Assembly (NCBI GenBank): GCA_016926755.1
Contig: JAFGNZ010000304.1
Location: 1-51,625 of the forward strand
Direction of reading: 5' to 3'
Source of the DNA: Myxococcaceae bacterium
Lineage (GTDB): Bacteria > Myxococcota > Myxococcia > Myxococcales > Myxococcaceae
Length of the DNA stretch: 51,625 nucleotides
The notes below the pieces were generated by a model. It did no database searches. It was not told the DNA's origin and was given only the letters and a program-made list of their open reading frames with translations. Made by a program: the position numbers and the translations under genes. Shown piece by piece: positions 1-51,625 of this stretch; position 1 is the first letter of the stretch, and every line of letters begins with the position of its first letter.

Positions 1-1
1 C

Positions 2-913
2 CAGTCGCTGGAGCGCTCCTTCTGGGGCATGGCCGCGCGGGTGGTGCCCCAGTTGGACAGAGAGGCTGTCGTCCAGTGGGCTCGGTATGTGGCGGGTGCC
101 CTGGGAGACAGGGATGCTCAGGCCTTGAGGCGCCACCTGTCGGCACTGCTGCTGGCCGGCGATGAGCAACTGCTCCACAGGCTGATGCCAGTGCGCCCGG
201 CGCAAGGGGTGTCCGAGGTGCCCACCCCACCGCAGCCGCCCGCGCCGGCCAGCTCCGAAGCCGAGCCCACCAGGGGCGCGCTGTCGGGCTCGGCCTGTCC
301 GAACCTGCCTGCTTGTCCGACAGCCCAGGTGCCCTTGCAGTCCCCTTGCCTGACAGAGCCACTTCCCCCAAGCAGCTCCACGCCAGAACTCGCAGAGGGG
401 GCGCTGGCGGAGGCGGCCTGTCTGAACCTGACAAGTTGTCGGACAGCTTTGCGCCATGCGCCGCCGACAGGCAGTGCCTTGAGTTGCTCTGCCTTCACCG
501 GCCTTGACCAGCTTTCGGGCCACAGGGGGCTGGAGGCCTGCAGGCTCCCTGGCGGCCGTGAAGAAGGTGGGGGCGACACCTGGTCCCCTATGTCGTGGGG
601 AACTCCTCCACCTGCTGACGCGAGAATGGGGACTGCTGGACCCGCAAACCGTGCTCGGGTCTGCACCTCGGATTCCCATCGGGCAGCGGCCGAACGCAGC
701 CTGCCGAAACCCACCGGGTTGCTGGACAGCTTTGCGCCATGCGCCGTGGCCGTGGAGCCAGGAACTGGCCGGCCACCCACGCTCCCTCCTCAATCGCCGC
801 CGCAGATCGCCAAGACATCCGCCTTGCGTGCCACGGACAGATCGGGCGACTCCTGCGGACGCCTGATGCGCGCGATCCGGCGGAGCCGGTGTGGGCCGCT
901 GCTGCCGAAGTGA
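2..913 (+). CDS. Unidentified C-terminal fragment of a reading frame, open at the left edge
   Basis: The frame is open from the first bases and reads about 60 residues of plausible helical protein (motifs such as WGMAARVV and RRHLSALLLAG), then turns into a Pro/Ala/Ser/Cys-rich stretch with no recognisable domain until a stop at 911-913. The second part overlaps degenerate DNA repeats (see the repeat entry), where the other frames are equally open, so coding may end or decay there. Third-position GC bias is weaker than in the genes that follow. I do not recognise the family. It could be the tail of a mobile-element or regulatory gene. The first 60 residues are more credible than the rest. Confidence 0.3.
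   Translation, partial: QSLERSFWGMAARVVPQLDREAVVQWARYVAGALGDRDAQALRRHLSALLLAGDEQLLHRLMPVRPAQGVSEVPTPPQPPAPASSEAEPTRGALSGSACPNLPACPTAQVPLQSPCLTEPLPPSSSTPELAEGALAEAACLNLTSCRTALRHAPPTGSALSCSAFTGLDQLSGHRGLEACRLPGGREEGGGDTWSPMSWGTPPPADARMGTAGPANRARVCTSDSHRAAAERSLPKPTGLLDSFAPCAVAVEPGTGRPPTLPPQSPPQIAKTSALRATDRSGDSCGRLMRAIRRSRCGPLLPK
275..746 (+). repeat. Three degenerate copies of a GTCCGAC/GTCGGAC-containing repeat
   Basis: A unit of about 60-65 bases recurs near 275-335, 399-463 and 679-746. The last two share an exact 23-base block starting ggacagctttgcgcc (441-463 and 724-746). The first two share ggcctgtc(c/t)gaacctg followed by a ttgtc(c/g)gacagc block. The copies are spaced by about 124 and 283 bases, not multiples of three, so they repeat as DNA and not as protein. 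Copy two contains an imperfect palindrome, ctgacaa-g-ttgtcgg (about 429-443). Confidence 0.55.
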
Positions 914-976
914 TCAGAAGGTGATGGAGACGGGGAGTGGCGGCTTCATCGCGACACCCCACACCCACTCGAGTTC

Positions 977-2233
977 TCAGCCGCGCCGAGGCTTGTGCGT
1001 CCGCGCATGTCGCCCGGGGGCATGGCCCGGCGCGCGCTGGGAGACGCCTTGAGCCTGCTGTGGCGGGCCGGGGTCGCGCTGCGCGGCGAGGAGCCGCTCC
1101 CGCTCCGCCTGGAAGACAGGATCCTCTCGCGGCACGGGACGGCGGGGGATCTTCGCGCGCATGATGCGCTCGATGCGCGCGATCGTCGCAGCCTCCCGCT
1201 GGGTGGCGAAGGTGGAGGCCATGCCGCTGGCCTCGGCCCTCGCGGTGCGGCCAATGCGGTGCACGTAGTCCTCGGGCGCGTGCGGCAGATCATAGTTGAT
1301 GACGTGCCCCACCTCTTCCACGTCCAGCCCGCGCGCCGCGATGTCCGTGGCCACGAGGCAGCGGTACGTGCCCTCTCGAAAGCCCTCCATCGCCTGCTTG
1401 CGCTGGTTCTGCGTGCGGTCCGCATGCAGCACCGCGCACCGATAGCCCGCCCGCTGGAGCGCGCGATGCACCTTGTCCGCACGCTCCTTGGCCCGGGTGA
1501 AGATGAGCGCCGTCGCCTCGTCCGCCGCCAGCAGCGAGAGCAGCAGCGGGGTCTTCTCCTCCGGCTTCACCAGATACAGGCGCTGCTCGGCCCGCTCCGC
1601 GGGGGTGCCGCTGCGGGTCACCTCCACGCGCGCGGGTTGATGCAGCTGCTCGCGGGCGAAGCGGCTCACGTCCGGCCCGAGCGTCGCGGAGAACAGGAGC
1701 GTCTGCCTGCGCCGGGGGAGCGCCGCGAGGATGCGCTCGATCTGCGGCAGGAAGCCCATGTCCAGCATCCGGTCCGCCTCGTCGAGCACCAGCGCCTGCA
1801 GGTTCGGGAATGAGGCGGCGCCTGCCTCCAGCAGGTCCACCAGTCGCCCCGGCGTGGCGAGCACGAACGTCGGCCGCTCCTTCAGCGCCTCCACCTGGGC
1901 CGCCATGTCCTCGCCGCCAATGACCACCGCGTGCGTCAGGCCGCGAGGCTCGGAGAAGAAGCGCACGGGCTCGGCGATCTGCTGGACCAGCTCGCGGGTG
2001 GGCGCGAGCACCAGCCCGAGCGTGCCCTTCTTCCCGGCGAAGCGCTCCACCAGGGGCAGCACGTACGCGGCCGTCTTGCCGGTGCCCGTGGCCGCGCACC
2101 CGATCACATCCCGGCCCTCCAGCGCGGGGGGAATGGCCCGCGTCTGGATGGGGGTGGGGCGCGCGAAGCGTGCGCGGCGCAGCGCGTCGAGCGCCTCGGG
2201 GGAGAGGCCCAGCTGGGTGAAGGTGTCGCTCAC
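977..2233 (-). CDS. rhlE: DEAD-box ATP-dependent RNA helicase (RhlE-like)
   Basis: This is a cytoplasmic ATP-dependent RNA unwindase of the kind used in RNA remodelling, ribosome assembly or decay. All core motifs are present: Q motif (RPTPIQ, residues 25-30), Walker A ATGTGKT (48-54), PTREL (78-82), TPGR (127-130), DEAD (151-154), SAT (182-184), ARGLD (300-304) and HRIGRTAR (325-332). The roughly 80 residues after the core form a basic, Arg/Pro-rich tail as in RhlE-type proteins, with no extra domain. Length is 418 residues with a GTG start; no clear ribosome binding site is visible. It is transcribed toward the repeat region and its 5' side faces the end of the TIM-barrel-like gene. The family call is certain; RhlE over another DEAD-box paralogue is probable. 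Confidence 0.93.
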   Translation of the reverse strand: MSDTFTQLGLSPEALDALRRARFARPTPIQTRAIPPALEGRDVIGCAATGTGKTAAYVLPLVERFAGKKGTLGLVLAPTRELVQQIAEPVRFFSEPRGLTHAVVIGGEDMAAQVEALKERPTFVLATPGRLVDLLEAGAASFPNLQALVLDEADRMLDMGFLPQIERILAALPRRRQTLLFSATLGPDVSRFAREQLHQPARVEVTRSGTPAERAEQRLYLVKPEEKTPLLLSLLAADEATALIFTRAKERADKVHRALQRAGYRCAVLHADRTQNQRKQAMEGFREGTYRCLVATDIAARGLDVEEVGHVINYDLPHAPEDYVHRIGRTARAEASGMASTFATQREAATIARIERIMRAKIPRRPVPREDPVFQAERERLLAAQRDPGPPQQAQGVSQRAPGHAPGRHARTHKPRRG

Positions 2234-2335
2234 CCGGCTTGGCTACCATGTTCGCCGTTCGCGGAACACGGCGGATCCGCCGGGCTTCCACGGAGCAACA
2301 AAGGCGGTGCCCCGTGGAAGCCCCCTCCGTGGCGC

Positions 2336-3883
2336 TCAGGCCGCCTGTAAGGTCGCGGACTCGAGCAGCCCCTCCACCTCCTTGCGGCAGAGGGCCTCGA
2401 AGAGCTCGAAGCGCAGCCGCTCCTGGGACTCGGTGAGCTTCCGCTGCGAGGAGAGGAAGTCCAGCCGTGCCAGCAGGGCCGCCGCGCGCCCCAGCGGGCT
2501 CCGGGCGGCCTCGTCCCGCGCCGCGAGGATGGCGGGGATGTTCTCGGGCTGGAAGGGCCCGTGGAAGCCGGTGTCCGCATCCATGTAGCGGAGGATCTGC
2601 GCGCCGCCGATGCCCACCCCGTCCACTCCGGCGTAGACGGCCGCGGCGATCTGCGGCAGCCGGAAGCCCGCCGAGAAGTACGTCAGCAGCCCCTGCTCGT
2701 GCGCGCGGTGCACCAGCTCCACGGCCGTGGCATGGGAGATCTGCTCCATGACGGGGACGCTGGGGTAGGTATCCGCGGAGCCGTCCCAGGTGACCTTGTC
2801 GAAGCCGCCGGCCTTCACCAGCTCGATGCCGAGCATGCCGATCTCCCGCCGGCCCGTCACCCGGCGCTCGCCGCCGTCCCGATCATCCAGGATCGGCGTG
2901 TTGAGGTTGAAGGCGGCGGACAGGTACTGGGTGCGCGGGTTGCGCAGCACGTTGCTGCGCAGGCAGCGCATGAACTCGATGATCTGCGAGGCCGTCATGC
3001 GCTCCATGGCGAACTTGCACTCGGCCACCCCCTGCTGGAACATGGCGCTGGCCGCGGCGGCCATGGTGTGCACCACCTTCCACAGATCCAGGTGGAACCG
3101 GCCGCTGTCGAAGAGGGGCCGGCCGATGAAGCTGGTGACGGGGGCCTGCCCCCCCACGTGCATGCGCACCTTGGCCACGTTGAGGATCGAGGGGATGCGG
3201 TAGGACTCCACCGCGCTGCGATCCTGGTGGCCGCGCTCCAGGTGCTCCACGTGGACGTACACGCCCCGCATGAAGTCCTCGCGGGTGCTCGTGCCCAGCA
3301 CGTGCCCCTCACCCGGATCGGTGATGGACATGTTCGTCTGCGTCACACCGTGGCCCGGCAGGGGCAGGGGCTTGTACGGCAGGCTCACTCGCGCGCCGTG
3401 GGCGAGCGCCTCGTAGGCCTGGTGGAGGGTGCGCCGCTCCTGGGGCGTGGGCTTGCGGCGCTCGCGCCGGATCGAGTCGATGAGCAGGCTGGCCGCATCC
3501 ACCCTCGCGGACGGTTCGACCTCGAGCTCCCGAGCATCACCCGTCTCCTCCGCCACGTCGTCGATCCACCGCCGCCGCAGGGCATGGAGCTCCTCCTCGA
3601 GCTCGAGCACGCTGGAGGTGTCCATCCGCTGGAGCACTCCGCCGATCGCGCGGGCGAACTCGGACAGCTCTCCGAACTCGGAGGAGAGCTTCTCGAGCTC
3701 GGCGCGGACGTAGGCGGTCCGCTCCTGGACGCTCAGGGGCTTGAAGAGGGGGATGGGCTCGGTCTTGCGGAACGGGCCTTGGCGGGCCTGGATGGCGCGA
3801 GCCCGCGCGATCTCGATCATCTCCATCATCTGCGCGAGCACCAGCCGCTGGGTCTGGGGGCGGCTCTCACGCATCTCACTCAT
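2336..3883 (-). CDS. Conserved protein of unknown function with a TIM-barrel-like C-terminal half
   Basis: I do not recognise this protein by name. It has about 515 residues. The N-terminal 150 are charged and helical, possibly coiled coil. The C-terminal part looks like a phosphate-binding TIM barrel: alternating hydrophobic strands, then GFDKVTWDGSAD, LLTYFSAGFRLP and a terminal VDGVGIGGAQIL loop resembling standard phosphate-gripping strands 7-8. No signal peptide or membrane segment is present, so it is probably cytoplasmic. An ATG lies at 3892, but a GAGAG ribosome-binding-like stretch directly abuts it and is 9 nt from the ATG at 3883, which I prefer. It is divergent from zwf across about 250 bases, so a shared control region is possible. 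A sugar-phosphate or cofactor link is only inference. Confidence 0.75.
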   Translation of the reverse strand: MSEMRESRPQTQRLVLAQMMEMIEIARARAIQARQGPFRKTEPIPLFKPLSVQERTAYVRAELEKLSSEFGELSEFARAIGGVLQRMDTSSVLELEEELHALRRRWIDDVAEETGDARELEVEPSARVDAASLLIDSIRRERRKPTPQERRTLHQAYEALAHGARVSLPYKPLPLPGHGVTQTNMSITDPGEGHVLGTSTREDFMRGVYVHVEHLERGHQDRSAVESYRIPSILNVAKVRMHVGGQAPVTSFIGRPLFDSGRFHLDLWKVVHTMAAAASAMFQQGVAECKFAMERMTASQIIEFMRCLRSNVLRNPRTQYLSAAFNLNTPILDDRDGGERRVTGRREIGMLGIELVKAGGFDKVTWDGSADTYPSVPVMEQISHATAVELVHRAHEQGLLTYFSAGFRLPQIAAAVYAGVDGVGIGGAQILRYMDADTGFHGPFQPENIPAILAARDEAARSPLGRAAALLARLDFLSSQRKLTESQERLRFELFEALCRKEVEGLLESATLQAA

Positions 3884-4135
3884 CACTGTCATCTCTCGGC
3901 TCCGTGGCAGGGTTGGAGGGCAGCAGGGGCCCGCGAAGCGAGGCGGGCGGCTCTGCTTTCTTGAAGCGGCTGAGCGGATCGGAGGTGTTTGTGATCGGCT
4001 GCTGAGCGTCGCCCGGCCGCCTGCTCAGGTCGCGAGGCGCGCCGCCCCTCGCGAGAGGGGATCGAGGACCGCCATCACAGATTCCCGCCCGAGGCTCCAC
4101 CCGACGAAAACAGCCTCATGGGTGGAGCAATGGCA

Positions 4136-5668
4136 ATGACTGCGACCGCAAGAAGGGAAGAGCTCATCTCGATCGGAGGCGCGTCCGAGCCCGCCTCCGA
4201 GCCCTGTGTCTTCGTCCTCTTTGGGGCCTCCGGTGACCTCGCCCGGCGCAAGCTGCTGCCGGCGCTGTTCCAGCTCTTCCAGCGGGGCCTGCTGCCCGAG
4301 GGGTTCACCCTGGTGGGGGCCTCGCTCGCGAGGATGGATCGCGAGGCCTTTCGCGCCAGTGTCCGGCAGAGCCTGGAGCAGACGGTGGGGGAGCTGGACG
4401 GCGCGGCCTGGCAGCTCTTCGCCAGGGGGCTGGAGCACGTGACGATGGATCTCTCGCGGGGGGAGGACTACGCGCGGCTGGGCGAGCGCCTCGCCCAGCT
4501 CGAGCAGGAACGCGGCACCCGTGGCAACCGCCTCTTCTACCTCTCGGTGGCGCCGAGCCTCTTCGGCCCGGTGGTGGACCACCTGGGGGCGTCCGGGCTG
4601 GCGCGCTCCGGTCGCGGAGGCTGGGTGCGCATCATCGTCGAGAAGCCGTTCGGCACCGATCTCGACAGCGCTCGGGAGCTCAACGCGCGCCTGCACCGCT
4701 ACTTCGACGAGTCGAGCATCTTCCGCATGGACCACTACCTGGGCAAGGAGATGGTCCAGAACCTGCTCGTGCTGCGCTTCGCCAACGGCCTCTTCGAGCC
4801 GCTGTGGAACCGCCAGCACGTCGATCACGTGCAGATCACGAACGCGGAGACCCTGGGGATGGAGGGCCGCGGCGCCTACTACGAGCAGTCCGGCGTGGTG
4901 CGGGACATGATCCAGGGCCATGTCTTCCAGGTGCTCTCGCTGCTGGCGATGGAGCCTCCCGCGGACCTGTCGCCCGAGTCGGTGCGCAGCGCCAAGGTGG
5001 AGCTGCTGCAGGCAGTGCGAGACTTCACCCCCGAGCGCATCCGCACCGAGTGCATCCGTGGCCAGTACGCCCCGGGGTGGACGAGCGGAGGCCAGGTACC
5101 CGGCTACAGGCAGGAGCCGGGCGTGGCTCCGGACTCGGGGGTGGAGACCTATGCCCTGCTGACGATGCGCTTCAACAGCCTGCGCTGGGCGGGGGTGCCC
5201 TTCTACGTGCGCTCCGGCAAGCGCTTGAAGGAGCGCGTGACGGAGGTGGTGGTGCAGTTCAAGCCGGGGCCCTTCCGCTTCCCTGGGCTGGAAGGGCTGG
5301 AGCAGGCGGCGGCCAACCAGCTGGTGGTCCGGATCCAGCCCGAGGAGGGGCTGGTGCTGCGCATCAACACCAAGGTGCCAGGGCGAGGGCTGCGCATGCG
5401 CGAGGTGGATCTGAGCTTCCTCTACGCCCAGTCCTTCGGTGGGCGGCTGCCGGAGGCCTACGAGCCGCTGCTTCTGGAGGGCCTGCTGGGGAACTCCACG
5501 CTGTACACGCGCCGGGACATGGTGGAGCGGAGCTGGGAGCTGGTCATGCCCGTGCTGGAGGCCTGGAGCGCGACGAAGGCGGAGCCCAATTACGCGGCCG
5601 GGACATGGGGGCCGGCGGCCGCGAGCCACCTGCTCGAGAGCCAGGGACGCGCTTGGAATCGGGGGTGA
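4136..5668 (+). CDS. zwf: Glucose-6-phosphate 1-dehydrogenase
   Basis: It oxidises glucose 6-phosphate to 6-phosphogluconolactone with reduction of NADP, the entry step of the oxidative pentose phosphate pathway. The N-terminal dinucleotide fold carries GASGDLA (residues 30-36), followed by EKPFG (169-173) and the substrate/active-site signature RMDHYLGKE (197-205) with the catalytic His after Asp in HYLGK. Length of 510 residues is normal for the family. Three in-frame ATGs lie at 4118, 4130 and 4136; the GGTGGAG at 4121-4127 is 8 nt from the last and too close to or downstream of the others, so 4136 is chosen. No pgl or gnd follows, so it stands outside the usual operon. Confidence 0.95.
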
Positions 5669-5719
5669 GCGCCCCGCCAACAGGCTGATGGGGGAGCAGG
5701 CGTGGCCCGCCCTGGGGTC

Positions 5720-5781
5720 GGTGTGTCACACCGCGCGGGGGCCGACTCTGCTCATGGGGAACCGCTGGCCATTGTGGCCAG
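5720..5781 (+). promoter_or_regulatory. Two perfect inverted repeats upstream of the multicopper oxidase
   Basis: The 136-base zwf-oxidase gap holds ggtgtg-t-cacacc (5720-5732) and ctggcca-ttg-tggccag (5765-5781). The second ends 23 bases before the oxidase ATG, between any promoter and the ribosome binding site. They could be operators or an mRNA hairpin; no rho-independent T-tract follows, so a zwf terminator is less likely. Binding by a copper regulator is speculation. Confidence 0.4.
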
Positions 5782-5804
5782 CCCGCACCTCAGGAGCAGA
5801 GACC

Positions 5805-7376
5805 ATGGCCTACCGAGGATCGATTCCAGTGGACGTTGCCGAGCCTCATCGTCACTTCCTGGAGCATGACAAGCACTCGGAGGAGCCGTCCGTCGGGAAG
5901 AAGAGCCACCGCGCGTCGCGGGATGTCTTCGTCCACCTGGAGCTTGGCTATGCCACCCATCGGATCTGCCGCGTCATGCAGGATGGGAAGTGCAAGGAGT
6001 GGGACGAGGTCAAGCTGCGCTCCTACAACGGGAAGCTGCCGGGCCCCGTCATCGAGGCCGAGGCGGGGGACACGCTGAACATCACGCTGGACAACCGGCT
6101 CCCCCCCGAGCCGCAGCCTGGCCCGGAGCACGCCTCCACCGAGCCTCACGGCTTCAACACCACCAACCTCCACTTCCACGGGATGCACGTGTCGCCCGCG
6201 GGGAACGCGGACAACGTGAACCTCGGCATCGGCCCCAGCAGGGTGTTCGAGTTCGAGGTCAAGATCCCCCACGATCACCCCGCGGGGACGTACTGGTACC
6301 ACCCCCACAAGCATGGCTCCGCGACGCTCCAGCTCGCCAGCGGCATGGCCGGTGTCCTGATCGTCCGGGGCGACATCGACAAGGTGCCCGCCATCAAGCA
6401 CGCCAAGGAGCGGATCCTCCTCTTCCAGCAGATCCTCTATGCCCTGACCGATGACCCCACGAAGCCTGGCCACAAGGCTCACATGGTGGAGGACTACGCG
6501 CTGTTCAAGCCCGGCGTCTGGCAGAGCCTGGGGCGGCGCTTCACCCTGAATGGCGTGGTCGAGCCGACCTTCGAGCTATCTCCGGGCGAGGTGGAGCGGT
6601 GGCGGTTCATCCACGGCGGCATCCGGGAGGGGCTCAAGCTCCGGCTGGTCAAGCGCGAGGGGGGAGCGGAGATCGCCCTGCAGCAGCACGTCATCGCCCA
6701 TGACGGCATCACCACGGGGCGGATCGACACGGTGACGGAGACCGAGATGCACCCCGGCTACCGCGTGGACGTGATGGTGCGCGCGTCCGAGGCGGACGGG
6801 AGCCCCCTGAAGCCCGGGACGTACTGGCTGGTGGATGAGGCGGCTCCCGCTCCCGCTCCGGCGCACACCCTGGCCCGCGTGGTGGTGAAGGGGCGGCCGG
6901 TGCGGATGGCGCTGCCGAAGGCGCAGGAGCTGGCTCCGCTGGCGCCCTTCAAGCCCATCAAGGACTCGGAGATCACCGGCCACCAGCAGGCCGTCTTCCA
7001 CATCGACACCACGGTGACGCCGCCGCGGTTCCTGATCAACGGCAAGGTCATCGATCCGCACAACCCTCGGAAGCTCACGGTGGGCGCGGTGGAGGAGTGG
7101 ACCGTGAGCTCCCAGTCCTTCAACCACCCGTTCCACATCCACGTGAACCCGTTCCAGCTGAAGACCGAGGATGGGAAGATCCTCTGGAAGGACACGCTGA
7201 TGGTGCCGGCCGGGAAGACCTTCAAGCTGCGGAGCCGGTACCTCCGCTACATCGGGACGACCATGATGCACTGCCACATCCTCGAGCACGGGGATCTGGG
7301 CATGGCCGAGGTGATCGAGCTGCTGCCGCCGGCCTCGGGGCATGAGCACGGCGGGCCTGGGCACCCGCATCACTAG
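5805..7376 (+). CDS. Multicopper oxidase (laccase / bilirubin-oxidase-like)
   Basis: It is a blue copper oxidase coupling one-electron substrate oxidation to reduction of oxygen to water. All four copper motifs are visible: HFHGMH (123-128), the YHPHKH block (165-170), HPFHIH (441-446) and HCHILEHGDLGM (489-500), the last giving Cys-His ligands for type 1/3 copper and a Met axial ligand. Three cupredoxin domains fit in 523 residues. The reading frame is open further upstream, but the ATG at 5805 has AGGAG 8 nt before it and begins the recognisable protein. No Sec or Tat signal peptide is evident, unusual for this family. The tail is His-rich (HEHGGPGHPHH). Substrate is unknown: phenolics, bilirubin-like compounds, metal ions or copper detoxification are all possible. 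Confidence 0.9.
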   Translation: MAYRGSIPVDVAEPHRHFLEHDKHSEEPSVGKKSHRASRDVFVHLELGYATHRICRVMQDGKCKEWDEVKLRSYNGKLPGPVIEAEAGDTLNITLDNRLPPEPQPGPEHASTEPHGFNTTNLHFHGMHVSPAGNADNVNLGIGPSRVFEFEVKIPHDHPAGTYWYHPHKHGSATLQLASGMAGVLIVRGDIDKVPAIKHAKERILLFQQILYALTDDPTKPGHKAHMVEDYALFKPGVWQSLGRRFTLNGVVEPTFELSPGEVERWRFIHGGIREGLKLRLVKREGGAEIALQQHVIAHDGITTGRIDTVTETEMHPGYRVDVMVRASEADGSPLKPGTYWLVDEAAPAPAPAHTLARVVVKGRPVRMALPKAQELAPLAPFKPIKDSEITGHQQAVFHIDTTVTPPRFLINGKVIDPHNPRKLTVGAVEEWTVSSQSFNHPFHIHVNPFQLKTEDGKILWKDTLMVPAGKTFKLRSRYLRYIGTTMMHCHILEHGDLGMAEVIELLPPASGHEHGGPGHPHH

Positions 7377-7381
7377 CCTCG

Positions 7382-10330
7382 TCAGGAGAAGAGCTCGAGC
7401 AGGTCCTCGCGGGTGATGGCCGTCGCCGCCGAGGCCTCGCTCAGGGCCGCCTCGAAGAGCGCGCGCTTCTTCTCCTGAAGCCCGAGGATCCGCTCCTCCA
7501 CCGTCCCCTGCGCCACCAGTCGGTACACCATCACCGGACGCTCCTGGCCGATCCGGTGGGCCCGGTCCGCGGCCTGCGCCTCGACCGCTGGGTTCCACCA
7601 CGGATCCATCAGGAAGACGTGGTCCGCCGCGGTGAGGTTGAGCCCCGTCCCGCCGGCCTTGAGCGACATCAGCAACACCGGCGCTCCCTCCGGTGACTGG
7701 AAGCGCGTGGTGATCTCTCCGCGGTTCGTCGTCGTCCCGTCCAGGCGCGCGAAGGAGATGCCGGCCGCCTTCATCTGCGGCTCGATCAGGTCGAGCAGCG
7801 AGGTCCACTGCGAGAACACCAGCGCCTTGTGGCCCTCCGAGACCGCGGTGCTGAGCGCGTCGACGAGGGTCTGCACCTTCGAGGAGGAGGCCGCCTGCTG
7901 GCCCGGGACGAGCGCCGGGTGGCAGGCCGCCTGACGCAGGCGAAGCAGGGCCTCCAGCGCCCTCAGCACGCTGCCACCTTCGTTCAGCAGGGCGACCACC
8001 TCCTTGCGCGTCGCCGCCATCACCGCGTCGTAGATCCCGCGCTCGCGCTCGTCCAAGGAGACGTGCATCACGGACTCGCTGCGCGGCGGCAGCTCGGGCG
8101 CCACGTCCCGCTTGAGGCGGCGGAGGACGAAGGGCCGGATGCGCCGGCGCAGCCGCTCCGCTGCCTCGCGCTGTCCTTCGGCGATGGGGCGGGCCACCCG
8201 ATCCTCGAAGTGCCTCCGGCCACCCAGGAGGCCCGGGTTCACGAAGTGCATCAGGCTCCAGAGCTCCTCCAGCCGGTTCTCGAGCGGCGTACCGCTCAGC
8301 GCCAGCCGGAAGTTCGTCTTGAGCCCGAAGGCCGAGCGCGCGACCTGGCTCTCCGGGTTCTTGATGGCCTGGGCCTCGTCCAGCACGACCGCGTCCCAGG
8401 TGCGCCCCGAGAGCGCGGCCGCGTCCAGCCGAAGGATGGAGTACGTCGTGAGCGTCACCTCGGCGGCCTCGTCCAGGGCGCGACCGGGCCCGTGGTACAC
8501 GCACACCCGGAGCGACGGGCGGAAGCGCTTGAGCTCCGCGGCCCAGTTCGGGAGCACGCTGGTCGGGCAGACGACGAGCGAGCGGGGGCCCAGCACGCAC
8601 AAGGTCTGGAGCGTCTTTCCCAGGCCCATGTCGTCGGCGAGGATCCCTCCGAGCCCCGCACTCTGGAGGAAGCGGAGCCAGCTCACGCCCTGCTGCTGAT
8701 AGGGGCGCAGCATCGCGGTCAGGTCCTCCGGCAGGGCGGGTGGCGGGAGCTTCTCGAAGCCCTCGATCAGGGGCGCCAGACGATCGAGCCCCGGCGGAGG
8801 CGGCTGCTCGAGCGTCTCGCACAGCGCGCTCAGCTCTGGCAGGGCGTGGTTGGAGACCCGGCCATCCGCCTGCCGCGCGGCCAGCAGGTCCGCGACGCGT
8901 TGGCCGTGCTTGTCCAACCAGGCCCGAGGCAGCGGCGCCCAGCCTCCTCCATCCAATGGGACGAGCCCCAGCCCCTCCGTCCACGCCCGGATCACCGCCG
9001 CCGCGTCCACGGTCTGGGCCTCGCCCTTGGCTCCCTCCACCTGGAACTCGAGCGTGAAGCGCACCTCGGGCACGCCGGGGCCGGCGCCGGAGGAGTCCAC
9101 CCGGAGCAGGGGCTGGAGGCGGACGTTCGGGCTCACGACGCCCGCGGCGTCTCCGGTGAGATCTCCGCGCCAGCGCCGCAGCTTGTCCGCCCAGCGCACC
9201 ATCTCCTGGCCCTGCACGGTCAGCCGTCGGCCGGGGACCAGGTTCAGCTCGTCGCGGAGCTGGTGGATGAGGCGCTGCTCGGCCGCCTCGTCGCGCAGGG
9301 GCACGGCCCCGCGCAGGTACACCATCCGCCCATTGTCGATCCGCACCGACGGTGGCGCTCCGTAGACGAGCGTCGGCAGCACGGACAGCCCGGACTCCAG
9401 CTGGTTCAGATCCAGCAGGATGCGCGGCTTCAGCTCTCGATCGATGGGAGGCAGGCGCCGACTGCGGACCTCGATCGGCATGCGCCGGGCCAGCTCGGGG
9501 AGCACCTTCGAGGTGAGCTCGCCCACCTGCTCGGGCGCGTAGGTGCGGACGATCGGGAGGTTCTGCAGCCAGGCCCCTGCTACCGACGTCTCGCCCAGGC
9601 GCGCCAGCGCATCGCCGCAGAGCGCCACGCCCGGGCTTACGAGCTCGGTCACCCGGGGATCGCGCGTCACCGTGACGACCAGCTGCTCACCCCGGTCTTC
9701 AACGACGGCCCTGGGGAAGACGACCTCGTCCGAGACGGCGACAGGCCGCCCGTCGAGCAGGACGGTCCGCGACTGCTCGAGCGCCCGGAGCAGCGTCTCC
9801 AGCCGCTCGGGGGGGATCGCTCCGCGCGTGCGGCGCTCCAGCAGGCGATCCGCGTTCAGGTCCGACTGCTCGACTTGCAGCTTCGCGGCCTGCGCCGGCC
9901 TGGCCAGCACGGCCGCCAGGCTGTCCTCCAGGGGTTCCTCCGTCCCATCGGCGTGCGCGAGAGCACGGTGGAGCTGCAGCCCGCCGTCGGCGCGCGTGAA
10001 GTGGTACACCACGCGAGACCACCGGTTCGCGGTCACCTCCAGCGGGGTCTCCTGCTTCTCCGCCTGCTGCACGGAGAGGGCCGCGGCCACGACGTGTTCG
10101 CAGGGATCCACACGACTGGGGCAGTCGCACTCCCACGCATCATCATTCGGATACAGGGTGACCGTGAGGGCAACCGAGCGCCCCGGGGCCCGCACTCTCA
10201 ACTCAATCTCCTCCGCGGTGCGAGACTGGAGCGCGACGGCTCCGGAGCGGGAGAGGTTCACCCCGGTGGACCAGATACCGGGGCGGGCTTCCTTGCGAAC
10301 GGCTTCGAGCAGTTGAGTGGTCGCGGACAT
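7382..10330 (-). CDS. SWIM zinc-finger / SNF2 (HepA-RapA-like) ATP-dependent helicase
   Basis: A 982-residue protein with an N-terminal SWIM zinc motif (CxC at 68/70, then CxH at 77/79), a long middle region, and a C-terminal SNF2 ATPase: DDMGLGKT near residues 560-568, DEAQ near 650, and DPWWNP and AHRIGQ near 905-925. Such proteins translocate on double-stranded DNA and remodel DNA-protein or RNA polymerase complexes; the partner here is unknown. The frame stays open for over 500 codons upstream, antisense to metG. I place the start at the ATG opening MSATTQLL because the upstream part overlaps the opposite coding strand and GGGAG precedes this ATG by 10 nt. It is divergent from metG. Confidence 0.9.
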
Positions 10331-10430
10331 GTGGGACGCGCTCCCTACAAGAAGTGCCGGGCCGCGCCTAGTAGGGAACAACGCTGGATGTTGACGGGAA
10401 TCCCGCGTCAGCGCCCCGGAGGAGATGCAC

Positions 10431-10559
10431 ATGTCGAAGGTGAAGGCGCTGGGATGGTGCGGTGCGTTGGCCTGGGGAAGGGGAAGGCTGACGGGCTGCA
10501 CTCCGCGTGCTAAGGCGCGAGCCGAGCCCATCGCGCCATGTCCTCGACCTTCTACCTGA
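10431..10559 (+). CDS. Small ORF (42 aa) with a strong ribosome binding site, overlapping the start of metG
   Basis: The ATG at 10431 is preceded by GGAGGAG (10418-10424) at 6 nt, the best ribosome binding site in this stretch. The frame encodes 42 residues ([15 protein letters not shown]...) with Lys then a short hydrophobic run and three Cys, ending TGA at 10557-10559, 20 bases inside metG (ATG 10538) in another frame. metG itself has no visible ribosome binding site, so this may be a leader whose translation delivers ribosomes to metG. Its N-terminus also resembles a worn lipoprotein signal, so a frameshifted remnant is an alternative. Function unknown. Confidence 0.45.
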
Positions 10560-12511
10560 CGACCCCCATCTACTACGTCAACGCGCCGCCGCACCTCGGG
10601 CACCTGTACACGACGGTGGTCGGCGACTGCCTGCGCCGCCACTTCACCCAGCGCGGGCGGGACGTCTTCTTCCTCACCGGCACCGACGAGCACGGGCGCA
10701 ACATCGAGAAGGCCGCCCAGTCCGCGGGCATCCCCACCCAGCAGCACGTGGACCAGACGGCGGCGAAGTTCCAGCAGATGCTGGTGGACTTCTCGCTCGA
10801 GTCGTCGCGGTTCATCCGCACGACTGACCCCGCGCACAAGGCCGGCGCGCAGAAGCTCTTCCAGACGCTCAAGGACAACGGCCACATCTACAAGGGCCAG
10901 TACGACGGGCTCTACTGCGTCGCCTGCAACCAGTACTACACGGAGCGGGAGGCGGTGTCCCAGGGGGACGAGAAGACCTGCCCGGTGCATGGCCTCGCGC
11001 TCGAGCGCGTGAAGGAGGAGAGCTACTTCTTCCGGCTCTCGGCCTTCCAGCAGCCCCTGCTGGAGCACTACCGGAAGCACCCGGAGTTCATTCGCCCCGA
11101 GGGGCGGCTCAACGAGGTGATCGCCTTCGTCTCGGGCGGGCTGGAGGACCTGTCGGTCAGCCGGACCTCCGTGCGCTGGGGCATCCCGGTGCCGGGCGAT
11201 CCCTCGCACACGCTCTACGTCTGGCTGGACGCGCTCTCCAACTACATCACCGCGCTGGGGTACGGGAACGAGGAGTACGACGGCTTCCAGAAGTACTGGC
11301 CCGCGAACCTCCACCTGGTGGGCAAGGACATCCTCCGCTTCCACACCGTCTACTGGCCGGCCTTCCTGATGGGCGCGGGCCTGGAGCTGCCCCGGCAGGT
11401 GTACGCGCACGGGATGTGGATCTCGGGCGGGCGGAAGATGAGCAAGACGCTGGGCAACGTCATCAACATCCACGCGCTGAGGAAGCACTTCAGCGTCGAT
11501 GCGGTGCGCTACTTCATCTTCCGCGAGAAGTCCTTCGGGGATGACTCGGACTTCAACTACCCGGCCTTCATCCGCCGCTACAACGGCGAGCTGGCGGCGG
11601 GGATCGGGAACCTGTCCAGCCGCACGCTCACGCTGGTGCAGAGCTCGCTCGGCGGCAAAGTGCCCCAGGCGGGTGCCGACGCGGACAACGAGAAGGTCCG
11701 CGCAGTGGCGCGCGAGGTGAAGGAGGAGTTCCTCGCGCAGATGGAGCAGCTCGAGTTCAACGTGGCGCTGCAGTCCGCCTGGCGGCTCATCAGCGAGACG
11801 GACCAGTATCTGCAGGCGACGAAGCCATGGGCGCTGGCGAAGGAGCCGTCCAGGATCGCCGAGCTGGAGAAGAGCCTCGGCACGGCCGCGGAGGTGCTGC
11901 GGCACCTGGCGGTGATGCTGTACCCCCTCATGCCGCAGTCGATGGAGAGCCTCTGGGGGCAGCTCGGGCTCGCCGGCTCACCGTCTCGCGAGAACCCGGA
12001 GCGGCTGGAGTGGGGTGGGGCGGGAGCTCGCGCCATGGGCGGCGCGGTGGCGGCGCTCTTCCAACGGTACAATGAGAAGGAGGTGCTCGCCACGCTCCAG
12101 GCGGAGGGCGAGTATCGGCCCGAGGGTGTGCCGCCGGCGGCCGAGGCTCCCAAGGCTCCTCCCGAGGGTGGCGCCGAGGCGGGGGTCATCTCCATCGATG
12201 ACTTCATGAAGGTGGATCTGCGGGTGGGGATCGTGAAGACCGCGGACCGGGTGCAGGGGGCGGACAAGCTCTTGAAGCTGGAGGTGGATCTGGGCGAGGA
12301 GCAGCCGCGGCAGATCCTGGCGGGGATCGCCATGGCCTATGCACCGCAGGAGCTCGTGGGCCGTCGGGTCGTGGTGGTGGCGAACCTGGCGCCGCGCAAG
12401 ATGCGGGGCCTGGAGAGCCGAGGCATGCTCCTGGCGGCGACCGGGGAGGACGGCAAGCCCGCCCTCGTGGTTCCGCCGGAGAACGTGCCTCCAGGCGCCA
12501 AGGTTCGCTAG
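10538..12511 (+). CDS. metG: Methionyl-tRNA synthetase with C-terminal tRNA-binding domain
   Basis: It charges tRNA-Met with methionine in the cytoplasm. The class I Rossmann fold carries the HIGH-like PHLGH (18-22) and KMSKT (300-304). The connective peptide holds one zinc knuckle (Cys127, Cys130, Cys148, His151), so it is the single-knuckle form. The anticodon-binding helical domain follows, then a low-complexity linker and an OB-fold tRNA-binding domain of the EMAP/Arc1p type from about residue 555 ([19 protein letters not shown]). At 657 residues it matches dimeric bacterial MetRS. The start is fixed by [15 protein letters not shown]; the ribosome binding site is weak (see the upstream ORF). 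Its stop overlaps the stop of the convergent membrane gene within CTAG. Confidence 0.97.
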
Positions 12512-13464
12512 CCGGCCTTGCGCTGCATGAACTCGCGCACCACCGCGACGTCGATGAGCAGCGCTCCCGCGAGGAAGAGCCACGGGCCGAGGTAGGAGGC
12601 CAGTCCGGCAATGCCCCAGAGCGTGACGGCTCCGGCGAGCACGGGCAGCACCCAGGGCGGTAGCGCTGCCCGGGTCTGCCTCCCCAACGCCAGCAGCACG
12701 AGCCCTCCGAGCGCGAGCAGCGCCCCGGACACGAGCGGGCGGCCCCGGCCAGAGGCGGAGTAGGCGGGGACGTAGTTCGTCATCATGCTGAAGCGCCACT
12801 CGGTGCGAGTCGTGTACTCCCGCGAGAAGCCGTCCATCTGCATGTCGCGCACCTGGTACGGCTGGAAGCCGCCAAGGAAGTAGCCGCCGCGGTAGCCCCA
12901 GGTGAAGAAGAGCGCCGCCGCGCACAGGAGTGCCCCCATCAGCACCCAGCGGCCCAGGCGCTTCTGCTCGGGGGAGGGCTTGCCCTGCTCCGACACGAAG
13001 GCGGAGAGCGCGCGCCGCTGGTCGTAGCCGAGCACGATGGCGGCCAGCAGCCAGAGCAGCGGCACGAGGCCCAGGCTCAACGAGAGGAACGCGTGGGTGA
13101 ACGTGAGCGCGGTGAAGGCGGGCAGGAAGAGCGGGTGCTCGGCCAGGCGCGCCGCGCGCACCACCGGCTCCGGGAGGGGGCGCCCGGCGGAATGAAGCTC
13201 CCGCACGCCGACGAGCACACTGCCGGCGAGCATCACCAGCGACCAGCCAGGGCCAATGCCCCAGAAGAACGGCAGGGCGGAGAGGAAGACGGCGAGCGCC
13301 ACGAGCCCCGCGCCGAGCAGCGCCAGGGAGCGCCCGGGGATGCGCTCGCGCAGGCGCGGGTCCTCCAGCACGGACTTCACCGCCTGGGCCGCGTGCCCCG
13401 CCGCGCGCTGGGTAGCCTCCGCCGCGGAGGCGGCTGTCTTGGAAACCTCGGGAGGAATCTCCAT
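12508..13464 (-). CDS. Multi-spanning membrane protein of unknown function
   Basis: 318 residues with no named domain recognised. After a soluble N-terminus rich in Ala, Ser and charged residues there are about eight hydrophobic segments: near residues 46-70, 73-86, 110-145 (two), 173-190, 243-262, 268-285 and 290-306. The long loop between 190 and 240 is aromatic and polar (FTWGYRGGYF, TTRTEWRFSMMTNY) and probably faces the periplasm or cytosol as a unit. It is convergent with metG with a 4-base CTAG overlap. A perfect 14-base palindrome lies 24 bases upstream of the ATG. Function cannot be inferred; neighbouring genes are unrelated. Confidence 0.75.
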   Translation of the reverse strand: MEIPPEVSKTAASAAEATQRAAGHAAQAVKSVLEDPRLRERIPGRSLALLGAGLVALAVFLSALPFFWGIGPGWSLVMLAGSVLVGVRELHSAGRPLPEPVVRAARLAEHPLFLPAFTALTFTHAFLSLSLGLVPLLWLLAAIVLGYDQRRALSAFVSEQGKPSPEQKRLGRWVLMGALLCAAALFFTWGYRGGYFLGGFQPYQVRDMQMDGFSREYTTRTEWRFSMMTNYVPAYSASGRGRPLVSGALLALGGLVLLALGRQTRAALPPWVLPVLAGAVTLWGIAGLASYLGPWLFLAGALLIDVAVVREFMQRKAG

Positions 13465-13487
13465 GAGGCGCGACCATAATCCACTCG

Positions 13488-13501
13488 CGACGGCGCCGTC
13501 G
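13488..13501. promoter_or_regulatory. Perfect 14-base palindrome cgacggcgccgtcg
   Basis: It lies in the 203-base gap between the divergent membrane-protein gene and the LigD-type polymerase gene, 24 bases from the ATG of the former. Perfect 14-base palindromes are not rare in DNA of this GC content, so a regulatory role is only possible. The rest of this gap shows no clear promoter. Confidence 0.25.
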
Positions 13502-13667
13502 GGTGCTCGGGTGCCCTACCCAAAAGGTCGGTGATGGATAGCTCCTCTCCCAGGTAGACCCAGCAGCCTTGAGGCGGGTTCGGCAAGCTCGTTCGATCGC
13601 CCGCTTCCCGATCGGCCCCGGAGGCGCGGATCTGCCGCGCTCCTGATCACGTCCTTACCTTGGGGCC

Positions 13668-14603
13668 ATGAACGCGGAGGCGCTGGCCATCCTCGAGGAG
13701 GGCGCGAGCGGGGAGCGCTCCCTGATGATCGGAGACCGCGAGGTGCGCCTGACGCACCTGGAGAAGCCCTTCTGGCCCGAGCTCGGGATCACCAAGGGCC
13801 ACCTCTTGCGCTACTACGCCCAGGTGGCGCCGGTGCTCCTGCCTCACGTGCGCGACCGCGCCATGGTCATGAAGCGCTACCCGCACGGTTATGCCGGCCC
13901 GTTCTTCTTCATGAAGCGAGCGCCCGTGCCGCGCCCCCCCTGGATTCGCACCTGCTCCATCACGCACGCCTCGGGCAACGTCATCGACTTCCCGATCGTC
14001 GATGATCTCGCCACGCTGCTCTGGATCGTCAACCTGGGCTGCATCGATCTCAACCCCTGGTACGCCCGCTGTGATGACGTGCAGCGGCCCGACTATCTGC
14101 ACTTCGATCTGGATCCGTTCCAGGCGAGCTGGGAGCAGGTCGTCGAGTGCGGGTTCGTGCTGAGGGAGGCGCTCGAGGGCCTGAAGATGCCGACGCTGGT
14201 GAAGACCTCCGGCTCCAAGGGGCTCCACGTCTACGTGCCCATCCGCCGGGGCCCCACGCAGAAGCAGGTGTGGACCGTCGCCAAGGCGCTCGCGCAGGAG
14301 CTGGCCGCCCGCCATCCGAACCTCATCACCGCCGAGTACCGCGTGGCCAGGCGCCCTCAGGGGCGCGTGCTCGTCGACTACAACCAGAACGCCTTGGGTC
14401 GCACGCTCGCGTCCATCTACTCGGTGCGCCCCAAGCCCGAGGCCAGCGTGTCCACCCCCGTCTCCTGGGAGGAGCTCGAGGCCGGCGCGCGCATCGAGGA
14501 CTTCACCCTGATCAACGTGCCCGCACGCGTCAAGCGCCTGGGAGATCTCTGGAAGCCGCTGCTCTCTCCCAGGGGACGCGTGGAGCTGGAGAGGTTCCTG
14601 TGA
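13668..14603 (+). CDS. LigD-type non-homologous end-joining polymerase (primase-polymerase domain)
   Basis: A stand-alone polymerase domain of the archaeo-eukaryotic primase fold, like the POL module of bacterial LigD, which fills gaps with (ribo)nucleotides during end joining. Visible are the metal-binding HFDLDP (145-150, Asp147/Asp149), the SGSKGLH phosphate-binding loop (181-187) and a third acidic residue in VLVDYNQN (Asp237). Length of 311 residues equals one POL domain; no nuclease or ligase module is fused. The stop overlaps the GTG of the ligase gene (GTGA, 14600-14603), so the two are translationally coupled and probably made in equal amounts. No Ku gene is in the window. Confidence 0.9.
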   Translation: MNAEALAILEEGASGERSLMIGDREVRLTHLEKPFWPELGITKGHLLRYYAQVAPVLLPHVRDRAMVMKRYPHGYAGPFFFMKRAPVPRPPWIRTCSITHASGNVIDFPIVDDLATLLWIVNLGCIDLNPWYARCDDVQRPDYLHFDLDPFQASWEQVVECGFVLREALEGLKMPTLVKTSGSKGLHVYVPIRRGPTQKQVWTVAKALAQELAARHPNLITAEYRVARRPQGRVLVDYNQNALGRTLASIYSVRPKPEASVSTPVSWEELEAGARIEDFTLINVPARVKRLGDLWKPLLSPRGRVELERFL

Positions 14604-15691
14604 GACCGCCCCGTCCCTCCGCGCCAGCTTCCTGGAAGCCGCTGGAGCTGCCGCTCACGCCACCGTTCCCGCCCATGGAGGCGGAGCTCTCGCGAGACAT
14701 CCCCGCCGGCGACGACTGGCAATACGAGCCCAAGTGGGACGGCTTCCGGTGCATCGTCTACCGCGACGGGGACCAGGTGGAGCTGCAGTCCAAGGCAGGG
14801 CAGCCGCTGGGCCGGTACTTCCCGGAGCTCGTCTTCGCCGTGCGTCAGCTCGGGCCCAAGCGCTTCGTGCTCGACGGTGAGATCGTCATTCCAGAGGACG
14901 GAGCGCTCTCGTTCGATGCGCTGCTGATGCGCATCCACCCCGCCGCCAGCCGTGTGGCGATGCTCGCGGGGCAGAGCCCCTCACGCTTCTATGTGTTCGA
15001 TCTGCTCGTGGATCCCCGGGGACAGCTCCTCACCCAGAAGCCGCTGCACCAGCGCCGGCAGAAGCTGGAGTCCTTCGCCGCGCGCTATCTGGATGCGGAG
15101 GGGCAGATCCGGCTGTCTCCCGCGACGCTCTCGGCGGACGTGGCCCGCGCCTGGCTGGGCGCGCCGGGCGTGGATGGTGTGGTGGCCAAGCGCCTGGGTG
15201 CCGCCTACGCCTCCGGCGAGCGCACGGGGATGGTGAAGGTGAAGCCCCAGCGCACCGCCGACTGCGTGGTGGGGGGCTTCCGCTGGGCGGAGAAGCGAGA
15301 GCGCGGGGTGGGCTCGCTGCTGCTCGGCCTCTATGGCAAGGACGGGTTGCTGCACCACGTGGGCTTCTGCTCGAGCTTCTCCGAGAAGGAGAAGAAGGAG
15401 CTCGTCGCGCCGCTCGAGCCGCTTCGAGGGGGCTCGGGGTTCACCGGCAAGGCCCCGGGAGGCCCGAGCCGCTGGAGCAAGCGTGATGGGGCCTTTGAGC
15501 CGCTGGAGCCCCGGCTCGTCGTGGAGGTGGGGTACGACCACTTCAGCCAGGGGCGCTTCCGCCACGGCACCCAGTTCCTGCGCTGGAGGCCCGACAAGGC
15601 CCCCGCGCAGTGCCGCATGGAGCAGGTGCTGCGGAGGCGCTCGCGGGCCGAGATACCGCTCGTCGAGCTCGGCGGCGCCAGCGCCCCCTGA
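14600..15691 (+). CDS. ATP-dependent DNA ligase (LigD ligase module)
   Basis: It seals nicks by adenylating its active-site Lys. Motif I is KWDGFR with nucleophile Lys45, followed by motif III-like VLDGEIV, a FYVFDLL strand, DGVVAKRLG (motif IV) and MVKVKPQRTADCVV (motif V), then an OB-fold domain with FCSSF and EVGYDHF. Length is 363 residues. The frame is open further upstream, but the GTG at 14600 overlapping the polymerase stop is the natural coupled start. Together with the upstream gene it reconstitutes the polymerase and ligase parts of LigD as two polypeptides, without the phosphoesterase module. Confidence 0.92.
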   Translation: MRPPRPSAPASWKPLELPLTPPFPPMEAELSRDIPAGDDWQYEPKWDGFRCIVYRDGDQVELQSKAGQPLGRYFPELVFAVRQLGPKRFVLDGEIVIPEDGALSFDALLMRIHPAASRVAMLAGQSPSRFYVFDLLVDPRGQLLTQKPLHQRRQKLESFAARYLDAEGQIRLSPATLSADVARAWLGAPGVDGVVAKRLGAAYASGERTGMVKVKPQRTADCVVGGFRWAEKRERGVGSLLLGLYGKDGLLHHVGFCSSFSEKEKKELVAPLEPLRGGSGFTGKAPGGPSRWSKRDGAFEPLEPRLVVEVGYDHFSQGRFRHGTQFLRWRPDKAPAQCRMEQVLRRRSRAEIPLVELGGASAP

Positions 15692-15700
15692 GCGCCGCGG

Positions 15701-16363
15701 CTACTCCTGCTGCGCCGACATGAGCTCCACGTACTCCTCGCTCGAGATGGAGTTCTGCCACTTCGAGGAGAAGCCCAGCGCGTGCTGCGGGTTCACCACG
15801 TGGGGCGCGGCGGTCTTGGCCACGTCCAGGCGGGTGATCTCATTCTGGAACAGATCCAGGATCAGGCCGAGCTGGGCCGCGGTCAGGTAGTTGCGCTTGA
15901 GCACCTTCTCGGACATCTCCTCGCGCAGGATCTCGTTGTGCTGCGTCCTGAGCGAGTGCAGGAAGCCCTTGAAGGTCTCCGCGTCCATCGCGTACTTGCC
16001 ATCGCGAGTCATGGTGCAGCCCGGGTCGCGCTGGGTGCCGCAGTCCCGGAAGACCGGCCCGGGCCGCCGGTACGCCGGGGGCGGGGGCGAGCGGCGCTCC
16101 TCGACGAACTCCGAGTCCTCCTCCTCCACTACCACATGGACAGGGGCCTTCACCTTCACCTGCATGTTGGCGCCGCCGCCACGCACGCGCACGCTGGCGC
16201 CCGCTTCGTCGTCGTCCCCCTCCTGGACGGTCATCTGGATGTTGGCGGAGGGCATGTCCTCGTCGTCGACCTGGACGTTCATGTTCATTTCCACGTCCTG
16301 GGCCAGAGCCGCGGCGGACATGAACATGGACGACACCACCACAGCACGCAGGAGCTGAGTCAC
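15701..16363 (-). CDS. Exported DUF4476 protein
   Basis: 220 residues with a Sec signal peptide (MTQLLRAVVV...AALA, cleavage near residue 22) followed by an acidic low-complexity segment (DVEMNMNVQVDDED), a Pro-rich linker and a C-terminal helical DUF4476 domain from about residue 125 (FKGFLHSLRTQ, LTAAQLGLILDLF, SISSEEYVELM). Such proteins are abundant in myxobacteria; their role is unknown. The GTG start at 16363 is chosen because AAAGGA lies just upstream and the signal peptide begins there; the open frame continues 17 codons further. It converges with the ligase gene, ten bases apart. Confidence 0.8.
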   Translation of the reverse strand: MTQLLRAVVVSSMFMSAAALAQDVEMNMNVQVDDEDMPSANIQMTVQEGDDDEAGASVRVRGGGANMQVKVKAPVHVVVEEEDSEFVEERRSPPPPAYRRPGPVFRDCGTQRDPGCTMTRDGKYAMDAETFKGFLHSLRTQHNEILREEMSEKVLKRNYLTAAQLGLILDLFQNEITRLDVAKTAAPHVVNPQHALGFSSKWQNSISSEEYVELMSAQQE

Positions 16364-16484
16364 GGAGAGTTCCTTTGGAGAGATGTGAAAAGAGGCGCGG
16401 CGGCAGACATCCACGGAGAAGCGCCGCGGAACTCAATACGGCCCCTTTCCGCATTTATTCAGACAGAAGCGGAGAGTTCCCCGC

Positions 16485-18482
16485 TCACCGCGCGGCCATG
16501 GGCTGATGGCTCACCACGCGCTCGGCGTGCCGGCCCATCAGCTCCGCGTAGTGATCATGACGCGCCACGTAATAGCCGAGCCCCGCCGAGCTCGAGCGCA
16601 GCTCCACGATGAAGCCCTTCAGCTCCGCCTGGGGCAGGTAGGCGGTGATGATCTCCCAGCCTGGCAGCTCCAGGTTGGCCTCGAAACTCAGCAGCTGCCC
16701 CCGCCGTCCCGTGACGAGCCGCTGGGCGCGGGCCGTCGCCTCGCGCGGCACGTGGATCTCCACCCGGAGGATGGGCTCCAGGAGCACCGGCTCCAGCCTG
16801 GGCAGCGCCTCCGCCATGGCCAGGCGCGCCGCGGTGCGGAAGGCCTGATCCGAGCTGTCCACCGAGTGGTAGGTGCCCCCCGTGAGGGTGACCGCGACGT
16901 CCACCACCGAGAAGCCCAGCGGCCCTCGCCGCAGCCCCTCCAGCACGCCCTCCTCGACGGCGGGGATGTACTGCCGCGGCACGGCGCCTCCCACGACGGC
17001 CGAATGGAAGGCGAAGCCCTGCCCGCGCGGCAGCGGTCGCACGTCCACCACCACATCTCCGAACTGGCCGTGGCCGCCGGACTGCCGCTTGTAGCGAGCA
17101 TGGTGCGAGCCGTGCTGGCGGATCGTCTCTCGGTAGGGGATGGGGAGGGGATGCTCCACCACCGGCACCCGCATGCGCGTCCCCAGCCGCTCGAGGGCCT
17201 CCCGGAGGTGCAGCTCGCCCTGGCCTCCGAGCAGCAGCCGCTGCGTGTCCGGATCCTGATCCACCGACAGGGAGGGATCCTCCTCCACCAGCCGGGCCAG
17301 CGCGCCGGGCAGCTTCACGTCGTCCGAGCGCTTCTCCGCGGAGATCGCCACCTGGTGCACGGGCGGCGGCGCCGCGGGCCAGTCCGTGACGCGCCGCGCG
17401 CCGTCCAGCTCCGCGCGATCCCCCGTGTGGGCCGCGTCCACGCGCCCGAGGATGGCCACCTCTCCCACGCTCGCCACGGAGATGGGGGTGTGGCGCGCGC
17501 CGTGTGGCTGGAGCACGCCACTCACGCGGCTGCCGCCCAGCGTGCTCCCGTCCGCCACCGTGCCCCGCCAGATGCGCGCCAGGGACTGCTTCCCCACGTG
17601 CGGCAGGTACCAGATCTTGAAGGGCTGCACCATCACGCCACCGCTGGCGGAGATCCCCAGGCGCGTGCGCGTCTCCTCCACGGCGGGGACCTCGTGGCGC
17701 AGGCCCTTGAGCAGCCGCAGCAGCCCCAGCCCTCGCTCGGCCGAGCCGATGAAGACGGGCACCAGCCGATCCTCGCGCAGCGCCCGCGCCAGCTGCTCAT
17801 AGAGCACTCCCGGAGGGGGCACCACGTCCTCGATCAGCTGCTCCAGCAGCGAGTCATCCTGATCCGCCAGCCGCTCCAGCATCTGCCGGCGCGCCGCCTC
17901 CTCCAGGGGGCGGTGGGACTCCGGCAGCGGGATGAGCGCCGCCTCGTGCTCCGCCGTGGTGCCCCAGGCGCGCTCGCTCACGAGATCCACCACGCCCACC
18001 ATCCGCTCCCCCTCGCGCAGGGGGATCTCCCGGAGCACCAGCGGGCGCGCGGAGACGGCCTGGAGGGACTCGAGCAGGGCCCGCACGGACGCGCCGCTCT
18101 CGTCCAGCGCGTTGAGGAAGAGCAGGTGGGGGATCTGGCGGGTGTCCAAAAAGTGAAACAGCGGCGCCAGGGCCGCCGCGCGCTCCGGGCCGGCGTCGCA
18201 GACCACCAGCGCCGCGTCACAGATCATCAGGGCGTGTCGCGCCTCCTGGGAGAACTCGGGGGCGCCCGGGCAGTCGATGAACGTCCAGCGCTCGTCCAGG
18301 AATTCGGTGGTGGCCGCCGCCAACTCCACCGTCATGGTGCGCCCGCTGGCTGTCCCATTCCCCTGCGGGGCTCGCAGGGGGCTCGCTCCCGTGACGCGCA
18401 GCAGGGACTCCAGCAGGGTCGTCTTCCCCACTCCCTGGGGACCAACGAGGGCGACGACTCGCGGCGAGGTGGGGTGCTTCAT
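16485..18482 (-). CDS. EF-G-like translational GTPase (EF-G2 type) with altered G-motifs
   Basis: 665 residues covering all five EF-G domains: G domain with Walker A GPQGVGKT (14-21), domain II, domain III (GGQGELHLREAL), domain IV (KRQSGGHGQFGDV, VDSSDQAF) and a C-terminal ferredoxin-like domain. Two catalytic signatures deviate: the DTPGH motif reads DCPGA (70-74), replacing the catalytic His with Ala, and the guanine-specificity NKxD reads NALD (124-127). The protein may therefore bind nucleotide but hydrolyse it poorly, or act outside normal translocation. It is not next to ribosomal genes. The start is the ATG with AGGAG 7 nt upstream; the frame is open 36 codons further without support. 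Family call firm, function unknown. Confidence 0.88.
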   Translation of the reverse strand: MKHPTSPRVVALVGPQGVGKTTLLESLLRVTGASPLRAPQGNGTASGRTMTVELAAATTEFLDERWTFIDCPGAPEFSQEARHALMICDAALVVCDAGPERAAALAPLFHFLDTRQIPHLLFLNALDESGASVRALLESLQAVSARPLVLREIPLREGERMVGVVDLVSERAWGTTAEHEAALIPLPESHRPLEEAARRQMLERLADQDDSLLEQLIEDVVPPPGVLYEQLARALREDRLVPVFIGSAERGLGLLRLLKGLRHEVPAVEETRTRLGISASGGVMVQPFKIWYLPHVGKQSLARIWRGTVADGSTLGGSRVSGVLQPHGARHTPISVASVGEVAILGRVDAAHTGDRAELDGARRVTDWPAAPPPVHQVAISAEKRSDDVKLPGALARLVEEDPSLSVDQDPDTQRLLLGGQGELHLREALERLGTRMRVPVVEHPLPIPYRETIRQHGSHHARYKRQSGGHGQFGDVVVDVRPLPRGQGFAFHSAVVGGAVPRQYIPAVEEGVLEGLRRGPLGFSVVDVAVTLTGGTYHSVDSSDQAFRTAARLAMAEALPRLEPVLLEPILRVEIHVPREATARAQRLVTGRRGQLLSFEANLELPGWEIITAYLPQAELKGFIVELRSSSAGLGYYVARHDHYAELMGRHAERVVSHQPMAAR

Positions 18483-18615
18483 GGGCGGGCTCCTGCTGGC
18501 GGATGGCTTTGTCCGCGGGAAAGTTGGAGCACGGGGTGGCACTTGAGAAGCAGGGGGGGGCGGCCAGGCGAGGGCCCCCTCCCAGGGCACTGCGCGCGGG
18601 TAGCTGCCTGCCCGG

Positions 18616-19368
18616 TCAGGGGAGGGCAGGCGTCTCCGGCCGGTACTCGTGGATCCACACCGCCTCGATCCCCCAGGTGAAGAGCATCCAGTGCTTGGAG
18701 AGGGGGACGAAGCCCTTGGCCTCGATGGGGCGCGTCACCGTGATGATGCGCGTGCCGGGGCGGCAGGTGCGGAACCGCTCGATCAGCCGAGCCTTCGTCT
18801 CCGGGGTGAGGGCCAGCCAGTTCGTGAAGAGGTGGGTCGCGTCCCCCAGCTCCTCGCGGGTCATGTCCCCCACGGTGAGGGTGATGCCCGCCGCCTGGAG
18901 CCTCGGGGCCACGCGCGTCACATGGTCCGCGATCAGCTCCACGCCGTGGGCCTCGGCCCCCAGCCAGCGCGCCGCGATCAGCACCCGCCCTCGCCCCGCG
19001 CCGAGATCCACCAGCCGGCTGCCCCGGCCCAGCCCGGCCCGCTTGAAGAACCAGAGGGCCGTCATCAGCGGCGTCTCGCCGTAGATGAGCTCGCGGAAGC
19101 GCTGGCCGGTCGTCTTCAGCGCTCGGACCACCTCGAACGTGCGCCGCGCCCTGTACGGGGTGTGGAGGATCTCCGCCCACCAGATGCCCAGGTAGGGCAC
19201 CAGCAACCGCGGGCGCCACAGCAGCAGCAGCAGGTCGGTGAGGCGGGTGAGGATGGCGAAGAGCACCACCTGCAGCCGCAGGGCGAGGAGCTGGAAGAAG
19301 GGGAGAGCGAACTCCTCCAGATCATCGTCGCGCTTCGCTCCAGGTGCGGGCGGGGCCGGCTCCGTCAT
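18616..19368 (-). CDS. Class I SAM-dependent methyltransferase, probably membrane-associated
   Basis: 250 residues. The N-terminal 55 contain a hydrophobic stretch (LLALRLQVVLFAILTRL plus LLLLLW) that may anchor the protein. A Rossmann methyltransferase fold follows with the SAM-binding glycine motif VDLGAGRGRVL near residue 112, an acidic post-I residue (HGVELI) and motif VGDMT near 160. Similar folds occur in histone- or isoprenoid-type methyltransferases; the substrate is unknown. The ATG opening MTEPAPP is chosen over an ATG 33 codons upstream that would overlap the promoter region of the divergent activator. It follows the EF-G-like gene's 5' side by 133 bases on the same strand, probably a separate transcript. 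Confidence 0.75.
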   Translation of the reverse strand: MTEPAPPAPGAKRDDDLEEFALPFFQLLALRLQVVLFAILTRLTDLLLLLWRPRLLVPYLGIWWAEILHTPYRARRTFEVVRALKTTGQRFRELIYGETPLMTALWFFKRAGLGRGSRLVDLGAGRGRVLIAARWLGAEAHGVELIADHVTRVAPRLQAAGITLTVGDMTREELGDATHLFTNWLALTPETKARLIERFRTCRPGTRIITVTRPIEAKGFVPLSKHWMLFTWGIEAVWIHEYRPETPALP

Positions 19369-19535
19369 GCGGCACGGAGGCTCGCTGGAATCCGCACCGG
19401 GCGCAATGCCGCAGGGGCGCCGCCGTCCCACCCCGTACCCAGCGTGCGACCCTCCCAGCGCGGCCATCCGAGATCGGCGGTGGGGGATGCAGGTTCCGGC
19501 GCCTGGCCGGTAGGAGAGTGCTATGGTCCCCGGCC

Positions 19536-20906
<1,371 letters not shown>

Positions 20907-21017
20907 GGTGAGGCGCTGCTCCCAGCGGGAGATCATCCCCCAGTCGTCCGTCGAGAGCGGATTCGCGGAGGAACGAAGGCGGGATCTTGTGCCTACCCAT
21001 CTCGGCTCGCCCCCCGC

Positions 21018-21314
21018 TCAGTGGGGGCCGGCGTCGCCTGAGGGGGGCGCGAGCGTGCGCATCACCACGGCGCGGCAGGCGGTGCAGATGACGCCCGTGC
21101 GCTCCCAATGGACCTGCTCCTCCCACTCGCGGGGATCCTTCGGGTCCGCCTCGAGCTGTCGGAGGATCGAGGCGAGCTCGTCGCCCTGCCCGCCACCCGG
21201 GGTGTCGAGCACGTCCTGCTCACCTTGGAGGATGAGGGTGAAGCGGTAGTACAACTCGCTCGGGGCGATGCGGCGCCCGCAGGAGGCACACGTCTTGGGT
21301 GAAGGGGAGGCCAC
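21018..21314 (-). CDS. Small protein with two CxxC pairs (zinc-ribbon-like)
   Basis: 98 residues, GTG start. Two Cys pairs, CASCG near residue 9 and CTAC near residue 77, flank a charged middle with aromatic residues (LYYRFTLIL, WEEQVHWE) and could bind one zinc ion. No named family is recognised. It lies alone between the convergent activator gene and a divergently read secreted-protein gene. No ribosome binding site is visible, so the exact start is uncertain, but coding bias and the paired cysteines favour a real gene. Confidence 0.6.
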   Translation of the reverse strand: MASPSPKTCASCGRRIAPSELYYRFTLILQGEQDVLDTPGGGQGDELASILRQLEADPKDPREWEEQVHWERTGVICTACRAVVMRTLAPPSGDAGPH

Positions 21315-21409
21315 GAGGGGAGATTAGCCAAAGGCCTGTCTGTGCACCCGGACATGGTGCATCCCTTCATTGCCTTTGGGGGTGGCGCGCGATTGGATGC
21401 CGCGCCGTG

Positions 21410-22189
21410 ATGAACCCGGCCCTCTCCGCGCTCCACCGGTGCGTGCTCCTCTGCCTCCTCCTGGCCCCATTCGTGACCTGGGCGGAGTCTCCCCCCACGC
21501 CTGCTCCGGAGGCCTCCGCCCCCGAGCCAGCACCCGCCGAGGAGCCGCCGACCCCCGCGCTCACCGCGATGTATCCGCTCTGGGAGAACACCGCCTGCGT
21601 GCTCGGCCACCGGCGCCTGTACCTGGGCACCAGCGACGCGGAGATCGGCCTCTTCGATGTGGCGCAGGTGGGGGCCCGCCCGTTGTCCTTTCTCTTCCGC
21701 ACACTCAACGCGCACGGGAAGGTGCGGCTGCTGTCACGCGAGCGGCTCTCCGTGGCCGCCCACGCGGAGGTGCTCGTCTTCCTGCCGGGCGCGAGCGAGG
21801 CCTTCGTCTCGAGCAACTACATCTCCCGTCTGGACACAGAGGACATCCTCCTCACGGTGGTGCCAGTGGGGGCCACGGCCTCGTACGCCGTCACCCCCTG
21901 GTTCTATGTGCACGGCACCGCCACGGTGATGGGGATCTTCGACAACGGGCCCTACCGCGAGCGCCTGGTGCTCGGCACCACCGTGGTGGGGGAACTCCTC
22001 GCGTTCCAGCACCACTCGTTCCGCGCGCACGTGGGGGAGGTGGGCTTCTGGAACCACGACTTCAACATCCTCGGCGCGTCCTACCGCTACCGGCGCAGCT
22101 GGTTCGAGGCCCAGATCGGCTACTTCTACCGCTTCATGAGGGACGGCCGTCAGGCCAGCCCGCTGATCGCCCTGGGGGCCTACCTGTGA
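21410..22189 (+). CDS. Secreted or outer-membrane-associated protein of unknown function
   Basis: 259 residues with a Sec signal peptide (hydrophobic CVLLCLLLAPFVTWA, cleavage near residue 26), a Pro/Glu/Ala-rich linker, then a region of alternating beta-strand-like segments with aromatic ends (YAVTPWFYVHG, SYRYRRSWFEAQIGYFYRF) typical of small beta-barrels. The ATG follows a GTG in frame, so either may start. Its stop overlaps the GTG of the next gene in a GTGA, linking it to the lipoprotein phosphodiesterase. Function unknown; an outer-membrane partner of that enzyme is inference. Confidence 0.7.
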   Translation: MNPALSALHRCVLLCLLLAPFVTWAESPPTPAPEASAPEPAPAEEPPTPALTAMYPLWENTACVLGHRRLYLGTSDAEIGLFDVAQVGARPLSFLFRTLNAHGKVRLLSRERLSVAAHAEVLVFLPGASEAFVSSNYISRLDTEDILLTVVPVGATASYAVTPWFYVHGTATVMGIFDNGPYRERLVLGTTVVGELLAFQHHSFRAHVGEVGFWNHDFNILGASYRYRRSWFEAQIGYFYRFMRDGRQASPLIALGAYL

Positions 22190-23724
22190 GGCGCCTCCTT
22201 GCCGCGCTCGTCCTCGGGGTGCTCGCTGCCCCCGCGTGTGACTGGTCTCAGTACGCGATGATGAACAGCATCCCCGCGGAGGGGGACGCGTCGCTCAACC
22301 CCGTGGTGCGCGTGTACCTCGGGATGGATGGGCTGTCTCACAGCGCGGTGGTCCGGGCCCGCGAGCGAGGCGCCTTCGCCGAGTGGAACCTCTCGCGCTT
22401 CATCCCGATGTTCCCCGCCACCAGTGACGCGAGCTGGACGCGCATCATGCACACCGGGCGCTTCGCGGGCCTCGAGTACGGGCACTACGATCCGGTGGAG
22501 GACAAGGTCTACAACAAGGCCATTGGCGGGCTGCTGGTGCACCTCGTGCCGCCGCTGGAGGAGCTCCCGTTCACGCTGCCCACGTATGCCCAGGCGCCGG
22601 CCTACTACAGCGCGTTCGACTACCACGCGAGCGCCTACCTGGACGCGCTGTGGAGCTACGACCGGCCGGTGTACGGCTACTACCGCGGGCTCGACAACCT
22701 CTTCGTGGCGCTCGCCGGACGCAGCCAGGTGCAGGAGACCTTCAGCGCCTACCTGCTGGAGACGGATGTCGTCGGGCACCTGCGCTCCGAGGATGACGTC
22801 GTCGAGGCGCTCGTCTCCCTGAACGACCGCATCGAGACGTTCAAGCGCAACCACCCCGAGCGCACCTACGTGTTCACCCTCTTTGGCGATCACGGGATGG
22901 ATGGGGTGAAGAAGCCGCCGGACACGGTGGTGGACTTCCGTGACCAGCTCGAGGCAGCGGGGGTGGCCATCGCGGACTCCTTCGAGGAGGCGGACAAGGT
23001 GGATGGGCCCGCGGCGGTGCCCATCCTCCACACCCGCGTCACGTACGTGGCGATCCACGCGCGTCCGCGGTGGGTGGCCGAGGTGGCGCGGCGGGCCTCC
23101 ACGTGCGAGGCGGCGGATCTCGTCTTCGCGCGCGGGGAGGCGCCAGGGCCGGGCTACCCCGAAGGCCTCGTTTGGACGACCGCCTGGAGGGAGGGGCAGA
23201 TCGCGGCGAGCTTCGGCTACGAGGCGGCGACGGACTCCTACTGGCTGCCGAGTGACATGGACTGGGAGGCGCTCGATCTGCCCGTCTCGTTCGCGCCCGG
23301 GGCGAGCCACGGCGTGTTCAGCGACGAGGCGCTCTTCGCGCTCAGCGCCGAGCGCACCTACCCGGACTTCTTCTTCCGGGCGCGCACGGCGTTCGAGCCC
23401 ATCAGCGTGCAGTTCCCGGCGGACATCGTCGTGTCGTACCGCCACCCGTTCATGTCGGTGGGATACCAGGCGCCCATCGCCACCGCGAATGCCGTGGGCA
23501 CGGCGGGCAGCCACGGCGCGATGGATCGGCTGGGCAGCGTGGGCGCGCTGATCTCCGAGGAGCGCGAGCTGCCGGCCACGATGCGCTCGGACAACCTGCT
23601 GGAGTTCTTCCCGAGGCTGGTCGAGCACATGCAGCGGCGTGAAGTCGAGTTGCTCCCCGGCGCGGAGGGAGCAGCGCTCGACTACGGCGCGCTGAGGTTT
23701 CGAGAACTCGGGCCTCGTAGGTAG
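22186..23724 (+). CDS. Lipoprotein of the alkaline phosphatase / phosphodiesterase superfamily
   Basis: 512 residues with a lipoprotein signal (LLAALVLGVLAAPAC, acylated Cys18), so it sits in the envelope. The body resembles the alkaline-phosphatase superfamily (nucleotide pyrophosphatase or phosphoglycerol-transferase type): metal-binding Asp48 in LGMDGLSH, a Thr/Ser nucleophile candidate in FPATSDASWT (79-80), a TDVVGHL Asp/His pair, and FGDHGMDG with the Asp-His pair, plus a later His in GASHGV or GSHGAMD. The substrate may be a phosphodiester or a sulfate ester. The GTG start overlaps the previous stop. Only 10 bases separate it from the monooxygenase gene. Confidence 0.72.
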   Translation: MRRLLAALVLGVLAAPACDWSQYAMMNSIPAEGDASLNPVVRVYLGMDGLSHSAVVRARERGAFAEWNLSRFIPMFPATSDASWTRIMHTGRFAGLEYGHYDPVEDKVYNKAIGGLLVHLVPPLEELPFTLPTYAQAPAYYSAFDYHASAYLDALWSYDRPVYGYYRGLDNLFVALAGRSQVQETFSAYLLETDVVGHLRSEDDVVEALVSLNDRIETFKRNHPERTYVFTLFGDHGMDGVKKPPDTVVDFRDQLEAAGVAIADSFEEADKVDGPAAVPILHTRVTYVAIHARPRWVAEVARRASTCEAADLVFARGEAPGPGYPEGLVWTTAWREGQIAASFGYEAATDSYWLPSDMDWEALDLPVSFAPGASHGVFSDEALFALSAERTYPDFFFRARTAFEPISVQFPADIVVSYRHPFMSVGYQAPIATANAVGTAGSHGAMDRLGSVGALISEERELPATMRSDNLLEFFPRLVEHMQRREVELLPGAEGAALDYGALRFRELGPRR

Positions 23725-23734
23725 GCTCTCGGAG

Positions 23735-25261
23735 ATGAATGCTCTGACTCCCGCGCCCTCCAGCACTCCCGGTCCGCAGCCTCGCCGAGCGGGCGAGCAG
23801 GGCGCCCATGACTTCGAGGTCGCCATCATCGGCGCCGGCTTCTCCGGGCTGGGGATGGGAATCCTGCTGAAGAAGGCGGGGATCGAGTCCTTCGTGCTCC
23901 TCGAGAAGGCGGGCGAGCTCGGCGGCACCTGGCGCGAGAACACCTACCCGGGCGCCGCCTGCGACGTGCCGTCGCACCTCTACTCGTTCTCCTTCGAGCC
24001 GAATCCCGCCTGGAGCCAGGCGTACTCCTCCCAGGCCGAGATCCTCGAGTACCTGAGGCACTGCGCGCGCAAGTACGAGCTCGGGCCCCACCTCCGCTTC
24101 CACGCCGAGGTGACGCGCGCCGAGTTCGAGGAGGCCCGAGGCGTGTGGACCGTGCACATGAAGGATGGGCAGCGGGTCCGTGCGCGGTCGCTCGTGCTCG
24201 GCAACGGCGCGCTCCACCTCCCCGCATACCCCACCATCCCCGGGCGGGAGCGCTTCGAGGGGCCCGCGTTCCACTCGGCCCTCTGGCGGCACGACCTTGA
24301 GCTCTCCGACAAGACGGTGGCGGTGATCGGCACGGGCGCGAGCGCGATCCAGTTCGTGCCGCAGCTCGCCCGTCGCGTCCGCAAGCTCTACCTCTTCCAG
24401 CGCACGCCGCCCTGGATCCTCCCCAGGCCCGACAGTGTCTTCAGCCCGATGGAGCAGCGGCTCTTCGCGCGGATCCCCCTGCTGGGCTGGCTCTACCGCG
24501 CCGCGCTCTACTGGAGCCACGAGTGGCACGCGGCGCTCTTCCTGAGCAAGCACGGGCTCACCCGGATCGTCGAGTGGCTCGCCCGCAGGTACCTGACGGC
24601 CAGCGTCCCCGATCCCAAGCTGCGCGGCCTGCTCACGCCCTCCTACCGGCTGGGCTGCAAGCGCGTGCTCCTGTCGAATGACTACTACCCCGCGCTGCGG
24701 CAGCCGAACGTGGAGCTGATCACCGAAGGGATCGAGTCCATCGGCCCCAGGGGCGTGCGCACGCGCAACGGCCTCGAGCGCGAGGTGGACGCCATCGTCT
24801 ATGGCACCGGCTTTGACGTGGCGCGTTACCTCGCGCCGATCCGCATCGTGGGCCGCCAGGGCCGCGAGCTGAACGAGCTCTGGCAGGACACCCCGAGCAC
24901 CTACCTGGGCATCACCGTGAGCGGGTTCCCCAACCTCTACCTGCTCATGGGGCCGAACACCGGGCTCGGCCACAACTCGATGATCTTCATGATCGAGGCG
25001 CAGGCCCGCTATGCGCTCCAGGGCATCCAGGCGCTGCGCGCGCAGGATCTGCGCTGGCTCGACGTGCGGCCCGAGGTGCAGGCCGTCTTCAACGAGGCGC
25101 TCCACGCCAGGCTGCGTGACACGGTGTGGCAGTCCGGCGGGTGTCGGAGCTGGTACCAGAACGCCCAGGGACACAACGCCGCGCTCTGGCCCGGGTTCAC
25201 TGTTGACTACTGGCTGCGCACGCGCCACCTCCACCTGGGGGACTACCAGCTGCGGTTGTGA
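23735..25261 (+). CDS. Flavin-containing (Baeyer-Villiger-type) monooxygenase
   Basis: 508 residues of a class B flavoprotein monooxygenase using FAD, NADPH and oxygen to oxidise ketones (Baeyer-Villiger) or heteroatoms. It has two dinucleotide-binding motifs, GAGFSG (33-38) and GTGASA (199-204), with the type I Baeyer-Villiger fingerprint FEGPAFHSALWR (174-185) between them, and the second ATG-like motif YGTGFD. No signal peptide; cytosolic or membrane-attached. It is closely spaced after the lipoprotein gene, which suggests a single transcript, though no shared pathway is obvious. The natural substrate cannot be read from sequence. Confidence 0.9.
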   Translation: MNALTPAPSSTPGPQPRRAGEQGAHDFEVAIIGAGFSGLGMGILLKKAGIESFVLLEKAGELGGTWRENTYPGAACDVPSHLYSFSFEPNPAWSQAYSSQAEILEYLRHCARKYELGPHLRFHAEVTRAEFEEARGVWTVHMKDGQRVRARSLVLGNGALHLPAYPTIPGRERFEGPAFHSALWRHDLELSDKTVAVIGTGASAIQFVPQLARRVRKLYLFQRTPPWILPRPDSVFSPMEQRLFARIPLLGWLYRAALYWSHEWHAALFLSKHGLTRIVEWLARRYLTASVPDPKLRGLLTPSYRLGCKRVLLSNDYYPALRQPNVELITEGIESIGPRGVRTRNGLEREVDAIVYGTGFDVARYLAPIRIVGRQGRELNELWQDTPSTYLGITVSGFPNLYLLMGPNTGLGHNSMIFMIEAQARYALQGIQALRAQDLRWLDVRPEVQAVFNEALHARLRDTVWQSGGCRSWYQNAQGHNAALWPGFTVDYWLRTRHLHLGDYQLRL

Positions 25262-25348
25262 GGACACTACCTGATCAGTTGTGTGGATTTCCAGAAATGT
25301 GCTCTACTCAAGGGATAGGATGGCACCCTGGAGATAGAGCCTGGGTGC

Positions 25349-29095
<3,747 letters not shown>

Positions 29096-29103
29096 GCGCT
29101 GGG

Positions 29104-29169
29104 GCACTCGGGAGCCTGGCCGAGTGCCTGCTCCAGGAGGTTTCACCGCCTCGCCGTCGCGAGGCGGTG
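29104..29169 (+). terminator. Two strong hairpins between convergent genes (bidirectional terminator)
   Basis: The first is gcactcgg (29104-29111) with ccgagtgc (29120-29127), 8 bp and an 8-base loop. The second is caccgcctcg (29144-29153) with cgaggcggtg (29160-29169), 10 bp and a 6-base loop, extended outward by ctccag/ctggag. Both are perfect. They sit between the hybrid kinase stop (29095) and the end of the convergent small membrane gene (29185), with no long T-tract, as often seen in GC-rich genomes. Confidence 0.6.
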
Positions 29170-29184
29170 CCTCTGGAGGGACCG

Positions 29185-29583
29185 TCAGGCGTGCCTGCGC
29201 TGGCGGAAGAGCTCGCCCGTGCGCCCCGGGAGCTCGGCGGCCTTGTAGTTCGTCAGCGCCCACACCACGGCGACGGCGATGCCGGCCACCAGGAAGAAGT
29301 TGCGCGCGGCGGCGACGCCGCTGAACCTGAACAGCCAGGGGGACACGATCGCGAGGATGCCCACGCCCAGCTCGATGCCACCGTGGATCGGGAACGGGAT
29401 GATCTTGGCGACGCCCAGGGGATACGCGGTCAGCAGGCTCATGCCGAGCTGAGCGACCGCGATGATGTAGCAGAGCGCGGCGGGGAGCCCGCTGAAGCCA
29501 AACAGCGTGGGTGCCAGGGCCAGCAGCAGGACGATGCCGTAGTCGATGAAGCCATGAATGCGTGGGTTGAGCACGCGGTGCAT
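29185..29583 (-). CDS. Small membrane protein (SPW-repeat-like), four predicted helices
   Basis: 132 residues, four hydrophobic segments (about 12-31, 34-55, 65-85, 92-110) and a cytosolic basic tail. Motifs such as GFIDYG in the first helix and a later HGGIELGVGILAIVSPW stretch match the SPW-type repeat of small membrane proteins of unknown function. The ATG start has GGAGG 6 nt upstream, which decides it over the longer open frame. It converges with the hybrid kinase and lies upstream of the NarL-type regulator end, on the same strand but probably on its own transcript. Function unknown. Confidence 0.75.
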   Translation of the reverse strand: MHRVLNPRIHGFIDYGIVLLLALAPTLFGFSGLPAALCYIIAVAQLGMSLLTAYPLGVAKIIPFPIHGGIELGVGILAIVSPWLFRFSGVAAARNFFLVAGIAVAVVWALTNYKAAELPGRTGELFRQRRHA

Positions 29584-29814
29584 GATGTTCCTCCGGGAAA
29601 CGCGGGGACGACGCGTCCTCGCCTGGGGGGAATGTGGGTTCTCAGGCAATGGGTTCCCAGAAGCCCTCGCTCTTCCGCTCGGGCTCCGCCAGCCCAGGGA
29701 GGCCCCGTCTTCCTCCCCAGCGGAGGGAGCAGGCCCGGCGGCGGCAGCGGCGTGACAGCCGGCGATGAGGCAGCCCCCAGCCACCTGCCTGCCTGACCGT
29801 GTGGCCAGCGGCGG

Positions 29815-30585
29815 CTACACGGAGATGAGGCCCTTGCGGATGCCCTCGGTGACGGCCTCCACGCGGTTGGTGACCTCGAGCTTGCGGTAGATGTGCTCCA
29901 GGTGCGTGCGGATGGTCGCCTTGCTCAGGTTCAGCAGCCGCGCCGCCTCGCTGTTCGACACGCCCTTGGCGATGAGCTGGAGGATCTCCCGCTCCCGGTC
30001 CGATAGCGGCTTGAGCATTGGACCGTCCGACGACGCCTCGGCGGCCTCCGGCGGGGGCGCGGGCGAGGGTGGCGCGGCCGCGGCGGGCAGCGGCTCGGTG
30101 GGCACCGGGGCGCTGTCCGGATCCACCCGGAAGTGCCGCAGCAGCCGGCGCGCCAGGTTGGGCTGGATCACCGTGCCGCCGGCCCGGACCTCCTTGATCG
30201 CCTCGATGATCTTGTCCACCGGCGCGCCCTTGAGCAGGTAGCCGGACGCGCCCGCCTTCACCGCCTCGAGGACTTTGTCCTCCTCGTCGAAGATGGTGAA
30301 GATGAGGATCTCCACCTTGGGGTAGCTGGCCTTCACCGCGCGCGTCACGTCGATGCCGCTCATGCGCGGCAGCCCCAGGTCCAACAGGAGCACGTCCGGC
30401 ATCACCTTGGGCACCTCCTCGAGCGCGGCCTCGCCCGACAGCGCGGTGCCGATGATCTCGATGTCCGGGTGCCCCTCCAGCAGGCGCAGCTGGTTCTTCA
30501 GGATCTTGGTCTGGTCCTCGACCACGAAGACGCGGATGGGGACTGGGGGCGTCTGCTGAGGGGCGTCCACGGGAGCTCCGGTCAT
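29815..30585 (-). CDS. NarL/FixJ-family response regulator
   Basis: 256 residues: receiver domain (phospho-acceptor Asp in LLLDLGLPRMSG, acidic pair VVEDQ, switch Thr in IFTIFDEEDK, Lys in LLKG), a long Pro/Ala linker, and a LuxR-type helix-turn-helix (LSDREREILQLIAKG...NLSKATIRTHL). It should control transcription on phosphorylation by the adjacent DesK-type kinase. Its ATG overlaps the kinase stop in TGATGA (one shared base), so translation is coupled. The target genes are not evident; the linker of about 40 residues is longer than usual. Confidence 0.93.
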   Translation of the reverse strand: MTGAPVDAPQQTPPVPIRVFVVEDQTKILKNQLRLLEGHPDIEIIGTALSGEAALEEVPKVMPDVLLLDLGLPRMSGIDVTRAVKASYPKVEILIFTIFDEEDKVLEAVKAGASGYLLKGAPVDKIIEAIKEVRAGGTVIQPNLARRLLRHFRVDPDSAPVPTEPLPAAAAPPSPAPPPEAAEASSDGPMLKPLSDREREILQLIAKGVSNSEAARLLNLSKATIRTHLEHIYRKLEVTNRVEAVTEGIRKGLISV

Positions 30586-31871
30586 CACGAGGGGTTGCAG
30601 GGAAGGGAGAAGGAGACGAGCGCGCCCGCACCCGGCGCGGAGTCCACGATGAGCTCGCCGCCGAGCTTCATGGCGCGCTCGCGCATGTTCAGCAGGCCGT
30701 AGTGCCCGCGCGGCGTCTTCTTCGGGTCGAAGCCCTTGCCGTCGTCGCGCACGATCAGGTGGACCCGGTCCTCGGCGAAGTCCAGCTTCACGTTCACCAC
30801 CCGGGCCTGGGCGTGCCGGGCGGCGTTGGACAGGCCCTCCTGGAGGATGCGGAACAGGGCCAGCTGCGCGTCCGGCGACAGCTTGCGCGGCACCCCCGAG
30901 CGCTCGAAGCGGATGTCCAGCTGCGTCCGGTCCCGGAACGTCTTCACGTAGTCCTCCAGGCCCTGCGCCAGCTCGAAGTCCTCGCGCATCATCCGCAGGT
31001 TGCGCCGCAGCTCGTCGATGGACTCCTCCGCCGTGGCCTTCAGCTCGCCGATCTCGTCGCGCAGCGGGCCGTCCTTCGCCAGCCCGAGGATGTACTCGGA
31101 CTGGATGATCATCGAGGAGAGCGAGGCGCCCAGCCCGTCGTGGATCTCGCGCGCCATCCGGTTGCGCTCCTCCACGATGGCCAGCTCCTTGAGATCGCCC
31201 TGCAGCTCCACCACCTCGCGGTGCGCGGTGGCCTCGCGCTCGTTCAGGTACACCACCACGTAGACGATGATGAAGTTGAGCGCCGAGTACCACAGCACCG
31301 TCAGCACATCGATGGCCGTCACGGTGCGGTTGAGCAGCAGATCCAGCCGGGTGGTGATGGGCAGCGCCAGCAGCGGCGGCAGGATGGACAGCGGCTTGGG
31401 GTAGAGGATCGCGAACAGGGTGGTGAACAGCAGCTGGGTGGCCAGCAGCGGGCTCTGCAGGCCGCCGCCCACCTGCGGCTTGGCGATCAGCACGACCATG
31501 ATGATCAGGTCGAGGCAGAGCGTGAGGTACGTCACCCAGCGGCCGGCCTTCGGGTGATCGATGACCAGGAAGTTGGCGACGCTGTAGAGCAGCATCGCGA
31601 AGTAGCCGGCGAAGGCCAGCGGCCCGCTGAGCCCGAAGTAGCCCGACCAGTTGGGCACCGCGAGGATGAGCAGGCCCAGGGTGAGGAACATCATCCGCGC
31701 GTAGAAGAGCGCGCGGGCCCGGGCCACGAAGCGATCCTGCTCCCAGGACGCGGCGGCCTGCTCGGCGGACACGGTGTCCGTGAGCTTGCGTCGCTGCAGC
31801 ACCGTGCGCACCCGGGTGCGCAGGTCGTTGGCCGGCTTCTCCTCGTCGCGGGCGAGGTCGGTGTCCGTCAC
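30585..31871 (-). CDS. DesK/NarX-type sensor histidine kinase with membrane sensor
   Basis: 428 residues. The N-terminus has a soluble 60-residue lead, then about six to seven transmembrane segments (residues 60-225; for example LTLGLLILAVPNW and LTLCLDLIIMVVLIA), a short coiled coil, the HisKA_3 dimerisation box with His near residue 244 in REIHDGLGAS and a HATPase with N-box EGLSNAARHA and DDGKGFD. This is the DesK type that senses membrane or small-molecule changes. The GTG opening VTDTDLARDE is chosen because the upstream frame runs into the lipoprotein terminator region. Coupled to the NarL regulator by TGATGA. Confidence 0.9.
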   Translation of the reverse strand: MTDTDLARDEEKPANDLRTRVRTVLQRRKLTDTVSAEQAAASWEQDRFVARARALFYARMMFLTLGLLILAVPNWSGYFGLSGPLAFAGYFAMLLYSVANFLVIDHPKAGRWVTYLTLCLDLIIMVVLIAKPQVGGGLQSPLLATQLLFTTLFAILYPKPLSILPPLLALPITTRLDLLLNRTVTAIDVLTVLWYSALNFIIVYVVVYLNEREATAHREVVELQGDLKELAIVEERNRMAREIHDGLGASLSSMIIQSEYILGLAKDGPLRDEIGELKATAEESIDELRRNLRMMREDFELAQGLEDYVKTFRDRTQLDIRFERSGVPRKLSPDAQLALFRILQEGLSNAARHAQARVVNVKLDFAEDRVHLIVRDDGKGFDPKKTPRGHYGLLNMRERAMKLGGELIVDSAPGAGALVSFSLPCNPS

Positions 31872-31924
31872 GGCTGGCAGCTTAAGGGAGCAGCCGGGGC
31901 CGCGGGAATCTCTGGCCGCCGGAC

Positions 31925-31947
31925 GCCCCCCCGGCGCCCAGGGGGGC
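31925..31947 (-). terminator. GC hairpin after the lipoprotein gene
   Basis: gcccccc (31925-31931) pairs with ggggggc (31941-31947) around a 9-base loop, 12 bases past the stop of the lipoprotein gene read leftward. No T-tract is visible, so termination efficiency is uncertain. It separates the lipoprotein transcript from the two-component pair. Confidence 0.4.
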
Positions 31948-31959
31948 ACGCGGGGCAGG

Positions 31960-32376
31960 CTACTTCGGGTCGGGCGCCTCGCCGGCCCTGGCGCAGGCCT
32001 GCTTCGCCTCGGGCTGGCGCTCGTACACGTACTCCAGCCGGTCACGGGACTCGCCGGTGGCCTCGTTGAACAGGGGCGTGCCGCCCGCGTACATGGTGCC
32101 CTCGGGGTTGCCGTACCGATCGAGCTTCTTCGAGCTCAGCCACGTGTCCACGCAGCGCTCCTGCGCCGCGCGCTCCGCCTCGGTCTGCGCCGCGGTGGTA
32201 GAGCCCTCGCCCGCTCCCGGGGCAGGCTTCGGAGTGTCTCCGGTGAGGGCGCCCGTGGAGGTGTCGACGGCCCCGGTGGAGGCATCGGCGGAGTCACGGG
32301 TCTCCCTGGAACTGCGGCAGCCGGAGATCAGCAGCAGGGAGCACGAAAGGGCGAGCGTGTAGGTCAGCTTTTTCAT
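31960..32376 (-). CDS. Small lipoprotein, function unknown
   Basis: 138 residues with a signal peptide and lipobox LLISGC (acylated Cys20), a Ser/Thr/Ala/Gly-rich linker, then a C-terminal domain of about 70 residues with two Cys (ERCVDTWL and KQACARAG) that may form a disulfide. Motif NPEGTMYAGGTPLF is distinctive but not recognised. The ATG start has a short-spaced AGGA. It is divergent from the sulfur-carrier operon across 132 bases, so both may be transcribed from that region. Confidence 0.72.
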   Translation of the reverse strand: MKKLTYTLALSCSLLLISGCRSSRETRDSADASTGAVDTSTGALTGDTPKPAPGAGEGSTTAAQTEAERAAQERCVDTWLSSKKLDRYGNPEGTMYAGGTPLFNEATGESRDRLEYVYERQPEAKQACARAGEAPDPK

Positions 32377-32508
32377 ATGTCCTGAAGGTGTGCCCCGAGG
32401 GCTGGACGCTGGGGCGGTGGAGTGTGCTACCGAGGGGTGGGACGACTCGGCGGCGGAGGATATTCGTTCGGCCCCCGCGGGGAAGCGTCCGAAGAGGAGG
32501 AGTGTCGC
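32377..32508. promoter_or_regulatory. Divergent control region of the lipoprotein gene and the sulfur-carrier operon
   Basis: 132 bases between two divergent starts. The right end carries a strong ribosome binding site, GAGGAGGAG (32494-32502), 6 nt before the operon's first GTG. A possible -10 (TATTCG, 32461-32466) is present but no good -35 was found. No operator-like palindrome was seen. Confidence 0.35.
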
Positions 32509-33240
32509 GTGAGCCGCCTTTCCGAGGCGCGGGTGCTGGTGGTGGGGGCCGGGGGCCTGGGGTGCCCGGCCTCGCTCGCCCTGGCGCATGCGGGGGTGGG
32601 GCACCTGACGCTGGTGGATCCGGATCAGGTGGATGTGACGAACCTCCATCGCCAGCTCTGGCACCGCACCCCGGACGTGGGCCGGCTCAAGGCCGAGTCC
32701 GCCGCGGCGGGCCTGGCGCGCGCCTTCCCCGAGCTGAGCACCGAGGCGATCCCCGCGCGCGTCGACGCGGACAACGCCGAGCCCCTCTTCCGCGCGCATG
32801 ACGTCGTCATCGACGCCACCGATGGCACGGCCACCAAGTTCTTCCTGTCCGACGTGGCGGTGCTCACCGGCGTGCCGCTGGTGTACGGGGGCGTGCTGCG
32901 CATGCAGGGCCAGGCCATGCGCATCGATCCGGATGGGCCGTGCCTGCGTTGCCTCTACGAGGCGCCGCCGCCCCCGGACGCCGTGCCCACCTGCGCGCAG
33001 GCGGGGGTGCTCGGCTCCATGGCGGGGCTCGTGGGGGCGCTCCAGGCCCTGCTCGCGCTGGAGCGGTTGTCGGGCGCGGTGGGGGCCGCGCGTGGCGAGG
33101 CCGTGCTGCACGTCGTCGATGGCGTGGCGCTCGCGGGGCGGACCGTGCGCGTGTCCCGGGCGCTGGACTGCTCCAGCTGCGCTCCTGGCAGGAGGCCCAC
33201 GCTCGCTCCACCCGAGGAGGCCGCGCGATGCACGACGTGA
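32509..33240 (+). CDS. ThiF/MoeB-family E1-like adenylyltransferase, catalytic but N-terminally short
   Basis: 243 residues that activate the C-terminus of a ubiquitin-like sulfur carrier by adenylation. It has the Rossmann GAGGLG (13-18), VDPDQVD (Asp37), the TNLHRQ Arg48, Lys61, DATDG (102-106), two zinc pairs (CLRC 145-148; CSSC near 225) and the catalytic Cys162 in VPTCAQAG. It starts directly at the Rossmann strand and lacks the N-terminal RYxRQ arginine-finger helix of MoeB. The GTG start is set by GAGGAGGAG at 6 nt. It opens a tightly packed five-gene operon and overlaps the TusA-like gene by 13 bases. Confidence 0.9.
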   Translation: MSRLSEARVLVVGAGGLGCPASLALAHAGVGHLTLVDPDQVDVTNLHRQLWHRTPDVGRLKAESAAAGLARAFPELSTEAIPARVDADNAEPLFRAHDVVIDATDGTATKFFLSDVAVLTGVPLVYGGVLRMQGQAMRIDPDGPCLRCLYEAPPPPDAVPTCAQAGVLGSMAGLVGALQALLALERLSGAVGAARGEAVLHVVDGVALAGRTVRVSRALDCSSCAPGRRPTLAPPEEAARCTT

Positions 33241-33467
33241 CGGCGACGCTGGACATCACCCGCGAGGTCTGTCCGATGACCTACGTGCGCACCAAGCTCA
33301 AGCTGGAGTCGCTCGCGGTGGGCGCGGTGCTGGAGGTGCTCCTCAAGGGCGAGGAGCCGCTGAAGAACGTGCCTCGCAGCGCGCGGGAGGAGGGGCATGA
33401 GGTGCTGGAGCTGCAGGCCCGGCCGGATGGCTCGCACCGGCTGCTGCTCCGCAAGCAGGGGAGGTAG
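33228..33467 (+). CDS. TusA-family sulfur-transfer protein
   Basis: 79 residues with the small TusA fold. The conserved Cys15 in the VCPMT motif is the site that accepts a persulfide from a cysteine desulfurase or rhodanese and passes sulfur on; the usual CPxP has Thr in place of Pro. The ATG has GAGGAGG 7 nt upstream and lies inside the end of the preceding gene. Next to a ubiquitin-like carrier and its activating enzyme, a role as the sulfur donor for carrier thiocarboxylation is likely. Confidence 0.85.
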   Translation: MHDVTATLDITREVCPMTYVRTKLKLESLAVGAVLEVLLKGEEPLKNVPRSAREEGHEVLELQARPDGSHRLLLRKQGR

Positions 33468-33475
33468 ACACAGAC

Positions 33476-33748
33476 ATGGCGAAGATCCGAATCCCCACGT
33501 CCCTGCGCAGCTTCACCCGCAACCAGCCAGAGGTGATCGCTGGCGGCGCCACCGTGGGCGAAGTCCTGCGCCAGCTGGAGAAGAGCTTCCCGGGCATCGG
33601 CCCGCGCCTGCTCGACGACAAGGGCGCCGTGCGCCGCTACGTGAACATCTTCCTCAATGATGAGGACATCCGCTTCATGCAGGAGCTGGACACGCCGGTG
33701 AAGGACGCGGACTCCATCACCCTCATCCCGGCCATGGCGGGAGGGTAG
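33476..33748 (+). CDS. MoaD/ThiS/CysO-type ubiquitin-like sulfur carrier
   Basis: 90 residues of beta-grasp fold ending in the exposed Gly-Gly (PAMAGG) that is adenylated and converted to a thiocarboxylate. ThiS, MoaD and CysO share this; the neighbouring JAMM peptidase and the absence of molybdopterin or thiamine genes point to a CysO-like role in cysteine or another sulfur pathway. GGGGAGG lies 11 nt before the ATG. It is followed after 3 bases by the second E1-like gene. Confidence 0.88.
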   Translation: MAKIRIPTSLRSFTRNQPEVIAGGATVGEVLRQLEKSFPGIGPRLLDDKGAVRRYVNIFLNDEDIRFMQELDTPVKDADSITLIPAMAGG

Positions 33749-33751
33749 CCA

Positions 33752-34372
33752 GTGGCGCTGCGCGAGGATCAGATCCTTCGCTACTCGCGGCAGATCCTGC
33801 TCAAGGACGTGGGCGGGCGAGGGCAGGAGGCGCTGCTGGAGGGTGGGGCTCGGCTCGAGGGCTCGGGGCCCGCCGGGCTCACCGCCGCGGCCTATCTCGC
33901 CGCGGGCGGCACGCCGGTGTTGGCTTCGGAGGCGACGCTGGGCCCCGCCGCCGTGGGCTTCCTGGTCTCGGCCGAGGACGTGGGGCGACCGGCGGCCGAG
34001 GTGCTGGGCCGGGTGCTCCCGGAGGTGAACCCGGACGCGGCTCGCACCCCAGGCGGAGGCCGGCTCGCCGAGCTGCCCGCGGCCTGGAATGGCGAGGCGC
34101 CCTGGGTGGCGCTCGGGGGAGACGGGGCTCGGGGGGCGGTGGTGTTCCGCGGGCGCCAGGGGTGTGTGTGGTGCTTCGGCGAGACGGTGCGGACGCTGGG
34201 GCCTCCGCCCACGGGAGTGCTGGGCGTGGCGCTCGGTGCACTGGGGGCACTGGTGTTCCAGCGGCTCCTGCTCGGAATGGGGGAGCAGCTGGGAGGCCGG
34301 AGGCTGGCGGCTCCGGGGCAGGTGGCCGAGCTGGAAGTCCGCCGGTGCGCGAAGTGCAGTGGGCCGCGGTGA
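33752..34372 (+). CDS. Degenerate second E1-like (MoeB-family) protein with arginine-finger helix but no catalytic site
   Basis: 206 residues. The N-terminus LREDQILRYSRQ (residues 3-14) is the MoeB helix carrying the arginine that, in MoeB dimers, reaches into the partner's ATP site. The nucleotide-binding loop is worn to GSGPAG (37-42), the TNLxRQ, Lys and DATD elements are gone, and the crossover segment has no catalytic Cys (PPPTGVLG). Both zinc pairs survive (CVWC 138-141; CAKC 199-202). This pattern suggests a structural partner of the first E1 rather than decay. GTG start with GGGAGGG at 6 nt. Its stop overlaps the JAMM gene start in GTGA. Confidence 0.8.
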   Translation: MALREDQILRYSRQILLKDVGGRGQEALLEGGARLEGSGPAGLTAAAYLAAGGTPVLASEATLGPAAVGFLVSAEDVGRPAAEVLGRVLPEVNPDAARTPGGGRLAELPAAWNGEAPWVALGGDGARGAVVFRGRQGCVWCFGETVRTLGPPPTGVLGVALGALGALVFQRLLLGMGEQLGGRRLAAPGQVAELEVRRCAKCSGPR

Positions 34373-34833
34373 GGAGCGAGCTTCCCGAAGATTTGTCGGA
34401 CATCATCCGACACCTGGAGGCTGCGTACCCTCAGGAAGGCTGCGGCGTGATCCTGCGGGCCGAGCCTGAGGGGCCCTGGCGCATCCGGCCCCTGCTCAAC
34501 GCCTATGATCGTTACCACGCGGCCGATCCGGTGCGCTTTCCTCACACCTCTCGCACCGCCTACCTCTTCGAGCCCCGGGAGTGGCTCGCCCTCAACGAGG
34601 AGGCCGATGCTCGAGGCGAGCGGATTGCGTGTGTGTTTCACTCCCACGTGAATGGATCCGCGGACTTCTCCTCCGAGGATCGCGCCCAGGCCTCGCCTGC
34701 CGGGCAACCGCTACTCCCAGGCGTGTCGTACCTTGTGGTTGCCGTGGAGCAGGGCCGAGCCACCGTTGCGAGGCTTTTTCGGTGGCGTGACGGAGATTTT
34801 CGCGACCATCTGGTTCCACTGGGAGTGGAATGA
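34369..34833 (+). CDS. JAMM/MPN+ zinc metallopeptidase (Mec-like, M67 family)
   Basis: 154 residues with a complete JAMM site: Glu23 (PQEGCG), His91/His93 (HSH), Ser101 and Asp104 in the HSHVNGSADFSSED spacing. Bacterial members cut C-terminal adducts from ubiquitin-like carriers; in mycobacteria the Mec protein releases cysteine from CysO. The GTG at 34369 overlapping the previous stop is preferred over GTGs at 34345 and 34354 because it begins the family-like sequence. It closes the operon with carrier, donor and E1 genes, giving a full make-and-release cycle except the cysteine synthase. Confidence 0.9.
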   Translation: MRSELPEDLSDIIRHLEAAYPQEGCGVILRAEPEGPWRIRPLLNAYDRYHAADPVRFPHTSRTAYLFEPREWLALNEEADARGERIACVFHSHVNGSADFSSEDRAQASPAGQPLLPGVSYLVVAVEQGRATVARLFRWRDGDFRDHLVPLGVE

Positions 34834-34902
34834 AGGAAAAAACCTAATGGGGGCAGGCACTTGGCTGGTTGGCTCCCCCACCTGCGGAAAGGTGTGTGTC
34901 AA

Positions 34903-34932
34903 TTGTCAACCCCTGGGGTTTTCGTCTATAAA
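34903..34932 (+). promoter_or_regulatory. Strong sigma70-type promoter with palindrome in the spacer
   Basis: TTGTCA (34903-34908), an 18-base spacer and TATAAA (34927-34932) sit in an A/T-rich pocket before the APS kinase gene. The spacer holds the perfect inverted repeat aacccc-t-ggggtt (34908-34920), placed where a repressor or other DNA-binding protein could act. This is the clearest housekeeping promoter in the window. The gene starts 73 bases past the -10. Confidence 0.6.
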
Positions 34933-35004
34933 GCGCGCGTCTTTTGATTTGCCGCGCACACACGGAGCGACAACCCGCTTCGAGCGCAGGGAGTTAGCGT
35001 CCTT

Positions 35005-35715
35005 ATGCCCAGCACGACTGGTTTTACGCTCTGGCTGACCGGCATGCACGGTACCGGTAAGAGCACGTATGCCGCCTACATCGCCGCACGGCTTCGTCAG
35101 GTAGGCCGCAATGTGGAGATCCTCGACGAGGGCGAGATCGGCGACGATCTCTGGCAGGGGCTCGGCGACAGCAAGGACGAGCGCTCCACGATCATCCGGC
35201 GCATGGGCTACGTCGCCCAGCTGCTGACGCGCAACAACGTGGCGGTGCTCGTGCCGTGCGTGAGCCCCTACAAGAGCGTGCGCGAGGAGAACCGGCGCGT
35301 CATCAGCAAGTACGTCGAGGTCTACGTCGACTGCCCCACCGAGAAGCTGATCGAGCGGGACACGACGGGCAAGTACAAGAAGGCGCTGAGCGGGGAGATC
35401 CCCAACTTCATCGGCATCACCGAGCCGTACGAGCCGCCCACCTCGCCCGAGGTGACGATCCACTCCGACACGGAGAGCGTGGAGGAGGGCGCGATGAAGA
35501 TCTTCCAGTCGCTGCTGGACCTGGGCCTGGTGACGCCCGAGGAGCTGAAGATCATCACCGGCAAGAAGATGAAGGCGCAGCCGCTGTCCAAGAAGGCGCG
35601 GCAGGCCGAGCCCAAGGCGGACAAGCCGGGCAAGGGCGCCAAGGCCCGTCCCGCGACGCGCGCGGCCCGCGTGGCCAAGCCCGCGGCCCCCAAGAAGGGC
35701 GCGAAGCGCAAGTAG
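35005..35715 (+). CDS. cysC: Adenylylsulfate (APS) kinase-like protein with basic C-terminal tail
   Basis: 236 residues. APS kinases phosphorylate adenylylsulfate to PAPS for sulfate assimilation and sulfation. Walker A is GMHGTGKST (13-21); the family's VYVDCP, ERD...KYKKALSGEI and PYEPP segments follow. The usual LDGD substrate motif reads LDEGE (40-44), so substrate preference may differ. About 45 C-terminal residues are Lys/Ala/Pro-rich (KKAPKKG-like), resembling a histone-tail-type nucleic-acid or partner-binding extension not present in standard CysC. It has its own strong promoter and a terminator, and follows the sulfur-carrier operon. The name cysC is by family; the LDEGE change is a caution. 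Confidence 0.82.
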   Translation: MPSTTGFTLWLTGMHGTGKSTYAAYIAARLRQVGRNVEILDEGEIGDDLWQGLGDSKDERSTIIRRMGYVAQLLTRNNVAVLVPCVSPYKSVREENRRVISKYVEVYVDCPTEKLIERDTTGKYKKALSGEIPNFIGITEPYEPPTSPEVTIHSDTESVEEGAMKIFQSLLDLGLVTPEELKIITGKKMKAQPLSKKARQAEPKADKPGKGAKARPATRAARVAKPAAPKKGAKRK

Positions 35716-35759
35716 ATCCCACCGCCCCTCTGCTCAGGAGGGAGTGTGAAGAGGAAGCC

Positions 35760-35794
35760 AGGGCCCCCGGGTTGCGCGTGCAATCGGGGGCCCT
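35760..35794 (+). terminator. Rho-independent terminator of the APS kinase gene
   Basis: agggcccccg (35760-35769) pairs perfectly with cgggggccct (35785-35794); the 15-base loop can form a further ttgc/gcaa pair. A T-rich tail (ttcctttt-like) follows. The larE ribosome binding site begins 7 bases later. Confidence 0.75.
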
Positions 35795-35812
35795 TTCCTT
35801 TAGGAGAACGCC

Positions 35813-36703
35813 ATGCTGAGCCCCGAGCGGATCCAGGCCCTGTGCGACTCCTCCCGCCCCAAGCTGGAGGCGATGCGCGCGGCGATCCGGGCGCACGGCT
35901 CGGCGCTGGTGGCGTTCTCCGGCGGGGTGGACTCCACGTTCGTGCTGAAGATCGCCGTGGAGGAGCTGGGCGAGCGGGCGCTGGCCGTCACCGCGCTGTC
36001 GGCCTCGGTGGCGCCGGAGGAGGAGCGGGAGGCGCGCGAGCTGGCGGCCCGCTTCGGCGCCCGGCACGAGGTGCTGACGAGCAACGAGCTGGCCAACCCC
36101 CAGTACGCGGCCAACCCCACCAACCGCTGCTACTTCTGCAAGACGGAGCTGTACGAGCTGTGTGAGGCCCGCCGCCAGGCGCTGGGCTACGCGGTGGTGC
36201 TGGACGGCTTCAACGCGGATGACTTCCAGGATCACCGGCCGGGACACAAGGCCGCCAGGGAGCACCAGGTGCAGTCGCCGCTGGCGCAGGCGGGGCTCAC
36301 CAAGGAGGAGATCCGCGCGTGGAGCCATCAGCTCGGGCTGCCCACGTGGGACAAGCCGCAGATGGCGTGTCTGGCCTCGCGGATTCCGTACGGCACCTCG
36401 GTGACGCGGGAGCGGCTGTTCCAGATCGCCCGCGCGGAGTCGGAGCTGCGCCGGCTGGGCTTCCGGCAGTTCCGTGTGCGCTACCACCACGAGGTGGCGC
36501 GCCTCGAGCTGGCGGCGGAGGAGTACGAGCGCTTCCTGTCGGCCGACGTGCGCCAGCAGATCAACACGGCGCTCAAGGCGCTGGGCTTCCAGTTCGTCGC
36601 GGTGGACCTCGAGCCGTTCCGCTCGGGCCGGATGAACGAGGCGGCGGGCGTGGTGAAGCCGGCGGCGCCCTCGCAGGGCTTCGCGCTGCCCGTGGTGAGC
36701 TGA
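35813..36703 (+). CDS. larE: LarE-type ATP-dependent sulfur transferase
   Basis: 296 residues of a PP-loop enzyme: SGGVDST (36-42) adenylates a substrate carboxylate, then sulfur is delivered. LarE makes the pincer (NPN) nickel cofactor for lactate racemase and related enzymes by sacrificing sulfur. Here Cys106, Cys109 (RCYFCK) and Cys186 (MACLASR) are all present, the three-Cys set associated in some LarE proteins with an iron-sulfur cluster. No larB, larC or lactate-racemase gene is in the window, so the partner genes are elsewhere or the role differs. AGGAG 6 nt before the ATG. Location after sulfur genes fits. Confidence 0.88.
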   Translation: MLSPERIQALCDSSRPKLEAMRAAIRAHGSALVAFSGGVDSTFVLKIAVEELGERALAVTALSASVAPEEEREARELAARFGARHEVLTSNELANPQYAANPTNRCYFCKTELYELCEARRQALGYAVVLDGFNADDFQDHRPGHKAAREHQVQSPLAQAGLTKEEIRAWSHQLGLPTWDKPQMACLASRIPYGTSVTRERLFQIARAESELRRLGFRQFRVRYHHEVARLELAAEEYERFLSADVRQQINTALKALGFQFVAVDLEPFRSGRMNEAAGVVKPAAPSQGFALPVVS

Positions 36704-36710
36704 CGCCGGC

Positions 36711-37217
36711 GTGCGGACGGTGCTCCTGAGCCTGCTGCTCGCGGCGCCCACGCTCGCCCGCGCCCAGTACTACGAAGAGCACCGCGCGCTGAGCCTGCTG
36801 GGCGGCCCCGGGCTGGGCTACACCAGCGCCATCCGCGGGGAGGAGGCGGAGACCGGGCTCGGCCTGCTGATCGACGTGGGCGCCAGCCTGACGGTGGGCT
36901 ACGACCAGGACGAGCTCTTCCTCGCGGCGCGCGGCGTGGTGGGCAAGGCGGGTGGGGAAGGGGTGCTGCTGGGCGGCTTCCGCAGCTCCTTCGGCCACGA
37001 GGACTGGCAGACCTTCTTCGAGCTGGGCGCGGCCGCGCGGCTGTTTTCTGGGACGTGGCTGGGGCCTCGCATAGGGTTCGGCCTGCGCCACACGCTGTCG
37101 GATCGCCTCTCCTGGTATGGGGGGTTGGGGCTGTCGCTCGGCTTCGGATCAGGCATGCGCGCGGACGCAGAGGCATTCACCGGCCTCCAGTGGAGCTTCC
37201 CGATCAGCGCCCGGTGA
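36711..37217 (+). CDS. Small exported beta-barrel-like protein, function unknown
   Basis: 168 residues with a Sec signal peptide (LLSLLLAAPTLARA, cleavage near residue 18) and about eight amphipathic strand-like stretches with Gly and aromatic ends (GPGLGYTSAI, ASLTVGYDQDELFLAARG, TWLGPRIGFGLRHTL, WYGGLGLSLGFG), consistent with a small outer-membrane barrel. GTG start 7 bases after the larE stop with no visible ribosome binding site, so translation may depend on larE. A run of eight T follows the stop. Confidence 0.65.
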   Translation: MRTVLLSLLLAAPTLARAQYYEEHRALSLLGGPGLGYTSAIRGEEAETGLGLLIDVGASLTVGYDQDELFLAARGVVGKAGGEGVLLGGFRSSFGHEDWQTFFELGAAARLFSGTWLGPRIGFGLRHTLSDRLSWYGGLGLSLGFGSGMRADAEAFTGLQWSFPISAR

Positions 37218-37280
37218 GTGTTTTTTTTGCGATCCGAGAGTCCTGTGCGATTGTGTGCGCAACTGTAGGAGGTTCCGCAC

Positions 37281-37445
37281 TTGGACACACATCCCCGCCT
37301 CACCTCGGTGGTCTTCCGTCTCTCCCGCGAGAAGCTGGACGCGCTCAAGGATCTGTCGCGCAGCACGCGCATCCGCCAGAGCGAGTACCTGCGCGAGGCG
37401 ATCTCGGACCTGCTGGTGAAGTACGAGGATCGGCTCGTCGATTGA
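37281..37445 (+). CDS. Small ribbon-helix-helix DNA-binding protein (TTG start)
   Basis: 54 residues. AGGAGG (37267-37272) lies 8 nt before a TTG, which decides the start. The sequence TSVVFRLSREKLDALKDL then RIRQSEYLREAISDLL fits a ribbon-helix-helix (CopG/Arc-type) fold: a short strand, helix, turn with Arg-Gln-Ser, second helix. Such proteins bind DNA as dimers through the strand. Upstream (37218-37280) an oligo-T and A/T-rich stretch could hold its promoter. It ends 6 bases before the convergent truA stop. The targets are unknown; autoregulation is common in the family. Confidence 0.8.
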   Translation: MDTHPRLTSVVFRLSREKLDALKDLSRSTRIRQSEYLREAISDLLVKYEDRLVD

Positions 37446-37451
37446 CGGGCC

Positions 37452-38297
37452 TCAGCCGCCCGGCGCCGAGAGGAAGGGTGGCCCCTCCGGGAGACCGGGG
37501 GGCGCGGCCCGCTCGGCGGGGGTGAAGGGATCCAGCTCCGAGGGGTAGCGCACCTCCCAGAGCACGAGCCCCGCCGCCGGGGCCTTGAGCCCGGCGATCC
37601 GCGCTCCCGACTCGAGCGCGGCCCGCCAGCGCTCCTCGGGCAGGCCCCCCGCGGCGGTGAGGAGCGCGGAGCCCACGAGGTAGCGCACCTGGTAGCGCGC
37701 GAAGGCATCTCCGCGCAGGGTGAGCTCGAACAGCCCCCCTCCCAGCTCGTGCAGCGTGGCGGACTCCAGCGTCCGCGGCTTGCGCAGGCTGGAGCTCTCG
37801 TGAAAGGCGACGAAGTCCCGCTGGCCCACGGCCATGCCCAGCAGCTCCGCGAGCCGCTCCGGGCGGATCTCATGCGGCGCGAGCCGGGGCTCTCGGGCCG
37901 CTTCCAGCACATACGGCTGCCAGGCGGGCGCCACCGTGCCGCCGAGCTGCACCCGGTAGCGGTACGTCTTTCCCACCGCGCTCCACTGGGCGTGAAAGGA
38001 GCGGTGCGGCCGGCGGGCCACGCACAGGCCCAGCTCCGGCGGCAGGCGGGAGGCCAGGCGGGCGACGAGCGCCTCGGGGGTGTCCTGGGGGGCCTGCCTC
38101 AAGCTCACCACCTGCATGCGCGCGTGGACGCCCTTGTCCGTGCGCCCGGCGGGCATCACCCCCATCGAGGGAACGCCCGCCTCGCGCAGCCCCTGCTCCA
38201 GCACCTCCTGGACGGTAGGCCCCTCGGCCTGGCGCTGGAAACCTCGGAAGTTTCCGCCGCGGTACCAGATCCACAGTGCGATGGGAATGCGCGTCAA
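37452..38297 (-). CDS. truA: tRNA pseudouridine synthase A
   Basis: 281 residues; converts uridines 38-40 of tRNA anticodon arms to pseudouridine. Catalytic Asp54 sits in AGRTDKGVHA (50-59); WYRGGNFRGFQRQ near the N-terminus and an FVAFHESSSL stretch (about 159-168) are family features. An in-frame stop lies just three codons upstream, so the TTG at 38297 is the first possible start; no ribosome binding site is evident. It is divergent from the GYF/AgmX gene with 62 bases between starts and convergent with the RHH gene. Confidence 0.93.
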   Translation of the reverse strand: MTRIPIALWIWYRGGNFRGFQRQAEGPTVQEVLEQGLREAGVPSMGVMPAGRTDKGVHARMQVVSLRQAPQDTPEALVARLASRLPPELGLCVARRPHRSFHAQWSAVGKTYRYRVQLGGTVAPAWQPYVLEAAREPRLAPHEIRPERLAELLGMAVGQRDFVAFHESSSLRKPRTLESATLHELGGGLFELTLRGDAFARYQVRYLVGSALLTAAGGLPEERWRAALESGARIAGLKAPAAGLVLWEVRYPSELDPFTPAERAAPPGLPEGPPFLSAPGG

Positions 38298-38359
38298 GGG
38301 GGCTCAGGCCTGGAAGGGGCGTTGCGGTGGGGCGGAGGGACAAGGATACTTCGCCCTGC

Positions 38360-39295
38360 ATGGTGGCCGGACAAGAGCTCAATGAGGAGCTGAGCAATCA
38401 GCAGTGGCTGTTCCGTCAAGGGGATCTCGTCCTGGGGCCTCTGACCGGGCGACAGCTCGTGGAGAAGCTGTACACGGGGGAGCTGACCGCGGACACGCTC
38501 GTGGCGCCTCCGGGCGCGCGGGAGTTCTCGCGCATCGGCGCGGTGGAGGCCTTCAAGGTCCACGTGGCCCGCGCGCAGGCGAAGGCGCGCGTGGACGCGG
38601 AGCAGCGGGCCGAGCGCCAGCGCGTGATGCGCAAGCGGATGATCCTCGGGGGCGTGGCGGCGGCGGTGACGCTGGCGCTGGCGCTGGGGGCGTGGCAGGT
38701 GGCGCGCTGGGCGGCGGTGCACGGGCCCGGCGGCGAGGAGGACGAGTTCGCCGACATCTCCGTGGAGCTGCCCACGATCACCCTGGCCCAGGCGCGCAAG
38801 GAGGAGGAGCTCATCGCCTACCCCACGGGCTCGCGCCCGCCGGACAAGCCGGCCGCCAGCGCGGACGCTCGCCCCAAGCCGCAGCCCGCCGCCGTCTCTT
38901 CGAGCAAGCCCGCCGCTGGGGCGCCCGCCGCCGCGGTGGCCGCTCGGCCGGGGAAGAAGCCGGGCGGTGGCTCCGACGAGCCGGACGGCCTGGACATGGG
39001 CACCGAGTTCGATCAGGACGCCATCAACAAGGTGGTGAAGAACAACCAGAACTCGCTGCGCCGCTGCCTCAAGGAGGAGGCCGAGCGCCGGCCCGGCTTC
39101 GTCGCCCGGATCCCCATCGAGTTCGTCATCGGCAACGATGGGCGGGTCTCCAAGCTCTGGGTGGATCACCCCCAGCTCAAGCAGGGCCCGCTCTACGACT
39201 GCTTCTTCACCGAGCTGAAGAAGTGGCCCTTCAAGCCGTACAAGGGCTCGCTCGCCTCGGTGGGCCTGGCCTTCACCGTGGGTAAGCGGGGCTAG
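38360..39295 (+). CDS. GYF-domain, single-TM protein with AgmX/PglI C-terminal (TonB-like) domain
   Basis: 311 residues. The N-terminal GYF_2-like domain (QWLFRQG...LGPLTGRQL, about 15-60) faces the cytosol, one transmembrane helix is near 94-117, a Pro/Ala/Lys linker spans about 150-210 in the periplasm, and the last 100 residues (NNQNSLRRCLKEE, IPIEFVIGNDGRV, DCFFTELKKWPFK) match the AgmX/PglI C-terminal domain. AgmX and PglI are gliding-motility or polarity proteins in Myxococcus, and the C-domain resembles TonB. This protein may couple cytosolic binding to an envelope partner. The ATG follows AAGGA at 13 nt. A hairpin follows its stop. Confidence 0.8.
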   Translation: MVAGQELNEELSNQQWLFRQGDLVLGPLTGRQLVEKLYTGELTADTLVAPPGAREFSRIGAVEAFKVHVARAQAKARVDAEQRAERQRVMRKRMILGGVAAAVTLALALGAWQVARWAAVHGPGGEEDEFADISVELPTITLAQARKEEELIAYPTGSRPPDKPAASADARPKPQPAAVSSSKPAAGAPAAAVAARPGKKPGGGSDEPDGLDMGTEFDQDAINKVVKNNQNSLRRCLKEEAERRPGFVARIPIEFVIGNDGRVSKLWVDHPQLKQGPLYDCFFTELKKWPFKPYKGSLASVGLAFTVGKRG

Positions 39296-39318
39296 GGCCG
39301 GTTTTTCCTTCCCGGCCC
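39295..39318 (+). terminator. Hairpin after the GYF/AgmX gene
   Basis: gggccgg (39295-39301) pairs with ccggccc (39312-39318) around a T-rich 10-base loop (tttttccttc). It overlaps the last base of the gene. T-runs lie in the loop rather than after the stem, so it is a weak candidate. Confidence 0.35.
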
Positions 39319-39347
39319 CGGCCGCCTGAGCGATACACACGGCCGCC

Positions 39348-39980
39348 ATGCCCACCGCCGTAGAAGCCGATCTCCAGAAGAAGGCCCAGTCCGTCCCGCC
39401 GGGCACGTTCCGGCACACCGTCCTGCTGGCGGCCAAGCGCTTCAAGTCCTCCTGGGCCGAGCTGGGCAAGCTGCTCGTCCAGGTCCGGGACGAGGCGCAG
39501 TACGAGCAGTGGGGCTATGAGTCCTTCGAGGCCTACTGCCTCAAGGAGCTCCACATCCGGAAGAACACGGCGCTCAAGCTGACGCGCTCGTTCAGCTTCC
39601 TGGCCCGGCACGAGCCCGCCGAGGTCCTCAAGGAGGAGGACTTCCCCCAGCGCGCGCCGGCCTTCGAGGTGGTGGAGGTGCTCGCGGACGCCGCGGAGCG
39701 GGGGCAGCTCTCCCCCTCGGAGTACCGTTCACTGCGAGACAGCATCTGGAACCCGGAGAAGCCCTCCACGGAGATCAAGAAGGAGCTCACCGAGCGCTTC
39801 CCCCGGCCGCCGCCGGAGCCGGCCCCGGAGAGCCTGCAGCTGCGCAGGCTGGCCCAGGCGGCGCGCAAGCTCGCCAGTGAGCTTTCGGGCTGCCGACGGG
39901 TCCCCTCCGCCATCGCTGAGCGGGCCTCCGCGCTGGCCGAGGAGGTAGAGGAGCTCGCGGCGAGCGTGACGAACGCTTGA
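39348..39980 (+). CDS. Conserved protein of unknown function, helical
   Basis: 210 residues without a recognised domain. It is almost all helical. Segment LLAAKRFKSSWAELGKLL and the following WGYESFEAYCLKELHIRKNTALKLTRSF resemble the helices of the DNA-binding HTH seen in KorB/ParB-like and phage adaptor proteins, so DNA binding is possible. Pro-rich linker about residues 150-165; C-terminal coiled-coil-like helices. ATG start. It stands alone between a hairpin and clpX. No ribosome binding site of note; coding bias is normal. Confidence 0.7.
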   Translation: MPTAVEADLQKKAQSVPPGTFRHTVLLAAKRFKSSWAELGKLLVQVRDEAQYEQWGYESFEAYCLKELHIRKNTALKLTRSFSFLARHEPAEVLKEEDFPQRAPAFEVVEVLADAAERGQLSPSEYRSLRDSIWNPEKPSTEIKKELTERFPRPPPEPAPESLQLRRLAQAARKLASELSGCRRVPSAIAERASALAEEVEELAASVTNA

Positions 39981-40070
39981 GCGACTGTTATCGAACGCTG
40001 ACCTGGACCGCGGATGTGGGTCCGACAGAGGGAATCCGTCGTTGGACTTCCTGCGAGTCGGGCGCGGGCC

Positions 40071-40154
40071 TATATTTTGGCGAGGACGGCTGTTCGAGAC
40101 GTGGGCGGCCGGTCGAGCGGGTGTGTGGCGGTGATGTAGGCTCCGGTTAACCGG
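40071..40154 (+). promoter_or_regulatory. clpX upstream region: A/T-rich -10 candidate and perfect palindrome
   Basis: In the 198 bases before clpX, TATATT (40071-40076) is a possible -10 element, with TTCCTG (40048-40053) at 17 bases as a poor -35. Farther down, ccggttaaccgg (40143-40154) is a perfect 12-base palindrome 24 bases before the GTG, between promoter and ribosome binding site; it could be an operator. Confidence 0.4.
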
Positions 40155-40178
40155 GGTCGGCGAACTCGGAGGCTTGCA

Positions 40179-41459
40179 GTGAAGAAGGAGCACCACGTCA
40201 ACCTGTCCTGTTCGTTCTGCGGCAAGTCGCAGCGCGAGGTCCGCAAGCTCATCGCGGGCCCCACGGTCTACATCTGCGACGAGTGCATCAAGCTGTGTAA
40301 CGACATCATCGCGGACGAGAACGAGCGCGAGGAGGGCAAGCCGCAGGTCAGCCTGCCCACGCCCACGGAGATCAAGGCGTTCCTCGACGACTACGTGATC
40401 GGCCAGGACTTCGCCAAGAAGGTCCTCGCGGTGGCGGTGTACAACCACTACAAGCGCATCTACCAGAAGAAGGCGGCGGCGCGGCCTCGGCCCGGGGTGA
40501 AGTCCCAGGGCAGCGAGGACGTGGAGCTGAGCAAGAGCAACATCCTGCTCATCGGCCCCACGGGCAGCGGCAAGACGCTGCTGGCGCAGTCGCTGGCGCG
40601 CTTCCTCAACGTCCCGTTCACCATCGCGGACGCCACCAGCCTCACCGAGGCCGGCTACGTGGGCGAGGACGTGGAGAACATCATCCAGAACCTGCTCCAC
40701 AACGCCGACTACGACGTGGAGAAGGCCTCGCGGGGCATCGTCTACATCGACGAGATCGACAAGATCGCTCGCAAGGGCGACACGCCGAGCGCCACGCGGG
40801 ACGTGGGCGGGGAGGGCGTGCAGCAGGCGCTCTTGAAGATCATCGAGGGCACCCGGGCCAACGTCACTCCGCGCGGCGGGAAGAAGTACAACCAGCAGGA
40901 GTACGTCCAGGTCGACACGACGAACATCCTGTTCATCTGCGGCGGGGCGTTCCACGGCATCGACGGGATCATCAAGCGCCGGGTGGGCGAGAAGGGCCTG
41001 GGCTTCGGGGCGCGCATCACCCACCGGGAGGAGCGCAGCGTGGGTGAGCTGCTGGCCATGGCGGAGCCGGAGGATCTGATGAAGTTCGGGATGATCCCGG
41101 AGTTCATCGGGCGCCTGCCGGTGGTGGCCACGCTGAACGATCTGAAGGAGGACGATCTCGTCACGATCCTCACGCAGCCGAAGAACGCGCTGGTGAAGCA
41201 GTACCAGAAGCTCTTCGAGATCGAGAAGGTGAAGCTGAGCTTCACGAAGGAGGCGCTGCGGGCGATCGCGCGTGAGGCGATGCGTCGCAACTCGGGGGCG
41301 CGTGGCCTGCGCGCCATCCTCGAGGACGCGATGCTGGACATCATGTACGACGTGCCGTTCCGCGAGGGCGTGAAGGAGTGCAAGATCACGGAGACGGTGA
41401 TCACCAAGCACGAGCCGCCGCAGATCGTCCTGGAGAAGATGGAGAAGAAGACGGCCTGA
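40179..41459 (+). CDS. clpX: ATP-dependent Clp protease ATP-binding subunit ClpX
   Basis: 426 residues. ClpX unfolds tagged proteins and feeds them to ClpP. The N-terminal zinc domain has Cys11, Cys14, Cys33 and Cys36; Walker A is GPTGSGKT (126-133), Walker B YIDEID (189-194), pore loop GYVGED (159-164), with arginine finger and sensor regions downstream. GTG start with GGAGG 6 nt before. Here it is not next to clpP, tig or lon, in contrast to the usual tig-clpP-clpX-lon order. It converges with the alkyltransferase-like gene, separated by 27 bases containing a small gggcgc/gcgccc hairpin. Confidence 0.97.
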
Positions 41460-41486
41460 GCGGGCGCCTCCGCGCGCCCAGGCGTC

Positions 41487-41828
41487 TCAGCGCTTCACCT
41501 TCACGCGGAACACCTCGTCGCGCTGCTCCACCTGCACGCCCTCCAGGCGAAGGCGGCGGGCCTGCTCGTGCGCCACCGTGGGCGCCAGCGTCCCGTCCGC
41601 GCGGACGACGCGCCACCAGGGCACCGAGCGGAGGGGGGGGAGCGATCTCAGCTCATGGCCCACGCCGCGCGCCGCGCCGGGGCGCCCCGCGTAGAGCGCC
41701 ACCTGGGAGTAGGAGCGCACCTCTCCTCGGGGGATCGCGCGCACCGCGCGCATCACCGCCTCGAAGAAGGGCAGGGGCGCGCCTCTCGGGGTGGAGCGGG
41801 CGCCGGGCTGCTTCTTTCGGAGGGCCAT
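41487..41828 (-). CDS. Alkyltransferase-like (MGMT-like) protein lacking the acceptor cysteine
   Basis: 113 residues of the MGMT DNA-binding domain: helix-turn-helix with YSQVALYAGRPGAARGVG (DNA-recognition Arg54) and the active-site position reading VPWWRVV, so the PCHR cysteine is replaced by Trp (PWWR, 70-73). Alkyltransferase-like proteins bind O6-alkylguanine without repairing it and mark the lesion for nucleotide excision repair; most carry PWHR. The Trp-Trp pair is a further variation. No other repair gene is adjacent. ATG start; ribosome binding site unclear. Confidence 0.88.
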   Translation of the reverse strand: MALRKKQPGARSTPRGAPLPFFEAVMRAVRAIPRGEVRSYSQVALYAGRPGAARGVGHELRSLPPLRSVPWWRVVRADGTLAPTVAHEQARRLRLEGVQVEQRDEVFRVKVKR

Positions 41829-41888
41829 GGCGGGGACTCTAGAGACACCCGGGTTGGCAATCCAAGAAGAGACGGGAGGGAGGGGCTG

Positions 41889-43412
<1,524 letters not shown>

Positions 43413-43975
43413 CGCGTGTGGACTCCCAGGGTAGGGCCAGAAGCGGGCGAACCAACGCTATTTCACCAGGAATGCGCCCGCGAGTAAGCATCCAGGTAGA
43501 GGGGTAGCCCCAGCAGGTTGGCTCCCCCCACGGGCAAGGCTTCCTCCGGATCAGTGGCAGCTGAAAGATCCGTGGCGACTATCTCGTCTGTGCTCGATTT
43601 CTTGTTATTCGGTTATTTCTGCTGTGTCGGGACGAATCCGGGAGGCGGACGGGGGCCCTTCGGAGATTCGGGGGAGTAGCACGTGTCGGCGCCTCGCGCC
43701 GGTGGGGGAGCCGCGCCAGCTCGGCGCCTGCTCGGGAGCGAGGCATCCAGCGAGAGGCGGAGGGCGTGAGGGTGCGCCGGGCCGCGTCGCGGGTGGCGGC
43801 GGGTTGGCGAGGAGGCGGGCGGGCACCCGGAGGGCGTGGCCACCAACAGAAGTGCAGGGAGGCCCCTGGACATCCGTCGCACTGGGGGGAAAGGTTCCTG
43901 TCTTTCACCGGGCGATGGCGGCGGCACGGCGGCGTGGCTACATACGCCAGGACTCGAGCACACAGGAGAGACGAC
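43413..43975. other. 563-base intergenic region between divergent hsp70-like and prkA genes
   Basis: No gene is supported. Open frames here on both strands lack coding bias and start sites. An A/T-rich patch (about 43575-43625, including TTGTTATTCGG) is the likeliest promoter zone. A small inverted repeat cggatc/gatccg (about 43535-43572) and ggcgcc-rich repeats are seen. A 13-base block, ggttggctccccc (43516-43528), also occurs before the APS kinase promoter (34867-34879). The prkA ribosome binding site AGGAG is at 43964-43968. Confidence 0.5.
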
Positions 43976-46225
43976 GTGGAAGCCAGGCGCTACCTGCAGG
44001 ACATCGGGAGTCAGGTGTCCGCGGACTTCATCAAGAACAGGTCCATCCTGTCCTTCGAGGAGTACGTCACCCTCTTCTTCAACGAGCCGCGCAGCCAGGC
44101 CCGCAACGCGGCCCAGTACCTGCACGACGTGATGGACCACTACGGCGCGGAGCAGGTGCCGCACCCCACGGGCACCCTCCGCCGCTTCAAGGTCTTCGAC
44201 GTGCCCTCCAGTGATCGGGACGGGCGGGTGGCCGGCCAGGAGGAGGTGCAGAACGCCATCTACCGGCTGCTGGGCAACTTCGTGCGCGCCGGCCGCATCA
44301 ACAAGCTCATCCTCCTGCACGGCCCCAACGGCAGCGCCAAGTCCACCCTCGTCAACGCGCTCAAGGCGGGCATGGAGGACTACTCGCGCCAGCCGCAGGG
44401 CGCGCTGTACCGGCTGGGCTGGATCTTCCCCTCGGAGAAGCTCATCAAGGGCTCCATCGGCTTCGGCGAGCGCGTGCCGGCCAGCACGGAGGAGACGAGC
44501 ACGTACGCGCACCTGGACGCGGAGGCCATCGACGTCCGGATGCCCTGCGAGCTCAATGATCACCCGCTCTTCGTCGTCCCGCCGCCCGAGCGCCGCAAGA
44601 TGCTGGAGTCGGCGCTGAAGAAGAAGGGCCTGGGCAACGGGGACGGGGAGACGGGGGACTTCATCCTCTCGGACTACCTCCGGGATGGGGAGATGTGCCA
44701 CAAGTGCCGGAGGATCTACACGGCGCTGCTGGCCTCGTACGGGGGCGACTACCTCAAGGTGCTGCGCCACGTGCAGATCGCGCGCTTCTACATCTCCCGG
44801 CGCTACCAGGTGGGCACGGTGACGGTGGAGCCGCAGATGAGCGTGGACGCCATCGCCCAGCAGATCACCGCGGACCGCACGCAGCTCAACCTGCCGGCCT
44901 CGCTGCACGGCGTGGTGCTCTTCGAGCCTCACGGCCCGCTGGTGCACGCCAACCGCGGGCTGATCGAGTACGCGGATCTGCTCAAGCGCCCGCTGGAGGC
45001 CTTCAAGTACCTGCTGGGCTTCAGCGAGACGGCGCAGGTGCCGCTGGAGCCCTTCGTGCTGCAGCTGGACGAGGTGCTGATCGCCTCGGCCAACGAGAAG
45101 CACCTGGGGGCCTTCAAGGAGCTGCCGGACTTCGCGTCCTTCAAGGGCCGCATCGAGCTGGTGCGGGTGCCCTACCTGCGCCGCTACAAGCTGGAGCAGG
45201 AGGTGTACGACGCGGAGATCACCTCCACGTCGGTGGGCAAGCACGTGGCGCCGCACGCCACGGAGGTGGCCGCCATGTGGGCGGTGCTCACGCGGCTGAA
45301 GAAGCCCATCCCGGACCGCTACACCGCGGACGCGAAGGAGCTGGTGGATCAGGTCACCCCGGTGGAGAAGATGCACCTCTACGAGGAGGGGCGGGCCCCG
45401 GCGCGGCTGAGTCTGGCCAACACCAAGGAGCTCAAGAAGCTGCGCGCGGAGCTGTATGAGGAGTCGGACGCGTACCCGAACTACGAGGGGCGCTCGGGCG
45501 CCAGCGCGCGAGAGATCAAGACGGCGCTCTTCAACGCGGCGCAGAGCCCCGACTACAAGTGCCTCCACGCGCTGGCGGTGCTCGAGGAGCTGGGGGCCAT
45601 CTGCCAGGACAAGAGCGTCTTCGAGTTCCTCCAGCAGGAGGTGGTGGACGGCTACCACGATCACGAGGAGTTCGTCCGCGCGGTGGAGGCTGAGTACCTG
45701 GAGAGGGTGGACTCGGAGGTGCGCGACTCGATGGGCCTGGTGTCCGAGGGCCAGTACCGCGAGCTGGTGGAGCGCTACATCCAGCACGTGAGCCACTGGG
45801 TGCGCGGGGAGAAGATGCGCAACCGCATCACCGGGGAGATGGAGCGCCCGGACGAGCAGCGCATGGCGGAGCTGGAGTCCATCGTGATGCCGAAGGGGGA
45901 GGACGCGGGGGAGTTCCGCCGCGGGCTGATCTCCAACATCGGCGCGCACCGGCTGGACAACCCGGACGCGGCGATGGACTACCCGCGCATCTTCCCGGAC
46001 ATGTTCAAGCGCCTGCGGGATCACTACTTCGAGGAGCGCAAGCGGGTGCTGCGCAAGAACAAGGAGAACGTCCTCAAGTACCTCTCCGAGGAGCGCGGCC
46101 AGCTCACCCCGCGCGAGCAGACGCAGGTGGAGAGCACGCTCAAGACGATGGCGGACAAGTACGGGTACTGCGAGCACTGCGCCAAGGACGCGATCCTGTT
46201 CCTGATGAAGAAGCGCTACGGCTGA
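43976..46225 (+). CDS. prkA: PrkA-family serine protein kinase (AAA-type)
   Basis: 749 residues, about 100 longer than YeaG/PrkA of model species. The N-terminal AAA domain has Walker A HGPNGSAKST near residues 116-125; the C-terminal part has the PrkA domain. PrkA-type proteins act in stress and sporulation responses (in Bacillus an ATPase/protease-like role is also argued). CHKC (about residue 241) and CEHC near the C-terminus are two Cys pairs that may bind zinc; the extra length lies around the first. GTG start with AGGAG at 7 nt; the long upstream frame is not coding. Partners YcgB and YeaH, often adjacent, are not in the window. Confidence 0.88.
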   Translation: MEARRYLQDIGSQVSADFIKNRSILSFEEYVTLFFNEPRSQARNAAQYLHDVMDHYGAEQVPHPTGTLRRFKVFDVPSSDRDGRVAGQEEVQNAIYRLLGNFVRAGRINKLILLHGPNGSAKSTLVNALKAGMEDYSRQPQGALYRLGWIFPSEKLIKGSIGFGERVPASTEETSTYAHLDAEAIDVRMPCELNDHPLFVVPPPERRKMLESALKKKGLGNGDGETGDFILSDYLRDGEMCHKCRRIYTALLASYGGDYLKVLRHVQIARFYISRRYQVGTVTVEPQMSVDAIAQQITADRTQLNLPASLHGVVLFEPHGPLVHANRGLIEYADLLKRPLEAFKYLLGFSETAQVPLEPFVLQLDEVLIASANEKHLGAFKELPDFASFKGRIELVRVPYLRRYKLEQEVYDAEITSTSVGKHVAPHATEVAAMWAVLTRLKKPIPDRYTADAKELVDQVTPVEKMHLYEEGRAPARLSLANTKELKKLRAELYEESDAYPNYEGRSGASAREIKTALFNAAQSPDYKCLHALAVLEELGAICQDKSVFEFLQQEVVDGYHDHEEFVRAVEAEYLERVDSEVRDSMGLVSEGQYRELVERYIQHVSHWVRGEKMRNRITGEMERPDEQRMAELESIVMPKGEDAGEFRRGLISNIGAHRLDNPDAAMDYPRIFPDMFKRLRDHYFEERKRVLRKNKENVLKYLSEERGQLTPREQTQVESTLKTMADKYGYCEHCAKDAILFLMKKRYG

Positions 46226-46341
46226 GAGCAGGCGGGCAGGGGAGGGCTGGCTGGTCGCCGTGCTTTCGCATCACAACGTGGCGCGGGAAGATCCGTCCTT
46301 CGTGGCTGTACGCAGCTCTGTCCCCCTCTTCCGGAGCGTTG

Positions 46342-47214
46342 ATGAACCGGCTTCTCCTCGGGGCCTCGGCCCTGTCCACCCTGCTGTCCTGCGCCAGCGC
46401 TGCTCCGTCGCCGTCCCCGGCCGCCGTGTCCGAGGCGCCGCGCCTCGCGCCGCCCGTGGAGCAGGTGGTGGCCGTGGCCGCGGAGAGGCCCACCCGCAAG
46501 CAACTGGTGAGGCGGATCCTCCCGCACAACGTGCGCGTGCTGGTGGTCGAGGGTGACACGTCCCGCCGCACGGCCTCGGGCGTGGTGATCGGCGCCGAGC
46601 GCACGGCCCAGGGCGTGGCGAGCTACGTCATCACGAACGCGCACGCGGTGTACATGGAGGACCTGAAGGATCCGCGGATGATCATCACCCAGGAGCGTCA
46701 GGCCGAGGTGGTGCAGTTCCCGGTGGAGCTGGTAGCCACGGGCAAGGTGCCGGAGATGGATCTGGCGCTGCTGCGCGTGCCGGGGGTGGAGCTGTCCCCG
46801 GCGGAGCTGGCGCAGGACGGCGAGCTGGAGCTGGGCGAGGACGTGGTGGTGGCGGCGTGCCCGTTCGGCAAGTCGCTGTCGCTGTCGGGCGGCATGCTGT
46901 CCCAGGTGGAGTGGGACGGGGAGCGCAAGCTGCCGAAGATGGTGAAGACGGACGCGCCGATCGGCTATGGGGCCTCGGGTGGCGGCATCTTCAGCCTGGA
47001 GACGGGCAAGCTGCTGGCGATCGTCGAGGGCTACCGCACGGCGAAGGTGGGCTTCGCGGTGGCGGACAGGGACTACAGCTTCGACGTGCCGATGCCGGGT
47101 GAGACGTTCGCCGCGCCGACCTCGAAGGTGCGCAGGTTCCTCGAGTCCAAGGGCTTCAGCCGGCTGCTCGAGCGCAGCCCCGAGGGGGGCTCCGGGCAGA
47201 CGGCCCAGCGGTAG
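46342..47214 (+). CDS. Lipoprotein trypsin-like serine peptidase
   Basis: 290 residues: lipobox STLLSC (Cys17) then a linker and a trypsin-like domain. The catalytic triad is His in TNAHAV (about 101), Asp in EMDLALLRV (about 139) and Ser in GYGASGGGIF (about 212). This is the degradative fold of DegP/HtrA-like relatives without a PDZ domain. ATG 46342 has GGAG 5 nt before; a TTG one codon upstream is alternative. It may process or protect envelope proteins; next gene msrA repairs envelope methionines, so an envelope-stress link is inference. Confidence 0.82.
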   Translation: MNRLLLGASALSTLLSCASAAPSPSPAAVSEAPRLAPPVEQVVAVAAERPTRKQLVRRILPHNVRVLVVEGDTSRRTASGVVIGAERTAQGVASYVITNAHAVYMEDLKDPRMIITQERQAEVVQFPVELVATGKVPEMDLALLRVPGVELSPAELAQDGELELGEDVVVAACPFGKSLSLSGGMLSQVEWDGERKLPKMVKTDAPIGYGASGGGIFSLETGKLLAIVEGYRTAKVGFAVADRDYSFDVPMPGETFAAPTSKVRRFLESKGFSRLLERSPEGGSGQTAQR

Positions 47215-47259
47215 TAGGTGGGCTCGTAACCGGATCGGGGCTGGTGCGTATGAACGGGT

Positions 47260-47940
47260 ATGATCCCGCGCTCCACACGCCTCGTCCTGCTCGCTGTCGC
47301 CGCTACGCTGCTGGGAATCGGTGCCGCCGCCTCCGGGACGGCTCCCGCTGAGTCCCCGAAGAAGGAGGCGGCCCCCACGCCTCCCCAGAAGGCAGGGGAG
47401 CCGAAGCTCGCCACCGCCACCTTCGCGGGCGGCTGCTTCTGGTGCATGGAGCCCCCCTTCGACAAGCTGCCGGGCGTGGTCTCCACGACGTCGGGCTACA
47501 CCGGGGGGACGAAGGCCAACCCCACCTACGAGGAGGTCTCCGAGGGGGGGACGGGCCACGCCGAGGCCGTCCAGATCGTCTATGACCCGAGCAAGGTGAG
47601 CTACGCCCAGCTGCTCGAGATCTTCTGGCGCAACGTGGATCCGCTCACGCCCAACGCGCAGTTCTGCGACAAGGGCAGCCAGTACCGCTCCGCCATCTTC
47701 TTCCAGGATGCGGAGCAGCAGCGGCTCGCCGAGGAGTCCAAGCGGAAGCTCGAGGCCAGCGGCCGCTTCAAGCAGCCGATCGTGACCGAGCTCGTCTCCG
47801 CCTCCGCCTTCTACCCGGCCGAGGAGTACCACCAGGACTACTACCAGAAGAATCCGCTGCGCTACCGCTACTACCGCTTCGGCTGTGGCCGCGACGCTCG
47901 CCTGAAGGAGGTCTGGGGCGAGGAGGCGCCGAAGAAGTAG
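47260..47940 (+). CDS. msrA: Exported peptide methionine-(S)-S-oxide reductase MsrA
   Basis: 226 residues; reduces S-methionine sulfoxide in proteins. GGCFWCME (57-64) has catalytic Cys59, followed by Cys62 and a late Cys in FGCGRD that can resolve the sulfenate; GYTGGT, NPTYEEV and GHAEAV are typical. An N-terminal signal peptide (LVLLAVAATLLGIGAAA) and a linker place it in the periplasm or outer surface, unlike the usual cytosolic MsrA. It follows the envelope peptidase by 45 bases and is probably co-transcribed. ATG start. Confidence 0.93.
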   Translation: MIPRSTRLVLLAVAATLLGIGAAASGTAPAESPKKEAAPTPPQKAGEPKLATATFAGGCFWCMEPPFDKLPGVVSTTSGYTGGTKANPTYEEVSEGGTGHAEAVQIVYDPSKVSYAQLLEIFWRNVDPLTPNAQFCDKGSQYRSAIFFQDAEQQRLAEESKRKLEASGRFKQPIVTELVSASAFYPAEEYHQDYYQKNPLRYRYYRFGCGRDARLKEVWGEEAPKK

Positions 47941-48023
47941 GCCCTCCGCTGAATCCAGGCGAGCAGGCGTTCACCCCGCTGGCTCCAGACGCCGGCCCCT
48001 GAGCCTCTACGGCATCGCGTGCA

Positions 48024-48052
48024 AGGCGCCAGCGCTGCGCTGGCTGGCGCCT
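48024..48052. terminator. Bidirectional terminator between msrA and the NTF2-like gene
   Basis: aggcgccagc (48024-48033) pairs perfectly with gctggcgcct (48043-48052) around a 9-base loop, midway between the convergent stops at 47940 and 48072. No T-tract follows. Confidence 0.6.
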
Positions 48053-48071
48053 CGAGTCCGCACGGCTCGGG

Positions 48072-48680
48072 CTACTTCTTGCCCTCGACAGGCTTCTGCC
48101 CGCTGCCGCCGGTCGCCGGCGGGGGCATGCCGCCCCAGCCCGCCTCGGCCATCGCCTTCCACTTCCACTGGCCGTCGCGCTTCACGAGCATGGCAGCGTT
48201 GCGGCCGGTGACCTTCTGCTTGCCCATCGTCATCGTGAAGTCGTCGGTCACGGCCGCCAGCGAGTCCGAGAGCATGACGATCGTCGGCTTGTGGGTCACC
48301 TTCATGTCCTTCGGCATGTTCTCGTAGAAGGGCTTCATCATCGCGGTGTACTCCTCGCGGCTGTACTCCTTCGCCTCGGGCACGCCCTTCAGGTCGTCGG
48401 TCAGCATGTAGACCGGGAAGTCGACGGACGCGACCATCCCCTCCAGGTCTCCCTTCTGCCCGAGCGCCTCCTGCTGCTTGATGAAGGCCATGATCTCCTT
48501 CTTCGTCTGCTTCTCGTTGGTGGGCTTGCGCGCCATCGGGCCCATCTTCGTCATGTCCATCGCTCCGCCCTGTGCAGGCGCGGCGGCGGTGGTGTCCTTC
48601 TGGCCCTGAGCCTTGTCCTGCGCCCAGGCGGAACCGGCAAACGCAACGGCAGCTACGCACACCAGAATCGTACGCTTCAT
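48072..48680 (-). CDS. Secreted SnoaL/NTF2-like protein of unknown function
   Basis: 202 residues with a Sec signal peptide (LVCVAAVAFAGSAWA, cleavage near 20). After a Gln/Ala/Met-rich linker, residues 60-170 have the alpha+beta cone pattern of NTF2/SnoaL domains (IMAFIKQQEAL, MVASVDFPVYM, YSREEYTAMMKPFYENM, DDFTMTMGKQKVTG). The tail is Gly/Pro-rich. Strong ribosome binding site (GAGGAGGGG) before the ATG. It is convergent with msrA. Small-molecule binding is likely; nothing more can be said. Confidence 0.72.
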   Translation of the reverse strand: MKRTILVCVAAVAFAGSAWAQDKAQGQKDTTAAAPAQGGAMDMTKMGPMARKPTNEKQTKKEIMAFIKQQEALGQKGDLEGMVASVDFPVYMLTDDLKGVPEAKEYSREEYTAMMKPFYENMPKDMKVTHKPTIVMLSDSLAAVTDDFTMTMGKQKVTGRNAAMLVKRDGQWKWKAMAEAGWGGMPPPATGGSGQKPVEGKK

Positions 48681-48925
48681 GGAATGACCCCTCCTCGGTA
48701 ATGGTCAGCGGTCGCGTATGGCAGCGCGCCTCCAGGCCGTCAATTGGCTGGGTCTGCCTGTGGACAGTTCCTGGGCGCGAGCCCACCACATCTGTAATCG
48801 AATCAACTCCACCCGCGCGCTGCGCGCAGCCGCGCGCGCGCCTGGCCGCGCCGCCGGATGGCCATTGGAATCCACGCCCCGCCGCGCTACACCCGCGGGC
48901 GTTCCGATTTCAGGGAGGGCGTGTC
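48681..48925. promoter_or_regulatory. Divergent intergenic region, NTF2-like gene and dCMP deaminase gene
   Basis: 245 bases without a supported gene, holding promoters of both genes. A GCGCG-rich stretch (about 48818-48850, gcgcgctgcgcgc) can fold. The right side contains GGGAGGG (48913-48919), the ribosome binding site of the deaminase. No convincing -35/-10 pair was found. Confidence 0.4.
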
Positions 48926-49378
<453 letters not shown>

Positions 49379-49588
49379 GGCCCCCGCGCTCCGTTCAGCC
49401 GTAGACACCTGCGGGCCGCGCGCGTCCTCGCCGCCGGCGGCAACGTCTTCCTCCAGACAGTTCTCCTGGGGTCCAAGCAGGCGGACTCACGGAGGGAGCG
49501 GCCGACTTCGGCAAGAATTACCGGCCCGGGGGTTGCCGTTTGCCAGAGCACTCCCTAAATCCTCGCTTCGGTAGGGCGGGCTCGGCTG

Positions 49589-50293
49589 ATGGTGGAAAAT
49601 CCTTGGGAGTTCTCGGTGGTTATATCCACGGCTGTGAGCAGTATGCCTGCTGTCCACGAGGGGGCGGATCCGGTGGTCGGAGCAGCGCGCTACAGCGCGG
49701 TCCCCACCCTCATGGACAGCCTCCTTCACGATGTGCGCAATCCGCTGAACGCGCTCTCGATCAACCTCGAGGTCCTCTGCGAGAAGCTGAAGGGCGAGGC
49801 GGGGCAGGTGCCTGCCTCGCAGGAGAAGAACATCAAGGCCATGCGCGATCAGATCCAGCGCGTGGACGGGATCCTGCGCCAGTTCGCGGACTTCATCGTC
49901 ATGCGAGGCGGCGCCGCCGGCGAGGCGGGGCTGTCCGAGGTGGCCAGGCGCTCGCTGGACGTGCTCGCTCACGAGAGCCGGCGGCGGCGGATCAAGTTCC
50001 AGACCACGATCGAGCCTGACGTCCGGGTGAAGCTCCAGGACACCAGCGAGCTGAGCTTCTTCATCGTCCAGGCGCTGCTGCGCGCCTTCGGGCGCTCGGA
50101 GGCCGGGGCCGAGGTGGGCGTCTGCGTTCACACCGAGGGCACGCACGCCGTGCTCGAGGTGACCGACGCCGCGGGCAGCGCGCCCGAGCAGGCTCCGGAC
50201 ATCCTGGCCGCCCTCGGGCTGCGCTGTGCGCAGCTGGGCGTCGAGCTCCAGATCCGGGCGGGCGTCTGCCGCTTCATCTTCGCGCGCGCCTGA
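49589..50293 (+). CDS. Histidine-kinase-like protein with intact H-box and degenerate ATPase domain
   Basis: 234 residues. A HisKA dimerisation helix with His47 in LLHDVRNPLNAL is followed by a HATPase-like domain in which the N-box asparagine is absent (FFIVQALLRAFG where kinases have an Asn), and the G1 (DxGxG) and G2 motifs are not seen. It may therefore not bind ATP and instead act as a phosphotransfer or regulatory protein for the adjacent NtrC-type regulator. No sensor or TM segment. Start ATG 49589 or a later ATG (49645 region); no ribosome binding site decides. Followed by the regulator after about 70 bases. Confidence 0.65.
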   Translation: MVENPWEFSVVISTAVSSMPAVHEGADPVVGAARYSAVPTLMDSLLHDVRNPLNALSINLEVLCEKLKGEAGQVPASQEKNIKAMRDQIQRVDGILRQFADFIVMRGGAAGEAGLSEVARRSLDVLAHESRRRRIKFQTTIEPDVRVKLQDTSELSFFIVQALLRAFGRSEAGAEVGVCVHTEGTHAVLEVTDAAGSAPEQAPDILAALGLRCAQLGVELQIRAGVCRFIFARA

Positions 50294-50366
50294 GTCGGTC
50301 CGCCGGCGCCGCGCTTCAGCGGTCCTTCTTTCTCTACTTCGAGCCAACATGGTGGAGGTCTTCATC

Positions 50367-51625
<1,259 letters not shown>

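Follow-up and report, generated by a model that had tools for sequence, protein, structure and literature searches.

A candidate two-gene E1 in the sulfur-carrier operons of myxobacteria, with the arginine finger on a partner that has lost its active site

Described systems and the present locus

The route from symmetric bacterial E1 enzymes to the ubiquitin, SUMO and NEDD8 E1s, which have one active and one dead half, is known mainly from its end product. In the homodimers MoeB, ThiF and MoeZ the division does not exist: one MoeB chain holds the fold, the residues of the ATP site and an arginine which acts in trans. This trans action has been described for R11 of ThiF and R14 of MoeB, and has likewise been modelled for the yeast ct6A dehydratase Tcd1-Tcd2, whose two E1-like subunits form a heterodimer, the arginine finger of one serving the active site of the other (PMC13139853). 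According to the same source the finger arginine is non-essential in MoeB and ThiF, the R59A substitution in Tcd1 lowers ct6A by 26% only, and TcdA has no finger (PMC13139853).

Asymmetric E1s are known from eukaryotes (PMC12355090), and one has been described in bacteria, namely BilD of the Bil defence system, in which a single chain contains both an active adenylation half and an inactive one (PMC11354881). To describe the pair reported below as the first asymmetric E1 in bacteria would thus be wrong. In Mycobacterium tuberculosis the carrier CysO is converted by MoeZ to its thiocarboxylate and coupled by CysM with O-phosphoserine, after which Mec sets cysteine free (PMC3227635). The relevant sections of Iyer et al. 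(2006) describe operons that add to ThiS/MoaD, E1 and JAB genes either cysteine synthase (type 4c) or SirA/TusA plus adenylylsulfate kinase (type 4e), and place Anaeromyxobacter under type 4b, an E1 with rhodanese plus JAB; types 4c and 4e are given there with one E1, and those sections mention no split E1 (PMC1779556).

The window analysed here is a stretch of 51,625 nucleotides from a Myxococcaceae bacterium (contig JAFGNZ010000304.1, assembly GCA_016926755.1). Its operon has an E1 in two pieces, termed A and B. Myxobacteria appear to have split a carrier E1 into a catalytic protein without the assisting arginine and an inactive partner that retains this arginine and not much besides, making the pair a bacterial counterpart of the two-part SUMO and NEDD8 activating enzymes. 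As in SAE1/UBA2 and NAE1(APPBP1)/UBA3, active and inactive ThiF-like halves occupy separate chains, known here from their sequences; as in the SAE1/UBA2-type enzymes, the active half is without the finger helix and the inactive half has it. Unlike those enzymes, A and B have no catalytic-cysteine domain, ubiquitin-fold domain or E2, and their carrier donates sulfur. Unlike MoeB, ThiF and MoeZ, the pair has its features spread over two genes, with the ATP-site residues in A, the trans arginine in B, and neither protein possessing the other's part.

The GG-ending carrier and the JAMM peptidase recall CysO-CysM-Mec, as does a CysM-type synthase in several relatives, but TusA takes the place of the MoeZ rhodanese domain, the E1 is in two pieces, and the window operon contains no CysM. 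Tcd1-Tcd2, unlike A and B, is eukaryotic and modifies tRNA rather than a carrier, and Tcd1 keeps a near-complete domain. BilD differs in its single chain, its Cys domain and E2, and its role in defence rather than sulfur transfer. We found no account, in the literature searched, of an asymmetric E1 encoded by two genes in a sulfur-carrier pathway of bacteria, of a finger-only subunit, or of any split bacterial E1, the survey of the E1-like superfamily by Burroughs et al. lying outside the search and possibly mentioning one.

Organization of the operon

Genes for A, TusA, the carrier, B and the JAMM peptidase form an operon of five genes in which neighbours overlap or lie no more than 8 bases apart (Table 1). 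TusA overlaps A by 13 bp and the JAMM gene overlaps B by 4 bp. An earlier note, made from the letters of the window, had described five tightly packed or overlapping genes, and both the coordinates and the gene identities agree with it. The closest NCBIfam model to the carrier is SAMP1, whose score of 59.3 bits falls just short of the cut-off (60).

Table 1. Features of the sulfur-carrier operon and its downstream neighbours (window coordinates)
Feature	Position	Strand	Basis
A, catalytic E1 half, ThiF-like, 243 aa, GTG start, without finger helix	32509..33240	+	PF00899 and MoeB alignment
Codon of A Cys162 (position of MoeB Cys187)	32992..32994	+	MoeB alignment, sequence
TusA-like sulfurtransferase, 79 aa	33228..33467	+	PF01206, E=1e-19
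MoaD/ThiS-like sulfur carrier, 90 aa, C-terminal AGG	33476..33748	+	PF02597, E=9.6e-17
B, inactive E1 half, 206 aa, with finger helix	33752..34372	+	N-terminal ThiF match only; predicted fold ThiF/MoeB/SAE1-like
RYSRQ motif of B	33779..33793	+	finger Arg13 = codon 33788-33790; Arg invariant in 39 non-redundant B
JAMM/Prok-JAB peptidase, Mec-like, 154 aa	34369..34833	+	PF14464, E=2.9e-18; HxH...SxxD motif in sequence
APS kinase (CysC), conserved downstream neighbour	35005..35715	+	TIGR00455, 162.3 bits, above cut-off
LarE, conserved downstream neighbour	35813..36703	+	TIGR00268, 320.1 bits, above cut-off

Protein A

ThiF (PF00899) is the only Pfam family above its cut-off in A. The match scores 210.7 bits (cut-off 28.1) and runs from profile position 16 on only, while B matches positions 1–43 only, with 22.6 bits, which is under that cut-off. 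Protein A therefore begins past the finger helix, at the Rossmann strand, as A proteins do across the Myxococcota, and B is recognisable mainly by that helix. Aligned to Escherichia coli MoeB, A has R48 at R73, K61 at K86, D105 at D130 and C162 at C187, and both pairs of Cys are present. The active halves UBA2 and UBA3 match the A sequence in the stretch past the finger helix.

None of the 66 A proteins of the family has any residue at MoeB positions 11–15. The residues corresponding to MoeB D62, N70, R73, K86 and D130 are kept in all 32 proteins of a non-redundant set (less than 70% identical, with other families added and the decayed G036 and G038 copies left out). The description of A in the earlier note, with catalytic residues, Cys162 and zinc pairs but no RYxRQ helix, is thereby upheld. 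A hidden start restoring the finger was considered and rejected; the upstream reading frames of the family A genes contain no RYxRQ. A carries neither a catalytic-cysteine nor a ubiquitin-fold domain, and there is no E2 among the operon genes. An assignment to phage-defence E1s was also rejected, PADLOC giving generic E1-E2 matches for A alone (best 3.6e-24) and nothing for the carrier, B or the JAMM peptidase, with E2 absent.

Two peculiarities of A sequences may be recorded. A proteins of the Corallococcus/Myxococcus type (L011–L036, L071–L073) have a conserved His-rich N-terminal extension, for example MHGHDTDHHPRIPHASR, where the finger helix would be. Many A proteins have a Cys 2 or 3 residues before the stop (C-terminus in the window, 33205–33240); in the window this Cys stems from the overlap with the ATG of TusA and hence may be a by-product of that overlap.

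Protein B

A profile built on B finds ThiF and MoeB chains (1.5e-13 and 1.9e-10), identifying B as a divergent relative of both. The AlphaFold2 model of the window protein (pLDDT 90.8) resembles ThiF (Z 17.4), MoeB (17.2) and the inactive halves SAE1 (16.8) and APPBP1 (16.2). R13 of B corresponds to MoeB R14 in the alignment to E. coli MoeB; on the model it falls on MoeB R14 and ThiF R11 by the aligned starts, provided that there is no gap. The glycine loop and the positions of R73, K86, D130 and C187 have been lost.

In a set of 39 non-redundant B proteins, from which truncated and decayed copies were left out, every member has Arg at the R14 position, whereas the commonest residue reaches no more than 15% at each of the R73, K86 and D130 positions. 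The mean top-residue frequency is highest over MoeB 5–30 (0.71), falls to 0.15–0.31 over 61–190, and rises again to 0.47 over 191–215. B had been credited by the earlier note with the RYSRQ helix, with loss of the catalytic set and with both zinc pairs. The first two hold across these proteins, and the complementary pattern in A and B goes well beyond what chance would give. The zinc pairs hold in the window but not as a family feature, since three of the four Cys positions are kept in 67–72% of the set, His frequently replaces the fourth or it is missing, and none of these positions survives in B proteins of the smallest size.

Outside the window family, in other families of the Myxococcota, the length of B varies between about 230 aa and, at the lower end, about 95–123 aa. 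In the smallest proteins the finger helix survives, together with the Y48-L49-G53 helix and a last one. The model of a 123-aa B (AlphaFold2, pLDDT 86.4) aligns over its full length to Uba4, ThiF, MoeB and APPBP1, with Z of 11–13.

Such a short and variable protein might be suspected of being a decaying paralogue or a functionless pseudogene: its active site is missing and both length and sequence vary widely. Its frames are open throughout the window family and in other families, however, dN/dS between intact neighbours is 0.17–0.26, and the finger Arg is invariant. Together with the co-occurrence described next, where no intact A stands without B, these observations led us to reject this explanation, which we regard as very improbable.

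Co-occurrence and co-decay

B was searched for in the 96 genomes of the GTDB family of the window, the loci were read, and a search for A was added. The order A-TusA-carrier-B-JAMM recurs across genera. Both A and B occur in 83 genomes and neither in 11; the remaining two have a single gene (A in G013, B in G083), and in both a contig end adjoins or cuts the operon. Wherever the contig allows the check, none of the 96 genomes has an intact A without B. The earlier note had proposed that A and B should always co-occur and should lose complementary motifs. Co-occurrence is borne out wherever contigs permit a decision, as is complementary loss, the helix being missing from every family A and the catalytic set from the B proteins with their constant Arg. 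Against the idea it would have counted a B without A, or one that had lost its helix; these were found in two genomes only, and there the active site of A has gone as well.

These genomes, G036 and G038 (loci L068 and L069), belong to the genus of the window. Their B frames are without the helix; in A the N70, R73, D130 and C187 positions are replaced, and that of K86 also in one of the two. A Pfam search found no TusA anywhere in either genome. The dN/dS of A between them is 0.45, compared with 0.13–0.20 for intact neighbours. To judge from these sequences the E1 pair looks dead, and with the helix, the A active site and TusA all gone, loss of one half accompanies loss of the other. The carrier with its GG, the JAMM peptidase, APS kinase and LarE persist in both, the carrier under strong constraint (dN/dS 0.07).

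In G084 and G085 TusA lies outside the operon, and A has lost the Cys162 position while keeping its ATP-site residues, a hint that Cys162 works with TusA.

B might instead work with a different protein, for example the housekeeping MoeB, or act alone as a regulator or chaperone of the carrier, leaving A as a homodimer. MoeB-type proteins, present in every genome, are possible partners, and the contact between A and B is one that we infer. The operon position, the co-occurrence and the co-decay nevertheless tie B to A, and the MoeB of the window genome has a finger helix of its own (RYRRH). We consider this possibility improbable.

Proposed mechanism

The reading that we prefer, and consider probable by analogy with the trans-acting arginines of known E1s, is that A and B pair up as a heterodimeric E1 acting on the carrier of the operon, with a single ATP site completed by the arginine of B. 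The division of labour proposed in the earlier note is in this respect supported, contact, arginine reach and need for B being the parts that go beyond observation. The reading draws on gene content, complementary loss, co-occurrence, co-decay, the predicted fold of B and the operon context. The only working adenylation site would be in A, comprising the glycine loop, D37, D39, N45, R48, K61 and D105. B would lend its N-terminal helix across the dimer, so that Arg13 reaches the phosphates of the ATP bound by A, an arrangement suggested by the trans arginines of ThiF and MoeB and by the Tcd1-Tcd2 model. The adenylated carrier would then be sulfurated by TusA, probably via Cys162 of A, to give a thiocarboxylate. 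A CysM-type enzyme, encoded in the operon of several relatives but not of the window, would convert this to carrier-cysteine, from which the JAMM peptidase would free cysteine.

Alternatively, the A:B complex may form with B mainly structural, capping the dimer face of A or docking TusA and JAMM, while A adenylates finger-free like TcdA. As the finger is reported to be dispensable in MoeB and ThiF, a purely catalytic role for that of B is not certain, and we keep this alternative as unlikely but worth bearing in mind. The second rise in conservation, away from the finger, would suit it, as would the B-JAMM fusions found in L044 and L067. It accords poorly with a conservation peak that lies in the helix and with an Arg that never varies, finger-only B proteins included. 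The same fusions, with the A-TusA fusions of L066 and L109, support a shared complex.

Besides the reported dispensability of the finger in MoeB and ThiF, the small effect of Tcd1 R59A and the lack of a finger in TcdA, two observations count against the preferred reading. The carrier or TusA gene is absent from some operons, and carrier and JAMM persist in G036 and G038 despite the dead-looking E1 pair. Eleven of the operons have no carrier gene between TusA and B (L042, L044, L045, L052, L056–L062); ThiS/MoaD-type genes occur elsewhere in those of their genomes that were tested.

Taken further, the pair may be an independent bacterial heterodimeric E1 in which the sole catalytic contribution of B is the finger, pared down in some lineages to an indispensable finger protein of 95–123 residues. 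We lean towards this fuller claim, with less assurance than towards the heterodimer. Because the subunits are small and separate, they allow a direct test of what the arginine finger does, a matter in dispute.

Pathway and operon context

A gene for cysteine synthase lies between B and JAMM in ten loci (L043, L046, L048, L053, L066, L110–L112, L115 and L116), and APS kinase and LarE lie downstream in most related loci. The window operon has no such synthase; six synthase-like matches elsewhere in the genome are 27–39% identical to the operon type. The synthase in relatives, with APS kinase and LarE, makes CysO/CysM/Mec-type cysteine synthesis the likely pathway, with TusA standing in for the rhodanese domain and the E1 divided between two genes; in the case of the window, the CysM step is presumed. 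Gene B, which falls below the Pfam cut-off and is present in most genomes of the window family, thereby acquires a likely function, carrier activation in a cysteine pathway. LarE is the sacrificial sulfur transferase of nickel-pincer cofactor synthesis; here it is a conserved neighbour of a sulfur-carrier operon.

Distribution and origin

A phylum-wide profile search recovered the A/B split from additional families at the level of the order, the class and the phylum Myxococcota. The finger helix is absent from A in all 44 myxobacterial loci checked; regular-expression hits in L128, L137 and L163 arise by chance away from the finger position, and in L018 and L150 the contig ends inside A. B has the helix in 42 of the 44, and L155 and L167 reach the contig end before B. 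The 35 related loci of other groups have a full-length E1 with finger and glycine loop, and a MAG labelled "Deltaproteobacteria" (L200) has a split pair of its own.

A locus from the Planctomycetota (L172:3902-5710) encodes E1-TusA-E1', a gene order that matches A-TusA-B; each of its two E1s is full length and has both the finger and the active site. It is plausible that this arrangement represents the state before the split. Eleven loci of Nitrospirota type (L171, L176, L179, L182–L184, L187, L189, L191, L195, L205) have two full-length E1s flanking the carrier gene, often with cysteine synthase.

In a quick tree A forms one clade (SH-aLRT 93) and B another (98), and the A family is placed among bacterial CysO-operon E1s, so that the asymmetry looks independent of eukaryotic E1s. 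In a more careful tree 73% of the bootstrap replicates recover A as a clade, and the B sequences form long branches. The L172 sequence E_L172_2 groups with B at a support of 35/0, and a tree uniting A and B, as a single duplication would give, is not rejected (p-AU 0.297). The pair offers a second, seemingly independent case of an asymmetric E1, with candidate stages side by side: full E1, tandem full E1s around TusA (L172), split with a near full-size B, split with a finger-only B, and decayed pair.

One record, titled Comamonas sp. KCTC 72670 (L129, BNCN01000004.1), has a Myxococcus-like operon with a 77% identical A and is probably mislabelled or contaminated.
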